From Oligoflexia bacterium (GTDB lineage: Bacteria; Bdellovibrionota; Bacteriovoracia; Bacteriovoracales; Bacteriovoracaceae), in NCBI GenBank assembly GCA_015232015.1, contig JADGAM010000001.1, positions 27,340-91,339 on the forward strand: DNA of 64,000 nucleotides, in the 5' to 3' direction. Each line of letters begins with the position of its first letter. Position 1 is the stretch's first letter. Shown here one piece after another: positions 1-64,000 of the stretch. The notes below the pieces were generated by a model. The model was not told the origin of the DNA. It made no database searches and saw only the letters and a program-made list of their open reading frames with translations. The position numbers and the translations under genes were made by a program.

Positions 1-531
1 AATGCAAACACAAGTACAACTACCGCCAGTGCTACGGAATTTTCACATTGTGTGCTTAATCCTCCAAAATATAATTTTAAGAATAAGTTAATTGGTTCCT
101 TTAATGTTTGCCAAAGTAGTGATAAGAGCACTAAAAAAATTATTTTTCAAAATAAAGCTAATATTAGAGACTACAAACTATGTTTTTATCCAATTAATAT
201 TAGCACTAATTCAAATGCTAATTTTGAGTCAAAATCAGTAATGATCGGTGATGAAAAATGTATTTACCCAGTAGTAGCAGAAAAAGTCTTTGAAATAGAA
301 TTTACTATTAATAGAGAGGGATTTACTGATAAAACCTTTAATGGAGTTATGATTATTAAAGATATGCCTTACGGAGAAGTAACTCCATATCACAATAATA
401 TGAAAGAGGTCGAACCAACTTATGTTATAGCTTACAAGGATTGTATGAAGTATCTTGATAAAACAGGTGACGATGTAGCATGCAAGCGTTTCTTGAATAA
501 AAAACAATATATCTTAATTTCATTTTTATAA
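1..531 (+). CDS. Unknown protein, 5-prime end outside window
   Basis: The frame is open from base 1 to the TAA at 529-531, so the start lies upstream; the first in-window start-like codon is GTG at 52. The visible 176 residues begin with a Thr/Ser/Ala-rich stretch and then form a moderately hydrophilic domain with at least six cysteines, suggesting an exported, disulfide-containing domain. No membrane segment is visible. The end lies only 7 bases before the O-antigen ligase start, so the two are probably co-transcribed. I do not recognise the family. Confidence 0.7.
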   Translation, partial: NANTSTTTASATEFSHCVLNPPKYNFKNKLIGSFNVCQSSDKSTKKIIFQNKANIRDYKLCFYPINISTNSNANFESKSVMIGDEKCIYPVVAEKVFEIEFTINREGFTDKTFNGVMIIKDMPYGEVTPYHNNMKEVEPTYVIAYKDCMKYLDKTGDDVACKRFLNKKQYILISFL

Positions 532-538
532 AATAAAT

Positions 539-2653
539 ATGAAATCTATTTTTAATAATAACCTGTTGTACTTAGGTATTCTCTTTTTTTTAATAAACGC
601 ATACGTGAGTTTTATTTTTTATCATGCCAATTCATATAAATTAGTGACTCTTCTTATTGCTAATTTTTGTTTATTATTTTTTATTTTTATAAGTAAAAAA
701 CAAATTTTTTCCTTAAAAACTCTTGCAAAGACTCTGGGCATTTTATTTCTTCCCACACTTGGAGTTCTTCCTGGATTATTAATCTATAGAGGGACATATA
801 ATACTTATTTACCTATAGAATTAGCTACAAATTTATTAGTTATTTTGTGGGCCTATTATATTTACTATTCCCCAATTGATAGTAATGTCGAGGGCCATGG
901 TGATAAAGAAGAAAAAGGAGTTACAATTCTTTTAATCGCAATGGGTATAACGACAATATATACATTTATTTGCCAATATTTTCATATTCCAGAGATTTCG
1001 TCTCGACTTTCTTCAACATTTGGGAATAAGAATTATTTTGCCTGTTTTTTATCTATAATGATTCCCTTATATTTTACCTTATCACTCAATGGATTTTTAA
1101 CTAAGAAAAAAATTGCATATTTTTATCTGTTAGTATTTTTAGCGGCCATTTCGGCCATGTTTACTACTGCCTGTAGAACTGGCATTGTTGCAAGTACAAT
1201 TGCAGTTATGGTGGCCTGTTTTATTTTTTTCTTAAAAAATCCTATTAAAAAAATTGAAAAAACCCAAAAAAAAATTTTGTTAGTATCTATTTTATTAATT
1301 GCAATTGTTTTTATTATGATTGGCCATAAAAATAATTTTTTATTTGCCAAACGTTTTACTGAACTTTTTAGAGATACTGCTACTAGAACTGTAGCATTTA
1401 ATACTGCCATAAAATCAATAAAAGAGGCTCCTCTATTAGGGTATGGAATTGGAAGTTCTTATGATCTTTATTTTAAACATTATGATAAAGAAATAACATT
1501 AAAAGGAGTTCCTGAAGAAACTAGTTATAATCATGTTCATAATGAATTAGTAGAATATATGCAAGAGGGAGGAGTAGTCGGATTAATTATTTTCATATCA
1601 TTTTGGGTTTATATATTTTATCTACTTCATATTAATTTTCATAAGAAAAATAGTAAAAATCAGATCCTCTCTCTGGCATTGGCAGCCGCATTTTTTTCTT
1701 ATCATTTACACAGTCTCTTTGATGTGGCCCCTAGAATGGTGGTGGTTAAACTACCACTATACACGCTTATTGGAATAACTTTACTAATAAGTAGAGATAA
1801 AATGAAAGAGAATAGAGAGTGTGAAGAGAGTAATTTAATTATTAACAAAGGTATTTCATTATTTATTACAACGTTTATTACAATATGTTCTGTAGTATTA
1901 ATACTTCCATGGATGATTCCCCTCTATACTCTCTGTGATTACATGATTACCCAAGAAAAAGATATCCTAATATTAAAAAAAGTAGAAAATACTTTGTACA
2001 AATATCCAAATGTGTATGCTCTATATGAACTTGGAGTTGTGCAACTAAAGCTCGGGCGTTTCAAAGAGGCAACAAAAAGTTTTGAGGCCTCTTTAAATAT
2101 AATTCCTAAATATAAAGATGCTCTTTATTTAGAAGCACTTTCTTATTACTATCAGCAAGATTTTGTTAAGGCCAAAGAGTTTGCTTTGAAATATCAGCAA
2201 CAAGATTTATATGAACAAAAAAATTTAAATTTTTTGATTAAACTTGCTGTAACTTCAAATGATTTTGACTTGTTTTTTGAAGTTATAAAAATATTTTGCA
2301 ACATGTATCTTGTTAATGAAAAAATTAATATTAATGTAAAAACCGATGACCTTACCCCTACTAGTAATGCATTGAAAGCTATGATTTATGTTTATAAAAC
2401 AAATGATAGTGTTACAATTATTTGGGACAAAAAATTTCTCTTTAATTTTTTAAATTTTATTAGAGATGAGTTTGAAATTAAAAAAGTTCAATTATCTTGG
2501 GATAAATCTACAAAAGAAGCACAAAAACGACTTCGTGAATCTTTAGAAAAACAAATTAAAGAACTATTTCCAGATACTGGATTGCTTCAACGTGAAAAAG
2601 ATATTCTTTATGGGATTGTAAGACATATTATTTATTTATATGTTTGGAAGTAA
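539..2653 (+). CDS. O-antigen ligase/polymerase family membrane protein with C-terminal TPRs
   Basis: 704 residues. About the first 440 form some ten to twelve hydrophobic helices. The Wzy_C/WaaL signature lies near residues 295-350: a GYGIG turn followed by HVHNELVEYMQEGG, the conserved His-Asn-Glu periplasmic-loop motif of enzymes that transfer or polymerise undecaprenyl-linked glycans. After a last helix (about 440-465) comes a soluble tail with two TPR-like units (about 490-570, containing YELGVVQLKLGRFKEATKSF). The TPR-bearing architecture is common in O-antigen ligase and PglL-like proteins. There is no clear ribosome binding site at the ATG; coupling to the gene ending at 531 is likely. 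Whether it ligates O-antigen to lipid A-core or to protein cannot be told from sequence. Confidence 0.85.
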   Translation: MKSIFNNNLLYLGILFFLINAYVSFIFYHANSYKLVTLLIANFCLLFFIFISKKQIFSLKTLAKTLGILFLPTLGVLPGLLIYRGTYNTYLPIELATNLLVILWAYYIYYSPIDSNVEGHGDKEEKGVTILLIAMGITTIYTFICQYFHIPEISSRLSSTFGNKNYFACFLSIMIPLYFTLSLNGFLTKKKIAYFYLLVFLAAISAMFTTACRTGIVASTIAVMVACFIFFLKNPIKKIEKTQKKILLVSILLIAIVFIMIGHKNNFLFAKRFTELFRDTATRTVAFNTAIKSIKEAPLLGYGIGSSYDLYFKHYDKEITLKGVPEETSYNHVHNELVEYMQEGGVVGLIIFISFWVYIFYLLHINFHKKNSKNQILSLALAAAFFSYHLHSLFDVAPRMVVVKLPLYTLIGITLLISRDKMKENRECEESNLIINKGISLFITTFITICSVVLILPWMIPLYTLCDYMITQEKDILILKKVENTLYKYPNVYALYELGVVQLKLGRFKEATKSFEASLNIIPKYKDALYLEALSYYYQQDFVKAKEFALKYQQQDLYEQKNLNFLIKLAVTSNDFDLFFEVIKIFCNMYLVNEKININVKTDDLTPTSNALKAMIYVYKTNDSVTIIWDKKFLFNFLNFIRDEFEIKKVQLSWDKSTKEAQKRLRESLEKQIKELFPDTGLLQREKDILYGIVRHIIYLYVWK

Positions 2654-2681
2654 AAAAAATAAGTAATAGGAGTGAATTTTA

Positions 2682-4709
2682 ATGTTTCTAAATTTTAATT
2701 TTAATTTTAATTCTTGTAAAAAAATAATAGCAAATGATGATTTTGTTTTTAATTATAATTTTTTAACTTTTGTTATTCCCTTCCTAGTAGCACTGCTTAC
2801 TTGTTTAGGTGGGGAACTTTTTATCTACTATTTTTATAATCCCGAGGTGACCAGCATTTTGCAAATTGCAAAAGAATTAACTGTTAAAACTGATTTTACT
2901 CCAGAACCAAAAGAGCGAATGCAGTTTTATTTTGCATTCCTGGGGATTCCCCTCTTTTTTATTATTTATTATTTCAGTCTAAAAAATATATTAAAAAAAA
3001 TCTCATCGCAAAATATTAATCGCATTTCATTCATATTATCACTAATTTTAATTCCCTCAATTATCACTCTGATTTTTATTGATTATAAAGAATATTATAA
3101 AGCTTACTTTGAACATTCATATTTCTATGATCATTATTTAATATATACCTTGGCGATAATTATATTTCTTTTTTCATTAAGATATATTTCTAAAATATTT
3201 ATTAAATACCCCATAATAAAAAAAATAATTTTATTATCAGCATTTATATTTATTATTGTGAGCATAAGAGCTCTTTATAAGAATAATATGTTTTATTATC
3301 CCAATAGTATTTTTCATGTAGATGCTGTATTTTATTCAATCATTCAAGTTGCTAAAGGAACGGCCATGTTAACTGATGGGCTTGTTAATACCTATGGACT
3401 CTATGCTCAGTTTTTAGGTCCGATATTTGCCAATAATATTCATGAAAATTTTGCTAATATAAGCAAAGCATTTGCAATTCTTGTGGCATTCTGCTTTTCA
3501 CTGTTTTTTCTTACTCTTTATTTTGAAATAAAAAATAAGTTAATTCTTTATATTGGAATTATTAGTTCCATTTGGATATATATGTTTGCGAAGATAAGAG
3601 ATAATGATTATTATTTTCAATACTATCCACTAAGAGCACTTTTTCCTGCATTAACGTTTTTTATGGCCTTTCTGTATAAGAAAAACCAATCTAAATTTCT
3701 TTATTTTTTATCATTTCCTCTCTTTGCACTGGGAATATTATGGAATCCCGATCATGGTATAGGGTGTTTTATAACTTGGACTGTATTTGTAATTTATGTA
3801 GATAGAAAAAGAGCACTTTATTCTTCTATATTATGGAATTTAGCATATGCAACTTTATCAATAATAATTATATTTTCCCTCTATGTGCTTACTATAAAAT
3901 ATTTCTACGGAGTAACTCCTGAACTGCTAAAACTTTTTAATCTAGTTACGATTTTTCCAAAATTTGGATACATGATGCTTCCAATGTCTCTTTTTCATCC
4001 TTGGAATATTTATCTATTATTATCATTAACAGGCATTGTTTATGCCATAAAAAAATATTTTGAATATGATAAAAATAGTGATCAAAATGAAAAAAATTTT
4101 TCAGCGGAGATGTTACTTGTTTGGAGTTTACTAAGCATAATTTGCTTGGGTTATTTTCAAGGCAGGAGTCACCCCAATACCTTTATTACGATCTTACCTG
4201 CATATATGATACAAATTACTCTCATAACAAATGCTCTCTGGTATTCACAAAAAAATCTATTTATGAGAGTTGCCTGTTTTATTGGAATGTTTTCTCTTTT
4301 AATGAATACCTATGATATGGGAGATTATATAAAGCGTTACCTAATAAAAGGGGACCCTCTTTACACTTTTTCAGAATTTGATAGCAGTATTCCTGAGCAC
4401 ATATATGCTGAAACAAAATTTATTAGAAAGTATGTTAATGAAAAGGAAAATGAAAAAGTAGTAATTTGGATTGTGAATGCACAAGCATTGCATTTTAGCG
4501 AGCTAAACATTTCTTCTGCAATAAATCCAGCAATAGTGGATTTATTCCTTAAAGAAGATGTTGATAGAATTAATTTAGAAATAGAAAAAAAATTACCCAA
4601 GATATTTATACAAGATAGTGAACATTTTTTTGATAAAGTTATACAAGAAAAATATAAAAAAGTAGACAGCTTAGGTGCCATTACCTTTTATCAAAGAAAA
4701 GACGCTTAG
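2682..4709 (+). CDS. Polytopic membrane protein, possible GT-C glycosyltransferase
   Basis: 675 residues with about twelve hydrophobic helices over residues 25-560 and a soluble C-terminal tail of about 110 residues. A loop near residues 208-245 (IFHVDAVFYS, then LTDGLVNTYGLYAQF) resembles the first-loop acidic/YG region of GT-C (PMT/ArnT-like) polyprenyl-phosphate-sugar transferases, but I cannot assign the family firmly. The start is supported by AGGAG nine bases before the ATG. It lies 28 bases after the O-antigen ligase on the same strand, which suggests a shared role in surface glycan assembly. Confidence 0.8.
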   Translation: MFLNFNFNFNSCKKIIANDDFVFNYNFLTFVIPFLVALLTCLGGELFIYYFYNPEVTSILQIAKELTVKTDFTPEPKERMQFYFAFLGIPLFFIIYYFSLKNILKKISSQNINRISFILSLILIPSIITLIFIDYKEYYKAYFEHSYFYDHYLIYTLAIIIFLFSLRYISKIFIKYPIIKKIILLSAFIFIIVSIRALYKNNMFYYPNSIFHVDAVFYSIIQVAKGTAMLTDGLVNTYGLYAQFLGPIFANNIHENFANISKAFAILVAFCFSLFFLTLYFEIKNKLILYIGIISSIWIYMFAKIRDNDYYFQYYPLRALFPALTFFMAFLYKKNQSKFLYFLSFPLFALGILWNPDHGIGCFITWTVFVIYVDRKRALYSSILWNLAYATLSIIIIFSLYVLTIKYFYGVTPELLKLFNLVTIFPKFGYMMLPMSLFHPWNIYLLLSLTGIVYAIKKYFEYDKNSDQNEKNFSAEMLLVWSLLSIICLGYFQGRSHPNTFITILPAYMIQITLITNALWYSQKNLFMRVACFIGMFSLLMNTYDMGDYIKRYLIKGDPLYTFSEFDSSIPEHIYAETKFIRKYVNEKENEKVVIWIVNAQALHFSELNISSAINPAIVDLFLKEDVDRINLEIEKKLPKIFIQDSEHFFDKVIQEKYKKVDSLGAITFYQRKDA

Positions 4710-4904
4710 GGCCCATCGAAAAATAACTGCTCCTTTTTGTATCCACTCTTTATTCTACATTAGGTTAGGCCTCTCCTGATACACTATATTTGCTATATTA
4801 TATATTATGTATGAAAATAATTTGATAAAAATATTCTTAAATAGTAAAATTAATATTAACCTTATCTTTAATACCTTTATAAAAATTTATAATATGGAGT
4901 TACT

Positions 4905-5156
4905 ATGAGTAATGAAGAACAATTAAGAGCTGAACTTGAAAAATTAAAGGCAGAAAACGACAAATTAAAGTCACAACAAGGAAAATCTGCAAAAGGACTT
5001 TCCATGAAAGTCAGTGAGAAGGGTGCCTTATCCATATATGGTCTTGGTCGATTTCCTGTAACCCTCTATAAAGAGCAGTGGGTACGACTTCTTGAAATGA
5101 AAGATGAAATTGCTGATTTTATAAAGGAAAACGACCAACAACTAAAAACTAAATAG
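4905..5156 (+). CDS. Small conserved protein with coiled coil and YGLGRFPVTLYKEQW core
   Basis: 83 residues. Residues 3-30 form a charged heptad-like coiled coil (EEQLRAELEKLKAENDKLK). Residues 31-82 hold a compact domain with KGALSIYGLGRFPVTLYK followed by EQW. From memory this core is highly conserved in small uncharacterised bacterial proteins of many phyla; the function is unknown to me. The start has GGAG five bases upstream. The gene stands alone with about 200 bases upstream and 600 downstream lacking genes, so it probably has its own promoter. Confidence 0.85.
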   Translation: MSNEEQLRAELEKLKAENDKLKSQQGKSAKGLSMKVSEKGALSIYGLGRFPVTLYKEQWVRLLEMKDEIADFIKENDQQLKTK

Positions 5157-5754
5157 TCTTTTATTGTTTTCTATTGATTTTTAATTACGTATATGACCAG
5201 AAAATTTGATCGCTACTAAATAAATTGTTGAGTGTTTTTAGTATAAAAATTGTAGTAGTTGGTTTTTTCTCCTTGAATATTTTCTTCTTCACTTAATTTC
5301 ACAAAAATTAATTTTGGTTGTTAGACTCGTTAGAGAATGCTTGTGAAAAAAATTGTGAGGTAACAACAAAAATTACTAATTACTAAATACTAAATACTAA
5401 ACACTAAACAAAAATAAAATTTCACACGCATACTATAATCTGGAATTGTTCTTGAAAGAATAACTTAAACTAAATTAGTCGCTAGAGCGAAAGCGCCGGC
5501 GACTAATTATGAGAGATTATTATGGGGACATTTTGAAACCAGCTCTGAAATTTTTCAGATGAGTCTATGATTTTTTTATTTGAAGGTGTGAGAGCTATGT
5601 ATTTATGTAATTATTATTTATAGAATTTACCTCTATAAAAATATTATATTGCTTTTAAAACCAAAATAAGGCAATATCCTGATCTGTTCGATGGAGTTCG
5701 CTAAAGTTCAAAATTCGCCTCAACAAATAATAACAATTTAACAGAAGGAGACAT
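5157..5754. other. Gene-free stretch of 598 bases with repeats
   Basis: No plausible gene is seen. It contains a short degenerate tandem run of ACTAAA-type units at about 5375-5408, the 36-bp GC-rich palindrome at 5473-5508, and an imperfect hairpin at about 5545-5570 (CTCTGAAA with TTTCAG). The final bases carry the AAGGAG ribosome binding site of the next gene. No tRNA T-loop or known riboswitch was recognised. Confidence 0.6.
5473..5508 (+). repeat. 36-bp GC-rich palindromic repeat, copy 1
   Basis: The arms AATTAGTCGC and GCGACTAATT are a perfect 10-bp inverted repeat around a GC-rich centre that holds AGCGAAAGCGC. A second copy lies in the opposite orientation at 7738-7773, 33 of 36 positions identical by hand alignment. 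It has no T-run, so it is more likely a REP/MITE-like repeat than a terminator. Confidence 0.8.
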
Positions 5755-6990
5755 ATGTTTTCCAAATCATCATCATCTGAAGGTAGTACACAAAGACTCG
5801 TTAGTCTTTGTGTTTGGTATTTCCTATTCTATGTATTAACAGGAATCAGTGTTAAATATTTTCAAGGTAATCCAAAAGACGGTTTATTAGGTTTTTCTGG
5901 ATTTGAATTTCTTGTTTATAGTACTATTGGTGGACAGCTTATTTGCTTACTAGTAGTGCTTTTTGGTGGTTGGTATAAATTAGAGGTAACAAAAAAAGTA
6001 AAGTTTTTAGGAATGAATGTTCCAGTTGAACTTTTGTACATCATACCTTCTGGAATTTGTACTGCCGTAGTTATTCCCACAACAACATTAATGTACTCAT
6101 TACCAATCTCAGTTATGGTCGCCATGATCATAATGAGAGGTTCCATCATCATCATAAGTAGAATTATAGATAGCATCCAAATTCACCAAGGACTTCTTAA
6201 GAAGAAAGTCTATGCTGAAGAAAATTTGGGTGTATTTTTCTCAGTATTAGCAATTGGTTCTTACTTATTTTGGGCCAAAGCTGATGGTTTTGATTTCTTA
6301 AAATCAACTGCAGCTTTAACCATATTAGGAAGCTACTTATTTGCTTATTCAATTAGAATTTACATCATGAACTATTTCAAGAACACCGCCAGTAAAGGGG
6401 TTAAAAGAGACAATAAAGTTTATTTTGGTATCGAACAAATTGCTGCCGGATTAACTCTCGCTATTGTAACTCTTTTAATCTATTTTTCACCAACACTTTT
6501 TGGCGTTGATAATCCCCAAATAAATGAAGTAATAAAAGCATTTGATAGTCCTCGTTCAGAGTGGCCAGGAGCAATTCTTGCTGGTATGGCCTTTGGGATG
6601 GTTGCTTTCTTTTCAGTATTTTTATTTATGTTCAAAGGTAGAACAGCTACTTTTGCAGGTCTTGTTAACAGATTAACTTCATTAGTTGCAGGAACTGCTG
6701 CTACCTTAATTTCTTATTTTGTTTTTAATGGAAAATTTCCATCTCAATCAGATTGGATTTCATTAGTATTAATCTTTGTAGCTGTTTGGTTTATTGCTAA
6801 AGCAGAAAAGAAAAGAGCTAAAGAACTTGCGGAAACCAAAGAACTTGAAGGTGCTAGCGATAGAAAAAATGCAGAAAAAGGTGATGTTAGAGTAGAAAAA
6901 AGAGATTATTTAGTAGATCCATCTCTTGTGGCCAACAATCAAAACAAAGCAAATCAAACAGCAACTTCTTTTTCAAACAAAACAATATAA
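5755..6990 (+). CDS. DMT (EamA-like) superfamily membrane transporter
   Basis: 411 residues with about ten predicted helices arranged as two similar halves, then a charged cytoplasmic tail (about residues 350-411, rich in Lys/Glu/Asn). The last helices (NRLTSLVAGTAATLISYFVF, then WISLVLIFVAVWFIA) look like the C-terminal half of drug/metabolite or nucleotide-sugar type permeases. Substrate cannot be inferred. AAGGAG sits four bases before the ATG. Codon choice is slightly less AT-biased than in neighbours. The inverted 36-bp palindromes flank the segment containing this gene and the next two. Confidence 0.75.
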   Translation: MFSKSSSSEGSTQRLVSLCVWYFLFYVLTGISVKYFQGNPKDGLLGFSGFEFLVYSTIGGQLICLLVVLFGGWYKLEVTKKVKFLGMNVPVELLYIIPSGICTAVVIPTTTLMYSLPISVMVAMIIMRGSIIIISRIIDSIQIHQGLLKKKVYAEENLGVFFSVLAIGSYLFWAKADGFDFLKSTAALTILGSYLFAYSIRIYIMNYFKNTASKGVKRDNKVYFGIEQIAAGLTLAIVTLLIYFSPTLFGVDNPQINEVIKAFDSPRSEWPGAILAGMAFGMVAFFSVFLFMFKGRTATFAGLVNRLTSLVAGTAATLISYFVFNGKFPSQSDWISLVLIFVAVWFIAKAEKKRAKELAETKELEGASDRKNAEKGDVRVEKRDYLVDPSLVANNQNKANQTATSFSNKTI

Positions 6991-7149
6991 TAATCAATAA
7001 AATTTATTCTATAATTCTATATTTATTCTATAATTCTATACTAGAAAACCACACTATACTAAAAAATACTTGTGATAATTAATCAAGCTTCCGATTATAG
7101 TGCTTGCTAGAAGTTATATCTTTGTTAACTTAAATCAAAAGGGAGGGAT

Positions 7150-7335
7150 ATGATAACGAAAATTAAAAAAATAAAAAATTTGAAAGTTATTATAGCTTCT
7201 ATAATATTAATTGTGTGGGGAATATTTTATTTAATAGAAGATGGATATACGGCCCAATCTGTAAAAGGTTTATTATTTATCGAGAGAGATTTATGCAACA
7301 ATTCGAAAAATTTAAATATCACACCAAAATTTTAG
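7150..7335 (+). CDS. Small single-pass membrane protein
   Basis: 61 residues with a strong GGGAGGG just before the ATG. Residues 13-29 form one hydrophobic helix (VIIASIILIVWGIFYLI) after a Lys-rich N-terminus, implying N-in topology. The last 43 bases overlap the thioesterase start in another frame, so the two could be translationally coupled. No family is recognised. It could instead be a leader peptide or the relic of a longer gene. Confidence 0.5.
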   Translation: MITKIKKIKNLKVIIASIILIVWGIFYLIEDGYTAQSVKGLLFIERDLCNNSKNLNITPKF

Positions 7336-7718
7336 AGAAGCATTTAGATATTTTAGGTCATGTTAATAATGCAACTTACATTCAATTATTCGAAGAAGCA
7401 CGTTGGGATTTTATTACAGAGAGGGGATTTGGTTCTGATGAAGTTATAAGACGTAAAATAGGGCCCATAATAATTGAAACTGAAGTTAAATACAGAAGAG
7501 AATTAAAAAATAGAGAAAACATTTTAATTGAATCTTTTGTAGTGGAATTGATGGATCGACTTCGTTTTAAATTAAAACAAATTATTTATACTGAAAACGG
7601 TAAGGTGGCCACAGAAGCAGTATTTGTTATGGGATTAATGGATCTTGATAAGAGAAAACTAATAAACATAATGCCTGAATTTATGAAAGCAATGGGTATT
7701 GTTAATAGTGAAAGTTAA
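7293..7718 (+). CDS. Acyl-CoA thioesterase, 4HBT (YbgC/FadM-like) family
   Basis: 142 residues from the ATG at 7293, preceded by a GAGAGAGA purine run. The frame is open further upstream, but those residues do not resemble the family. The hot-dog fold signature is near the N-terminus: HLDILGHVNNATYIQLFEEA, with the D..GH.NN pattern and following Glu typical of 4HBT enzymes. These hydrolyse acyl-CoA or acyl-ACP thioesters in the cytoplasm; YbgC associates with Tol-Pal genes in other bacteria, but none is seen here. Length matches the family. Confidence 0.85.
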   Translation: MQQFEKFKYHTKILEKHLDILGHVNNATYIQLFEEARWDFITERGFGSDEVIRRKIGPIIIETEVKYRRELKNRENILIESFVVELMDRLRFKLKQIIYTENGKVATEAVFVMGLMDLDKRKLINIMPEFMKAMGIVNSES

Positions 7719-7737
7719 TTCAATATAATTTCAAATT

Positions 7738-7773
7738 AATTAGTCGCCGGCACTTTCGCTCCAGCGATTAATT
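7738..7773 (-). repeat. 36-bp GC-rich palindromic repeat, copy 2 (inverted)
   Basis: This is the reverse complement of the repeat at 5473-5508 with three differences. One arm has ATTAATCGC instead of ATTAGTCGC, so one base pair is lost. It starts 20 bases after the thioesterase stop. The two copies are in opposite orientation and about 2.2 kb apart. Confidence 0.8.
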
Positions 7774-7867
7774 AAACTTAAATTCAAATTATTTGATCTC
7801 TTGTAATAAAAATAATAATCTTTAAATACATATAATTAATCTGCCTTGCGGGGGAGGGGGGAGAAAT

Positions 7868-8485
7868 TTGAAAATTCAAAATAAAAATAAATGTATAGAG
7901 TATTCATTGGGTAAATTTACTATCATTTTTCTTTTTTTTGTTTTCTTTATTTTTACTAATAAAATACATGCTAGTATTTATTATCAACACAGTCTAAGCA
8001 TCTATAATACACAGGATAATGCTGAAAATCTCAACTACAATACAATGAATAACTTCATGTTTTTAGGCGCAACATTAGGTTCAACCAATAGATTTGTTTT
8101 AGGCTGGAGTATTGTATTGTGGAATCGAACATATAAAAGTCCAGAGGGTACAGATTCAAAGATTAATACGACAGAGCTTGGTCCAAGGGTAATGTATTTT
8201 TTAAATCAAGAAAGAAATTTTGGAATCTCTGCCGCTTATCACGTTTATGCAAAAGGATCAAGAACTCTGGCAACCACTGGTATTAAAGAAAATATCTCTG
8301 GTAATAGTTACTTTATTGCTCTTAGTTACCACTTAAGGCTTACATCAACTATCTATGGAGGAGCGGCCTTTGTGTATCAAACTTTAAATATATCTGAAGC
8401 AACAGTGGATGAAACACAATCAAAGGTAAGCCACTCCTATTCAACCTATTATCCAATGTTAGAGTTTAGCTTGCGTTTTAGATGA
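7868..8485 (+). CDS. Outer-membrane beta-barrel protein, small
   Basis: 205 residues from a TTG start with an unusually G-rich Shine-Dalgarno (GGGGGAGGGGGGAGA at 7850-7864). A signal peptide covers residues 1-36: a basic N-terminus, an FTIIFLFFVFFIF core and a KIHA cleavage site. The remainder alternates polar and hydrophobic residues with many aromatics (NFGISAAYHVYAKG, SYFIALSYHL) and ends in SLRFR, all typical of an eight-stranded barrel. The specific family is not recognised. Confidence 0.75.
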   Translation: MKIQNKNKCIEYSLGKFTIIFLFFVFFIFTNKIHASIYYQHSLSIYNTQDNAENLNYNTMNNFMFLGATLGSTNRFVLGWSIVLWNRTYKSPEGTDSKINTTELGPRVMYFLNQERNFGISAAYHVYAKGSRTLATTGIKENISGNSYFIALSYHLRLTSTIYGGAAFVYQTLNISEATVDETQSKVSHSYSTYYPMLEFSLRFR

Positions 8486-8563
8486 GTCATAGTATACTCT
8501 ATTTTTTTTCTATTTTTTTGCTAATTTTTTGATTTATGGATTTGTTGATGGAGGATTTAGAGT

Positions 8564-9520
8564 ATGAATATGAATCGGACAACTGTATTTATTTTGTACT
8601 TTTTTGTTTTGGGCCTTATGCTAACTCAAACATCGATAGTGCTAACTGCTGAGGTAGACAATTTCACTCAGCGATACGATAAGCTTAACGATTCTACTTT
8701 GGCCATTAACAGTTTAATAAATAAGCATTTATTAAAAGCAGTAAATGAAACAAATACCTCTAACAACTTTTGTAACAAAGATATTCTGTTTAAAAAAATT
8801 TACAAGGAACTTGCATATGGAATTTTTTGGTCCAAAATAGAGTATTTAATCGAAGAAGATCCTCATATAGATAAACGTAAAATAGATTTAGATGCCTCTG
8901 TTTACAGAGGCATTAGTTTTTTTCAATCAATTCCAATTCACATTGGTAAATTAGATTCAATAGTAAAAATAGGAGAGCACATTGTGGGAATTGATAAGTT
9001 TGCTCATTTTTTTGCTTTTGGATATGATTCTTATAAAGTGGCATTTATAGATAATAAAGGAGTTATTGAGGCGTTAAAGAAGAGTGAAGATACTGAAAAA
9101 GGTATCTATGGACTTCTGGGTACAGGAGTTTATTCATATGGAGATTTGGTGGCCAATTATCAAGGAATGCTTTTTTGGCATGAATTTGTTTATGATAATA
9201 GCACATTTACTCAAGAGAATTCAAAAACATTAATTAAATGTAAAGATAACAAATGGGTGATAGTTAAAAATTTTGATGTACGTGATTATGTCGATTATGG
9301 TTGGGATGAGGGAATTAATTGTAGTAAATATTGGGATAAAAATTTTACAGGTATAGTGTTATCAAACATTTCAATATTAGAACAAGAAAATGAAGATTAC
9401 AATTACATGTGCCCAATTGATCCATGGGCATGTGAGTTTTTATTGAAAAAATATGCAAGTGAAGGGGAATACTTAATAAGTCCTTATTGTCTACAAGAGG
9501 TTGTTAGAACAAATAATTAA
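8564..9520 (+). CDS. Exported protein of unknown function
   Basis: 318 residues. A signal peptide spans about residues 1-29 (TVFILYFFVLGLMLTQTSIV, then LTAEV). The mature part contains a GIDKFAHFFAFGYDSYK segment and later GIYGLLGTGVYSYGDLVANY, then WHEF; the DK..HF arrangement recalls small lipoprotein families such as DUF2279/YfiM, a loose resemblance only. Seven cysteines suggest periplasmic disulfides. GGAGG lies nine bases before the ATG. Its stop codon is inside an 11-bp tandem repeat. Confidence 0.75.
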   Translation: MNMNRTTVFILYFFVLGLMLTQTSIVLTAEVDNFTQRYDKLNDSTLAINSLINKHLLKAVNETNTSNNFCNKDILFKKIYKELAYGIFWSKIEYLIEEDPHIDKRKIDLDASVYRGISFFQSIPIHIGKLDSIVKIGEHIVGIDKFAHFFAFGYDSYKVAFIDNKGVIEALKKSEDTEKGIYGLLGTGVYSYGDLVANYQGMLFWHEFVYDNSTFTQENSKTLIKCKDNKWVIVKNFDVRDYVDYGWDEGINCSKYWDKNFTGIVLSNISILEQENEDYNYMCPIDPWACEFLLKKYASEGEYLISPYCLQEVVRTNN

Positions 9521-9546
9521 GAAACAATTAAGAAACAATTAAGAAA
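9515..9546 (+). repeat. 11-bp tandem repeat over a stop codon
   Basis: AATTAAGAAAC is present twice and a third time nearly complete. The first unit contains the TAA stop of the preceding gene. Confidence 0.85.
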
Positions 9547-9564
9547 ATAAATAAAGAGAGGTGA

Positions 9565-11094
9565 ATGATGAAACAACTATGGGCCACCAAATCCATTGAT
9601 AAAATTATGCAAGATACTGGTGAATTGAATGCCATGAAGAGAACTTTAGGTGCGCTTAATCTTACAACTTTAGGGATTGGGGCCATCATTGGTGCAGGAA
9701 TTTTTATTCTAACTGGAAATGCAGCTGCTCAATATGCCGGACCAGCAATTGTTTTGTCTTTTATACTCTCTGGTTTTGCTTGTGCTATGACTGGTCTTTG
9801 TTATGCTGAATTTGCTTCGATGATTCCATTATCAGGTAGTGCTTATACCTATGCATATGCTACTCTTGGTGAGCTAATTGCGTGGACAATAGGTTGGGAT
9901 TTAATTTTAGAGTATTTATTTGCTTCTTCAACGGTGGCCGTTGGTTGGTCTGGATATGTAGTAAGTTTTCTCAAAGATTTTGGTGTAATTATTCCTGCAT
10001 ATTTATCAAATGCTACAGGAACATCTCTTCTCCAACTACCAGACACTGGTCAATGGGTTGTTAGCAGTGCTGCCTTGTTGAGTAAATTATCATCTCAAGG
10101 ATTAAATCCAGATATGCTTCCACATATGACAGCGATTATTAATTTGCCAGCAATGCTTATAATTGGTTTACTTACAATACTGTTAGTTATTGGCATAAGC
10201 GAGTCAGCAAATTTTAATAATATAGTTGTTTTTGTTAAATTAGCTGTTGTTATAACTCTAATCTGTGTTGGATTTGCTTATATTAATAAAGAAAATTGGT
10301 CACCATTTATTCCTGAAAACACTGGAGAATTTGGACACTTTGGATGGAGTGGAATTTTGCGAGGAGCAGGTGTTATCTTTTTTGCTTACATAGGATTTGA
10401 TGCTGTTTCAACCGCTGCTCAAGAGGCAAAAAATCCTCAAAGAGATATGCCTATAGGGATTCTTGCTTCATTAGCAGTTTGTACTATTCTTTATATTTTA
10501 GTTTCTTTAACCATTACAGGAATGGTTGATTATAAATTATTAGCTGTTCCAGATCCAATTGCAGTTGCAGTCGATGCTGCTGGTCCTGAATTATTTTGGT
10601 TACGCCCATTAGTAAAAATTGGTGCTATTGCTGGTCTTAGTTCTGTTATATTGGTAATGTTGTTAGGTCAACCTAGAATTTTTTATTCAATGGCAAAAGA
10701 TGGATTGTTACCAAAAAGTTTTACAAAAATTCATCCTCGCTATAAAACCCCTTTTGTTCCAACTATTGTCACTGGTGTAATTGCAGCTCTAATTGCTGGT
10801 TCATTTCCAATTAACATTTTAGGAGAACTAGTTTCTATTGGAACATTACTTGCTTTTACTATTGTTTGTTTGGGAGTGCTTTTCTTAAGATATAAGAGAC
10901 CAGACATTAAGCGCTCATTTAAAACTCCATGGGTACCAGTCGTTCCAATTTTAGGAGCAGCTTTCTCCATTCTGCAAATGGCAGCATTGCCAGGAGATAC
11001 ATGGATTAGATTAATTATATGGATGGCAATTGGTTTTTTTATTTATTTCTTATATGGTAAGAGAAATAGTTTGTTGAAAAAAGAAAATAAATAA
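9565..11094 (+). CDS. APC-family amino acid permease (cationic amino acid transporter type)
   Basis: 509 residues and about twelve to fourteen helices. The N-terminal signature LGALNLTTLGIGAIIGAGIF with the following TG motif is diagnostic of APC permeases. The later segment IGFDAVSTAAQEAKNPQRDM, then PIGI, is the conserved cytoplasmic loop of CAT/YhdG-type transporters. It probably imports an amino acid by proton symport across the inner membrane. Two ATGs (9565, 9568) follow an AGAGAGG site; either could be used. The stop lies in a TAAA microsatellite 51 bases before cydA. Confidence 0.9.
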   Translation: MMKQLWATKSIDKIMQDTGELNAMKRTLGALNLTTLGIGAIIGAGIFILTGNAAAQYAGPAIVLSFILSGFACAMTGLCYAEFASMIPLSGSAYTYAYATLGELIAWTIGWDLILEYLFASSTVAVGWSGYVVSFLKDFGVIIPAYLSNATGTSLLQLPDTGQWVVSSAALLSKLSSQGLNPDMLPHMTAIINLPAMLIIGLLTILLVIGISESANFNNIVVFVKLAVVITLICVGFAYINKENWSPFIPENTGEFGHFGWSGILRGAGVIFFAYIGFDAVSTAAQEAKNPQRDMPIGILASLAVCTILYILVSLTITGMVDYKLLAVPDPIAVAVDAAGPELFWLRPLVKIGAIAGLSSVILVMLLGQPRIFYSMAKDGLLPKSFTKIHPRYKTPFVPTIVTGVIAALIAGSFPINILGELVSIGTLLAFTIVCLGVLFLRYKRPDIKRSFKTPWVPVVPILGAAFSILQMAALPGDTWIRLIIWMAIGFFIYFLYGKRNSLLKKENK

Positions 11095-11116
11095 ATAAAT
11101 AAATAAATAAATAAAA
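11085..11116 (+). repeat. AAAT microsatellite over a stop codon
   Basis: Seven or so AAAT units run through the permease stop codon into the intergenic space before cydA. Confidence 0.9.
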
Positions 11117-11145
11117 TATTAAAGTTTATAGGAGGGCCGTTTAGA

Positions 11146-12570
11146 ATGGATGTAGTGCTTTTATCGAGAATTCAATTTGCAATGACTATCGGTTTTCACT
11201 ACATCTTTCCACCTCTTTCAATAGGTCTTGCTTGGATTATTTTTTTCTTTTTAAGCTCATACATTCGCACTAAAGATAATTTTTATTTAGTCATATCAAA
11301 ATTTTGGATAAAATTATTTTCAATTACCTTTGCTATGGGAGTGGCCACTGGAATAACTATGGAATTTCAGTTTGGAACCAATTGGGCCAACTATTCTCGT
11401 TTTGTTGGAGATATTTTTGGAGCACCTCTGGCGGCAGAGGGAATATTTGCCTTTTTTTTAGAATCTAGTTTTCTAGGTGTTTTGTTATACGGGGAAAATA
11501 AGATTTCAAAGAATGTTTATTGCTTTTCCTCATTAATGGTGGCCATTGGTTCAACTCTTTCTGCGTTCTGGATTATAGTTGCAAATTCATGGCAACAGAC
11601 TCCTGCAGGTTTTGAAATAGTTAATGGACGGGCACAGTTAGTAGATTTTATGGCCGCTGTATTCAATCCATCCACTATACCTCGTTATTTTCATACTATT
11701 TCGGCGGCCTTAATCACAGGTGGTTTTTTTGTTATGGGAATATCTGCATACCATTTATTAAAATATAAAAGTGAATCAAATACAAATCAAAACACCAACA
11801 CCAACACAAATCAAAATTCAAGTGTAAATTACAATTATAATTGTGCTAAAAAGTCTTTGAAGGTTGGAATTATATTTGCAGTAATATCTAGTTTTATGAT
11901 TTTATTTTTTGGCCATATTCATGCAGTACAAGTAGCACAAACTCAACCAGCAAAATTAGCGGCCTTTGAAGGATTATGGGAGAGCAAAAAACGTGCTCCT
12001 CTACTATTATTTGGTATTCCAAATGAAGAAAATGAACGTACTGATTTTGAAATATCTATCCCGGGACTTCTAAGCCTTTTAGTCGGAAATGATTTGGAGA
12101 CCAAGGTTACTGGTCTAAAAGATATCGCTTTGGATGAACGACCTCCTGTTAAAATTTCATTTTTTACTTTTCACTTAATGGTGGGACTGGGTTTTTATTT
12201 TATTTCAATTTCACTTATTAGTTTTTATATATTTTATTTTAGAGAAGAAAATAAAAGTAATTTTCTTGTTAATTTTTTTGTTGAGAAAGGTGTTGATAAT
12301 TTAATTTTAAAAATACTTTTCTTTTCTATCCCTCTGCCATTTATTGCCAATGAACTTGGGTGGATGAGTGCAGAGATTGGAAGGCAACCTTGGATAGTTT
12401 ATGGAATTTTAAAAACTAGCAAAGGGATATCAGAAAATATTCCTTCATCCCATATAATTTTTTCAATTATTTTATTTGCAATTATTTACTTACTTATTTT
12501 TGTTTTATGGATTTTTTTGCTCAAACAAAAAATTCATAATTCATATGAAAGTAGAAATGAGAAAGCATGA
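11146..12570 (+). CDS. cydA: Cytochrome bd ubiquinol oxidase subunit I
   Basis: 474 residues. The N-terminus LSRIQFAMTIGFHYIFPPLS carries the haem-ligand histidine (about residue 19). Further marks are GTNWANYSRFVGDIFG, SWQQTPAGF, FHTISAALITGGFF with the second ligand region, and GWMSAEIGRQPWIVYG near the C-terminus. The protein is the short-Q-loop type. An Asn/Thr/Gln-rich insert (about residues 209-228) lies in a cytoplasmic loop and looks like microsatellite expansion. Together with CydB it oxidises quinol and reduces oxygen with high affinity in the inner membrane. GGAGG precedes the ATG; cydB overlaps by four bases. Confidence 0.96.
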   Translation: MDVVLLSRIQFAMTIGFHYIFPPLSIGLAWIIFFFLSSYIRTKDNFYLVISKFWIKLFSITFAMGVATGITMEFQFGTNWANYSRFVGDIFGAPLAAEGIFAFFLESSFLGVLLYGENKISKNVYCFSSLMVAIGSTLSAFWIIVANSWQQTPAGFEIVNGRAQLVDFMAAVFNPSTIPRYFHTISAALITGGFFVMGISAYHLLKYKSESNTNQNTNTNTNQNSSVNYNYNCAKKSLKVGIIFAVISSFMILFFGHIHAVQVAQTQPAKLAAFEGLWESKKRAPLLLFGIPNEENERTDFEISIPGLLSLLVGNDLETKVTGLKDIALDERPPVKISFFTFHLMVGLGFYFISISLISFYIFYFREENKSNFLVNFFVEKGVDNLILKILFFSIPLPFIANELGWMSAEIGRQPWIVYGILKTSKGISENIPSSHIIFSIILFAIIYLLIFVLWIFLLKQKIHNSYESRNEKA

Positions 12571-13658
12571 TCTCATCAAGCATATCAAGTACATTAAGCA
12601 CGATTGAATTATTACAAATAAGTTGGTTTTTACTCATAGGTTCATTGCTGGCAGTTTACGCTGTTTTGGATGGGTTTGATTTAGGAGTAGGAATTGTTCA
12701 TCTTGTAAATTCTAATGATAAAGATCGCCATCGTAATTTTAAATTAATTACTCCTTTTTGGGATGGAAATGAGGTGTGGCTTTTAACTGCAGGAGGTGCT
12801 TTGTTTGCCGCTTTCCCTAATGCTTATGCAACAATATTTAGTGCGTTCTACCTTCCTTTTATGTTTCTAATATTTTCTCTTATTTTTAGGGCCATAAGCA
12901 TGGAGTTTAGAGATAAATTTGAAAATAAGGGTTCAAAATATTTTTTAAAATGGAAAAAATTATTTGATTACTCGTTTGCTTATTCAAGTATGCTAGTTAG
13001 TTTTCTTTTTGGAGTAGCAATAGCAAATATAATTAGAGGTTTACCATTAGATAACAATGGTAATTATATTGCAGATATCTTCTTTATGTTAAATCCCTAT
13101 TCTATGTTAGTGGGAATAACTGTAGTATTGATGTTTGCAACTCACGGAGCACTTTATCTTTGTTTTAGAAATGATCATGAGAGTGATAGCAACTTAGATT
13201 ATGTTAAAATAGCAGTAAAAAATAGAATATTAGCCGGATGGTTATGGATTCCTTTTAATATTTTTTATTTTTTAAGTGCGATGATTACTATCTTATATTA
13301 TCAGAGGGAGCATAAGTGGATATCACTACTATTTTTTGCACTTTCAATTCTGTTTATGTTTTTAAATAAATTTTACAATTATAAGAAAAAAGATTTATTA
13401 GCATTTTTATTCTCTTCTTTAACAATCATTTTCGCTTTTCTTTTAGTTTTATCCACACTCTTTCCTTATTTTGTTCCAAATTTTGTCAGCAATGTTGCTA
13501 TTACAACAAATAGTATAACAATATATAACTCATCATCATCAAAAAACACCCTTGCAATTATGTTGCTTTTGGCCTTTATAGGTATGCCTTTGGTTATTGC
13601 CTATACAACATATATATATAAGACATTTATATTCAAAAAAAATTCTTTGAAAATTTGA
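12567..13658 (+). CDS. cydB: Cytochrome bd ubiquinol oxidase subunit II
   Basis: 363 residues and about nine helices. Family marks are YAVLDGFDLGVGIVHL near residue 30 and LITPFWDGNEVWLLTAGGAL near residue 63, both conserved in CydB. The ATG overlaps the cydA stop (ATGA), so the two are translationally coupled. No CydX-like ORF or cydCD genes are seen nearby. The final codons are part of an 8-bp tandem repeat. Confidence 0.96.
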   Translation: MISSSISSTLSTIELLQISWFLLIGSLLAVYAVLDGFDLGVGIVHLVNSNDKDRHRNFKLITPFWDGNEVWLLTAGGALFAAFPNAYATIFSAFYLPFMFLIFSLIFRAISMEFRDKFENKGSKYFLKWKKLFDYSFAYSSMLVSFLFGVAIANIIRGLPLDNNGNYIADIFFMLNPYSMLVGITVVLMFATHGALYLCFRNDHESDSNLDYVKIAVKNRILAGWLWIPFNIFYFLSAMITILYYQREHKWISLLFFALSILFMFLNKFYNYKKKDLLAFLFSSLTIIFAFLLVLSTLFPYFVPNFVSNVAITTNSITIYNSSSSKNTLAIMLLLAFIGMPLVIAYTTYIYKTFIFKKNSLKI

Positions 13659-13669
13659 AAATTTGAAAA
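13646..13669 (+). repeat. 8-bp tandem repeat over the cydB stop
   Basis: TTTGAAAA occurs three times in tandem; the cydB stop codon lies within the second unit. Confidence 0.85.
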
Positions 13670-13795
13670 TTAAGATAATCAGTCTTTTATTATTTTTTAT
13701 TATTTTTACAATTTATATTTTATCTTGATAAGCTAATGCGATTATGATTATGGTTAAATTATAATATTCATAATGAAAACAAAAAAATTAAATTC

Positions 13796-14812
13796 ATGAT
13801 TTTACCAAAATTTCCCTTGAAAATTCAAATTGAGATATGTAATTTCTGCAATGCTGGATGTACGACTTGCCCCGTTCCATCTATGAAACGTAAAAGAGAA
13901 ATAATGAATTTCAATCTATTTAGTAAAATTATCTTAGAGTTAAAAGAAAGAGATTTTGATGGAGAGATATATCCATTTATAAGTGGTGAATCATTATTAG
14001 TAAAGAATTTCGTAGATTATTTGCGTTTAATAAAAAATGAATTACCTAAAGCAAAAACAATTTTATATACGAATGCTTCTAAATTAGATGAAGAATTAAG
14101 TAAGCAAATAATACAACAGAAGCTTTTGCATGAATTGGTAGTTAGCTTTGATGGAGGCACAAAAGAATCATACGAAATTATAAGAAAAAATTTATCCTTT
14201 AAGAGCGTAAAACATAATCTACACACTTTTTTTAAAGTTAGAGATGATCATAGTACTCATAAAGAGCATATCCTTCATAAAGAAAAAGAAAGAACTAAAG
14301 TAACTATTAGAATGACAATGACTAAAGAAAACGCTCATACTAAAAATGATCTCAAGAGAGAGTTTCAAGGATGTGATGAATTTATTTTTCAACGAATGCA
14401 TAATTGGGGCGGGCAAATTGATAGATCATTAAATATCACTAAGGGTCTTGGAAAGGGCCTTGGAATATTTTCTAAAAAGAGTAACTTTTGCTGGGCCATG
14501 CATGATAAAATTTATATCTTAACAAATGGGGATGTTAGCATTTGTTGCCTTGATTATGAGGCCAAAGAGTTAGTTGGTAATGTTGAAAAATCATCAATTG
14601 CGGAGGTATGGGCCGGTAGTAAATTTAATCATAAGAGAGAGTGCTTACATAAAAGAATATTTAGTGAACTGCCACTTTGTAATGATTGTGATATAATAAA
14701 GCAAAATATTGTTGTTCAACAATTTGTAAAATTAAAACCTTTGATAGAATTAAAATTTCCGAAAGCTGCAAAATCTGCAGAGAAAGTTTATAAACTTCTT
14801 TTTATGAGTTAG
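13796..14812 (+). CDS. Radical SAM/SPASM-domain protein
   Basis: 338 residues. The cluster-binding motif is at residues 18-25 (CNAGCTTC, CX3CX2C). A SPASM-like C-terminus has Cys residues in NFCWAMHD, SICCLDYE, and the CLHK...LCNDCD tail, enough to ligate auxiliary iron-sulfur clusters. The segment RMHNWGGQID is typical of SPASM proteins found in cell-surface and lipid loci. The substrate is unknown. No good ribosome binding site precedes the ATG, yet that start places the Cys motif where the family expects it. It is followed by a small membrane ORF. Confidence 0.88.
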   Translation: MILPKFPLKIQIEICNFCNAGCTTCPVPSMKRKREIMNFNLFSKIILELKERDFDGEIYPFISGESLLVKNFVDYLRLIKNELPKAKTILYTNASKLDEELSKQIIQQKLLHELVVSFDGGTKESYEIIRKNLSFKSVKHNLHTFFKVRDDHSTHKEHILHKEKERTKVTIRMTMTKENAHTKNDLKREFQGCDEFIFQRMHNWGGQIDRSLNITKGLGKGLGIFSKKSNFCWAMHDKIYILTNGDVSICCLDYEAKELVGNVEKSSIAEVWAGSKFNHKRECLHKRIFSELPLCNDCDIIKQNIVVQQFVKLKPLIELKFPKAAKSAEKVYKLLFMS

Positions 14813-14822
14813 GATTGAAAAA

Positions 14823-15104
14823 TTGATTAATAATATGCAAAGACTTTTAAAAATATTTTGCTTTGATTTTCTTAAGTGCTCTTTAGTAGAAAAAATTATT
14901 ATTTTTTTGTTTGTGATTAATATTTTAAATGTTGTTACAACATTTACTCGTTATACATTTCACTATAGATATTTTGTCCCTAATTTTTATAAAGAAATTA
15001 TTGTTTCTCACCAACCACAGAAGATGCGTGCGCTGTATTTTGAAGAATCAAGATACGATATTTTTATCCAAGCTAAAGAACCTAAACCTGTTAGTGTTCG
15101 TTAG
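14823..15104 (+). CDS. Small membrane protein, unknown
   Basis: 93 residues from a TTG (an in-frame ATG is at 14835). One hydrophobic helix at about residues 23-42 (VEKIIIFLFVINILNVVTTF), then a basic and aromatic tail. It starts 10 bases after the radical SAM gene with AGGATTG upstream. Its last 57 bases overlap the 3-prime end of the opposite-strand gene. No family is recognised; it could be spurious. Confidence 0.5.
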   Translation: MINNMQRLLKIFCFDFLKCSLVEKIIIFLFVINILNVVTTFTRYTFHYRYFVPNFYKEIIVSHQPQKMRALYFEESRYDIFIQAKEPKPVSVR

Positions 15105-16616
15105 AAAAAGTTGTCCCATCATAAGTAAACTCATAAATAGGAAGGTGGATGACTGAAAATTTAGCCTATATAATACATTGGTTCCAAGACCAAAACCATC
15201 GTTGATGTTACAAACGATTGGTTGGAGAGTAATGTATATTGGCAAAATACTGAACATGAAATTCAAATAAAAGATAGCTAATTGAGTTCGTATTATAGGC
15301 ATCCAATTTGATGGTGAAAACCAGAAGTAAATAATACCAATAAGAGAGAGTGGGATTGACCATAAATAAGAGGTTTTTAATAAACCGTCACTTTTAGTTA
15401 TAGAGTAATAAATGGCCTTGAGGGCGATAGGAAGTTGACTTTTAAGGTGTTGACTGGTTAGTACTATAGAGTCAATGTATTCATTATAATTTCCATTTGT
15501 AGGTGAACCCAGTTTATTTATACCTTTAAACAATAAAATAAAAGCAAACATCCATATATAATTTTTTATAGGAAGTGGCCTTCTATACATAAAGATATGA
15601 AATGGAACAAGCAAAATTATAAATCTATAAAGACCTTCATTCTTAGTGATAGACATTACTCCTGCAGTTATACCAATTAAAATGAAACTTATATTTATTG
15701 ATGAGTTATTAGATTGCCAAGAGTGGCCAGAGCAGCGTAGGGAGGAGCATGTAGAGTAACCAGAGTGTATTGGGGTAATTGCATAGACCAATAGACTAAA
15801 AATTAAAAAAGAGTAGTAATTTAAATTTACTTCAGCATAACCTGAACCAATAAACATAACTAAACCACGTTGTGCAAAGAAAATAAGTGTAGCTGCAATA
15901 AATGCTCTAATGTTTTTCCAAGCAAGGAATTTTAAAAAGAAAAATGCAGTAAAAATAATGGCCAATGAATTTGTAAGATCAGAGAGCTTTATAGATTGTG
16001 CTGGCAGCATTGGTAGTGCAATCACACTTGAAATCATTTCTAGATAATGAAAAAGTGGATAATTTGCAACAATCTCTTTGATGATATTTAATGGATTTTG
16101 CATAAAAAAACCATCTTGAATTTTTTCATTTAAAATCCAATCTACAACTCTACTCCCCCAATGACCATGACCATCTCCCGCACGTATGGGCATAATGGCA
16201 GCATGACTGATAAATTGAATAATACCTAGAACAATAATTATAAAAATAATTTTTGTAAAAGTATTCTCTGCTTTAAAGGAGGAGAGTGAGTTTTTTATTA
16301 GATTTTTAAATGCCAATCTTTCTTTAATTAATAAGATAAGAGAAATTGTAATCCAAGGTAGCAATAAAGAGTGAGAACTAAATGGTATATGAAGAGTATT
16401 TAAAGATATTAGTATTAAAAAAGGTATAATGGAACCAAAGAGAGGTGATAGGGCCAGAGAGAGAGAGTTATGTTGAGGGAGTTTTTTAACTATTGTTTGA
16501 GCTAAAAAATATCCTGTTAGAATGAAAAATATAATATATAAGTAAAACATACTGATTGAGACCTTTTGTTTAGGATAGGTTCTTAATACTTTGTTATCGT
16601 TACCGTATTTTGTCAC
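15048..16616 (-). CDS. Polytopic membrane protein, GT-C glycosyltransferase-like
   Basis: 522 residues from a GTG at 16616; the ATG at 16550 with AAAGG eleven bases upstream is about as plausible and starts right at the first helix. About twelve helices. A periplasmic-loop motif AGDGHGHWGSRVVDWILNEK followed by ANYPLFHYLEM matches the DG...W...K then NYP(L) pattern of GT-C type sugar transferases that use lipid-linked donors. It is divergent from the PEP-synthase-like gene, and the dispersed repeat A lies just upstream of it. Acceptor unknown. Confidence 0.75.
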   Translation of the reverse strand: MTKYGNDNKVLRTYPKQKVSISMFYLYIIFFILTGYFLAQTIVKKLPQHNSLSLALSPLFGSIIPFLILISLNTLHIPFSSHSLLLPWITISLILLIKERLAFKNLIKNSLSSFKAENTFTKIIFIIIVLGIIQFISHAAIMPIRAGDGHGHWGSRVVDWILNEKIQDGFFMQNPLNIIKEIVANYPLFHYLEMISSVIALPMLPAQSIKLSDLTNSLAIIFTAFFFLKFLAWKNIRAFIAATLIFFAQRGLVMFIGSGYAEVNLNYYSFLIFSLLVYAITPIHSGYSTCSSLRCSGHSWQSNNSSINISFILIGITAGVMSITKNEGLYRFIILLVPFHIFMYRRPLPIKNYIWMFAFILLFKGINKLGSPTNGNYNEYIDSIVLTSQHLKSQLPIALKAIYYSITKSDGLLKTSYLWSIPLSLIGIIYFWFSPSNWMPIIRTQLAIFYLNFMFSILPIYITLQPIVCNINDGFGLGTNVLYRLNFQSSTFLFMSLLMMGQLFLTNTNRFRFFSLDKNIVS

Positions 16617-16636
16617 CGTGTTTTTTTGATGCAGTT

Positions 16637-16711
16637 GAATCTGCTACATCTGCGTCCGTGATCGTGACTTACTGTCGCACGCGCTGACATCGCGATCCTA
16701 TTGACAGCGTT
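16637..16711 (-). repeat. Dispersed coding-compatible repeat, copy A (intergenic)
   Basis: Read on the minus strand, this begins with AACGCTGTCAATAGGATCGC and ends with GCAGATGTAGCAGATTC. These two blocks match copies B (18576-18628) and C (30035-30111): 25 of 28 for the first block and 15 of 17 for the second versus B. The middle is longer and differs. CGCTGTCA and TGTCAGCG form an imperfect 8-bp hairpin. Its GC content is visibly higher than the surroundings. It sits in the divergent region between two genes and has no open frame through it. Confidence 0.85.
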
Positions 16712-16835
16712 TCGATCAAAGAATTTTAGTTTATTAAGTTAGATAAAATTTATAAGATTGAATTGGTAGAGTAAAGAAGCGAAGCTAAACAGAAATATAA
16801 AAATATAAAAATATAAAAAAGGAAAATGAATAAGA

Positions 16836-18719
16836 ATGTATTTGCTTGGTAATAAAAATAGTTTTTTAGATGATAAATTTAAAAAAATTGGTAAAAAAAC
16901 ATTTAACTTGCATTTGATGAAACATGCCTTGTTTAATGTTCCTGAAGGAGTTGTAATCACCTATGATCAATGGGCGTTGGAGAGTGGAAAGAATGATTTT
17001 GACTTACTATTAGAACAATATGTGCATCTTATAGGAGGTTTTCCAGTTGTTGTTAGATCTAGTGGTCAACTGGAAGATTTAAACAATGCTAGCTTGGCAG
17101 GACTTTATCAAACATTTTTAGAAGTAAATGGAATAGCAGAATTAAAAGAAACGATAAAGAAATGTTTTAAGTCCGCTACTTATAAAAGAATAAGTGAATG
17201 TCTTAAAAAAATGAAAAATACAGTCACTAATTCAGATTTATCAGAAGTAAATTTATCTGAGGATTTTTTAAAGAAACAAGTGTCTGTGTTAGTGCAAAAG
17301 ATGGTCGATTCTAATATTTCAGGAGTAGCATTCACAGTTGATCCTCTTACAGGAAAAGAGGAACATGTAAGAATTGAAGCAGTCAAAGGATTGGGAAAAA
17401 AATTGCTATCAGGTATTATTACTCCCACAACATTTGTTATAGATAACAAAGATGGAATGTTGATAAATTATTATGAGGGAGATGAGATTATTGAATTAAA
17501 AACAGAGCAGCTATTAGAATTAGTAGATAATGTTTTTAGAATACAAGCATATTTTAAATCACCTCAAGGTGTAAAATGGAGCGTAGATAGTAAAGGAAAA
17601 TTGTGGATATTACAATCAATGCCTATTACTAATATAAAATGGAGAACAGATTTTAATGGATATAGCAAAGTTGATTTAAAAGATGAAGGAGTATCATTTA
17701 AAGTTTGTACTCCAATGATGTTTTCTCTCTATAATATGGCGATGTCTTACGGAATGGATCGCTATTTTAAAAATTTAAATCTTAAAAAAGAAAATATAGA
17801 AAATATAAAAAATATAGTAAATAATAAACCAGGTAAAAAAAGTAGTAGTGATAAGTGGATGATCTATAAGTATGGCAGGGCCTATTGGAATGCTAGACTA
17901 GCAAAGCAATTATTATTCAAAATTCCTGGCTTTAATGAAAAAGCTTTTGATGATAATCTTGGAATAGAAAAAGATTATGGAGCGAAAGGGCCACATAGAA
18001 CACAAATTTGTTTTAAAACCATAATCGAGGCCATATCACTTTTGATTGCTCTAAATAAAGAATATAAAAATTCTTTAAAAATGTCGGAAGATTTTAAAAA
18101 AAAATTTCCTACGATTATTGAAAAATATTTAAAAAAATTAGAAAATATAAAAATAATTTCTTGTGATGATTTTTATAAGGATTTTCAGGATATATTTTTG
18201 AATCTTTTTTTTAATACTGAAACAAGTTATCTTAGAATTGTTTATAATAATATTAATTTTCAGAGTGATTTTGAAAATCGCTTAAAGTTTTCACCGATTA
18301 CAAAAATTAGATTTAGATCATCACTAAAAAAATCACGCCATTTTCTTACGAATAGAGAAAAGATGAGAGAATTTTCAACTATAACTTATTCTTTGATAAT
18401 AAAATATCTGTTGGAGATGGGAAATCGATTAAAAGAATTGGGTTTTATCGAATGTGCGAATGATATTTTCTTTTTTTATATAGATGAACTAATTGAATTT
18501 TGTAGTAAAAAAACTTTTTCATATAATTTTTTCGATGAAAGCAGTTTTGCCTTAGGTGGGGCCGATGAAGGCCGAAATGCTGTCAATAGGATTTCGATGT
18601 CAGTACTTTGTACAGACGTAGCAGATTCTATAAAGAAAGAACTAAAATATAGGAAGATTTTTTATAAAGGAATGACCAATATAAATGCACCTAATAGTCT
18701 TAAAGACTATAATTCATGA
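16836..18719 (+). CDS. PEP synthase-like ATP-grasp protein lacking the phosphohistidine domain
   Basis: 627 residues. About residues 1-265 match the ATP-binding domain of phosphoenolpyruvate synthase and rifampin phosphotransferase: VVVRSSGQLEDLNNASLAGL, SGVAFTVDPLTG, and KWSVDSKGKLWILQSMPI. The middle (about 300-550) is like the linker of the same proteins, ending in DIFFFYIDEL. The protein then stops at NAPNSLKDYNS, just where the swivelling His domain (GG.(L/T)SHxA) would begin, so phosphotransfer cannot be completed by this chain alone. Residues 568-598 are encoded by the dispersed repeat B. It may be a decayed gene, or it may work with a His domain encoded elsewhere. Confidence 0.8.
   Translation: MYLLGNKNSFLDDKFKKIGKKTFNLHLMKHALFNVPEGVVITYDQWALESGKNDFDLLLEQYVHLIGGFPVVVRSSGQLEDLNNASLAGLYQTFLEVNGIAELKETIKKCFKSATYKRISECLKKMKNTVTNSDLSEVNLSEDFLKKQVSVLVQKMVDSNISGVAFTVDPLTGKEEHVRIEAVKGLGKKLLSGIITPTTFVIDNKDGMLINYYEGDEIIELKTEQLLELVDNVFRIQAYFKSPQGVKWSVDSKGKLWILQSMPITNIKWRTDFNGYSKVDLKDEGVSFKVCTPMMFSLYNMAMSYGMDRYFKNLNLKKENIENIKNIVNNKPGKKSSSDKWMIYKYGRAYWNARLAKQLLFKIPGFNEKAFDDNLGIEKDYGAKGPHRTQICFKTIIEAISLLIALNKEYKNSLKMSEDFKKKFPTIIEKYLKKLENIKIISCDDFYKDFQDIFLNLFFNTETSYLRIVYNNINFQSDFENRLKFSPITKIRFRSSLKKSRHFLTNREKMREFSTITYSLIIKYLLEMGNRLKELGFIECANDIFFFYIDELIEFCSKKTFSYNFFDESSFALGGADEGRNAVNRISMSVLCTDVADSIKKELKYRKIFYKGMTNINAPNSLKDYNS
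18537..18628 (+). repeat. Dispersed repeat, copy B, in frame inside a CDS
   Basis: From GAAAGCAGTTT to GCAGATTC. It encodes ESSFALGGADEGRNAVNR followed by ISMSVLCTDVADS in the frame of the PEP-synthase-like gene. Copy C encodes ESSFGLSGNTVNK followed by MAISAFHADVADS in the same frame of its own host gene; B is 15 bases (five codons) longer. It lies between DELIEFCSKK and KELKYRK, which would be contiguous linker in related proteins. Confidence 0.85.
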
Positions 18720-18732
18720 GCTAAATAACACT

Positions 18733-18760
18733 TATGAAGTATGAAGTATGAAGCATGAAG
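18733..18760 (+). repeat. 7-bp tandem repeat after a gene end
   Basis: TATGAAG three times and CATGAAG once in tandem, starting 14 bases after the stop codon of the preceding gene. Confidence 0.85.
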
Positions 18761-18971
18761 ATCAATAGATATTACATAACTATATTACTTCAGAATAATT
18801 TGATCAGGAATTTGCTTTTTTATTTATTTTAGTTTTTTGATATACATCTATTTTAAATTAAAAGAAATTTTTTTTTCTTTTCTTTTCTTTTCTCTTATTT
18901 TCACCCATAATAAAGAAAAGCATTTTTATTTTGGCCTTAAAAAAAGGCCCATATCATAAAAGGAGAGGGAG

Positions 18972-19466
18972 ATGAAATTTTCTAGGTTTTTCTTGGTTTT
19001 TTTAATGTTAATTCTTTGTGGAAATGGTTTTGCACTAGAGGTACAAAAGTTTTATTTTAAAAACGTTAGATTGGCCCAACAGTCAGCATTTCAAAATGAT
19101 GGAAGTTATTTTTCAGGTGCTTTGATTTTAAATCCATACTATGTTTTTACAGAAAACTTTGCTCTGGGAATTGATTTAGGTGGTACAATTTTGAAAATCA
19201 AAGATAGAGATACTTTCGTGGCCCCAGAGTACTTACTTAAAGCAAACTTTTACTTTAAACAAAATTATTCTTTTGAACTTGGTGCTGGAGCTCAGACATG
19301 GATAAATAATGGCGGTACATTTTTCGCAGCAGAGGGAAATTTTGTATATATGTTCTCTGAGCCTTTAACTGCATATCTTAGCAATATTTTTCTTGGATAC
19401 AGTTTTATTAATTCAGATAAGAGAAGCACACATATGATTCGTGCAGGACTTGGTTTTTCTTTTTAA
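18972..19466 (+). CDS. Small outer-membrane beta-barrel protein
   Basis: 164 residues. A signal peptide at 1-22 has a hydrophobic core (FFLVFLMLILCG) and likely cleaves after GFA. The mature part has alternating amphipathic strands (ENFALGIDLGGTILKI, FYFKQNYSFELGAGAQTW) and ends in AGLGFSF with a C-terminal Phe, as expected for a barrel substrate of BAM. It resembles generic OmpA/OmpX-like or DUF-type barrels. A GGAGAGGGAG purine run precedes the ATG. The stop lies in a TTAAG tandem repeat. Confidence 0.75.
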   Translation: MKFSRFFLVFLMLILCGNGFALEVQKFYFKNVRLAQQSAFQNDGSYFSGALILNPYYVFTENFALGIDLGGTILKIKDRDTFVAPEYLLKANFYFKQNYSFELGAGAQTWINNGGTFFAAEGNFVYMFSEPLTAYLSNIFLGYSFINSDKRSTHMIRAGLGFSF

Positions 19467-19482
19467 GTTAAGTTAAGTTAAG
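19463..19482 (+). repeat. TTAAG x4 tandem repeat over a stop codon
   Basis: Four TTAAG units begin at the TAA stop of the barrel gene and are followed by a T7/A6 tract. Confidence 0.85.
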
Positions 19483-19571
19483 TTTTTTTAAAAAAGAATA
19501 GTTTATTTATTAAAAAATAAGTTTAAGTTTAAAATTTAAAGTTAAAATTAAATAATTACGAGGGTAAATAT

Positions 19572-20699
19572 ATGTTTAAGAGAATTTCGTTTTTGTTTTT
19601 TTTAAGTTTCTTTATGTTAACAATGTTTGCAGGTTGTGGAGACGGACTCTACAAAGAAGAGACTGTGGCGGGAAATAATGTGTATGTCGGGGGTTTTAGT
19701 ATCAATGTCAGCGACGTTAAAGTTCCAGGCTATTGGAAAAATAAAGTTTGGAATTCATTAACTCCAATTGATGTAGCAAGAAACTCACAAGTTAATTCTA
19801 TTTTTGTTACTACAGATAGTAGAGTATATGCCGGTGGTTATAGTACAAGCACAACTAGTATTATGACTCCAGGATATTGGTTTAATGGTACGTGGACAGC
19901 ACTTGTTCCAGGAGTAACTACAAAGGACGCAGCAGTAAGTTCTATGTTTGTTGATTCAAATGGAAAAATCTATGCTGCTGGTTATACCACAAGCGCCATA
20001 GATAAGAAGGTACCTGGTTATTGGTTAGATGGAGTATGGACAGCTCTTACTACTCTAGAAGGTAAAAATTCTGAGGTTTATTCTTTAACTGTTGCTGGCG
20101 GTAATGTGTATGCTGTGGGATATGATACAAAAACTGTAAGTGGAGCAGATGTAAAGGTTCCTACTTATTGGTATAATGGAACAAGAACAGAACTTGCTAG
20201 AATTTATACTGACAAAGTAGGGGAAGCATTTGGTGTTTCTATTGCTGGTGGAGAAGTTTATATTGCTGGTTACAATGTTGATACTGCAACCAATGTAAAA
20301 ACTCCATGCTATTGGAAAAATAATGTTTTAACTCAATTAACTAATGGCTTAAGTTCAACGAAAGATGCTTATGCAAAAGCAATAACTGTAGCTAATGGTC
20401 ATATTTATGTTGCTGGTTATGGTTTAAGCAGTGGTGTAAATGATGCTAGTACAAACAGACCATTTGTTTGGACAGATGGTGTATGGTTGGAATATTCAAG
20501 AATTCAATCAACAACTTCTGGTGGTTTAAATCATACTTATGGTGTTGCAATAGATGTTACTTCTGAAGGAAGAGTTTATGTTGCTGGCTACTCAGATCTT
20601 TATGCAGGTTTTTGGAGAGATTCACTTTTAGAAACTCTACCACCTCTATACACAACAAAAGCAGCTCAAGCACTTTCAATATTCATAACCGCAAACTAA
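19572..20699 (+). CDS. Lipoprotein with seven beta-propeller-like repeats
   Basis: 375 residues. A type II signal peptide ends in a lipobox (MFAGC), giving a lipidated Cys near residue 22. The rest is seven repeats of about 45-55 residues, each starting like VYAGGYS and ending like PGYWxxGxWTAL; I counted seven, consistent with a closed seven-bladed propeller. Comparable repeats occur in exported proteins of unknown function. It is likely anchored in the outer membrane. The start has GAGGG before the ATG. No enzyme motif is visible, so a binding role is the simplest inference. Confidence 0.8.
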   Translation: MFKRISFLFFLSFFMLTMFAGCGDGLYKEETVAGNNVYVGGFSINVSDVKVPGYWKNKVWNSLTPIDVARNSQVNSIFVTTDSRVYAGGYSTSTTSIMTPGYWFNGTWTALVPGVTTKDAAVSSMFVDSNGKIYAAGYTTSAIDKKVPGYWLDGVWTALTTLEGKNSEVYSLTVAGGNVYAVGYDTKTVSGADVKVPTYWYNGTRTELARIYTDKVGEAFGVSIAGGEVYIAGYNVDTATNVKTPCYWKNNVLTQLTNGLSSTKDAYAKAITVANGHIYVAGYGLSSGVNDASTNRPFVWTDGVWLEYSRIQSTTSGGLNHTYGVAIDVTSEGRVYVAGYSDLYAGFWRDSLLETLPPLYTTKAAQALSIFITAN

Positions 20700-20732
20700 T
20701 ATTTATCTAATTTTTTTTATCACCACAAATAT

Positions 20733-21656
20733 TTAATCATATTTTAGACCATCAAATAATGCCTTAATTAATGATTGTTGAAGTTTATTATATATAAATG
20801 AACGCCAAAGAATAATGACTGGAGTTTTACGTACTAATCCTAGAGAGAGAAATTCATTTTTTTCTAAAGAGATCTCAGGAGTATAAAAATTACTAGTACA
20901 TTTCTCACCATAAATAGCAAGAAGATGATTTTCTAATTCTTTTCCATCGCAACTAAGGGGTTTTCTCTCGCCCTCTACCAGCATGGTGATTAAATTTTTT
21001 ACTTGTTCATTAGTTCGTTCTTTGTGTGCTTTATTCGTATTATTCGTAGATGATGATAATTGATTGTCGATTGATTCGAATGAATCAGTAGGAGCAACAG
21101 TAGTGGTAGTGACATTAGTGTTGTTAGATACAGGGAGAAGGTCATGGTATATGATACGCATATAAGTTGTTCCTAAATTACTTTTTAGTATCTGCCACAA
21201 TTCTTCGAAAAAACTTGTTCGGTCACTTTCAAGTAGAGAGCGTAAATGTTCCAATACTATAAAAAAATTATCTAGTAGTTTAATGTTATTGCAGATGATC
21301 CATTTGGAATACACCTCTAAAAGTGAGTTGTCGCTTTTGTTAAAATTATTAAAATTGTTGAAATCATAAGAGCTAGTAAAATTATCGAAATCATCTTCAC
21401 TTTTAATGTTGAAACTATTTGCTGGCCAAACTGGGTAATACTTATTTTCTTCCTCTAAAATATGCGCCACATCTTCACTTTGAAGATCACTACTAAAAAG
21501 CAACATATTAAGATTTTCACTTTTAATCTCAGATGCAGAAATTTTAGTTTTTACATTTTGATTTTTATTATTAGCTGCAATGGCGGCCGTATTTGTATTG
21601 ATGATATTGATTAATAGTGATTTCTCAGAACAAAGATATCCAATTTTAAAATTCAT
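20733..21656 (-). CDS. Unknown cytoplasmic-type protein with low-complexity segments
   Basis: 307 residues, no signal peptide or membrane helix. Asn-rich (FNNFNNFNK, about residue 100) and Thr/Ser/Asn-rich (NNTNVTTTTVAPTDS and SSSTNNTNK, about 180-212) stretches separate folded-looking parts. The C-terminal segment EISLEKNEFLSLGLVRKTPV with the following IILWRSF looks ordered. The gene is convergent with the propeller gene and divergent from the DTW gene. AGGGAAATT precedes the ATG. I do not recognise it. Confidence 0.65.
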   Translation of the reverse strand: MNFKIGYLCSEKSLLINIINTNTAAIAANNKNQNVKTKISASEIKSENLNMLLFSSDLQSEDVAHILEEENKYYPVWPANSFNIKSEDDFDNFTSSYDFNNFNNFNKSDNSLLEVYSKWIICNNIKLLDNFFIVLEHLRSLLESDRTSFFEELWQILKSNLGTTYMRIIYHDLLPVSNNTNVTTTTVAPTDSFESIDNQLSSSTNNTNKAHKERTNEQVKNLITMLVEGERKPLSCDGKELENHLLAIYGEKCTSNFYTPEISLEKNEFLSLGLVRKTPVIILWRSFIYNKLQQSLIKALFDGLKYD

Positions 21657-21843
21657 TAAATTTCCCTCGTTATAAACTACATAAAAGGATCAATAGACAT
21701 TTGAATAGGCATGTTAACAATTTTTTTTTGTATAATTATAATTTAAATATGTCCATATATATTTACTGTTGATGAAAATGCATCTATTGATAATAATATA
21801 AAAAATATTATTAAAAAAATAGATTTAAAGTGAAACTTAAATT

Positions 21844-22563
21844 GTGAAATCAAAAAATATTTACTCTAAAATTTTACGTTGTCAAAAATGTTTTTTGCAT
21901 AAACCACTATGTATTTGTGAAGATATTCAAAGACTACTGTATGCAAATAAAATAAAATTTCATTTTGTAATACATAGAAAAGAATGGATTACTACTTCTA
22001 ATACTGCAAGAATTGTGGCCATGACTTTATCAAATAAAGAAATTTATACATTTGCAGATGGAAATCCCCATGAGCATTTAGATTTAAATAAGTTACCCAA
22101 TGATCCAAATAAGACTGTAATAATGTTTCCCCTCACTGGTCTTGAAATTGACGTTGATGTTGATAAAAAAAATTTATCAGAAAATGCTAAAATTAATACT
22201 GAAAATATTACTGATATTATCGTTCCTGATGGTAACTGGAATAACACCAAAAGGATGGCCAAAAAACTTCATATTGCAATCAAAGCGCCATTTATTACCC
22301 TAAAAAGTGACCGTTTATCTAAGTATCGTTTGAGAAAACAACCTGACCTTAAATTTCTTTCAACTTTTGAAGCTGTAGTACAAGCAATAAAATTTTTTGA
22401 AGAAGATGTCAGTAAATCTCACATTGAAAATCTCTTTGATCTTTTTGATAAATTTGTTGATAGATCATTGTGGGTAAATGGAAGAATTTTAGAGCAAGAT
22501 TTAAAATACCCACTGGATAAAACAGCAAAGCAATTTTTTCCTAATAAAATAATTCATCTATAA
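21844..22563 (+). CDS. DTW-domain protein, probable tRNA-uridine aminocarboxypropyltransferase
   Basis: 239 residues from a GTG. The N-terminus has a CQKCFLHKPLCICED zinc-like Cys cluster, then HRKEW, FPLTGLE, and the signature VPDGNWNNTKRM (DTW variant), with KQPDLKFLSTFEAVVQA near residue 165. These are the hallmarks of DTW proteins (TapT/YfiP, TuaA), which make acp3U in tRNA from SAM. Gene symbol withheld because two paralogous types exist. The stop codon falls in an 11-bp tandem repeat. Confidence 0.88.
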   Translation: MKSKNIYSKILRCQKCFLHKPLCICEDIQRLLYANKIKFHFVIHRKEWITTSNTARIVAMTLSNKEIYTFADGNPHEHLDLNKLPNDPNKTVIMFPLTGLEIDVDVDKKNLSENAKINTENITDIIVPDGNWNNTKRMAKKLHIAIKAPFITLKSDRLSKYRLRKQPDLKFLSTFEAVVQAIKFFEEDVSKSHIENLFDLFDKFVDRSLWVNGRILEQDLKYPLDKTAKQFFPNKIIHL

Positions 22564-22581
22564 TTCATCTATAATTCATAT
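22549..22581 (+). repeat. 11-bp tandem repeat over a stop codon
   Basis: ATAATTCATCT occurs twice and a third near-copy (ATAATTCATAT) follows. The first unit encodes the last residues (IIHL) of the DTW protein and the stop lies at the start of the second. Confidence 0.88.
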
Positions 22582-22596
22582 ATAAGTAAAGTGATA

Positions 22597-24885
22597 TTAT
22601 TTATGAGACAGGGTAAATACTCCATTCCAGTCTACAGGAGGAGGATTTTCTTTAAAGAGATTACACCTTTCAATATATACCTTTGATGGATTAGTTTTGT
22701 GTTTCAAGTCAGGGTATCTTTTATATTCATATTCAAGAGATTTTTCAAATGTAGCGATGGCCTCATCCCACTTTTTTTCTTTATAAAGTTTTATTCCTTG
22801 ATGGAAAAGATTTTTTAGTGCGATCAAATCCTCATGAGTTTTATCTTTTTCACCCAATAGGTCGTAGGTTGTAACTGGTTCACTCTTACCGACAACTTTC
22901 ATTGTATCTAGCTCTCTCATTTCAAAAGCATCACCTGTTAGCTTTTTTGTATACTCTGAAATTTGAACAAATATTCCATATTGTTTTGCACACTCTTCTA
23001 GACGGGCCGCTAAATTTACGGAGTCACCCATCATAGTATAGTTCATTCTGCTTCGAGACCCCATATTTCCTGTAACAATCTCTCCTGAGTTAATACCAAT
23101 TCTCATTCTCATATCATGAACAACGATAGGCCACTTCTCACCTTCACTTTTCCACTTCTCCCTTAAAGTAAGAAGATTTTCTTGCATTCTTAGTGCAACT
23201 AAACACGCATTTACTGCATGGTCAGCAAGAGGCATAGGAGCGCCAAAAAAAGCAATGATAGCATCACCTTCATACTTATCAAGTGTTCCTTTATGGGCCA
23301 GCAATATATCGGTCATAACGGTTAAATATTCATTTAATAACTCTACTAATTGAGGGGCCGTTAATTTCTCTGAAAACGTGGAAAAACCCTGGATGTCAGT
23401 AAAGTATGCACTAATTAACCCAACTTCACCTCCTAATTTAGGAGGTTCGCCTCGTTTATACATTTCATCAATTAACTCAGGTGAGATGTAACTACCAAAA
23501 GCACTTTTCAAGAATTTTTTATCCTTATTGGCCAGATAAAAATTAAGAAGAATATTCCAAATGAAAGTACCGCCCATAGAAAAGAAAGCAAAAAATAGTG
23601 TAATGTTACATCCTTTAGGTAATAAGTAATAGGTATCGAACAGGAATAACAAAACAAAAAATACTGAAACAATTACTGTATCTAATAGAGCATTACCGAT
23701 CATTGAAAATATTACTACGAAAATTGTACCGAAAATTAGAATTCCCCATGACCAATACATCGATTCAGTATCAGACTTAAAAAACTTTCCTTCATTAAGC
23801 ATACTTACAACATTCATATGGAAATATACTCCAGGAAGTACAGGGTCTACGGGAGTATGTCTAATATCATGAGCTGCAAATGCTGTGGAACCAATAAAAA
23901 CCAATTTATCTTTTAATATTTTTTTAAATTCGATATCGTCATCTTTAGCATCTAAAATTTTGTAAACAGATATGGTATTAAATGCAAAACGATTTCCATA
24001 CCATCTAACCTTTGCTTCACCATCATTGTTTACATCCGCTTCGCCTTTTTTTAATTTTAAAATAAGATTTTGGCCGCTAAACATATTGGTTTTCTTTCTC
24101 ATTCCTAAAACTGTTGAATCACCAGTTAATGCTTGATAAGAGGCCAATGCCAAAGATGGGAAATATGTAGAATCAAAATTTTGTACTAAGGGGTAGTGCC
24201 TAAATATTCCATCAGGATCAGGTTCAGCGTTGATGTATGCAAACATTACATCTACATCCATAAATGCTTTTATGGGAATAGAAGATCCCAGAACCATTTT
24301 TTCATTTAAAGCATTGCTTTTATCAAGAGGTTCATTGTTGATGGCATACATATAAAGATTATCAGGAGGTTTTGGAAGTCCATCAGGATCTCCCATAATA
24401 GTGCTAGCATATCCAAGAATAACTTTTCTATCTGCTGTACTTTGAAATTCTTTAATAGCATTGGCCATATCTTGATCAGGAGATTCTTTAGCACAATATT
24501 TTTCTTCTTCCGGATAGACCGCATCGAATGTTACAACCTTTGCTTCAAATTTATGAAGTTTTTTTATGATTTTCGCAATGATGCTTCTACTCCATGGCCA
24601 ACGACCAATTTTTTTTAATGAATCATCATCAATTGCAAGTAAAACCATTGTGGGTTCAATCTTATTTTTACTAAAGGCCCTTTCTGCTTCAAGATTTTGG
24701 TTCATTCTAAAATCATAAAATCTATCTTCAAAAAAAGAGACAATAGTTGTGATTGTTCTTACAAAAGGATATGTTGCTTGAACATCTTTTAAATCTCTAC
24801 TATATTGGAAAATAAAAATACTAACGATAGAAATACCAATAATAATAATTAATCCAGAAATACGTATTAAGATTTTTGATAACAC
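22597..24885 (-). CDS. Adenylate/guanylate cyclase with CHASE2 sensor
   Basis: 762 residues from GTG with AAGGA upstream. An N-terminal helix (about 7-27) precedes an extracytoplasmic CHASE2 domain (about 60-365; VLLAIDDDSLKKIGRWPWSR is its typical start). Three helices follow (about 370-450), then a class III cyclase domain (about 490-670). Both metal Asp residues are seen in YFTDIQGFS (near 497) and KYEGDAIIAFFGAP (near 545). A C-terminal TPR-like segment (about 700-740) ends the chain. It makes cAMP or cGMP in response to an unknown periplasmic signal; substrate specificity is not settled by what I can see. Confidence 0.93.
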   Translation of the reverse strand: MLSKILIRISGLIIIIGISIVSIFIFQYSRDLKDVQATYPFVRTITTIVSFFEDRFYDFRMNQNLEAERAFSKNKIEPTMVLLAIDDDSLKKIGRWPWSRSIIAKIIKKLHKFEAKVVTFDAVYPEEEKYCAKESPDQDMANAIKEFQSTADRKVILGYASTIMGDPDGLPKPPDNLYMYAINNEPLDKSNALNEKMVLGSSIPIKAFMDVDVMFAYINAEPDPDGIFRHYPLVQNFDSTYFPSLALASYQALTGDSTVLGMRKKTNMFSGQNLILKLKKGEADVNNDGEAKVRWYGNRFAFNTISVYKILDAKDDDIEFKKILKDKLVFIGSTAFAAHDIRHTPVDPVLPGVYFHMNVVSMLNEGKFFKSDTESMYWSWGILIFGTIFVVIFSMIGNALLDTVIVSVFFVLLFLFDTYYLLPKGCNITLFFAFFSMGGTFIWNILLNFYLANKDKKFLKSAFGSYISPELIDEMYKRGEPPKLGGEVGLISAYFTDIQGFSTFSEKLTAPQLVELLNEYLTVMTDILLAHKGTLDKYEGDAIIAFFGAPMPLADHAVNACLVALRMQENLLTLREKWKSEGEKWPIVVHDMRMRIGINSGEIVTGNMGSRSRMNYTMMGDSVNLAARLEECAKQYGIFVQISEYTKKLTGDAFEMRELDTMKVVGKSEPVTTYDLLGEKDKTHEDLIALKNLFHQGIKLYKEKKWDEAIATFEKSLEYEYKRYPDLKHKTNPSKVYIERCNLFKENPPPVDWNGVFTLSHK

Positions 24886-24912
24886 GATTTATCCTTATTG
24901 TAAGAGTAGAAT

Positions 24913-25770
24913 TCACAGATGTTTTAAAATAATTTTTATTTTAGGTAATGAACAACAAGTGTCTACTAATAATGCTATTTTTTGTTTTATCCAAGAATTA
25001 ATATTTTTATCAGGATAATTTATGACCTTATCTTTATAGGCATCAGAATAAATCAGAGGTAGTTCAAAATTTATTAATGAAAGAAGATTTTTAGAATGGA
25101 TTTGTTTATTACTATTTTGATATAGGTTTAATAAGTTAGATGTATTATATATTGCCAGATCGTTATCCAAATCATGTATTCTGAGTGCTTTAAATTTCAA
25201 AATACGGGCAGCTAATTTCATTAGCATATTTGAGTATTTTTTTAATTTCAAAGATGTTAATTCACAATCAGAAAAATTTATTAATTTAGCATCTTTTTCA
25301 AATCGGGAAGTGAAAATTCCACAGATCGTTTCATTGCGTGTTTTTATTGTATTATATATTTCAACTAGTGTAGATGTGTGGTGTGTCCCGGTATAAGGAT
25401 AAAAAACACAATAATTATTTCTTTTATTATCCTTAAACAATTTTTGAATAAAAAGTGATAGCGACAATGGTTGTGGACCGAAATTAAAATCTTCATCTTT
25501 TATTTCAAGAAGATAAATTTTTTGTTCAATTTTTTTTTGAATAAGATCAACTCTTTCTTTAAGAGATATTGGATTGACGACATTACAACTATAATTAGAA
25601 TAAATTATAGTAAAAGTATGTGGTATTGATAAACTAGTTAGAACCTCATTTAAATTTATTATAGTTTGAGACAATGAAGATATAATAGTATGTGAGAGAT
25701 TTAGATTTAAATTCTCATCGATTATGGAATTTAGGTGCACTTGTAAAGGAATAAAAATATTTAAAGACAT
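24913..25770 (-). CDS. Unknown protein
   Basis: 285 residues, no signal peptide or membrane helix. Leu/Ile/Ser-rich N-terminal half, a NYCVFYPYTGTHHTSTLVEI stretch near residue 120, and several Cys. It lies 27 bases before the cyclase on the same strand, so co-transcription is likely. There is no evident ribosome binding site. I do not recognise a family; a sugar- or nucleotide-binding fold cannot be excluded. Confidence 0.65.
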   Translation of the reverse strand: MSLNIFIPLQVHLNSIIDENLNLNLSHTIISSLSQTIINLNEVLTSLSIPHTFTIIYSNYSCNVVNPISLKERVDLIQKKIEQKIYLLEIKDEDFNFGPQPLSLSLFIQKLFKDNKRNNYCVFYPYTGTHHTSTLVEIYNTIKTRNETICGIFTSRFEKDAKLINFSDCELTSLKLKKYSNMLMKLAARILKFKALRIHDLDNDLAIYNTSNLLNLYQNSNKQIHSKNLLSLINFELPLIYSDAYKDKVINYPDKNINSWIKQKIALLVDTCCSLPKIKIILKHL

Positions 25771-25804
25771 ATATATTAAAATTAAATGAAGAGTAGAAAG
25801 AAAG

Positions 25805-28459
25805 TCAATTGTTTAAATTTTTATAAACAATTTCATAAACATTTTTTGAAAGAGTTGAGCTAATTAATTTAGTTAATTGTAAGTGGATTAATTCCCGCCT
25901 GTTTTGTTCAAGCCTTTTGTAGTTATTAAATACGCGAATAATAGCAGAAGAGAGCATTGGATTATTTTTGTCAATTTCAAGAACTAGAGAAGTCAAGAAT
26001 TGATAATTCAAATCTGCTTGATGAATATCTTTATGATGAAATGTAACATGATTATTACTCCAAGTTGATATTAATGCTCTTGTAATATTGGGAACTAAAA
26101 TATTAAACTTTGGATCTTTCATCAAGATTTTTACTCTATCAGTAGTATCTGAAAGATCAGAGCTTGCTTGGACAGTAAACCATTTTAATAGAGTAAGTTG
26201 GTCTTCTTTAAAAAGATCATAGAAAAATTGATAAGCATGAAATCTATCTTCCGTATTAATGTTTGATAATTCAATCATAGCGTATAATCTATCAGTCATA
26301 TTGGTGGCATCGTAGAATTGTTTAGTACAAAGCTTGATCTTATTTGCATCTGGATTTGTATAAAGACCAGCATCGATCATTAAATAATGAAGGGCCACAT
26401 TTTTTAATGCTCTCTGAGAAGCAGAGTATTTATTAAGAATATCCTTACTATTTTTTAAAGTATCATTTAATTTATGATAGATTTCTTCAAATTTATTATA
26501 ATAAGTTTTACTTAATTCTCTTTCAAGGAATTGTCGTGCTTGATAAATTAAATGATAGTCAATAAGATTTAAATCATTTGTAATGATAGAAATAGTAGGT
26601 ACTGTTAGAATCATCGATTTGAAAGTGTTATCTAATAATTGATCATCAAGCAATCTTCCGTAAGCGCGCAAATAACCTTCATGTAACTTAAGTTCAATAT
26701 TATTTTTTTGATCGCTCATTAGATCTTTGATTATTCTAATGGTAAGCGTTTGCATGGCCTCAAAGCGATTAAAAGCATCAGAATCGTTTGCCATTAAAAA
26801 AATCAATTCATCGGTTGAGTAGGGTATATTTAATTTTATAGGTGCTGAAAAGCCTCTATTAATGGAAGGAATTACTTTGCTCTTGATGTTTTTAAATACA
26901 AAAGAATTCTCTTCAGAATTTAAAGATAATATTTTTGAGTGCTTCTTATCCTCAGTTCCATTTTCATCGATTAATCCAATAGCAAGAGGAATTAAAAGTG
27001 GTCCTTTTTTATCATCATCTTTGGTTTGTTGTTTCGTTTTTATAGTGAAAGTTTGTTTTTGCTCATCATAATGATAGTCAATTGTTACTGTTGGAGTTCC
27101 TGCTCTCTCATACCAAAGCTTAAATTGTGATAAGTTGATATTGGATGCTTTTTCCATGGCAAAAATAAAATCTTCAGTGGTGACTGCTTTGCCATCAAAA
27201 AGTTCAAAGTATTTTGTGATTCCCTTTTTGAAATTATCCATTCCAATAAGTGTGGCAATCATTCTGATAACTTCGGCACCTTTGTTGTAAACAGTGGCGG
27301 TGTAAAAATTATTTATCTCAATATAAGAAGGTGGTCTTATAGGATGAGACATGGGACCCGCATCTTCTGCAAATTGGGAGGTACGCAAATCTTTCACGTT
27401 GGAGATTCGCTTCTCAGAGCGAGAGTTTAAATCACTAGAAAATTCTTGATCTCTAAAAACTGTCAGGCCCTCTTTAAGAGTTAATTGAAACCAATCTCTA
27501 CATGTTACACGATTCCCTGTCCAATTATGAAAATATTCATGACCAATAACCGATTCAATGCCTAAAAAATCTTGATCAGTAGCAGTTTTAACATCAGCAA
27601 GTACATACTTGCTGTTAAAAATATTAAGACCTTTATTTTCCATTGCACCCATATTGAATGAGTCTACTGCAACTATCATATAAATGGATAAGTCATACTC
27701 CAGTCCAAATACCTCCTCATCCCAGCTCATGGCCCGCTTTAGTGCCTCCATTGCAGAATAACAGCGAGATTCATTACCCTTGTCACAATAGATTCTCAAA
27801 TCAATATTTTTATTTGAACGAGAGATATATCGATCTTTAATGATGCCTAAATCGCCGGCCACTAAAGCAAAAAGATAGCAAGGTTTTGGGAAGGGATCTT
27901 TCCACGTCACATAATGACGGTGGCCATCGTTTATATCACCCTTGGCCACTTGATTACCATTGGAGAGTAGAATTGGATAAAGCTCTTTGTTAGCAATAAT
28001 CATAGTAGTAAAACTAGACATGATATCAGGGCGATCAATAAAGTAGGTAATCTTTCTCATTCCTTCTGGTTCATTTTGAGTACAAAAAATATTTCCTGAT
28101 TTATATAATCCTTCCAAAGTTTTATTATTGCTGGGATCTATTTCTGTAATTGTTTCTAAAATAAATTTCGATTTATTTAAGGGTAGATTTTTGCTATCAA
28201 TAATTAATTTTTCATTATCAATTTTATATTTACTCTCATTTAATTTTTTACCATTGAGAGATATTTTCTGTAGTTTAAGATTTTGCCCGTTAAGAATTAA
28301 AGGCCTATTGTTTTTATTATTTTTTACAATCTTTAATCTTGCATGTACTAATGTTTTATTTTCATCTAGTTCAAAACACAAATCAACTTTGGGAATAAGA
28401 TACTCTGGTGGTTTATAGTCTTTTAAGTAAATAGATTGAGGATTTGAAATATTATCCAT
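25805..28459 (-). CDS. pepN: Aminopeptidase N (M1 metallopeptidase)
   Basis: 884 residues from the ATG at 28459, which has AAAGGAG at good spacing; a 26-residue upstream extension in frame would overlap the neighbour and is not family-like. The exopeptidase motif GAMEN (near residue 273) and the zinc site HEYFHNWTGNRV...LKEGLT (near 305-330) are intact. The N-terminal NEPEGMRKITYFIDRPD, and the length close to that of E. coli PepN (870), place it in the PepN branch. It releases N-terminal amino acids from peptides in the cytoplasm. Confidence 0.95.
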   Translation of the reverse strand: MDNISNPQSIYLKDYKPPEYLIPKVDLCFELDENKTLVHARLKIVKNNKNNRPLILNGQNLKLQKISLNGKKLNESKYKIDNEKLIIDSKNLPLNKSKFILETITEIDPSNNKTLEGLYKSGNIFCTQNEPEGMRKITYFIDRPDIMSSFTTMIIANKELYPILLSNGNQVAKGDINDGHRHYVTWKDPFPKPCYLFALVAGDLGIIKDRYISRSNKNIDLRIYCDKGNESRCYSAMEALKRAMSWDEEVFGLEYDLSIYMIVAVDSFNMGAMENKGLNIFNSKYVLADVKTATDQDFLGIESVIGHEYFHNWTGNRVTCRDWFQLTLKEGLTVFRDQEFSSDLNSRSEKRISNVKDLRTSQFAEDAGPMSHPIRPPSYIEINNFYTATVYNKGAEVIRMIATLIGMDNFKKGITKYFELFDGKAVTTEDFIFAMEKASNINLSQFKLWYERAGTPTVTIDYHYDEQKQTFTIKTKQQTKDDDKKGPLLIPLAIGLIDENGTEDKKHSKILSLNSEENSFVFKNIKSKVIPSINRGFSAPIKLNIPYSTDELIFLMANDSDAFNRFEAMQTLTIRIIKDLMSDQKNNIELKLHEGYLRAYGRLLDDQLLDNTFKSMILTVPTISIITNDLNLIDYHLIYQARQFLERELSKTYYNKFEEIYHKLNDTLKNSKDILNKYSASQRALKNVALHYLMIDAGLYTNPDANKIKLCTKQFYDATNMTDRLYAMIELSNINTEDRFHAYQFFYDLFKEDQLTLLKWFTVQASSDLSDTTDRVKILMKDPKFNILVPNITRALISTWSNNHVTFHHKDIHQADLNYQFLTSLVLEIDKNNPMLSSAIIRVFNNYKRLEQNRRELIHLQLTKLISSTLSKNVYEIVYKNLNN

Positions 28460-28494
28460 AAATATAACTCCTTTATTAATTAATTTACTTAAAT

Positions 28495-29451
28495 TTAAGA
28501 TATTCTTTCTAAAACAGCAATGAAAAGTGGGCCCCAACCACTATTATCTGGTAAAATTATTTTTCCATACTTAGTGTTTTCTGCAATATTAGAAAGGAGT
28601 TTATGAGAAGAAGAAGACGATGATGAAGAATAAGATAATATATTAAAACGCTCTTTTCTACGATGGTCATTAATTAATTTATCTATTAAGAAGTCATTTT
28701 CTAGAGGAGAAATTGAGCAAGTACAATATGCTATTTTGCCTCCTACTTTTAAGCACTGTAGTGCCGAACAAAGCATACTATACTGCATTTTAGAGAGGTA
28801 TTTAGTTCTATTTACCTTCCATTGTGCTATCAAATCAGTTGATTTTAATAGATGTCCCTCTGATGAACAAGGAGCATCTAATAATATCTTATCATATTTA
28901 TTTTTTTCATTTGAAAGAAGGCACCATTTAGAGGCATCAAAACCTTTTATTTTAATTTTCTCATTAATTAGTTCAGAGGGAAGGTAATTTTTTAATGTTC
29001 TAATTAATCTCATTCGACGATTATTAGACAATTCATTGGCCACAAGTTTTCCTTGACTTGGACTTTGATTTTGACTTTGTAGATAATCAACAATACAAAG
29101 AGTTTTTCCTCCTGGTGCTGCACACATATCGAGTACTAAATCATTTTCTTTTATATCAAGTAACGACACAGCTAAAATAGATGCCAAATCTAAGAGATAA
29201 TAATTGAAAAGACCATTAGTAGTTGCGGCGGGAGATGGAACTTGTATATTTTCTATCTGGTAACAAAATTTTAAATCAATGGGAGCTATAGCTGAAGAAA
29301 TAAGTGAAACATTAGTATTATCATTATCAAAATCAGCAAATTTATTTATTTTTAAAATATATTTGTTTTTAGGAGCGACTAAAGCATCTCGTAATTTAAT
29401 CCATCTATCGCCATAAAGATTTTGATAATAGTTTTCAAAGTCATTAATCAT
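28495..29451 (-). CDS. RNA m5C methyltransferase, NOL1/NOP2/Sun (NSUN) family
   Basis: 318 residues. SAM-binding motif LVLDMCAAPGGKT (near 105-117), catalytic DAPCSSEGHLL (near 192-202) and YCTCSISPLEND (near 245-256), giving the two conserved cysteines of the family. A poly-Ser run (YSSSSSSSS, near 278) is coded by a microsatellite-like tract. It is close to the NSUN4/RsmB-F group, and the target (rRNA or tRNA) cannot be told. It lies 35 bases upstream of pepN on the same strand. Confidence 0.9.
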   Translation of the reverse strand: MINDFENYYQNLYGDRWIKLRDALVAPKNKYILKINKFADFDNDNTNVSLISSAIAPIDLKFCYQIENIQVPSPAATTNGLFNYYLLDLASILAVSLLDIKENDLVLDMCAAPGGKTLCIVDYLQSQNQSPSQGKLVANELSNNRRMRLIRTLKNYLPSELINEKIKIKGFDASKWCLLSNEKNKYDKILLDAPCSSEGHLLKSTDLIAQWKVNRTKYLSKMQYSMLCSALQCLKVGGKIAYCTCSISPLENDFLIDKLINDHRRKERFNILSYSSSSSSSSHKLLSNIAENTKYGKIILPDNSGWGPLFIAVLERIS

Positions 29452-29557
29452 TTGTTACTTATTTTGTTTATTTGCTTTTATTGTGGTGAATTAGCATAAT
29501 TTTATTAACCCATTCTAAAATCCATACATAGAATTAAAGTTATTAAGTTCCCATTTC

Positions 29558-29821
29558 TTACTTTCTCAAACGAAATCTCTGAAAATCTCCCCCCATAGTT
29601 CTATTTCCAGTAACATTAGCGATTATTTTACAAAAATATGAATCATTTGGGCAATCTCCCTCACCTACCAAAAACATTTTTAATTTGTTAGCTATGGAAA
29701 AACATAAAGAACCAATCACCGCAAACATTAGTAAATACTCAACAGCTGTTTGCCCTCGTTTGCCTATTTTAGAAAATACTCTACAAATATGCTTTATTAT
29801 TTTCGCTATAAATATGTTCAT
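29558..29821 (-). CDS. Flp/class III-type pilin-like small protein
   Basis: 87 residues. A basic leader ending in KRG is followed by QTAVEYLLMFAVIGSLCFSI, the processing site and hydrophobic stalk of Flp/TadE-like prepilins (Gly before cleavage, Glu at +5). A Cys pair follows (GDCPNDSYFC). No tad assembly genes are in the window. It is an orphan pilin or pseudopilin, close behind the unknown gene at 29830-31182. Confidence 0.75.
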   Translation of the reverse strand: MNIFIAKIIKHICRVFSKIGKRGQTAVEYLLMFAVIGSLCFSIANKLKMFLVGEGDCPNDSYFCKIIANVTGNRTMGGDFQRFRLRK

Positions 29822-29829
29822 ATTTTATA

Positions 29830-31182
29830 TTATAACAGATGATGATTGATTTTTAGCAAGATAGGTATTAAACCGCACCCTTCGACAATTATTTTTTCAT
29901 TTGAATAATTATTTATTGTTTTAGCAATCTTTTTGTACTTTTTAATATTATTTAAGCTAACTGTTTGTTCTATTAAATTTGGTAAATTTGATAAACTTGG
30001 TAAAGTTGATATTTTTGATAAATTATGTAGATTTGAATCTGCGACGTCTGCGTGAAAAGCTGAGATCGCCATCTTATTGACAGTGTTTCCGCTAAGACCG
30101 AAACTGCTTTCACATGAATTTAATATTTTATTTTTGTAATAGTTGTGACTAAATCCCTCTTTTTTAATATATGGGACGAAGTAATCGCCAGATGATTTAA
30201 TTTCAATATATGGTATGTCTTCTAAAATAGAGTTAATACTAGAGATAATCAAATTGTTAGATAACCTTAAAGGATAAGGATTATTTTGAGTGAATTGAAG
30301 ATATGAATAAGTAAAATTTGTATCAACACCATAATCACCATAATCATAATAATCACATAATTTTATATTTTTTTCTTTTTGGTCTTGTTTTTGTTCGTGC
30401 TCTTGAGCAAGAACGCCCCCTCTTCTAATAAACATTTCATTTAATTCTTTATTTAATTTTTTTACATTTAAATTATAACTTGGCGAAAGTAGAGAAACAA
30501 ATAGTTCAAATATAGTAAAATTATTAGAATGGTTACCTATGTAATGAATGGTTATTAATTGTAAAAGATCGTTGAAAGTTTTTAAGAATAATTTTTCAGT
30601 AGATAGTACTTTAGCTTTTTGAATATTAAAAATTGTTGTAATGAAACTTTGTAATATTTTAAAATAATTTTGTTGATTATTTTCTAAACCGCAATTACAT
30701 AGATCACACTTAAATGTAAAATATTTTTCATCGATCTTTCGAAAGTTAGTTTTACCTTCTTCTAATAACAGAGAGCAGATATTTTCTATATGTTTATAAA
30801 AATGCTCCTCAATTAAGGGTAGATCTTCATTAGTTATTTCAGTTGGATCCATAAATAAAAAAGGAAATTTTCTAAGTATCTCCTTTAAATTTCTTTGAAC
30901 ACTATTTCCAAGCAGTATTTGTTTACCCTCGAAAACGATAGTGTATGTATCCTTATTGATGTAATTATCTAAATATTTCAAAGGAACAATATTGTATTTA
31001 TTTGCAATTTTTTTTATGAGAGACAATTCTAAGAGATTAATCTTTTCTATTATATTTCGGGGTATGTTAATTTGTGGATTATCAATTATTAAAACTTTAT
31101 GCCCAATATTTAGTAAATGTATACCAATTATATAAGAGATAAAATTTTCTGCCTTTAAAATATAATCATAAACATTATTCAT
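29830..31182 (-). CDS. Unknown protein carrying the dispersed repeat, Rossmann-like N-terminus
   Basis: 450 residues from the ATG at 31182 (a TTG at 31224 would overlap waaA). The N-terminus YDYILKAENFISYIIGIHLL with NIGHKVLIIDNP looks like a dinucleotide-binding beta-alpha-beta with a degenerate glycine motif, hinting at an FAD-dependent oxidoreductase relative. A CDLCNCG cluster lies near residue 160. Gln/Glu/Lys-rich and Asp/Tyr-rich low complexity is at about 265-290. Residues 358-383 are encoded by the dispersed repeat C. It is in a cluster with waaA and a heptosyltransferase. Confidence 0.65.
   Translation of the reverse strand: MNNVYDYILKAENFISYIIGIHLLNIGHKVLIIDNPQINIPRNIIEKINLLELSLIKKIANKYNIVPLKYLDNYINKDTYTIVFEGKQILLGNSVQRNLKEILRKFPFLFMDPTEITNEDLPLIEEHFYKHIENICSLLLEEGKTNFRKIDEKYFTFKCDLCNCGLENNQQNYFKILQSFITTIFNIQKAKVLSTEKLFLKTFNDLLQLITIHYIGNHSNNFTIFELFVSLLSPSYNLNVKKLNKELNEMFIRRGGVLAQEHEQKQDQKEKNIKLCDYYDYGDYGVDTNFTYSYLQFTQNNPYPLRLSNNLIISSINSILEDIPYIEIKSSGDYFVPYIKKEGFSHNYYKNKILNSCESSFGLSGNTVNKMAISAFHADVADSNLHNLSKISTLPSLSNLPNLIEQTVSLNNIKKYKKIAKTINNYSNEKIIVEGCGLIPILLKINHHLL
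30035..30111 (-). repeat. Dispersed repeat, copy C, in frame inside a CDS
   Basis: On the minus strand it runs from GAAAGCAGTTTC to GCAGATTC and encodes ESSFGLSGNTVNK followed by MAISAFHADVADS. This aligns codon for codon with copy B apart from a five-codon gap, although the two host proteins are unrelated. Confidence 0.85.
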
Positions 31183-31198
31183 ATTTTTTTTCAGGCCC

Positions 31199-32602
31199 TT
31201 AAATTTTTTGCATAAAATTTTCAAAAGGAATTTTCATGCTAGCAATTAACTTTTCTCTCGTGCTGGTATTTATGTTAATGCTTTTATCACAGTTTGTATT
31301 TGTAGATACAACATCATAAAAAGTTGATAATTCATTAATAATAAATATCTCATTTTTTGAAATTTCTTTTACTAACTCATACTCAGTTGAACGAAAAACT
31401 TTTGGTCCAACATAAGTCAAGCAGTTGGATAAATAGGGTTCAATAACAGAGTGTATAGATCTACCATGTCCCCCTCCCACAAATGCATGAGCATAAAGAG
31501 AATATAATTCGCAAAGGATGCCTTTGATAGCAAAAATAATGATTCCATTTGTTTTAGCAATTTTTTCAAAGATCTCTTCTTTTGATTCATTTATTTCATT
31601 AATTACATAAACAGGTAATTGACTCTCATAGGAAATTGTATTTATAATTTTTTGCAAAGAATTTTCATCTAATAAGTGAGGCACAATAGCGACATGGATA
31701 TCTTTGCTAATAATTGCTTCAATTAAACGTTTATTATCAAATATTTTTGCTTCAATTTCCCAAAAACTACCTAAGATAATGGTATTATCTTTAGGAAAAG
31801 AACTAATAAATTTTTGAAGTTGATTAAAAAATGAAAGAGAATTAAGTTTTGTTAAGCGATTTTTTACTCTCTCTGCAACTTGAAGAATGCGAATATCCAT
31901 GGTCGATGTATCGATTTTAAAATGTTTTTTAAAACGCTCTTCATCTAAGGGAGTAGGAGTAATAATTTGATCGAAAGAATTATAAATAAATTTATAATAG
32001 TAGTAATTAATAATATTTTTTTTAATTTTATTTAATTTGTCTTTAAGAGTTGCGGATAAGAGTACAAAATAAATATCTGCTCTTCTACCAAAAAGCATCA
32101 ACTCAGGAAAAAAATCATAACGACAAAGTATTAAAGTTGAGGCACTAATCCATTTGCTCACAGATGTAGTATGGTAATCAATACCAGCACAATTAACATA
32201 ATTAACATAAGGGAAATATGTGACTAGAGGTAATCTTAATATTCTAAGGTTGTCAGGATATTTTTCATATAAATTAATTACATTTTTTTCAACACTCTCT
32301 GAACAAAATATAATTTCTAGTAATTGATTGTCATTAAGCAATTTATTAATTAATGGACGAATTTGTTCTAATTCTCCTTCGCTAGAGATTTCAAATGCTA
32401 CTTTTGCTTTTTTGTTATCTAATTTAAAAGAACGAGAAGATAGAGAGGAAGGCAAAGAGAAAGAATTTTTATTTTCAAAAGATTTTCTTTGTTTAATAAA
32501 AGGAATGAATTTTACTAAAATAAAATTAGTTAACGGATATAACAGCATAGGCCATAAAATATAGAGAAAAAATCTGTAAGATAATGTAAAAAACATTTTC
32601 AT
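31199..32602 (-). CDS. waaA: 3-deoxy-D-manno-octulosonic acid (KDO) transferase
   Basis: 467 residues. An N-terminal membrane anchor (about 5-35) is followed by the glycosyltransferase N domain with FEISSEGELEQIRPLINKLL, the counterpart of the HxxSxGE acceptor motif. The His is replaced by Glu-Ile here, a divergence. The C-terminal half has ILGSFWEIEAKI and FVGGGHGRSIHSVIEP, the GG...H.....EP donor motif of WaaA. It transfers KDO from CMP-KDO to lipid IVA at the inner membrane. The stop and the next upstream gene overlap by one base, so the two GT genes are coupled. Confidence 0.88.
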   Translation of the reverse strand: MKMFFTLSYRFFLYILWPMLLYPLTNFILVKFIPFIKQRKSFENKNSFSLPSSLSSRSFKLDNKKAKVAFEISSEGELEQIRPLINKLLNDNQLLEIIFCSESVEKNVINLYEKYPDNLRILRLPLVTYFPYVNYVNCAGIDYHTTSVSKWISASTLILCRYDFFPELMLFGRRADIYFVLLSATLKDKLNKIKKNIINYYYYKFIYNSFDQIITPTPLDEERFKKHFKIDTSTMDIRILQVAERVKNRLTKLNSLSFFNQLQKFISSFPKDNTIILGSFWEIEAKIFDNKRLIEAIISKDIHVAIVPHLLDENSLQKIINTISYESQLPVYVINEINESKEEIFEKIAKTNGIIIFAIKGILCELYSLYAHAFVGGGHGRSIHSVIEPYLSNCLTYVGPKVFRSTEYELVKEISKNEIFIINELSTFYDVVSTNTNCDKSININTSTREKLIASMKIPFENFMQKI

Positions 32603-33795
32603 TAATCACCTTTGATTAAATTGCTAACCTCAAACATACTACGAATAACTTCATCAACAGAAATTTCAGTTAGACAGTAACGTTTCTTACGAATACAAAA
32701 ACCTTGACCATTAGTAGTGCATGGCCTACAAATAAGTTTTTTTGCCACCATTTTTGATTTTTTAAGATGAGGGTAAAATCCAAACTCCTCTCCAGTAGGC
32801 CCTAAAATAAATATACTTGGAGTACCAACTGACTCTGCAATATGAGGCAAACCAGTATCATTACCCACAACCATAAATGCTTTTTTTAAAAAGATGGTGG
32901 ATTCAACTAAACTACATTTTCCTTGTAGATTGAAAATTTGCTGAGGATATTTGGCCATTAATGGATTAAAAATATCGCAAAATGTATCATCCTTACCTGC
33001 TAAAATTACATATAAAAAATCGAAATCAAAATTATCATGTGCATGTTGACTATATTGTTTTTGTAAAAGTTTTTCTAATAAATGGTAAAATTTTTCAGCA
33101 GGCCATCTTTTTTTTGGATAGGAAGCAGATGGAACAATTGCAATAAATTTTTTATGCTCTAAAATATTTAATTGCCATTTATCTAGAGAAAATTTAAGTG
33201 CTTTTTCATCGCAAAAGGTGACGGCTGTAGAAGATAGTTGATTACAATTGCTTGCTGTAGTTACAAATTTTGACAGATCATCAAAAAAGGCCTCATTTGG
33301 GTTCATTTTATTTATTTTATTTTGATGAAAAATAGGAAGTAGATCTATAACATTTCTTTTTAAGAGTAATTCTCCAAATTTTGGAAAATTATTTTTTTCT
33401 TTATTTTTAACTAAAATATTTATTTTAAAAGTTGTTAATAACACTCTTTCAAATGTTCTTTTATCAATACTTATTCTAGGAATGAAAAAGAAAAAAAAAC
33501 GAACAAAGAGTGAGCGTAAACTTCCATGCATATCTATGATGAGATCAATTTTGTGTTTGCAGTTTATTTCTCTCACCAATTTGATCAATTCAAATAACCC
33601 TTTAAGACCACCACGTCTGGAAAAACCATATACCTGATCTATATGCGGGTGATTTACAAGAAGAGGAACAAACATAGAGGAGGTAAGATAACTAAGCGAA
33701 ACCTTATTTCCAAGATATTTTTTTATTGCACTTACAGTGGAGGTAGTTAGTACAATATCTCCTAAACTTGAAAAACGTATAATTAATATATGCAT
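32602..33795 (-). CDS. Glycosyltransferase family 9 (heptosyltransferase)
   Basis: 397 residues. The N-terminus ILIIRFSSLGDIVLTTSTVSAI is the GT9 acceptor motif with the catalytic Asp. IDMHGSLRS follows near residue 105, and VGNDTGLPHIAESVGTPSI near 308 is the ADP-heptose binding motif with the conserved D-TG-H. It adds L-glycero-D-manno-heptose to the LPS inner core in the cytoplasm. It is directly upstream of waaA (one-base overlap). WaaC or WaaF assignment is not possible by eye. Confidence 0.9.
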   Translation of the reverse strand: MHILIIRFSSLGDIVLTTSTVSAIKKYLGNKVSLSYLTSSMFVPLLVNHPHIDQVYGFSRRGGLKGLFELIKLVREINCKHKIDLIIDMHGSLRSLFVRFFFFFIPRISIDKRTFERVLLTTFKINILVKNKEKNNFPKFGELLLKRNVIDLLPIFHQNKINKMNPNEAFFDDLSKFVTTASNCNQLSSTAVTFCDEKALKFSLDKWQLNILEHKKFIAIVPSASYPKKRWPAEKFYHLLEKLLQKQYSQHAHDNFDFDFLYVILAGKDDTFCDIFNPLMAKYPQQIFNLQGKCSLVESTIFLKKAFMVVGNDTGLPHIAESVGTPSIFILGPTGEEFGFYPHLKKSKMVAKKLICRPCTTNGQGFCIRKKRYCLTEISVDEVIRSMFEVSNLIKGD

Positions 33796-33855
33796 AATTT
33801 AACAGCTACATTTTTTACATTCTTTGAATTTTTTGCATTATGAAGGAAGATTTAT

Positions 33856-34611
33856 TTATTTCTTGTTTATGTTGGTTAAGATGCTTTGGATGAAATCTAC
33901 TGGAATTGGAAAAAATGTTGTAGTTTTTCCTTCTCCGGAAGATATCTCTTTCATAGTATCTAAGTATCTAAGTATGATTGCCCCATTTTCAGAACTCAAA
34001 TTACGAGCGGCCGCTGCTAACTTAATTGAAGCATCAAGTTCTCCTTCTGCAGAGATAACTTTTGCACGTTTATTTCTTTCTGCTTCTGCTTGCTTGGCCA
34101 TTGCTCTTTGCATTTCAATTGGCAGATCGATTGCTTTAACTTCTACTGCAGAAACTTTAATTCCCCACGATTCCGTTTGTTCATCTAAAATTATTTGTAA
34201 TTTTTGATTTATCTTATCTCTTTGAGAGAGTAATTCATCTAATTCAAATTGACCGATAATAGATCTTAATGTTGTTTGAGCAATTTGTCCGGTGGCCATT
34301 AAATAGTCTTCAATATTAATGATGGCCATCTCAGGGTTATTTACTCTGAAGTATACTACCCCATTTACTTTTAGTGTTACGTTGTCACGAGTTATAATAT
34401 CTTGAGACGGGATATCCATAGTAACAGTTCTTAAGTCAACCCGACGCATTTTTTCTATCCCAGGAATTAAAATAATTAAACCAGGGCCTCTTATTCCAGT
34501 GAAGCGACCAAGTCTAAATACAACTGCTCTCTCATACTCATTTAAAATCTTAACAGTATTAAAAATTAAAATAACGGCGATAATTATAAACGGTAGTGAA
34601 GTGAATAGCAT
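33856..34611 (-). CDS. Slipin/stomatin-like SPFH protein
   Basis: 251 residues from the ATG at 34611, chosen because AAGGAG lies six bases upstream. An N-terminal hydrophobic anchor (about 4-22) leads into the SPFH domain: [40 protein letters not shown]. The coiled Ala/Glu-rich stretch [20 protein letters not shown] is typical. Slipins form oligomeric membrane microdomain scaffolds and usually pair with an NfeD membrane protease; no NfeD gene is adjacent here. Confidence 0.92.
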
Positions 34612-34824
34612 ATGATACTCCTTTTTATCTTGTTTCATATATTATTAGATTTATAAATAAATCCCACTTTACCAGTGAATATATCAATTAAAAATATTTT
34701 AGTAAAATATTTGAGGAAGAAAATATTTTTAGTGTTGTAAGAAAATTGATTTATAATGTTAGTAATAACATTATTAAAAAAAGCACATTAAAAAGTTATA
34801 AAGTTATAGAGAGATCTAAAAATA

Positions 34825-35856
34825 ATGAAGAAATTTTTTCAAAGTTTAAATTTTATATTTAAAAAAATAGTAATCTTCATAACTGGATCTACTATTTTAA
34901 TTCAAATTTTATTAATTTTATTACTTACATTTGTAATTGCATTCACATCTACATCTATATTTGCATTTGCAAAAGATGATAATTTACAAAAATATCCTTC
35001 TGCTAATACTGGTGATAGTGGAAAAAGTGAGGGAATTGCTGGTGATACTGTTGCTGTTAATAATGATGAAAAAAAGAGTAATGCTAATGCCTTGCCTTTA
35101 TTTGAATTGGGAGCAGGTTTCTTATATTTGAATATGAATCACTATCGCGGATCTGATCAGACTGCTAGTTATCTTTGGCCACTTCCTTTTTTTATATATC
35201 GTGGAGAAAATGTTTACGCTAAAAACTCTATGGTTCAAGGTAATATTTATGAAAAGGGAGATTTTAGTCTAGGACTAAGTATGATGGCATCGTTAAGAGT
35301 CAGTAGTGCTGAAAACCATGCCAGAGAGGGAATGCCTACTCTTGATCCAACCTTAGAGATTGGTCCTGTAGCAGAGTGGACATTTTGGCGTGATAAAAAT
35401 AATTTAAATACATTGAGCGTTTCTTTTCCAATAAGAGCAGTAAATGCTGTAGATTTTTTCTATGCCAAATATGAGGGTTGTTTTTCCGTTCCATTCGTTT
35501 CACTTTCAAGCTACCCTCAAGATTATACTTTAGGTTTTTTTAGTGAAATTACTATGGCAGTTATGTGGGGGTCAGCAAGATATCACAATTATTTTTACGG
35601 AGTTTCTGAAGAGTATGTAAGAGAAAATCGTCCTAAATATAATGCTAGTGCAGGATATAGTGGAGCTCATGCGACATGGTGGTTAAGTAAAAAATTTGAT
35701 CCATTTTATCTTTATGGGTTTTATCGATATGATCGTTTAAATAGAGCAGTCTTTATCGATAGCCCTCTAGTTAAACAAAAAGATTATCATGTTATGGGTG
35801 TTGGTCTTATATGGTATTTTTATCAAACTAAGGCAATGTCGGCCCGTCGTCAATAG
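34825..35856 (+). CDS. MipA/OmpV family outer-membrane protein
   Basis: 343 residues. The long N-terminus carries a hydrophobic export segment (about 15-50), then a low-complexity linker. From about residue 88 the MipA/OmpV pattern appears: FELGAGFLYLNMNHYRGSDQ, LWPLPFFIYRGENVYA, and YFYGVSEEYVRENRP near 265, ending with YHVMGVGLIWYF. These form ten- to twelve-stranded barrels; MipA scaffolds murein synthesis in E. coli, but most members are uncharacterised. The unusually long leader may mean the true start is downstream. Confidence 0.85.
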   Translation: MKKFFQSLNFIFKKIVIFITGSTILIQILLILLLTFVIAFTSTSIFAFAKDDNLQKYPSANTGDSGKSEGIAGDTVAVNNDEKKSNANALPLFELGAGFLYLNMNHYRGSDQTASYLWPLPFFIYRGENVYAKNSMVQGNIYEKGDFSLGLSMMASLRVSSAENHAREGMPTLDPTLEIGPVAEWTFWRDKNNLNTLSVSFPIRAVNAVDFFYAKYEGCFSVPFVSLSSYPQDYTLGFFSEITMAVMWGSARYHNYFYGVSEEYVRENRPKYNASAGYSGAHATWWLSKKFDPFYLYGFYRYDRLNRAVFIDSPLVKQKDYHVMGVGLIWYFYQTKAMSARRQ

Positions 35857-35898
35857 ACCTACCTAGGCTTAAACTTAGGGCACATTCTAATCTTAATC

Positions 35899-36294
35899 CT
35901 AATTTGTTTCCATCTCTTCTTCGAATGGAGAGTTAGAATTTATGTTGGAGGTTGTATTTACATTTGAGTTGTTAACATTGTCTACAGAAGGAAAGGATGC
36001 AGTTTCAGTAGTTATCTCTTCTGCATTTAGACCAGCAGTAGTAGTATTTGTATTGTCATTGATATTAATGTTTGTGCTGGTAGGAGGAATATAATTTGAC
36101 AAGCTACTTGGATTTGCATCTATGTTGTTACTAATGTTGTTAGTGTCGTTAGTATCACTTTGATTTTGAATATCATAAGTAGGATCGTCTTCAGAGAAGC
36201 ATTTAGAAATAGGAAAGGAAGATAAAAGTAAGATGGTGTTTATAGATAATAAATATAAAAATATTTTAAATTTAACATTCATATGAATATACAT
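35899..36294 (-). CDS. Exported Asn/Thr/Ser-rich disordered protein
   Basis: 131 residues. A hydrophobic signal (about 8-30, FKIFLYLLSINTILLLSSF) is followed by one Cys and about 95 residues that are almost only Asn, Thr, Ser, Asp and Ile, with no predicted fold. GGAG lies six bases before the ATG. It is 22 bases downstream of ychF on the same strand. It might be a lipoprotein (ISKC), but the lipobox is poor. No homologous family is recognised. Confidence 0.6.
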   Translation of the reverse strand: MYIHMNVKFKIFLYLLSINTILLLSSFPISKCFSEDDPTYDIQNQSDTNDTNNISNNIDANPSSLSNYIPPTSTNININDNTNTTTAGLNAEEITTETASFPSVDNVNNSNVNTTSNINSNSPFEEEMETN

Positions 36295-36316
36295 AGTAAT
36301 CTCCAGTTTTTAAGAA

Positions 36317-37393
36317 TTATACATTAAAAAGGAAGTTGCATATATCTCCGTCTTCGATAATATAGTCTTGCCCTTTTACCATAAACTTACCTAAAGTTCT
36401 AATTTTTTGCTCATTTCCACAAAACATTAAATCATTATATTTAATAACTTCTACTCTAATAAAACCTCGCTCTATATCACTATGAATTTTACCTGCTGCT
36501 TTTGGAGCACTTGTTCCTTTTCTTATAGTCCAAGCACGAACCTCATCTTTTCCCATAGTATAAAAGGACATTAAACCTAGTAAATCATAAGCTGCAATAT
36601 TTAATCTATCACTTCCAAGTGAACTTATATTTAAATCCTTTAAATATTCGGTCCTCTCCTCTAAATTATCAATTGCAAGAATCTCTTTTTCAATTTGAGC
36701 TGAAACTATAAATACATCATCATGAGATTTTGTTGTTTGTTGCGGTTGCTGCTGTTGTTCTCTAAGTTTATCTTCATCAACGTTATAACACCAGATAATA
36801 GGTTTTATTGTAAGAAAATTTAAGCTATTAATTGATGCTTCTTCCTCTGCAGAAAGAGTTAGTGTGTTTAATTTTTCATTACTTTCGAGAGTTTTTTTAA
36901 ATTTTAAAATTGTTTCTTCTTCTAGATTTTGAATGGCGGTTGTTTTGACTTTCTTTTTATCTTTATCAATTCGATCAAGCCTTTTTTCAACTAGATCTAG
37001 ATCTGCAAAAATTAATTCTGCTTCTAAATTTTCTTTATCTCTATTAGCATTTACTGATCCAGCAGGATGATAGACTTCTTCAGAGGTAAAACCCCTCACC
37101 ACAATACAGAGAAGATCAGAAGTTTTTGCTTCTTGTATCCAACTATTTGCAAGCTGTCCGCCGCCTCCTCCAGAATTATCAATATCTGAACATAAAACAA
37201 AATCAGTTTGAGCGTAAGTAATTTTAGCAGGTTTTGCAATTTTTGAAATATCATCAACTCGTTTATCCCAAACATTGGCCTTGCCAGAAATTACTTCTCC
37301 TGCTCTCTTTGGGCCTAAAACATCACGAGCAGTTAATAATCCAAAGAGAGTTTTTTTTCCCGCCATGGGCAGACCTAAAATTGCAATTTTCAT
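36317..37393 (-). CDS. ychF: YchF-type (OLA1) P-loop ATPase/GTPase
   Basis: 358 residues from the ATG at 37393 with AAGGAG nine bases upstream. P-loop GLPMAGKKT at the N-terminus. NVDE replaces the usual NKxD, as in YchF. A C-terminal TGS domain has RKGTSAPKAAGKIHSDIERG and the ending DYIIEDGDICNFLFNV, nearly diagnostic of YchF. A Gln-rich insert (REQQQQPQQ) sits after the NVDE motif. YchF proteins bind ribosomes and modulate translation. Confidence 0.94.
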   Translation of the reverse strand: MKIAILGLPMAGKKTLFGLLTARDVLGPKRAGEVISGKANVWDKRVDDISKIAKPAKITYAQTDFVLCSDIDNSGGGGGQLANSWIQEAKTSDLLCIVVRGFTSEEVYHPAGSVNANRDKENLEAELIFADLDLVEKRLDRIDKDKKKVKTTAIQNLEEETILKFKKTLESNEKLNTLTLSAEEEASINSLNFLTIKPIIWCYNVDEDKLREQQQQPQQTTKSHDDVFIVSAQIEKEILAIDNLEERTEYLKDLNISSLGSDRLNIAAYDLLGLMSFYTMGKDEVRAWTIRKGTSAPKAAGKIHSDIERGFIRVEVIKYNDLMFCGNEQKIRTLGKFMVKGQDYIIEDGDICNFLFNV

Positions 37394-37457
37394 AAAGTAA
37401 AGCTCCTTAAATAACAATTAACTTATCATTTTATAAATTTAATTATAAGTACAAAGT

Positions 37458-39185
37458 ATGTTTATACCAACTACAAAAGAAGAACTAGAAAAATTAAAGT
37501 GGAAAGAGCTAGATGTAATTTTAGTATCTGGAGATACCTACATAGATAGTTCATATATTGGTGTCTCAGTTATTGGTCAAATATTAATTGCTGCTGGTTT
37601 CAAGGTAGGAATTATTGCCCAGCCTGCAGTGGATAGCGAAAAAGATATCACTAGACTTGGAGAACCAAAACTTTTTTGGGGAGTAAGTTCGGGATCGATG
37701 GATTCCCTGGTGGCCAATTACACCGCTAGTTTAAAAAAACGCAAACAAGATGATTTTACTCCCGGAACAATTAATAATAAAAGACCGGATAGAGCATTAA
37801 TTGCTTATAGTAATCTTATAAAAAAATATTTTAAAAAGAGTAAATGTGAAGGTGAAACGAGTGCTCCTATTATTTTAGGAGGAGTAGAGGCAACACTGAG
37901 ACGATTTTCCCATTATGATTACTGGAGTAATAAAGTCAGAAGATCGATTTTGCTTGACTCAAAAGCTGATATTTTAGTTTATGGAATGGGAGAGAGGGCA
38001 ATTGTAGAGATAGCTAATTGTTTAAAAAATAAATTAAAACTAAAAAATATTAGAGGAATTATGTATGTAGGAAGAAGTTCTGATATTTTTGAGGAATATT
38101 TAGAATTGCCCTCTTTGCAACAAGTAAACGAGGATCCAAAAGCATTGGCCCAGATGTTTGCTATTTTTTATAACAATAATGATCCTTTAAATGCCAAAGG
38201 TTTATATCAGGCCTGTGATAAGGATAGATTTATCATTCAAAATCCTCCAGCATTACATTTATCTACCAATGAATTAGATAATATTTATGAATTACCATAT
38301 CAAAGAGATGTTCATCCATACTACAAAAAAGATGGAGAGGTTCGTGCATTAAATACTATTCGTTTTGCAATAACTACTCATAGGGGTTGTTATGGTGAAT
38401 GTAATTTTTGTTCTGTGGCCATACATCAGGGAAGAACTATTCTTAGTCGCTCTAAAGAATCAATATTAAGAGAGATAAAAAAAGTCGCAACTCACGAGCA
38501 GTTTAAAGGATATATTTTAGATTTGGGAGGTCCAACTGCCAACATGTATGGTGGAGATTGTGAGATCAAATTAACTAAAGGTGCCTGTATAAATAAGAGA
38601 TGCTTGTTTCCTAAAAGGTGTGAAAATCTTCCTTATACTCATGACATTCAATTAGATTTATTAGGAAAAGTTTCTGAAGAAATAGATAACAATAACAATA
38701 ATAATAAAATCAAAAAGGCATTTATCGCGTCTGGTATTCGTTTTGATATTATTCTTGAAGATGAAAAATTTGGAATAAAATATTTAGAAAAAATTATTAA
38801 AGATCACACTTCAGGACAAATGAAATTAGCACCTGAACACATTGATGAGAATGTGTTGCAATTAATGGGTAAGCCGCCACTTGCAGCTGGAGCTATAAAA
38901 TTAAGTGAATTTATAAAAATTTTCGAAAGTATAAATAGAAAATTAGGATTGAAACAATTTTTAACTTATTATTTTATGGTAGCATACCCAGGATGTAATA
39001 ACGAGAACACATTAGAATTGAAAAAATATTTGAGAAAAAATATTAAATTTACACCTGAACAAATACAGATTTTTACGCCATTACCATCAACATATGCTTC
39101 TTTAATTTATTTTCTTGAAAAAAATATTTTTGTGGAAAAAAACTTGAAGGCCAAGGAAAAACAAAAAGAATTGTTATTAGATTAG
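37458..39185 (+). CDS. ygiQ: YgiQ-family radical SAM protein (UPF0313)
   Basis: 575 residues. N-terminal B12-like segment (DVILVSGDTYIDSSYIGVSV) and GGVEATLRRFSHYDYWSNKV. The radical SAM motif CYGECNFC starts near residue 311, followed by GYILDLGGPTANMYG. All are hallmarks of YgiQ, whose reaction is unknown. A short poly-Asn insert (DNNNNNNK, near 412) lies between conserved blocks. It is divergent from ychF and convergent with rpsU. Confidence 0.92.
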   Translation: MFIPTTKEELEKLKWKELDVILVSGDTYIDSSYIGVSVIGQILIAAGFKVGIIAQPAVDSEKDITRLGEPKLFWGVSSGSMDSLVANYTASLKKRKQDDFTPGTINNKRPDRALIAYSNLIKKYFKKSKCEGETSAPIILGGVEATLRRFSHYDYWSNKVRRSILLDSKADILVYGMGERAIVEIANCLKNKLKLKNIRGIMYVGRSSDIFEEYLELPSLQQVNEDPKALAQMFAIFYNNNDPLNAKGLYQACDKDRFIIQNPPALHLSTNELDNIYELPYQRDVHPYYKKDGEVRALNTIRFAITTHRGCYGECNFCSVAIHQGRTILSRSKESILREIKKVATHEQFKGYILDLGGPTANMYGGDCEIKLTKGACINKRCLFPKRCENLPYTHDIQLDLLGKVSEEIDNNNNNNKIKKAFIASGIRFDIILEDEKFGIKYLEKIIKDHTSGQMKLAPEHIDENVLQLMGKPPLAAGAIKLSEFIKIFESINRKLGLKQFLTYYFMVAYPGCNNENTLELKKYLRKNIKFTPEQIQIFTPLPSTYASLIYFLEKNIFVEKNLKAKEKQKELLLD

Positions 39186-39231
39186 TTTTTGTTGAGTTTT
39201 TTATTGATTTAAATTGCTTTAGATTATTTTT

Positions 39232-39456
39232 TTATATTCTTTCGCCTGAATACTTTTGTTTCATGTAGGCCTTTTTTCTTCTCTTGTCAGCGGCCTTACG
39301 CTTTTCTTTTAAACAAACCGAGGGTTTCGAATAGGATTGACGTCTTTTATACTCTCGCACGATGCCGTAACTTTCACACAGTCTTTTGAATTTTTTTAAA
39401 ATTCTATCTACATTTTGCTGATCTTCAACCTTAACTTTGATTGTTTCATTAGTCAT
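39232..39456 (-). CDS. rpsU: Ribosomal protein bS21
   Basis: 74 residues, the usual length. KVEDQQNVDRILKKFKRLCE followed by EYKRRQSYSKPS and the very basic tail (RRKKAYMKQKYSG) are characteristic. It binds the 30S platform near the anti-Shine-Dalgarno region. GGAG-containing purines lie ahead of the ATG. A promoter-like TTGACA lies about 100 bases upstream. It is monocistronic as far as can be seen. Confidence 0.95.
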   Translation of the reverse strand: MTNETIKVKVEDQQNVDRILKKFKRLCESYGIVREYKRRQSYSKPSVCLKEKRKAADKRRKKAYMKQKYSGERI

Positions 39457-39528
39457 AATTCCTACCCTTTTCTCCTTTCTTTCCTTTAAATTTAATTTTA
39501 AAAATTTTTAAGCTTTTTCTAAATAGAT

Positions 39529-39559
39529 ATTACAGCGCATCTTTTTTCAATATTGTCAA
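39529..39559 (-). promoter_or_regulatory. Candidate sigma-70 promoter of rpsU
   Basis: On the minus strand a perfect TTGACA (39559-39554) is followed after 19 bases by TGTAAT (39534-39529). The spacing is longer than ideal. It lies about 75 bases upstream of the rpsU start. Confidence 0.4.
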
Positions 39560-39703
39560 ATATAACTAAACAATATCCTAAAGTCTATATCAATTATTTT
39601 TAGCCTATTTTTTTTTATTTGAATATAATAACTCCTACAATTTTCTTACAATGCAAAGAATGGGTCAAGAGATTTAAAAAATATAAGAGGCAATAGTTAG
39701 GTC

Positions 39704-40774
39704 TTAGTGGTTTCTCATTTGAACGTATTCGGATAATGCCTTCATTGACTCAATTATTTCTATTTTAAAGAGTTGCTGTTGCTCTTGTCGTTGCTGATAA
39801 TGCCGATGTTGATGTTTTTCTAACTCAATAACAATCTGGTCAAGACATTTATTTGCGGTTGTTTTTTTTATATCAATAAGTTTTTTAATATTATCTTTAG
39901 AAAATTGTAAAAATTTATTAACTTCTGTTTTCTTTATCTCGCTATTAAAATCAAATTCATTATTTATCCAGCGTTGCCAATAAATTGGATGAAGATTAAA
40001 AAAATCTACAATTACGGAATTTAACGTACCATTTTCTAGATCATTAAATGAATTTTTACCAGTTTGATCTTCACTAGAAAAATCCAATAAATCGTCTGAG
40101 AGTTGAAATGCAATTCCAAAAGCATGACCAAAGGAGCGAGAAAGGTCAATTAAATTTTCAGAGATGTTTGCAAGAATTGCAGGGATGGTTGTACAAAAAC
40201 TAATTACGCTGGCAGTTTTTTTCTTAGCAATGTTTTCGATTTGATCTATATGAGGAGGTTTAATATCCAAATTTTTTTTATCATTAAGGTTATCATGAAG
40301 ATTACTATGTTGAAGTAGATTTAATTGAAGCCATTCTCCTAGAGCTAAATCTTTTATAGCTACTGAAAGCTCTTGGAGAATTCTAATATTATCATGTTTA
40401 CATAGATCAAAAACAGTATGGGCCAATAGGTAGTCACCAACTAATACTGCTCGTTTATTGGATGCTAGAATATTTATGGAAGGCATGCCTCTCCGAGTAG
40501 TGGCATTATCAACCACATCATCATGAGAAAGTGTTGCTAAATGAATTAGTTCTGCAGATAGCGCATAAGGTGAAATAGTTTTGAGGGGGATATTATATAG
40601 TTCGGAAAACATAAACATTAAAAGAGGCCGTAAGCGTTTCCCACCAATAAACATAGATCGCTTTAATAAATCTCTAATTTCTATGTTTTCCTGATCAAGT
40701 GAAATTTCTAATTTTAGAGTGGTGGCAGCATCAATGATGTGTTTTGGAATAAACTGTTCAAGCATGAAGTTCAC
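39704..40774 (-). CDS. Polyprenyl diphosphate synthase (all-trans)
   Basis: 356 residues from GTG at 40774 (AAAGGAG ten bases upstream; an ATG three codons in is the alternative). GGKRLRPLL, first Asp-rich motif HDDVVDNATTRRGMP (near 85) and second motif QLSDDLLDFS (near 225) are intact. A His/Gln-rich insert (HQHRHYQQRQEQQQ, near 325) is close to the C-terminus. It makes the long isoprenoid tail for quinones. It overlaps the DAHP synthase gene by 17 bases, linking tail and shikimate supply for quinone synthesis. Confidence 0.92.
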   Translation of the reverse strand: MNFMLEQFIPKHIIDAATTLKLEISLDQENIEIRDLLKRSMFIGGKRLRPLLMFMFSELYNIPLKTISPYALSAELIHLATLSHDDVVDNATTRRGMPSINILASNKRAVLVGDYLLAHTVFDLCKHDNIRILQELSVAIKDLALGEWLQLNLLQHSNLHDNLNDKKNLDIKPPHIDQIENIAKKKTASVISFCTTIPAILANISENLIDLSRSFGHAFGIAFQLSDDLLDFSSEDQTGKNSFNDLENGTLNSVIVDFFNLHPIYWQRWINNEFDFNSEIKKTEVNKFLQFSKDNIKKLIDIKKTTANKCLDQIVIELEKHQHRHYQQRQEQQQLFKIEIIESMKALSEYVQMRNH

Positions 40775-41603
40775 TGCCTGACATCTCCTTTGTATTTTGA
40801 AACATGGGTCGATGAGTATGATTATTGATAATATGCTTACTAAGGACGAATGGACTTAAATCGTTATTATTTAAAAATTTTTCAAATTCTTCTAAAGATA
40901 CAGTTTGATCACGGTCACTTAAAGACTCATTTGGAGTTGGGTGAACTTCAATCATGGCCCCGTCAAAGCCCATGGCAATTGTTGCTTTAAGCATTGGTAA
41001 TACCAAATTGGCATCACGTGTACCATGACTAGGGTCAATTATTACTTTGTAAGTGGTTGCATTTTTCACCCTATAGGCCAAACCAAAATCAATTGTAACA
41101 CCTTTTGGTGCTACATGATTTCTTGTACCTCTCTCACATAAAATTATTTTTGACCGAGGAACTCCATATGCTTCTAAGTAACTGGCAGCAGCTAGCCATT
41201 CTTCCTCTGTATTAGATGGGCCTCTTTTTAAAAGAACAAATGGTGATATAGTTTGATTGTGACTATCGCGTCGCTTGTGAACTAAGGGGCCAATTTTTTT
41301 TAGTAGTTCGAAATTTTGCATGCTTCTAGCGCCAATTTGAATAATAGAGGCAAATTCACGAATAATTATTAATTGTTCTATAGAAAGTGCTTCACTTACA
41401 ATGGAGAAATTTTTGGATTTTAAATAATTGATAATCTCCATACCTTCAGCATCAGCGCCTAGTCCTTGAAAAGAGGAGTGGTGTGTTCTTGGTTTAAAAA
41501 GTTGAGAGCGAAAATATTTTATGCCATATCGTTCGCATAAAGAAGCAATTGGTTTGACTTGAGTTAATGACTCTAAGGCACATGGCCCGACGATAAAAAA
41601 CAC
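40758..41603 (-). CDS. 3-deoxy-7-phosphoheptulonate (DAHP) synthase, KDO8PS-like subfamily
   Basis: 281 residues. The family is shared with KDO8P synthase, but IQIGARSMQNFELLKKIG, VLLKRGPSNTEEEWLAAASY, ILCERGTR, and DPSHGTRD followed by MIEVHPTP identify the AroA/AroG-beta (Bacillus-type) DAHP synthase. It condenses PEP and erythrose-4-phosphate as the first step to aromatics and quinones. No regulatory ACT or chorismate mutase domain is fused. The start (ATG) follows a GGAG-like CCAGGAAT. It is the first gene of a pair with the polyprenyl synthase. Confidence 0.9.
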   Translation of the reverse strand: MFFIVGPCALESLTQVKPIASLCERYGIKYFRSQLFKPRTHHSSFQGLGADAEGMEIINYLKSKNFSIVSEALSIEQLIIIREFASIIQIGARSMQNFELLKKIGPLVHKRRDSHNQTISPFVLLKRGPSNTEEEWLAAASYLEAYGVPRSKIILCERGTRNHVAPKGVTIDFGLAYRVKNATTYKVIIDPSHGTRDANLVLPMLKATIAMGFDGAMIEVHPTPNESLSDRDQTVSLEEFEKFLNNNDLSPFVLSKHIINNHTHRPMFQNTKEMSGSELHA

Positions 41604-41691
41604 TTTTTATTATTCCTGGAGTAATAAAATTATTTGTAAAGATCTTTAACATTTGTGGCCGTTAAAGTAAATATTTAAAACATATTTAAAC

Positions 41692-41730
41692 CTTTATTCA
41701 AACTTTATTCAAGCTTTATTCAAGCTTTAT
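41692..41730 (+). repeat. 11-bp tandem repeat before ubiE/menG
   Basis: CTTTATTCAAA, CTTTATTCAAG, CTTTATTCAAG and a partial fourth unit occur in tandem, ending about 15 bases before the GTG start. Confidence 0.88.
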
Positions 41731-41745
41731 AAAAAAGGCAAAGTT

Positions 41746-42498
41746 GTGTTCAATAGAATTAGTAAGACATATGATCTTATAAATAGAGTTCTCTCATTTG
41801 GAATTGATAGAAGATGGAGAAAGATCTCTGCTAATATAGTAGCAGACTATCTACAAAAAAAATTACATTCAAATAATGTAAACAAAGAATTTTCCCTTTT
41901 GGATGTTGCAACAGGAACAGGGGATTTTCTTTTTGCCATTTTAAATAAATTAAAAAATTTAAAAAAATGGAGAGGGAATGCTTTAAAAATAACTGCTATT
42001 GATATTGAAGAACATATGTTGTGTTTAGCTAGAGAAAAAATGAAAAAGAGGGAAAGAAGATGTGTGTATTTGCATGGTTTGTGTACAGATGTAGATTTTC
42101 AACATGCTGATGCTATTAATGTCAATTATCCAGATAATAATTTTGATGTCATAACTTCAGCATTTGGAGTGAGAAATTTTTATGATTTAGAAACAGGACT
42201 TGCAAATGTTCATCGTATGTTAAAAAAAGAGGGACTACTTGTAATTTTAGAATTTTCTGCAGAAGAAATAAATCTACTATTAAAACCATTTTTTATTCCT
42301 TATTTAAAATTTGTAGTGCCTATTTTAGGAGGAATTATTTCTCGAGATTTTAAAGCATACGATTATTTAAATGAATCTGCTCGTGCTTTTCCATCTGGAG
42401 AAAGATTTAAAAAAATATTATGTGGTGTTGGTTTTTCAAAAATTAAGATACTACCTTTAACTTTTGGATTAGTGACTATTTATATTGGACATAAATAA
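41746..42498 (+). CDS. ubiE: Demethylmenaquinone/ubiquinone methyltransferase
   Basis: 250 residues from GTG. The N-terminus FNRISKTYDLINRVLSFGID with the following RRWR is the UbiE/MenG start. SAM motif LDVATGTGDFL (near 52), then FGVRNFYDLETGLANVHRML and a C-terminal LTFGLVTIYIGHK. It methylates the quinone head group at the membrane. A MenG-type role is equally possible because the quinone type is not known here. It is divergent from the DAHP/polyprenyl pair. An excellent terminator follows at 42510. Confidence 0.93.
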   Translation: MFNRISKTYDLINRVLSFGIDRRWRKISANIVADYLQKKLHSNNVNKEFSLLDVATGTGDFLFAILNKLKNLKKWRGNALKITAIDIEEHMLCLAREKMKKRERRCVYLHGLCTDVDFQHADAINVNYPDNNFDVITSAFGVRNFYDLETGLANVHRMLKKEGLLVILEFSAEEINLLLKPFFIPYLKFVVPILGGIISRDFKAYDYLNESARAFPSGERFKKILCGVGFSKIKILPLTFGLVTIYIGHK

Positions 42499-42509
42499 GA
42501 AATAAAAAA

Positions 42510-42560
42510 GGGCCATCATTACTTATACTCAAAGTATAATTCATGATGCCCCTTATTTTT
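42510..42560 (+). terminator. Strong rho-independent terminator after ubiE
   Basis: Long hairpin built of GGGC, ATCAT and TTATACT paired with AGTATAA, ATGAT and GCCC around a CAA loop, followed by TTATTTTT. A run of six A before it makes it able to act on the minus strand too. Confidence 0.9.
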
Positions 42561-42668
42561 GTTATGTAAAAAGACCCAAGCAGTTTTTAGTTTTTATCTT
42601 TTAGCTTTTAGCTTTTTTAGACTTATCTTTAATCTGTTAGGTCTGTTACTCTTAATACTACTTTTAAA

Positions 42669-43268
42669 CTATCTACACTCTCTCCACTGAATGTGGTAAA
42701 TCATTCCAGCTTTAATATCTATTGAATCAACTGTTGCCATTGCATCTTCGAAAGCACTGTTGCTTTTTACAAGCATAGCAGAGTTTACTCTTAAGTTTAC
42801 ATCTTGGCCGCAAGGTGACCAAACTAAAGCTCTACCAATTAAGTCATTTGATAAAGTATATTCACTGTCATATCCACCCTGGAAAGTTTTAACAGCTCTT
42901 GGGCCACGAACACCAGCGAAGAAATACTCAACATTGAAGTTACCATTTCCACCAACTGGAACATTTACATATCCTCTGTAATCTACTTTGAAAACTGAAA
43001 TGCTGTATCCTTGTGGGACGTGTACAGGAACTGCTAAGTTACAAGTTTTTCTATCTAATGATTTACCGGTAGAACCGCCAGCATTAGCAACATATTGATC
43101 AAAAAGAATGCTTAATGATTTTCTATCTGGAGAAAGAGTGATAGAAGCGCTTCCTGCTGGACAACCGTTACCAGCGTATCCTGGTGTACCTAAACTAATA
43201 TCTTGGGGACCTAAAGCGAAAACTGAAAGAGATGATAAAAGAGCAACTAGAGCGATTAATTTTTTCAT
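42669..43268 (-). CDS. Secreted DUF4360-like protein
   Basis: 199 residues. A clean signal peptide (1-19, LIALVALLSSLSVFA) is followed by CPAGSASITLSPDRKSLSIL, a CNLAVPVHVPQGYSISVF block, VDYRGYVNVP and ALVWSPCG. These are the Cys-rich landmarks of DUF4360, a family of small secreted proteins in fungi and some bacteria, function unknown. Base composition is notably richer in GC than in neighbours, as in highly expressed or recently acquired genes. An AGGAG site precedes the ATG. Confidence 0.87.
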   Translation of the reverse strand: MKKLIALVALLSSLSVFALGPQDISLGTPGYAGNGCPAGSASITLSPDRKSLSILFDQYVANAGGSTGKSLDRKTCNLAVPVHVPQGYSISVFKVDYRGYVNVPVGGNGNFNVEYFFAGVRGPRAVKTFQGGYDSEYTLSNDLIGRALVWSPCGQDVNLRVNSAMLVKSNSAFEDAMATVDSIDIKAGMIYHIQWRECR

Positions 43269-43735
43269 ACAAAAAACTCCTAAAAAGACTGGTTAATAAA
43301 AAATGAGTGAAAGTCGTATCTTAAATTATTTGTTAGAAGATCCATGTTTATTTGTTTTCAAGGACCTTCTAGACAATATTTATATAAGCAAGTTGGATGC
43401 CAAAATAATTGTCTAAAAAACTATGACATATTTTAAATAATGGAAATATTTATAAATAGCAACTTAAAACTCTCTTAATAATTTTTTTTACGAAGATAAA
43501 ATTTAATTTTTTTAAAAAAATCAAATGGAGCGACGGTGTTGATGTGACCCTCAAAGAAAGTTATTTATGGGTATTTTTTGGCGTTTTATAGAGAATTGAT
43601 GGTTGCAATTATTCACTTTAAAAGCAGATTAAGAAGATAAAATAAAGATGTGGCCATAACTTTCTCTTAAATATAGTTTTTATGAAAGGAAAAATATTTT
43701 TAGTTTTAAAGAGTTTTAAGAGTAGGAGTGACTAC
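43269..43735. other. Gene-free divergent region of 467 bases
   Basis: It must hold the promoters of the DUF4360 gene (left) and cmk (right). An imperfect hairpin (AGAAG..TCC with GGA..CTTCT) lies at about 43337-43371. An in-frame ATG at 43682 could extend cmk by 18 codons but lacks a ribosome binding site. Nothing else is recognised. Confidence 0.55.
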
Positions 43736-44497
43736 ATGCACGCATTATATATTGATGATAGTAATAAAGATAAAGTAGTGGCCATAGATGGTCCTTCGGG
43801 AAGTGGAAAATCAACAGTGGCAAAATTAGTAGCAAAAAAAATGAATGTTACTCATATTGATACTGGAGCAATGTTTAGAGCAGTGGCGTACTATCTAAAT
43901 AATAAAAGATTTTTTTTACCAGAATATAAAATCGATTCTGTTAGAGGGGAATTAGAAGATAAAGAAAAAAATTTAATGTGTAGGATTGCTTTAGAAGATA
44001 TTTCTAAATTTAAATTAGACTATGAGTACCAAAATGGAAACCTACTTCTTAGTGTTAATGAAGAAGATATATCTTTAAAAATTAGGGAACACAATATCTC
44101 TGATCTAGCTTCAAAAGTTTCAAAATTATCATATGTGAGAACATTGTTGCTTAATTTTCAGAGAGAATTAGTGAAAAATGTTGTTGCAGTTATGGAAGGA
44201 AGAGATATAGGAACTGTAGTTTTTCCAAATGCTTCTTGTAAGATTTTTCTTACTGCTTCTCTCGAGGTGAGGGCCCAAAGACGTCTTAATGATTTAAGAA
44301 GTACAGGCAATAATATAATTACTTTAGAAGAACTTTATCAAGATGTTAAATTAAGAGATGAGGAAGATTCAAAACGTGCAATAGCGCCGCTCAAAAAAGC
44401 AGATGATGCTTTTTTACTTGATAGTTCACAGATGAGTTTAGATCAGGTAGTAAATACTATTGTTGATCATGCTACAATTTCTTTAAATAAAAATTAG
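43736..44497 (+). CDS. cmk: Cytidylate kinase
   Basis: 253 residues from the ATG at 43736, which has AGGAG seven bases upstream. P-loop AIDGPSGSGKST near residues 15-26, DTGAMFRAVAYYL, and MEGRDIGTVVFPNA with the lid RRLNDLR are all Cmk signatures. It phosphorylates CMP and dCMP. Here it recycles the CMP released by KDO transfer from CMP-KDO, fitting its place before two LPS-core genes on the same strand. The next start is 15 bases after its stop. Confidence 0.95.
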   Translation: MHALYIDDSNKDKVVAIDGPSGSGKSTVAKLVAKKMNVTHIDTGAMFRAVAYYLNNKRFFLPEYKIDSVRGELEDKEKNLMCRIALEDISKFKLDYEYQNGNLLLSVNEEDISLKIREHNISDLASKVSKLSYVRTLLLNFQRELVKNVVAVMEGRDIGTVVFPNASCKIFLTASLEVRAQRRLNDLRSTGNNIITLEELYQDVKLRDEEDSKRAIAPLKKADDAFLLDSSQMSLDQVVNTIVDHATISLNKN

Positions 44498-44512
44498 GTT
44501 TAAGTTAATATT

Positions 44513-45682
44513 ATGAATGTGCTTATTAATCGAAGCGATGCCATTGGGGATACCATTCTCACACTGCCCTTGGCCCAACTTATAAAAGAAATTTACCCTA
44601 ATTCTAAAGTATATTTTTTACTTCAAAAAAATAATGAAGCACTTTTGCTACATAATCCATTTGTCGATAAGATTTTAGTTTACAATAGGAATGAATCTCT
44701 TCTAATTCGTTTTAAGAAACTTATTAATACATTTAAAGCATTATCAATTGACCATTATCTATACGTGGGTGGAGATAATCTTCCATCACTATTAGCATTT
44801 TTTTATAGAGTGAAATTTAGAGGGGGACTAAGAAAAAAATTAAACCATTTTTTGTTTTTAAATAAAGGAGTATGGCAGAGACGTTCGCGGGTGAAGATGC
44901 ATGAGGGTATGTACAATATAAAATTATTGGAATCCATTGGTACTCCCATTCCTTCCAAAATGATTGCAAAAATTTCACTTCCATTAAAGCTTTGTAGAGT
45001 GGAGGTGGAGAAAGGAGCAGAGAAATTAAAGAGTATGCTAGAGGTAGAAGTAAAAAAGAGAGGTTTCAATCTAGCAACTGAGTATATTGTAATTCATCCT
45101 GGAATGAAGGGTAGCGCTCTAAATTGGCCATCTGAATTTTATTTACAACTAATTTCTTATATCGAACAAAAAATTCCTAGTAGATTTAATTACATTATTT
45201 CGTTTACAACATCAGATTTGCCATATGTTGTGCCTATAAGAAAGTTGTTGGAAAGTGGAAATACGAGTGAGAATACAAATGAAAATGGTAAGATTAAGGA
45301 TAAGATCTTTTTTTTAAATGGGGAAGATGTAGGAACTAGAGGATATATGGCAATTTTATCTAACTCTAAATTATTCATTGGTCCCAGTACTGGCACTACC
45401 CATATGGCCAATGCTCTAGGTGTAGATTTAGTCGCTATTTATTCACCGGTTAAGGTTCAATCTTTTAAACGCTGGGGTCCCTTTTTTAATTCCAAAATTG
45501 GTACTAATAATAGTAGTGGTAAGGTGAAGGTGCTAGTTCCTTTAGTTAATTGTCAATCTCATTTTAAGTGTGATCCAGAGTGTATTCACAAAGGAAACTG
45601 TATGTCGCTACTTAAAGTAGAGAGTGTTGGGCAGCAGGTTTTGATAATGTTAAAAGAACAAGGCAATTTTAGTAAGGTATAA
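44513..45682 (+). CDS. Glycosyltransferase family 9 (heptosyltransferase-like)
   Basis: 389 residues. INRSDAIGDTILTLPLAQLI at the N-terminus carries the GT9 catalytic Asp motif. IGPSTGTTHMANALGVDLVA near 288 is the nucleotide-sugar motif (S-TG-H). Low-complexity SGNTSENTNENGK (near 246-258) is an insert. The C-terminal CQSHFKCDPECIHKGNC holds clustered cysteines, as in some heptosyltransferases. It acts in LPS core assembly in the cytoplasm. Order: cmk, this gene, heptose kinase. Confidence 0.9.
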   Translation: MNVLINRSDAIGDTILTLPLAQLIKEIYPNSKVYFLLQKNNEALLLHNPFVDKILVYNRNESLLIRFKKLINTFKALSIDHYLYVGGDNLPSLLAFFYRVKFRGGLRKKLNHFLFLNKGVWQRRSRVKMHEGMYNIKLLESIGTPIPSKMIAKISLPLKLCRVEVEKGAEKLKSMLEVEVKKRGFNLATEYIVIHPGMKGSALNWPSEFYLQLISYIEQKIPSRFNYIISFTTSDLPYVVPIRKLLESGNTSENTNENGKIKDKIFFLNGEDVGTRGYMAILSNSKLFIGPSTGTTHMANALGVDLVAIYSPVKVQSFKRWGPFFNSKIGTNNSSGKVKVLVPLVNCQSHFKCDPECIHKGNCMSLLKVESVGQQVLIMLKEQGNFSKV

Positions 45683-45728
45683 ATATTAATTAATATTAGT
45701 AAGGATTGATGAGTATTTAGGAGTGATA

Positions 45729-46850
45729 ATGATCATATCTAAAATAAATGAAGAGAATAATAGTAATAACAATATTGATGAAATTTCTTCGAATAAAACA
45801 ATTGATATAGGATCTCAAACAATCCCTTTATCAGAGAGAAGATTTAAGGAAATTATTGATAATTTTTCTTTAATCTCTCCAATACTTGTTTTTGGTGATG
45901 TTGGTTTAGATAAATATACTTTTGGAAATGTTTCAAGGATTTCTCCAGAGGCGCCAGTTGCAGTCTTAGAGGTAAGCAAAGAGTGGTATAAATTAGGGTT
46001 GGCCGCCAATGTAATTGATAATCTTAGAAGCTTGAAAGTTCCATCCACTCTTCTTTCAGTAATTGGGGATGATAAAAATGGATTTGAATTTGAAAAGTTG
46101 CTAAGAGAATTGGGATTAGATTCGACAAATGTTTTAAAAGTAAAAGAAAGAGTAACTACCCTAAAAGAGCGTGTAATTACTAACACTCAACAAATTTGTA
46201 GAATTGATTATGAAAATAAAAATGAACTCTCTACTGCCACCTATGATCAAATAGTAGATTTAGTTAGAAACGCAAGTTCAGAGCATTCGGCGCTCATTAT
46301 TGAAGATTACGGCAAAGGTATTGTGGAAGAAAAATCATTAAACAGCATAATAAATATTTTTAGAGAGAGTGGTAAGTTAATAACAGTAGATCCAAGTAGA
46401 AGTACAAATCCTTATTGTTATAAAAATGCTCATCTTTTAAAACCTAATTTTGAAGAAGCAAGCATAATGGTAAAGGCCCTAGGTTTTACCAGAGAAAAAA
46501 ATTTAGAAATGATGGCCAATATTTTAGTAGATAAACTTAATCTTGATATGTTGGTAATTACTCTAGGAGCAAATGGGATGGGACTTATCGATAAAAAGAG
46601 AGACGGAAAATTTCAACTGATCCCAACAGTTGCTAAAGAGGTTTTTGATGTATCAGGTGCAGGAGATACTGCAATTAGTGTGATAACTTCTTCATTGGTT
46701 GCAAAGGCCACGCTAGAAGAATCTTGTTGGATTGCTAATTGTGCTTCTGGAATTGTAGTTGCGAAAAGAGGGACAGCAACCGTTTCTATTGATGAACTCA
46801 GTAAATTCTATCGAGAGTTAGAGTATGAAATTTCTCAAAGATTTCAATAG
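45729..46850 (+). CDS. hldA: D-glycero-beta-D-manno-heptose-7-phosphate kinase (RfaE domain I)
   Basis: 373 residues from the ATG at 45729, since AGGAG ends five bases before it; the GTG at 45723 overlaps that site. PfkB-fold kinase: FGDVGLDKYTFGNVSRISPE, APVAVLEV, GLAANVIDNL, VDPSRSTNPYCYKNAHLLKP, and DVSGAGDTAIS near 306 with the catalytic Asp. It lacks the nucleotidyltransferase half of bifunctional HldE, so a separate HldC or RfaE2 is expected elsewhere. It forms the ADP-heptose precursor for the GT9 enzymes. The N-terminus is Asn/Ser rich. Confidence 0.92.
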   Translation: MIISKINEENNSNNNIDEISSNKTIDIGSQTIPLSERRFKEIIDNFSLISPILVFGDVGLDKYTFGNVSRISPEAPVAVLEVSKEWYKLGLAANVIDNLRSLKVPSTLLSVIGDDKNGFEFEKLLRELGLDSTNVLKVKERVTTLKERVITNTQQICRIDYENKNELSTATYDQIVDLVRNASSEHSALIIEDYGKGIVEEKSLNSIINIFRESGKLITVDPSRSTNPYCYKNAHLLKPNFEEASIMVKALGFTREKNLEMMANILVDKLNLDMLVITLGANGMGLIDKKRDGKFQLIPTVAKEVFDVSGAGDTAISVITSSLVAKATLEESCWIANCASGIVVAKRGTATVSIDELSKFYRELEYEISQRFQ

Positions 46851-46876
46851 GAAACAGTAATAGCACAAAATTTTCA

Positions 46877-46905
46877 TTGATTATTTTTTAATATTGATTC
46901 ATAAT
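46877..46905 (+). promoter_or_regulatory. Candidate sigma-70 promoter of the small RNA
   Basis: TTGATT (46877-46882), 17-base spacer, CATAAT (46900-46905). Predicted initiation is near 46912, immediately before the first structured bases (AAACCC at 46915-46920). Confidence 0.6.
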
Positions 46906-46911
46906 CTAAAG

Positions 46912-47062
46912 ATTAAACCCGACGATAAAGGTGACCGACTTCGAAAGTATCGGGAACAAAGTTTCGCCCTAAGGATCACCCAGCGTGATTTATGGGTTTG
47001 AAATTGCCGAAACGAGGTAAAGGATCAGGTTTTTAAAGAGGGTTTTAAAATCTGGTCTTTTT
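46912..47062 (+). ncRNA. Candidate structured small RNA, about 150 nt
   Basis: Nested pairings are seen: AAACCC (46915-46920) with GGGTTT (46994-46999); GGTGA (46930-46934) with TCACC (46976-46980); CCGA with TCGG closing a GAAA-type loop. Then TTGCC (47004-47008) with GGTAA (47016-47020) and a terminator hairpin. The internal GAAAG...GGGAACAAAG...CCCTAA resembles parts of cyclic-di-GMP-I (GEMM) aptamers, but the key segments differ, so I make no family call. GC is clearly above the surroundings and no ORF fits. It lies between hldA and the convergent end of gpsA, so it is not a leader of any gene. Confidence 0.65.
47025..47062 (+). terminator. Terminator of the small RNA
   Basis: TCAGGTTTTTAAA pairs with TTTTAAAATCTGG (one mismatch, two wobbles) around GAGGG and is followed by TCTTTTT. 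Confidence 0.85.
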
Positions 47063-47176
47063 GGGAGGTACAAAAATATCTTTCTTATGATTTAGTGTCA
47101 TTAAATTTGTTACATTTTCTTATAATTTTCCCTCAGTTAATCTTACAGCTTTTTTTGATGCTAAATTGAACATATT

Positions 47177-47278
47177 TTAAGAGATCCATCGGTTCCTTTT
47201 CTTTTTTTATTTTATTTTTCATGGACGATATTTTTTTCTATGTAAGGATATAGAAGATACAAAGCACGGGTCTCTTAA
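47177..47278 (+). other. Possible second structured RNA domain
   Basis: A perfect 8-bp pairing of TTAAGAGA (47177-47184) with TCTCTTAA (47271-47278) encloses about 86 bases. These contain a further stem TTCTAT/ATAGAA (47236-47255) and CCAT/ATGG. A TATAAT box lies at 47121-47126, but no good -35 was found. A terminator-like hairpin follows at 47326. Confidence 0.4.
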
Positions 47279-47325
47279 TGATTATTATTTAACCATCGCA
47301 ATCTGATAAATAGATGGATTATAAT

Positions 47326-47350
47326 TCGGCATATACGCCGACTATTTTTT
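47326..47350 (+). terminator. Terminator-like hairpin
   Basis: TCGGC pairs perfectly with GCCGA around ATATAC and is followed by CTATTTTTT. Confidence 0.6.
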
Positions 47351-47368
47351 AAATAAAAAAATATTATT

Positions 47369-47406
47369 CCCCTCTTTATGATTAAATTTGTAAAGAGGGG
47401 TTTTTT
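47369..47406 (+). terminator. Rho-independent terminator
   Basis: CCCCTCTTTA pairs perfectly with TAAAGAGGGG around a 12-base loop, then T6. It faces the gpsA 3-prime end, so it stops plus-strand transcription coming from the hldA/small-RNA side. Confidence 0.92.
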
Positions 47407-47458
47407 ATTTTAGGAATGGGAACTTAAGCGGATGAACTACTTCTTGTTTGACGGCCTC

Positions 47459-48502
47459 TTAGAAAAGAGTTTTTACTCTAGAAGAAAATTCCATGAGATT
47501 ATTTATAACTGATTTAGGGTTAGCATTTTCATATAACACATCATATACACCATTAAATATTTTACATTTAATATCGTATTTTTCAGATAGTAATTGGGCG
47601 GCCTTAGTGGTTTGATAACCTTCAATTACAGTGTGTTGCTTTTTAAAAATTTCTTCTATTGATATACCTTTTGCAATTTGCATTCCAAAAATTTTATTTC
47701 TACTTAAGTTTCCTGTGGTAGTAAGAATTAAATCACCCATGCCACTAAATCCATAAAAGCTCTCTGATCTAGCATTAAAAACCACACCAAAACGTAACAT
47801 ATCTGCAATACCTGCGGTAATAAGCGCGGCCCTGGTATTGTGATTATATCCAAGCTCTTCTATAATTCCTCCAGCGATGGCCAACACATTTTTCAAAGCA
47901 CCTCCAAGCAACACTCCTTTAATATCGTAAGTGGGAAATAATTTAAAAAAGGAGGTGTTTAGCATATTAGATACAAGGTTTAATGTTTTAAGCGATTTTC
48001 CTGCTAGAGAAACTAAAGTAATTTGTTGTTGTAAAATCTCCTCTGCAAAAGATGGCCCTGATAAAAAAGTGATGAGATCTTGATGTTCATGAAAATAATC
48101 GAAAATAACATCGTCTGAAAGTTTAAGATCGCTATGATCAATTCCTTTGGTTAAAGAAACAAAAGGAATGTTTGCATTTAAGTAGTAAGCAATATTTTGA
48201 TTATAAGTAGAATAATAACTTTTAATTGCACCAGAAGGTAATCCTGAAACAATAATTTCTACCTCTGAAATTGCAGAGATTGTATCAACTTCTTGCCATT
48301 CAAGTGCAGGAATAACATTTGTTGGTAATTTTATACCAGGAAGATATTCGGAATTTTCACCACGCTTAAACATCTCATAGATTTCTTTACGCCGTACTTT
48401 GATTATTACTTTTTTAAAGTTGTTAGCGAGAACTGATGCCATGGATGTTGCAAACATTCCAGCGCCAATAATTATTGCGGTATTATATTTTTTAGTTGTC
48501 AT
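47459..48502 (-). CDS. gpsA: Glycerol-3-phosphate dehydrogenase (NAD(P)+)
   Basis: 347 residues. N-terminal GAGMFATSMASVLA dinucleotide motif; EYLPGIKLP; FVSLTKGID; SGPSFAEEI; and LGGALKNVLAIAGGIIEELG with FYGFSGMGDLILTTTG near 240-275, all GpsA signatures including the catalytic Lys. It makes sn-glycerol-3-phosphate for phospholipids in the cytoplasm. It is the last gene of a five-gene minus-strand cluster and starts 8 bases after kdsC. Confidence 0.95.
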   Translation of the reverse strand: MTTKKYNTAIIIGAGMFATSMASVLANNFKKVIIKVRRKEIYEMFKRGENSEYLPGIKLPTNVIPALEWQEVDTISAISEVEIIVSGLPSGAIKSYYSTYNQNIAYYLNANIPFVSLTKGIDHSDLKLSDDVIFDYFHEHQDLITFLSGPSFAEEILQQQITLVSLAGKSLKTLNLVSNMLNTSFFKLFPTYDIKGVLLGGALKNVLAIAGGIIEELGYNHNTRAALITAGIADMLRFGVVFNARSESFYGFSGMGDLILTTTGNLSRNKIFGMQIAKGISIEEIFKKQHTVIEGYQTTKAAQLLSEKYDIKCKIFNGVYDVLYENANPKSVINNLMEFSSRVKTLF

Positions 48503-48510
48503 GTTTTTAT

Positions 48511-49086
48511 TTAAAAATCTTCTATTTCAGGGTGAAGTCCTTGGGCATATCTAATTAAATCTGCAACTTCACGAACAGCGCCCTCACCTGCTTTTCTTTT
48601 TGTAATATAAGTTGCAAATGCTTTTACCTCTGCTGGAGCATCTGGTACGGTTGCTGAAAAACCTGCACGATTTAAGAGCGGAATATCATAAAGTTCATCT
48701 CCCATATAACAAATTTCTTTATCACTTAAATTTGCAATTTTTTTTATTTCTAAATAAGCTTTACGTTTATCTTCATTTCCTAAAAAAACATACTGAGGAT
48801 CAATTTTAAGATATTCAATTCGTTTACATAGTCCCACACTATTTCCACCTGAAATGATTCCAACTTTTATACCTAACTTCATAAGTGTTTTTAAAATGTA
48901 ACCATCAAAGGTATGAAAGTAGCGATTGAATTCTATTTCACTACCAGAATAATAAATTATCCCATTGGTTAATATTCCATCTACATCTAAAATTAACATT
49001 TTTATAGGCGTAAGTTGCTTTTTAAATTTTTTAGATGTCAATTTTAGTGGCGATGAAATATTACTTATTTTAATTATTTTTTTCAT
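48511..49086 (-). CDS. kdsC: KDO 8-phosphate phosphatase
   Basis: 191 residues. HAD motif LILDVDGILTNGIIYY near residue 31, FHTFDGYILKTLMKLGIKVG, IISGGNS, and YMGDELYDIPLLNRAGFSAT with a KRKAGEGAVREVADLI ending, as in KdsC. It removes phosphate from KDO8P, the step between KdsA and KdsB. A 25-residue Lys/Ser-rich N-terminal extension precedes the fold. A 7-bp tandem repeat separates it from kdsA. Confidence 0.94.
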   Translation of the reverse strand: MKKIIKISNISSPLKLTSKKFKKQLTPIKMLILDVDGILTNGIIYYSGSEIEFNRYFHTFDGYILKTLMKLGIKVGIISGGNSVGLCKRIEYLKIDPQYVFLGNEDKRKAYLEIKKIANLSDKEICYMGDELYDIPLLNRAGFSATVPDAPAEVKAFATYITKRKAGEGAVREVADLIRYAQGLHPEIEDF

Positions 49087-49117
49087 TTCTTTTATTCTCT
49101 ACTTTATTTTGTGTTTT

Positions 49118-49157
49118 TTACTTTTTACTTTTTACTTTTTACTTTTTTTACTTTTTA
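49118..49157 (+). repeat. 7-bp tandem repeat (CTTTTTA) between kdsA and kdsC
   Basis: CTTTTTA units occur four times or more in tandem between the two minus-strand genes and run up to the last bases of kdsA. Confidence 0.85.
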
Positions 49158-49994
49158 AGAACATCGATATATTTTTAATAATGTTTCAATAAGCGGTTTA
49201 ACCTTATGAAGTGGCCATGAGGTAAATGGGTCTGAGAATGCCTTATCTGGGTTAGGGTGGGTTTCTAAAAAAATTCCTTGCGCTCCGGCCGCTAAGGCGG
49301 CCTTGGCCAAAACCTCAATAAATTCCCTTTTTCCTCCAGTAAGTTGTCCCATTCCTCCAGGGCATTGTACGCTATGAGTGGCATCGTAAACAGTCTTTAC
49401 TCCAAAGCCTTTTATTATTTGAAAAGAAGTCATGTCTACAATTAAATTATTATAGCCAAAGGAAATTCCTCGCTCTGTTATAATGATTTTATCTTTTGGT
49501 AATAGTGTTGTCGCTTTATCAATAATATTCTTTGTATCTTCAGGTGCGAGAAATTGTCCCTTTTTAATTTTAAGAATTCGATTAAATTCCTTCGCAGCGT
49601 GAGCTCCCGCCAAGATCATGTCAGTTTGACGACACAAAAAAGCAGGAACTTGGATTACATCTGCATATTTGGCCACTAGCGAGGCCTCCTCTGCACTATG
49701 AAAATCAGTTAATATCGGGAGTTTATAAACATCTTTTATTTTTTGTAAAATTTTGAGGCCTTTATTTATACCAGGTCCCCTAAATGAATTAATAGAGGTT
49801 CTATTGGCCTTATCATAGCTGGCCTTAAAGGTAATACTTATTTCAGATTCAAATTCCTTAAGCTCTTTGGTTATGTGATCTGCAATTTCTATGGCCAAAG
49901 TTTCGCTTTCTAAAACACAAGGACCTATAAACAAATCTAGTTTGTCTTTTTTATTTGTACTATTTGTATTGTTTGTATTGTTTGTATTGTTCAT
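49155..49994 (-). CDS. kdsA: 2-dehydro-3-deoxyphosphooctonate aldolase (KDO8P synthase)
   Basis: 279 residues. LFIGPCVLESETLAIEIA, FKASYDKANRTSINSFRGPG, ILTDFHSAEEA, AFLCRQTD, and DATHSVQCPGGMGQLTGGKR with the metal/substrate residues are all KdsA-specific. The first 15 residues are (Asn-Asn-Thr) repeats coded by a 9-bp microsatellite, an extension not needed for the fold. It condenses PEP and arabinose-5-phosphate. Between pyrG and kdsC in the KDO cluster. Confidence 0.95.
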   Translation of the reverse strand: MNNTNNTNNTNSTNKKDKLDLFIGPCVLESETLAIEIADHITKELKEFESEISITFKASYDKANRTSINSFRGPGINKGLKILQKIKDVYKLPILTDFHSAEEASLVAKYADVIQVPAFLCRQTDMILAGAHAAKEFNRILKIKKGQFLAPEDTKNIIDKATTLLPKDKIIITERGISFGYNNLIVDMTSFQIIKGFGVKTVYDATHSVQCPGGMGQLTGGKREFIEVLAKAALAAGAQGIFLETHPNPDKAFSDPFTSWPLHKVKPLIETLLKIYRCS

Positions 49995-50021
49995 GATTGA
50001 TGTTGCCTTGATTGATGCTGT

Positions 50022-51707
50022 TTATAGTTGTGTGTAATTGATTATAGCATTTAAGAAATTTTTAAATAATGGATGAGAGTCAAATGGTTTTGATTTAAAT
50101 TCAGGATGAAATTGACATGCAATAAAGAAAGGGTGCTTTTGATTATCAATTTCAATAATTTCTACTAACCCATACTCTTCATTGATACCTGATACTATCA
50201 GGCCTGCTGATTTTATTTGTTGTAAATACTCATTATTTACCTCTAAGCGATGGCGGTGTCTCTCTGAAATATTTTGTTTTTGATATATGGAATAGGCCAA
50301 AGTGTTTGGAGTTATAGAGCAGGAAAAAGCACCTAAGCGCATATTTCCACCTTTGGGTCCATTTTTAATTTGACCTTTTAGATAGTGAACTACAGCAGTA
50401 CCACTATTTTTTCCTTCCTCTGTAAACTCCTCTGAGACAGCATCTTTTATATTGGCCAGATTGCGGGCAATTTCAATTACAGCTAATTGTAAACCTAAAC
50501 ATATTCCAAAAAATGGAAGTTTGTTTGTACGTGCATATTGAATGGCCAAAATTTTTCCTTCAGTGCCTCGTTCTCCAAAACCTCCTGGAATTAAAATTCC
50601 ATCAACATTTTTTAGTTTTTCTAGGGATTCTGCCTTTAAATTTGCATCACTACTTTCTAACTCTTCTGCGTCTATGTATTGTAGGTCGGCCAAAACTTGA
50701 TGATGAATGGCCGCATGTCTTAGCGCCTCATCTAAAGATTTGTAGGATTCAGTAAGTTCTGTATATTTTCCAACTATACCTACACGAATTTTTTTCAGTG
50801 GGTGTTCGTAATTATATACTACTTTTTCTAGGTCACTAATGTTAGGTCTTGCAGACCAAATATTAAGTAACTCAGTAATCTTTGTATCAAGACCTTGACG
50901 ATAAAATTCTAGAGGTAATTTATAGATAGTATCAACATCAATTGATTGAAAGACATTACTTTCAGGAACATCACAAAAAAGTGAAATCTTATTTATTATT
51001 GATGGATCAACCACTCTATCTGCTCTACAAATCATAATATCTGGAAATAATCCAATTTCACGCAGCTCTTTTACAGAGTGCTGAGCAGGCTTTGACTTAA
51101 GCTCTTTTGCCGCTTCAATGTAGGGGATTAAAACTAAGTGAATAAATAGTGCATGGTCTTTTCCTACAGAAGATGCAAATTGCCTGATGGCCTCTAAAAA
51201 TGGCAAAGACTCAATATCTCCAACTGTACCACCTATCTCTGCAATTAAAAGATCTGCATCCTCAGATGCTAAATGAATTCTTCTCTTAATTTCATCAGTG
51301 ATATGAGGAACAACTTGTACCGTTTTTCCTAGATACTTTCCTTCGCGTTCATTTTCAATAACTTTTAAATAAACTTGCCCGCTTGTGAAATTATTTTTCT
51401 TTAAGAGATTTAGGGAGGTAAATCGCTCATAATGACCAAGATCTAAATCAGTTTCAGCTCCATCATCAGTTACAAAAACCTCTCCATGTTGAATGGGACT
51501 CATTGTTCCTGGATCGATGTTTATGTATGGATCCATCTTGAGCATGCTGACTTTCATTCCTCTTCGTTCCAAAAGAGATGCAATAGAGGCAGCTGCCAAT
51601 CCTTTTCCTAATGAACTTGTTACCCCACCAGTAATAAAAATATATTTTTTTATCATTCTACTGGGATTATTACTGTTGTTGTAGTTGCTGTGACCATTAT
51701 AGTTCAT
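50022..51707 (-). CDS. pyrG: CTP synthase
   Basis: 561 residues. The synthetase domain starts YIFITGGVTSSLGKGLAAAS; MDPYINIDPGTMSPIQHGEV; the glutaminase domain has GGFGERGTEGK and FFGICLGLQLAVIE with the nucleophile Cys (near 400). The ATG at 51707 has AAGGAG ten bases upstream, giving a 17-residue Asn/Ser-rich extension (NYNGHSNYNNSNNPSR) before the usual start Met. It overlaps kdsB by 11 bases. It provides CTP for the neighbouring CMP-KDO synthetase. Confidence 0.96.
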   Translation of the reverse strand: MNYNGHSNYNNSNNPSRMIKKYIFITGGVTSSLGKGLAAASIASLLERRGMKVSMLKMDPYINIDPGTMSPIQHGEVFVTDDGAETDLDLGHYERFTSLNLLKKNNFTSGQVYLKVIENEREGKYLGKTVQVVPHITDEIKRRIHLASEDADLLIAEIGGTVGDIESLPFLEAIRQFASSVGKDHALFIHLVLIPYIEAAKELKSKPAQHSVKELREIGLFPDIMICRADRVVDPSIINKISLFCDVPESNVFQSIDVDTIYKLPLEFYRQGLDTKITELLNIWSARPNISDLEKVVYNYEHPLKKIRVGIVGKYTELTESYKSLDEALRHAAIHHQVLADLQYIDAEELESSDANLKAESLEKLKNVDGILIPGGFGERGTEGKILAIQYARTNKLPFFGICLGLQLAVIEIARNLANIKDAVSEEFTEEGKNSGTAVVHYLKGQIKNGPKGGNMRLGAFSCSITPNTLAYSIYQKQNISERHRHRLEVNNEYLQQIKSAGLIVSGINEEYGLVEIIEIDNQKHPFFIACQFHPEFKSKPFDSHPLFKNFLNAIINYTQL

Positions 51708-52593
51708 AGCTTAAATGCTCCTTCGATACTTCTGATACTTTCTTAAATAATTTCTCAACTTTGATAATATCTTCGGGGGTATCGACACTAATTAATTCGT
51801 TTTCAGTTACAAGTGCTCCAATATTCATTCCAATAGAAAGTGCACGAAGTTGTTCTAGTTTTTCAACTTGCTCTAAGTAAGTGGCGTTGGACTTAACAAA
51901 TGTTTCCAATATGTGGGGGCGGTACGAATATATTCCAACATGTTGATGCCAGATTAGATTTTCATTATTTTTATCTGTTTCATTATTGTTATCTGATAAT
52001 GGTAAGTGAGGTATGGGTGAACGAGAAAAATATAAACAACGTCCTGCTTTGCTGGAATTTAAATTATCAGCGACGAAAACTGCCTTAACAACATTTGGGC
52101 CTAAATATTTTTCTCTTAATTGGGGAGTAGTAGGAGTAGCAGGAGTAGTAACAGAGAAAGTATGCCTTTTTACAAGAGTAGTAATATCATATTTAGAATT
52201 TAAGTGCCATTCGCCTAGGGCCTTCAATTCTGATCCTTTAAGCAAAGGTTCATCACCTTGTAGATTAATTATTAGAGAATAAGAAGAGCAATTATTAGAT
52301 TCTGATTTATTAAGGAAACGACTATAGGCCAAATGAATTCTATCAGTACCACAATTAACTTCATCATCAACTCGTAAAACTTTACCTCCAAAACTTAAAA
52401 CATGCTCTTCGATAAGATTGTTATCTGTTACTACATAAGTATCAAAGGAAGATGAGATAGCATTGTTGTAAACAATATTAATCATACTTTTTCCAGCAAT
52501 GGTGGCCAAAGGTTTTCCTGGAAAACGAGATGATTGGTACCTTGCAGGAATAAGAATTACTATTTTAGAGGTAGAGTTGTTTGAATATGGCAT
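51697..52593 (-). CDS. kdsB: CMP-KDO synthetase
   Basis: 298 residues. IPARYQSSRFPGKPLATIAG at the N-terminus, VVTDN, NCGTDRIHLA, INLQGDEPLL, and YFSRSPIPHLP followed by HVGIYSYRPHILETFV. All are KdsB marks. Inserts rich in Thr/Pro (SVTTPATPTTPQ) and Asn/Asp (SDNNNETDKNNEN) lengthen it beyond the usual 250 or so residues. It activates KDO with CTP. First gene of the cluster kdsB-pyrG-kdsA-kdsC-gpsA. Confidence 0.95.
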   Translation of the reverse strand: MPYSNNSTSKIVILIPARYQSSRFPGKPLATIAGKSMINIVYNNAISSSFDTYVVTDNNLIEEHVLSFGGKVLRVDDEVNCGTDRIHLAYSRFLNKSESNNCSSYSLIINLQGDEPLLKGSELKALGEWHLNSKYDITTLVKRHTFSVTTPATPTTPQLREKYLGPNVVKAVFVADNLNSSKAGRCLYFSRSPIPHLPLSDNNNETDKNNENLIWHQHVGIYSYRPHILETFVKSNATYLEQVEKLEQLRALSIGMNIGALVTENELISVDTPEDIIKVEKLFKKVSEVSKEHLSYEL

Positions 52594-52803
52594 ATTTTTT
52601 AAAATTTTTTAATAAAGCTTTTTAATAATTCAATTTAAAGAGAGAAAGTTACCACATTGAAAGGAATTTTTGAAATTATGTTATAATAAAAGATAAAAAA
52701 TAACAATTTGCTTGCTTTTAATAACTTTTAATTTGCTAGGTCATAGTTTAAAAGCTTCTTAGATAATATAAAAATGATTAAATGACACAAAAAGGATTTA
52801 AAT

Positions 52804-53193
52804 GTGATAGGAAAATCACACTGTTTTACTTGGTTTTATTTTGTATTCATTTTGTCAATATTGTTTTTTCTAGCGTTGGTGGTGATTGGAATTGATGACA
52901 CTACACTATTAGCTGCAGAAGAAGATGTTATAATTAATCCCAAAATTAGCTCCAGATGTGATGAATTAATAAAAACTAGAGACAATAGAATAATGTTAAA
53001 ACAAAAGGCAGTTTCTCTATCTCAAAGAATCGAAAAATTAAAACAACAAGTTCCTATTAATAAAAAAACTTTAGTTAAAAAATTAGAATATATATCAAAC
53101 AGAGTTAGTCAACAAATCCAATTAATGAATTTACAAGCAAAGAATTTAGAAGAGGATATTGTTCGCAGAGGATGCCCAGGAATTAGTTTGTAA
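52804..53193 (+). CDS. Small exported or membrane-anchored coiled-coil protein
   Basis: 129 residues from GTG with a weak AAAAGG upstream. A hydrophobic segment (about 10-30) is followed by a SRCDELIKTRDNRIMLKQKA helix and a Lys-rich coiled coil (about 60-118), ending in RRGCPGISL; two cysteines bracket the helix. It precedes the TolC-like gene by 112 bases on the same strand. No family recognised. A periplasmic partner of the envelope cluster is a guess. Confidence 0.65.
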   Translation: MIGKSHCFTWFYFVFILSILFFLALVVIGIDDTTLLAAEEDVIINPKISSRCDELIKTRDNRIMLKQKAVSLSQRIEKLKQQVPINKKTLVKKLEYISNRVSQQIQLMNLQAKNLEEDIVRRGCPGISL

Positions 53194-53305
53194 TTTGCTA
53201 TAAGTTTAAGTTCTTATCTTTTCACTCTGTAATTATTAATGCTATCGTTTTTTGATAGGATAGAAAAAAATAAAAAACAAACATTAATAACGCGAAAAAG
53301 AACCA

Positions 53306-54949
53306 ATGAAAAAAATAAATTTATTAATACTTTTATTTGCCTTTTTAGGTATAACACCTTTCAACTTTTCTTTTACTTTTGCTTGGGCCCAACAAGATCA
53401 GAATCGAAATTTGAACCAAGAGAGTGATGATTTAAATGAACAACCTATAACTACAAATTTAAACATGATAAAAAATAAAAGTAAAAATAAGAGTAAAAAT
53501 AAGATCGATAACAGTACAAAAGGTGATATCGATTTAGAGAATTTAGAAAGCATTGAAGAGGGTGGCGTGAAGGAACGGGCCCAAGATTCCTATGTTTTAG
53601 GACTATCAAAAAATGTTACTTTGAGAGGTATGTTAGAACAAGGTCTTCGAGAAAATCCTCAAGAAAAAATTCGTCAATATCAAAAATACATTGTAGAAAT
53701 TGCCAGTGCGAGAAATAATGATAAATTTTGGTATCCCCAAATTGGCCTTGTAATGAAGACTGAAAATCAAAGAATTGCTAGGTTATTATCAAAGGATAAT
53801 TTAAGCACCTCTAGAAGCACTCCAGATGGTTATATAGGGTTGGAGTTTGGAGAATATACTGTATTTAATTGGGGAAAAGATTATGCAAAATATTTAAATG
53901 TCAAAGAGGAAAATCAAAGAAAATCAGAAAACCTTTTCGATCAAAGACGTAATTTAAAATTAAATCTTATATCGCTTTATTTTGAATTAATAAAATTAAA
54001 ACTCTTTGAAAGAATAGCTCAAGATTATGTTCGTAATTCTACTTTCGTATATCGGATTGGAAGAGAAAAAGTTACATTAAAAAAAATTAGCGAGCAACAA
54101 TATTATCAGTCGCGCACACAATACCTTATAGCTCAACAACAATACAACGAGGCCAGAGTTAATACTAAAAATTTTGAAAAAACACTCTCTTATATTTTAG
54201 GAGAAGAGCCTTTTACTACCTATAAACCAGAAGAATATTTACGTTATAAAAAAATCAATATGACTTTAGATCAAGCAGTAAATCTCTATCAAGAAAATAG
54301 TGCTTTAATTAAAGATAAAATGCAGGCACTAACGGCCGCACATAGAAATTTTGAGATTGCATTTAAAGAAAATTTACCACTACCAAAATTTTCTATAAAT
54401 TTTGGAAGCTATTTGCATACTTTTAGCAGCAGTGGAGCAAAAACTATGCATACTACTTCCGAATATAGATCTGATGGAACATTATTGAATAATCCAGGAG
54501 GATCCAATATTGAATTGAGGGCCAGTATAAATATGAGTTGGGATATCTTAGGTACAGAAGGTCTATTTAATGGTCGCAAGAGATCTGAAGCATTCTATGA
54601 AAAAACTATTGCTAAAATTGATTATGATAATTCAAAAAAATATGTAGATACCAATATTAGAAAATTATTAGAAGTTATAGTTGAATTAGAAAAAGAAATG
54701 ACAATTGTAACCTCATATGTAGCAAATGCACGTAAAGAATTTAATCAAACACTTGAAAATTATTTAGCACAAAAAACATCGTTTCTAGAGATAAAAGATG
54801 CTTTATTAACCTTGAAAAACGCTGAAGAACTTATGGAAGGAACAAAATTCCGCCATTTAAAGGCAAAATTAGATTTGGCCGAGGAAATGGGAGTGGAAGA
54901 TTTTCCTGGGGATAATTTTGAAATTTTAGCAGTAAGGGAGGAGAAATAA
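53306..54949 (+). CDS. TolC-family outer-membrane channel protein
   Basis: 547 residues. Signal peptide at 1-28 (INLLILLFAFLGITPF, cleavage near AWAQ), then an Asn/Lys-rich linker (about 30-80). From residue 105 there are two long helical TolC-like repeats: LRGMLEQGLRENPQEKIRQY, AQQQYNEARVNTKNFEKTL, and the second half AVNLYQENSALIKDKMQALT with AHRNFEIAFKENLPLP. It forms a trimeric outer-membrane/periplasm conduit. Inner-membrane pump and adaptor genes are absent nearby, so the partner is unknown. Confidence 0.88.
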   Translation: MKKINLLILLFAFLGITPFNFSFTFAWAQQDQNRNLNQESDDLNEQPITTNLNMIKNKSKNKSKNKIDNSTKGDIDLENLESIEEGGVKERAQDSYVLGLSKNVTLRGMLEQGLRENPQEKIRQYQKYIVEIASARNNDKFWYPQIGLVMKTENQRIARLLSKDNLSTSRSTPDGYIGLEFGEYTVFNWGKDYAKYLNVKEENQRKSENLFDQRRNLKLNLISLYFELIKLKLFERIAQDYVRNSTFVYRIGREKVTLKKISEQQYYQSRTQYLIAQQQYNEARVNTKNFEKTLSYILGEEPFTTYKPEEYLRYKKINMTLDQAVNLYQENSALIKDKMQALTAAHRNFEIAFKENLPLPKFSINFGSYLHTFSSSGAKTMHTTSEYRSDGTLLNNPGGSNIELRASINMSWDILGTEGLFNGRKRSEAFYEKTIAKIDYDNSKKYVDTNIRKLLEVIVELEKEMTIVTSYVANARKEFNQTLENYLAQKTSFLEIKDALLTLKNAEELMEGTKFRHLKAKLDLAEEMGVEDFPGDNFEILAVREEK

Positions 54950-56122
54950 GTGATTTTTTTAAGGAAAATATTAATTTTTATTTTTATATATTTTGCTTTT
55001 TGTATTGGCATTAGTATTAGTTGGGCCCAAGCTTCAGAAGCTGATTCAGCAATTGATTCAGCACCTGAATCAGCTTCTGAATCGAGCGCTGATTCAAGTT
55101 CTGCATTACCTCCTGCAGATTCAGATTCGGATAAAGATTCGACTAAAGATTTGGATAAAGATGATAGTGTTTTTAAGAGCGCAGAAAAGAATGATGATGC
55201 CTCAATGAATAATGATAAACAAGAAGAAGGTAAAATTTCAAATGTAAATGTTGATGAAGAAAAAAATGAGGATAAGATCAGGGATGAGAGTAAGAACCAG
55301 AATGAGGATAAAAACAAGAGTGAGAAAATAAGTAAAAAGAAAAACAGTGATGATAATGATGATAATAAGGATAAAAAAGCAGAAATAGATAAAGATACAG
55401 ATAAGGATGATATTGATGATATTAATGTTGCAGAAAATATTTTAGAAGAGAAGAATGATTCAAAAGGAAAGATATTTAGTTTAGAAGACGAACTATATAT
55501 TACCGATAAAAATGAGTATACTGGAATCTATGATCGTTATTATTCATTAAATAAAGATTCTAATCGCTATAGTATGTCTGCAAGCACTGATATTGATGTT
55601 TTAAAATTTAAAAAAATTTATGGTGGTGATTTTGGGTATGCGAGAAATTTGGATGTATTTTGGTTAGAAACACTTCTTTCATTGGATATAGTTAATTTTA
55701 ATGAAGTTACCAATACTGCCTCTAGAAGTTCAATAAATCCTTCAGCAGAAGAAAATAATAAAAGAAGTAGTGATATAAAACAAAGTATTATCTCAGTAGG
55801 GCTTGGGATTTCTTATCGCTTTATGTTTCCATATCAAATCAATATTTTTAATGTTGATAATTTATTTCATACGACTACTTGTTATATAAACTATAGTCAA
55901 GTTGGTGAAGATAGAAATTCAAGTAAATATCTTGGACCTGGTTTGCGCGCTGATTATGGAATACATAAAAGAGTAAGTTCTAAAATGCACCTTGGATTAA
56001 AGTTTACCTATCGATTTTCTGAAGTTATAAGAAAAGAGAAATTTCAAGATGAAAATAATAATGATCGCAGACTTTTTATGAGTTGGGGTACATTTGGTTT
56101 TGATTTGGCCTATTATTTTTAG
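54950..56122 (+). CDS. Outer-membrane barrel with long acidic linker
   Basis: 390 residues from a GTG directly after the TolC-family stop (GGAGG eight bases upstream), so tightly coupled. Signal peptide 1-25 ending WAQA. Residues about 26-165 are a highly charged disordered segment (Asp, Ser, Glu, Lys; SDSDKDSTKDLDKDDS type). The C-terminal 220 residues have barrel-like strands (DVFWLETLLSLDIVNF, KMHLGLKFTYRFSEVI, TFGFDLAYYF) ending in Phe. No family is recognised. Surface exposure or calcium binding of the acidic stretch is speculative. Confidence 0.75.
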   Translation: MIFLRKILIFIFIYFAFCIGISISWAQASEADSAIDSAPESASESSADSSSALPPADSDSDKDSTKDLDKDDSVFKSAEKNDDASMNNDKQEEGKISNVNVDEEKNEDKIRDESKNQNEDKNKSEKISKKKNSDDNDDNKDKKAEIDKDTDKDDIDDINVAENILEEKNDSKGKIFSLEDELYITDKNEYTGIYDRYYSLNKDSNRYSMSASTDIDVLKFKKIYGGDFGYARNLDVFWLETLLSLDIVNFNEVTNTASRSSINPSAEENNKRSSDIKQSIISVGLGISYRFMFPYQINIFNVDNLFHTTTCYINYSQVGEDRNSSKYLGPGLRADYGIHKRVSSKMHLGLKFTYRFSEVIRKEKFQDENNNDRRLFMSWGTFGFDLAYYF

Positions 56123-56151
56123 GCGGCCTTTTTTTATTAAGCAGCTTAATT

Positions 56152-56955
56152 TTAAGCAGCTTGTAGAATACTTAAATCATCTGCATTTTCAAAGATATTT
56201 TTAAGCAAATCCTTAAGCAAATTTATTGCCTTAACATGCAATTGAGACACTCTAGCTGAAGTAATATTTAATTTATCACTAATTTCTCTAATTTTTAAAC
56301 CTTCATAATAATACATCTTAAGTATACTCTGCTCTAGCTCTGGTAGGGCAGTAATTGAATTAAAAATTATTTTACTAGAATGCTTATAATTAACAATAAA
56401 AAAAGGATTACCACTTATTCTTTCATCAGATAAGTATGTTTGCTCACAAGGATTGTGTTCTTCAATATAATTATAGATAATATCATCAATATTAACCATG
56501 TGTACGGTTTTAATACTATCTAAAATCATTTGATACTCCTCTAAATTAATAGCAAGTGTATCCGCCATCTCTCTCTCAGATGGAATCCTTCCTAAATTTT
56601 TTTCTAATTCTTTTTTGATCTTTTCAATCAATTTAAATTTGTCTCTAATAGATCTCGGAACAAAATCTAAATTACGTAATTCATCTAAGATCGCGCCTCT
56701 AATCCTGAATTCTGCATAAGTCTTAAATTTATTTTTTCTTTCAGGATCATATTTTTTTATTGCATCAATAAGTCCCATAACACCACAAGAAATTAAATCA
56801 TCTAATTCAATGTGGTTTGGAATTTTTGATAAAAACTTCCTTGCAATAAATCTTATAAATGGCGTGTATTCTTTAACAACATCTTCCTGCTCTCTGGCCC
56901 CTAATTTAATGTTGTAATCCGGTAACGTGCTAATATTGTTTAGGCCATTTTTCAT
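56152..56955 (-). CDS. fliA: RNA polymerase sigma factor of the FliA/WhiG (sigma-28) class
   Basis: 267 residues from the ATG at 56955 with GGAGG six bases upstream; an in-frame ATG 16 codons earlier is less supported. Region 2: FIRFIARKFLSKIPNHIELD followed by DLISCGVMGLIDAIKKYDPE, and FKTYAEFRIRGAILDELRNL. Region 3: GRIPSEREMADTL. Region 4: EQSILKMYYYEGLKIREISD with a helix-turn-helix (LNITSARVSQLH). These identify a flagellar/motility-type sigma factor. No flagellar genes are adjacent and no anti-sigma FlgM is seen. Confidence 0.9.
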   Translation of the reverse strand: MKNGLNNISTLPDYNIKLGAREQEDVVKEYTPFIRFIARKFLSKIPNHIELDDLISCGVMGLIDAIKKYDPERKNKFKTYAEFRIRGAILDELRNLDFVPRSIRDKFKLIEKIKKELEKNLGRIPSEREMADTLAINLEEYQMILDSIKTVHMVNIDDIIYNYIEEHNPCEQTYLSDERISGNPFFIVNYKHSSKIIFNSITALPELEQSILKMYYYEGLKIREISDKLNITSARVSQLHVKAINLLKDLLKNIFENADDLSILQAA

Positions 56956-57337
56956 TTGGAACCTCCCAAAAAATTTAAAATGTTTAATATAAAAAACGTT
57001 CAAAATAATTCATATTTAATTTTTCGTAGTACCAATATCCCTAGAAACATTTTGAAAGATGAAAAGAGTACAAAAGTTTTTTAATGCCCTCCTTCTTTTA
57101 AAAATTAAATTTGTTTATGTAACAAAAGCATTTTCTAATAGAGCAATTTCGATTATCTTAATATTAATTATTTTATTATTGATTTTATGAATCATTATAA
57201 TTAAATTCATAAATACTTTGATTTGTGAGCGATAATAAAATTTATTGTGCCTATTTATTGTGTGGTAACTACTCACGGCCCTTAGGAAATTTACAAGGGA
57301 CCTAGTATTTACATTGTGTGTATTACGATATATTAAG
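56956..57337. other. Divergent gene-free region of about 380 bases
   Basis: Very AT-rich. It holds the fliA ribosome binding site on the minus strand, a perfect 9-bp inverted repeat at 57184-57213, and a hairpin CCCTT/AAGGG at about 57279-57299 shortly before the start of the right-hand gene. No small gene is convincing. Confidence 0.5.
57184..57213. promoter_or_regulatory. Inverted repeat, possible operator
   Basis: TTTATGAAT and ATTCATAAA are perfect inverted arms 12 bases apart, located between divergent fliA and a putative DNA-binding protein gene. Chance occurrence in such AT-rich DNA is possible. Confidence 0.3.
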
Positions 57338-57787
57338 ATGATAACTATGGACGATGATAAGAACAAAAAACCAGTAGGTCGTCCTTCTAAGCAAGAAAGA
57401 GACAAGGCCTTGCTTTGCTCTATTAGAATGGAAACTGAACTTAAAAATTCTATATCCTCATTGGCATATGGACTTACAACAGGTATACGCTTTTTATATA
57501 AATTTTATTTAAAATGGAAAAATATTGATGTTGAGATTAAAACAAATTTAAAAATTTTAAGTTTAGAATTTTCTCAAACAGCGGATGTTTTTTTAAAGGC
57601 CAAAGAGGCAGAGAAGATCACTGAGAGCAATTTGTATTATCAAATGATGGTTATACAGAGTCAGCAAATAAAACGTTTATACAAGATAATTGAAAGCGAA
57701 GATAAAGATGGATCTTTTATTGAATCATTATTTCTTGATAAAAAATATTTAGAGTATTTAAAATTTATTTGGAAAAAACATATTTGA
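57338..57787 (+). CDS. Putative DNA-binding protein with GRP motif and coiled coil
   Basis: 149 residues from the ATG at 57338 (57347 or an upstream start are alternatives; no clear ribosome binding site). KNKKPVGRPSKQERDKALLC near the N-terminus is AT-hook-like and is followed by SIRMETELKNSISSLAYGL, the spacing seen in ribbon-helix-helix type regulators or mobilisation proteins. The C-terminal half is helical (FLKAKEAEKITESNLYYQMM). The function is an inference from motif shape only. Confidence 0.6.
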   Translation: MITMDDDKNKKPVGRPSKQERDKALLCSIRMETELKNSISSLAYGLTTGIRFLYKFYLKWKNIDVEIKTNLKILSLEFSQTADVFLKAKEAEKITESNLYYQMMVIQSQQIKRLYKIIESEDKDGSFIESLFLDKKYLEYLKFIWKKHI

Positions 57788-57811
57788 CCCTAAGGCCATA
57801 AACTGCCTTCA

Positions 57812-60523
57812 CTATTCATAAGAAAGGTTTAAGAATTTAGAAACATCAGTACTTTTATCTTTTGAAGTCTCTACTGCCGCTTTTTCAATCTTTTCGGTTT
57901 GTTCAGTTTTATTTTCTTTTTCAACTTTTACAGAAACTGCAACAGGAGCAGTAACAACAGGAGCAGTAACAGAAGAATTAGAAGTAGAACCGTTTTTTTC
58001 ATCTGATTCATGATGTTTTTTAATTATATTAAAGAAGTTAAAAATATTTGCATCTTTTCCACCTGCAGATATATTTTTATGAAAATAACCTCCATAATAT
58101 TTACCTTGTGAAATTAATGTCTCTAAATTAGAGATATCATTTTTATTTGGATTAAGTTTACTTCCATTAGAGGTAATTTCTGCTATGGTTTTTCCACAAA
58201 TTATACCTTTTTCAACATACTCTTTTTCAATTTGATCATATATCTGCTTAAAGTTTTTAATTATACGACATTGATATTTACCAAAATCAGTTGGGGCAGA
58301 ATCTTCATCAGCTAAAAAAGGAATTGGTATTCCCATGTTTTCAGAAGACTCTTTAGTATCACAAAAGAATGGTTTACATGCTTGCAAATATGTTTCTGGT
58401 AATCTCTCAATTGTTAAATTTGCATCAGTTTGATCTTTAGAAAAACAAGTGTTATACCATGTTAATTTTTTTCTTTTCATAAAGAAAATACCTTGAGTAG
58501 ATAAACAATCTTTTATGGTATTTCTTAAACGTCCAAAAGTATTTCTTCTAGCAGCTCTAATTTCATTAATTTGAGAATAATCTTTAACTTTATCTAGATG
58601 CTTTAGACTTAATTTACTATCAAGGGCATCTTTCATTAATTTTTCAGTTAATGGGTTATTTTTAGTGTCAATTTGTACGCCATTTTTTGCTAAAATTTGT
58701 ATAGCTTCTTCATTGGTAATTTTAGGAGAAATTTTATTTTTATAATGAGAAGTTATATCTATTTCCGCCCTATAAGCATTCGCAAAGCTTTCTTTGTATC
58801 TGGTCACAAGTCGTTCTTCAAAAGGTGTACGAAAGTTTTCTACCATAGCGCTAGTTAAATCACTGAGCCTTCTAATATCACCTTCATTTCTAATTTTTGT
58901 TTTATCTAAATTTTCTACAATTCTTCTGGCCAAATCTTCAGCGATGATTCTATTTATTCCTGAATTTTTTAGTACTTGAGATCTTACATAATCTTTTATG
59001 TAATTAAGATATTCTTTATCACCTGTTAAAGTTGTAAGATTTTTTGCTAAAAGAGCATCTACTGTTTGCAATTTATATAAAATGCTTGAATCGTCATCAT
59101 CTTTATCAACATTTTCAAGTATTCTTGCGCTAATTCGTGAATAACGTTTTATATATTTTTCAGATTCTTCTATTGCAACTTTAACCTTAGTTAATGCAGC
59201 TAATTTTTTTAAATCCCTTGCATCGTCATATGCTTTCATAGCATCAGTTAAAATATCTTTTAATGCTCTTTCTTCTCCTGAAGATAAAGTTGTCTTCATA
59301 TTATATCCTTCCAAAACTTTTTTAAGTAAAACTACTCCCTCTGGGCCGGCCTTAACTCCAAAATCAGTTTCTTTAGCGTAGTTATCAATTATTTTAAAAA
59401 TATTTTTTGTACCTTTTGCTAATTTATCTTCTTCTTCTAATTCTTCTTTGGTTTTTTGTTTACAGATTGGTTCGACTGATTCCACATTGTATTTATTGTC
59501 ACAGTCGGCATCTTGCACATTAATAAACATACATGCTGCATTTTCGAAGTTATCACTTTTTTCCATGTCACCAAGTTTTGAAAGCTCTTGTGCTTTTCTA
59601 TCCATGAAATCTACAAATTGTAAAATAACTTCACTGCCGATAGAAGATAAAGTAGCAGCAGCTTGCCCACCTACGCTTCCACCAAAAATTGTTCCAGCAA
59701 CGTTTGCGCCTAAAACGACAGTACTTTTAAATGCTTCTTTTAAAATAGCATCTTTTTCTACACAGTCTTTACTGGTAACATTTTTTAAAACACTTTGTAA
59801 TCCTTGGTAAACATTTTTAGCGGTAGTCTCAACTATTGCTACATTTTTTTGATACTTTTTAGTAAGATCATCCATACTTACAATTTGTGATGAAATTTCA
59901 CATTTGGTTTTCATTTCATATAATCTTTTGGCCAAAGCATCTTCAATACAACTTTGAAAGCTTTGTCCTTCGCTAGCAGAATTGCTATAAATATAATCTC
60001 CATCACTTTCTAAAATTATAAGTTTTTTACAATTAGGCCAAGAGGTATTAGTGTCGGTATTCATGGCGGCAGGATCTGAATAAAAATTATCTGCTGGAAT
60101 TATTTGATTTTTTGAAACATAAATCATTGCATTTTTATATTCCATTTCAAATAAATATGGATAATTTTCACAATTTACTTTTAGTACTTCACCGGAAGCA
60201 TCCGGAATACCCATTTTATCTTTATATGTTGCAAATATTTTTGCTAAATTATCTTGAACATCTTGTGCTCCTTGAGAAACTCCAGCACAACCAGTTGATA
60301 GATTTTGAATTTTTTGTAGAGAAGAAGTAGTGGCCTTAGATAATTCCATAACATTTTTACTGGTGTCTTCATATGGACAATTTGTTCTAGGAATAACTAT
60401 TTCACTAAATCCCTTCATCTGATCATATGACCATAATAAATTAGGATTTATTATGAATAAAATGAATAAGAGATGAATTCTGTTTTTTAAAATAAATTGT
60501 TTAATATTCTGTTTAGTATTCAT
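57812..60523 (-). CDS. Large exported protein of unknown function
   Basis: 903 residues. Signal peptide about 1-32 (IHLLFILFIINPNLLWS). At least 20 cysteines in the mature part imply disulfides. An internal Gly/Ala-rich hydrophobic segment (near 270-300, VVLGANVAGTIFGGSVGGQA) could insert in a membrane. A long helical middle (about 380-640) and a Val/Ala/Thr-rich, then Lys/Glu-rich tail (about 840-890) follow. AAAGGA precedes the ATG. It is probably co-transcribed with the 219-residue exported protein upstream. No family recognised. Confidence 0.75.
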   Translation of the reverse strand: MNTKQNIKQFILKNRIHLLFILFIINPNLLWSYDQMKGFSEIVIPRTNCPYEDTSKNVMELSKATTSSLQKIQNLSTGCAGVSQGAQDVQDNLAKIFATYKDKMGIPDASGEVLKVNCENYPYLFEMEYKNAMIYVSKNQIIPADNFYSDPAAMNTDTNTSWPNCKKLIILESDGDYIYSNSASEGQSFQSCIEDALAKRLYEMKTKCEISSQIVSMDDLTKKYQKNVAIVETTAKNVYQGLQSVLKNVTSKDCVEKDAILKEAFKSTVVLGANVAGTIFGGSVGGQAAATLSSIGSEVILQFVDFMDRKAQELSKLGDMEKSDNFENAACMFINVQDADCDNKYNVESVEPICKQKTKEELEEEDKLAKGTKNIFKIIDNYAKETDFGVKAGPEGVVLLKKVLEGYNMKTTLSSGEERALKDILTDAMKAYDDARDLKKLAALTKVKVAIEESEKYIKRYSRISARILENVDKDDDDSSILYKLQTVDALLAKNLTTLTGDKEYLNYIKDYVRSQVLKNSGINRIIAEDLARRIVENLDKTKIRNEGDIRRLSDLTSAMVENFRTPFEERLVTRYKESFANAYRAEIDITSHYKNKISPKITNEEAIQILAKNGVQIDTKNNPLTEKLMKDALDSKLSLKHLDKVKDYSQINEIRAARRNTFGRLRNTIKDCLSTQGIFFMKRKKLTWYNTCFSKDQTDANLTIERLPETYLQACKPFFCDTKESSENMGIPIPFLADEDSAPTDFGKYQCRIIKNFKQIYDQIEKEYVEKGIICGKTIAEITSNGSKLNPNKNDISNLETLISQGKYYGGYFHKNISAGGKDANIFNFFNIIKKHHESDEKNGSTSNSSVTAPVVTAPVAVSVKVEKENKTEQTEKIEKAAVETSKDKSTDVSKFLNLSYE

Positions 60524-60560
60524 TGTCGTTTGTTCCTTTAATTTTTTTTAAAATAAATGT

Positions 60561-61220
60561 TTATTTATACTGAAATTTAATAATATCGCTAAATTTTTTC
60601 ATCTCCATTTGTGCCTTTTCTTTAATTGCTTGGGGATAATTAAAAGTAATATTATGAAAGTTATAACTATATTTTCCAGTATCACCATTTCTTTTTGTGA
60701 TAAAGAAAATGGATGTTCTAAGTTTCAGGCCATCATCAACATTTAAAATACAAAGAGGTAATTGATTTACATTACTAATTAAATCAGCATCAGCAGTTAT
60801 GTTATGTTCATTTTTAGTTTTAGATAATTCAAGATATGCACTTTTCATTAAAAAACATTTTTGTTTCATAATATTCATTTCATTAACACTCTCGTTTTTA
60901 CCTACAACTTCGATGTTAGAATTGATAACTCCCGTTAAATCCATATAATGTTTGTTTTGTAAAAGTTTCACAGGGTATTTATAACGATCGGTTAATACAT
61001 AATTCCATTCTGATCTTGATAAGTTCATATAAGTTTTTTGACCAAGTGGAATTTTATGAGAGTTCAATTTTGTTTTTGATAGAAAATAAGGGCCATCACT
61101 GTTTTTTGCTATAGTGATATTAGTATTAAGAGTGAAAAAAAATGTTAATAAAAACATTGTAAAAATATTTTTTTTTGTAAAAGAAATATTTTTTATTAAA
61201 TAACTAAAATTAAATTTCAT
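60561..61220 (-). CDS. Exported protein of unknown function
   Basis: 219 residues. A signal peptide at about 15-39 (NIFTMFLLTFFFTLNTNI) is followed by a soluble domain with SRSEWNYVLTDRYKYPVKLL, two Cys (KCFLMK, PLCIL) and a YSYNFHNITFNYPQAI stretch. AAGGTGTAGGAA precedes the ATG. It lies 37 bases before the 903-residue gene on the same strand, so the two may act together. No family recognised. Confidence 0.7.
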   Translation of the reverse strand: MKFNFSYLIKNISFTKKNIFTMFLLTFFFTLNTNITIAKNSDGPYFLSKTKLNSHKIPLGQKTYMNLSRSEWNYVLTDRYKYPVKLLQNKHYMDLTGVINSNIEVVGKNESVNEMNIMKQKCFLMKSAYLELSKTKNEHNITADADLISNVNQLPLCILNVDDGLKLRTSIFFITKRNGDTGKYSYNFHNITFNYPQAIKEKAQMEMKKFSDIIKFQYK

Positions 61221-61535
61221 TTCCTACACCTTGTTTTTTTGTTTAATATACATTCAAATATTTTTTAATTATAAATTTTAAATAAAAAAACACATAAACA
61301 TTTATTTAAATGTAATTGGTATTTTGTAATTTCAAGAAGATAACAGAGAAAATATTTTTTATTTACTGACAATAAATATTGTAAGAATAAAAACCACTTG
61401 TAACTACAACTCTTGAGTATTTAATAAACATATTTTATTTATGGCCTATTCTAATATAAAAATAATTAATGATTTCTTGATCACATGTCGAAATAAAAAA
61501 CATATTGCAGACATAAAGAGAGTTTAGAATATAAA
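61221..61535. other. Divergent intergenic region of 315 bases
   Basis: Extremely AT-rich spacer between the exported-protein operon (left) and the membrane protein (right); it must carry both promoters. A small palindrome ACAAT-AAAT-ATTGT is at about 61369-61382. No ORF or RNA gene is recognised. Confidence 0.5.
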
Positions 61536-62213
61536 ATGTTTAAAATAACTAAGATTATAAATTATATTTTAATAATTTTTTTAATTTTCATAGTGAATAT
61601 AATCGCTTCAGAGGAATTGATTCCTAAAGATGATTATGAAAAATATATCTTAAACTATATGGGGCCTGAAAAATTAAGAGAACATAGAGAAACTCAAAAG
61701 AATAAGAAAACTGATAATGTTGCTATCACTAATGTTGCTACCACTGATGTATCATCTCAAATAAATGCTTCGGGCATGCCTAGTGCAAATATTATGGATA
61801 ATTTTAAGACTGGCCTTGCAATGATGGACAAGATCTCAGAAGAAGACTTAGTAAAGTCTATGAATGAAAAAGTTTCTAAATCTGCGCTTGGGTTTATCTT
61901 AATAAATAACCCTAAGTTAATGCTTTTTTTTGTTCGTTCAATGAAAGATAAAAATGTAATTCAAGAATTAATGGCATCTTTTACGAATAAGGAAAAGTAT
62001 AAGCAATACATATTAATAATGGGAAGTACTGCCTTATTCTTTTTTATATTATCTTTTATAATTTGTAGAAATTCAAATCTAATTGAAAAGATGTTTAAAA
62101 AAATACTTTTAACAATTTGTATGTTAGGAACTCAACTTTTAATTTTATCATTATTATTTCCGAAATCAGCAAGTGCTATGAGTAAGATATTTTATAAAAC
62201 ATTTATTGTTTGA
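61536..62213 (+). CDS. Membrane protein of unknown function
   Basis: 225 residues. An N-terminal signal or anchor (about 7-25, INYILIIFLIFIVNIIA), a polar region (about 26-150) with Thr/Val/Asn repeats (NVAITNVATTDV), and two C-terminal helices (about 160-175 and 190-206). Basic residues between the helices (KMFKKI) suggest a cytoplasmic loop. It is divergent from the 219/903-residue exported pair and convergent with the amidohydrolase. No family recognised. Confidence 0.65.
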   Translation: MFKITKIINYILIIFLIFIVNIIASEELIPKDDYEKYILNYMGPEKLREHRETQKNKKTDNVAITNVATTDVSSQINASGMPSANIMDNFKTGLAMMDKISEEDLVKSMNEKVSKSALGFILINNPKLMLFFVRSMKDKNVIQELMASFTNKEKYKQYILIMGSTALFFFILSFIICRNSNLIEKMFKKILLTICMLGTQLLILSLLFPKSASAMSKIFYKTFIV

Positions 62214-62231
62214 CGGCCCCTTAATTGATGA

Positions 62232-63434
62232 TTAATTATATTTTTCCACTAAACCAATCCAATATTTTGCGACAATGGACATAATTTCATCAGTAGGAAC
62301 GAAGTAAGGATTATGGAGAGCAAATTCACCTCCCACTCCTAATTTAATCATATGACCAGGAATTTTTTGTAAAAAATATGCAAAATCCTCACCTCCAAGA
62401 CTGGCGGCCAATGGGTAATGAATTTTTTTATCAGGGAAAAGTTCACTAACTAACTCTAAACAAAAATTAGTTTCTTTAGGGGTATTAATCATTGCTGGAT
62501 AACCATAATGAAAATCAAGTTCGATTTTACTATCAAATGTATTAGCAACTCCGTTTATTATTTGATTAATTTTTTCTATCAGCTTATTTTGAGTTTCAGT
62601 AGATAAAGTTCTTAATGTACCGGTGATTGTAACATCTTCAGGAATTATATTATGAGTTGTACCTGAATGAATTTGAGTTATCGACAATACAGCTGGGGAT
62701 AAGGGATCATTCATTCTACTAATTATATTTTGTAGTGCCAGAATCAGGTGAGAAGCAGTTATAATTGGATCTTTTGTCTTATGAGGAAAAGCACCGTGAC
62801 CTCCATAACCTTTAATTTTTATTGTAAACATATCACTGTTGGCCATCGCCGATCCTTCAGTTATTCCCCATTCTCCATAAGGTAGATCGGGCCAAATGTG
62901 AAGTGCAAATATAGCATCGATACTTATTTTAGAGAGTAATCCCTCTTCAATCATTAATTTAGCTCCGTAAAACCCCTCTTCTCCTGGTTGAAAGATAAAC
63001 ACTACTTTACCAAAAAAATTCTTATGTTCGTTTAAGTATTTTGCAGCTCCAAGAAGTGATGCCATATGTATATCATGTGCACATGCGTGCATTGTGTTTT
63101 CATAGATAGATTTATAAGGCATACCCTTTTTGTCTAGAGGAGAAGCTTTTTCTTTCAATGGAAGTGCGTCCATATCTGCTCGTAAAGCGATAGTTTTTTG
63201 TTTTGTTGAATTTTTGTTTTTGCTATTACCTTCGATAACGGCCACTACTGCTGTTTTTGCATATCCCAGATATATCTCATCAATCTTTGCTTCTTCTTTT
63301 AAAACTTTATAAATATACTCTGAAGTTACTTTTTCATTTAACCCTATTTCAGGATGTGAATGGAGAAAATGTCTCCATTCACACATTTTTTCTATTAAGT
63401 TATGATTTAACTCGATATGAAATAAATTTTTCAT
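62232..63434 (-). CDS. M20-family amidohydrolase (hippurate/N-acyl-amino acid hydrolase type)
   Basis: 400 residues. WRHFLHSHPEIGLNE at the N-terminus; ALRADMDALPL; MHACAHDIHMASLLGAAKYL with the metal His/Asp; IFQPGEEGFYGAKLMIEEGL with the catalytic Glu pair; then FALHIWPDLPYG and GYGGHGAFPH (dimerisation domain). A complete M20D enzyme that cleaves N-acyl groups from amino acids in the cytoplasm using two metal ions. AAAGGA precedes the ATG. Exact substrate unknown. Confidence 0.93.
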   Translation of the reverse strand: MKNLFHIELNHNLIEKMCEWRHFLHSHPEIGLNEKVTSEYIYKVLKEEAKIDEIYLGYAKTAVVAVIEGNSKNKNSTKQKTIALRADMDALPLKEKASPLDKKGMPYKSIYENTMHACAHDIHMASLLGAAKYLNEHKNFFGKVVFIFQPGEEGFYGAKLMIEEGLLSKISIDAIFALHIWPDLPYGEWGITEGSAMANSDMFTIKIKGYGGHGAFPHKTKDPIITASHLILALQNIISRMNDPLSPAVLSITQIHSGTTHNIIPEDVTITGTLRTLSTETQNKLIEKINQIINGVANTFDSKIELDFHYGYPAMINTPKETNFCLELVSELFPDKKIHYPLAASLGGEDFAYFLQKIPGHMIKLGVGGEFALHNPYFVPTDEIMSIVAKYWIGLVEKYN

Positions 63435-63560
63435 ACAATTCTTTATCCTTTCTTTATAAAAAAGTTGAAATAAAAATGAAATAAAAAGTAATATAAAAGA
63501 TATATCAACTTTTTTGTGAATTTTAAAATAATATTTTAAAATGATATTCTAAAGATTTTT

Positions 63561-63947
63561 TTAATTAGATAGCTTACTTTTAAGCATGTTCTCTAAATCA
63601 TTAAGAAAATTTTTTTCATTTTCATTATTATTAGAGTGTAAAATTTCTTTGTTGTTTTTGTTATTATAATTTTCTAGCATACGCTCTATGAAATTTATTA
63701 ATTGATCTGCAACAAATGGTTTTGACATATAATTGACTTTTTTTATTGTTCCTTGATATTGAGTTTCCTCTAAGTATCCACTTAATACTAAAATATGTTC
63801 TGGATGTAACTCCTTAGATAATTGAGAAATATTTTCTAACATGCGAAGTCCGTTCATGAGGGGCATATTAAGATCAGTTATCACCAGACAATAATTTTTT
63901 TCTTTTATTAAATTTAGTGCTTCAATAGATGACCTTAGTGATAGAAA
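63561..63947 (-). pseudogene. Response-regulator receiver domain, 5-prime truncated
   Basis: The frame is open from 63947 down to the stop at 63561, with only a GTG (63884) as internal start. It shows the C-terminal two thirds of a REC domain: EALNLIKEKNYCLVITDLNM (phospho-acceptor Asp), then PLMNG, ILVLSG (Thr/Ser position) and YMSKPF (conserved Lys). The N-terminal beta strand and acidic pair are absent. The chain ends in an Asn/Lys-rich tail. Upstream of about 63935 the opposite strand codes for something else, so the gene is cut. Confidence 0.7.
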
Positions 63948-64000
63948 TTATACAACTAAATTTAGTGGCACCTCTGCTTCTACTCCAATTGTTGCAGGTA
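63895..64000 (+). pseudogene. Subtilisin-like (S8) protease fragment reaching the window edge
   Basis: The frame is open from a TAA at 63892-63894 to the window end and reads DDLSDRNYTTKFSGTSASTP followed by IVAG. GTSxxxPxxxG is the catalytic-Ser motif of S8 peptidases. No start codon or N-terminal protease domain precedes it, because the bases before about 63930 belong to the response-regulator fragment on the other strand. The rest of the gene is beyond the window. Confidence 0.6.

Follow-up and report, generated by a model that had tools for sequence, protein, structure and literature searches.

Gene fragments at the end of contig C111

The window analyzed here is a stretch of 64,000 nucleotides, positions 27340 to 91339 of contig C111 in the draft assembly G000 (413 contigs, 4.9 Mb, 84.7% complete), and its base 64000 is also the final base of this 91,339-bp contig. 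Toward that end an intact gene for an M20-family peptidase/amidohydrolase is followed on the same strand by a single-domain response regulator gene, of which only the 3' part is present, and then, head to head with the latter, by a scrap of a subtilase gene (Table 1).

The minus-strand open frame running from approximately 63944 down to 63561 was found to match the Pfam Response_reg family (PF00072). It resembles the receiver (REC) domain in that profile positions 30 to 110 of 111 are matched but differs from it in lacking positions 1 to 29, which were lost at what is argued below to be a chimeric join. Relative to the 170-amino-acid ortholog of a same-genus genome (G001), to which the remaining part is 61% identical, approximately 48 residues are missing from the start of the whole protein. 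The loss of approximately 40 N-terminal residues from a minus-strand REC domain, proposed in a preliminary description of this DNA, therefore stands, at ~29 domain positions and ~48 residues of the protein.

On the plus strand, the last 70 bases encode DLSDRNYTTKFSGTSASTPIVAG, which matched positions 229 to 248 of 288 of the Peptidase_S8 profile (PF00082), around the catalytic serine, with a score of 19.1 bits that lies just below the 21.8 cut-off for this very short piece. The scrap thus resembles the subtilase family S8 in its catalytic-serine region but differs in comprising only ~23 residues, as the contig ends there; its 3' end is likewise missing because C111 stops at base 64000. The peptide was 81% identical to the subtilase of G001 in protein comparison, in agreement with the earlier reading of this piece as an S8 protease carrying GTSASTPIVAG and lacking its N-terminal part.

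Table 1. Features of the contig end, of the corresponding region in the same-genus genome G001, and of other contig ends in assembly G000 (window positions unless a contig is named)
Feature	Location	Strand	Evidence or remarks
M20-family peptidase/amidohydrolase gene, intact	62232-63434	-	Pfam Peptidase_M20, E = 4e-38; 72% DNA identity to G001:C15:9544-10764
Response regulator gene, single-domain, 3' part	63561-63930	-	REC without N-terminal third; PF00072 positions 30-110 of 111
Chimeric junction, best interval	63924-63930		Direct homology to G001 stops at ~63923; inverted homology from ~63930
Subtilase gene scrap, inverted, ending with the contig	63931-64000	+	GTSASTPIVAG motif; 63937-63998 inverted versus G001:C15:14139-14078 (62 bp, 84% DNA identity, E = 7e-13); PF00082 E = 0.00087
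M20 peptidase	G001:C15:9544-10764	Same as other five genes of row	
Response regulator, 170 aa	G001:C15:10861-11373	Same as row	
HD-domain protein	G001:C15:11413-12747	Same as row	
Small protein	G001:C15:12852-13433	Same as row	
Subtilase with P-domain	G001:C15:13423-15057	Same as row	
M18 aminopeptidase	G001:C15:15144-16505	Same as row	
Flush inverted copy, 42 bp	G000:C12 left end, 1-42		
Flush inverted copy, 93 bp	G000:C37 right end, 11288-11380		
Flush inverted copy, 87 bp	G000:C39 left end, 1-87		

Gene order in a same-genus relative

The comparison was made with G001 alone, a genome of the same genus but of another species with ~72% DNA identity, whose gene order serves here as a proxy. 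The M20 peptidase and response regulator genes of the window were collinear with contig C15 of G001 at 72% DNA identity up to approximately 63923, the M20 gene being the last gene collinear with G001 before the broken response regulator gene. Base-by-base comparison bounded the junction to ~7 bp, which narrows the break previously placed at 63920 to 63940, and the native flanks that should lie beyond it on both sides were absent from the assembly. In G001 the response regulator and subtilase genes share a strand and are ~2.9 kb apart; the inverted match of the scrap to the G001 subtilase therefore indicates that the second segment belongs ~2.9 kb further along and has been flipped.

The small-protein gene lying between the HD-domain and subtilase genes of G001 had no Pfam match and overlaps the adjoining subtilase gene by 11 bp. 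A paralogous subtilase (C111:11626-13269) is also present on C111 itself, with an open frame of 562 amino acids and 46% identity to the G001 subtilase, and its same-strand neighbor, within C111:11626-13930, is related to the G001 small protein (32%). The sequences of this region suggest that C111 has a duplicated pair of protease and partner genes. Judging from the recurrent pairing with a subtilase, the small protein may function as a chaperone or as an inhibitor of the propeptide-like kind. As a donor of the scrap, the paralog was rejected, since its peptide identity to the scrap was 67%, compared with 81% for the G001 subtilase.

Search for the displaced sequences

The contig runs only ~70 bp past the break before reaching a dead end, and a DNA search with its last 80 bases found no second copy in the assembly. 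The 5' halves missing from the two genes, which the preliminary description had proposed to look for elsewhere in the assembly, were sought with both DNA and protein searches, and neither was found there; response regulators encountered elsewhere in the assembly were rejected as the missing half because they were unrelated. With the response regulator, HD-domain, small, and subtilase proteins of G001 as queries, the assembly yielded paralogs but, besides the contig end, no orthologs of the HD-domain, small-protein, and subtilase genes; the paralogs had 28 to 30% identity for the HD-domain protein and, for the subtilase, included the one described above. Nor did the assembly contain any match to the M18 aminopeptidase or to the gene that follows it in G001. 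Most likely, the true sequence continues in an assembly gap that begins directly past the end of C111.

These searches bear on the possibility that the chromosome itself is rearranged. A real inversion of ~2.9 kb, with breakpoints in the response regulator and subtilase genes and both genes disrupted in the strain, would account for the observed geometry, as flipping the segment between the two sites places the C-terminal part of the response regulator next to an outward-facing subtilase. It should, however, also bring the small-protein and HD-domain genes onto the plus strand and create a reciprocal junction elsewhere, yet neither that junction nor the genes of the inverted segment were found in the assembly (84.7% complete), and C111 dead-ends ~70 bp past the junction. 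Moreover, the junction showed no repeat able to mediate an inversion; within the final 10 kb of C111, the tail had only chance matches of 8 to 12 bp and no other copy. We therefore regard a real inversion as very improbable. Slightly less probable still is the stricter proposal of a recent true 2.9-kb inversion that joined the genes for the response regulator and a secreted subtilase head to head, inactivating both.

Inverted copies at other contig ends

A total of 59 whole contigs, providing 118 ends, were scanned for inverted copies of their own sequence, with 4,720 internal pseudo-ends as the control. Flush exact inverted copies of sequence lying 250 to 440 bp inward on the same contig were present at 3 of the 118 ends (Table 1). 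Among the pseudo-ends, 7 of 4,720 had a flush inverted match of at least 15 bp and none had one longer than 37 bp, giving a Fisher P value of 0.0015 for real ends versus pseudo-ends and of 1e-5 for matches of at least 42 bp. The rate obtained is a lower bound, as the self-scan detects only snap-backs onto a contig's own interior and jumps beyond the contig end are invisible to it. The ends of C12, C37, and C39 are snap-backs of this kind, whereas the end of C111 is a downstream jump; they are likely to be further chimeric ends.

At two contig ends, exact direct overlaps of 127 bp were observed, which are typical of a de Bruijn graph assembly with k = 127. Such overlaps are compatible with the junction being a pure assembler error or a chimera of library preparation (foldback or ligation) formed without whole-genome amplification, and other library chemistries are also described, in PMC13141652, as yielding inverted foldback reads. 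Against this origin, the junction has no repeat liable to misguide a de Bruijn assembler, and an inverted jump of 2.9 kb is more in keeping with multiple displacement amplification (MDA) than with ligation or short hairpins. We consider this origin unlikely; it is itself a sub-case of the artifact verdict, so that the modest weight given to it overlaps with our confidence in that verdict.

Proposed origin of the junction

The preliminary description had left the head-to-head join as either a natural event (inversion or deletion) or an artifact. The artifact is favored because only ~70 bp separate the junction from the dead end of C111, because the second segment is inverted and originates ~2.9 kb downstream in G001, which is the dominant geometry of MDA chimeras, because the correct continuation was not found in the assembly, and because inverted snap-back copies occur at other contig ends of this assembly. 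We conclude with high confidence that the junction arose in vitro as a chimera, most likely from MDA, and was retained at the contig end, and infer that the two segments were joined by MDA rather than during library preparation or by the assembler.

In the proposed mechanism, a growing strand passing through the response regulator gene would have been displaced near 63924 to 63930, and its end would have reannealed to a displaced strand ~2.9 kb downstream, within the subtilase gene. Copying backward from the subtilase site would then have joined the two genes head to head. With true reads missing at this point, the assembler would have followed the chimeric read or reads for ~70 bp and then stopped. 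The real chromosome would carry a complete response regulator gene, with the HD-domain gene, the small gene, and a complete subtilase gene upstream of it on the same strand. The true gene order here is thus presumed to be that of G001, and the organism probably has both genes, response regulator and subtilase, intact.

It follows that the end of C111 should be trimmed before annotation and that pseudogene status should not be assigned to the response regulator. Caution is also needed with the assembly as a whole, since at least the ends of C12, C37, and C39 carry similar inverted scraps that are to be trimmed.

Comparison with chimeras of multiple displacement amplification

In MDA of a single Escherichia coli cell, inverted joins made up 406 of 475 chimeras, and in 337 of them the distance between the segments was below 10 kb (Lasken and Stockwell 2007, PMC1855051). 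Inverted chimeras were attributed in that study to a displaced 3' end that reprimes on a nearby displaced 5' strand. Short complementarity of 2 to 21 nt at the junction is a criterion for inverted chimeras of the MDA type. The end of C111 resembles the inverted chimera with an intervening deletion described there (PMC1855051) in several respects: its second segment is likewise inverted, its segments are likewise less than 10 kb apart (~2.9 kb on the map of a related species), its junction is likewise devoid of a long shared repeat, and inverted joins likewise recur within the assembly, at 3 of 118 contig ends.
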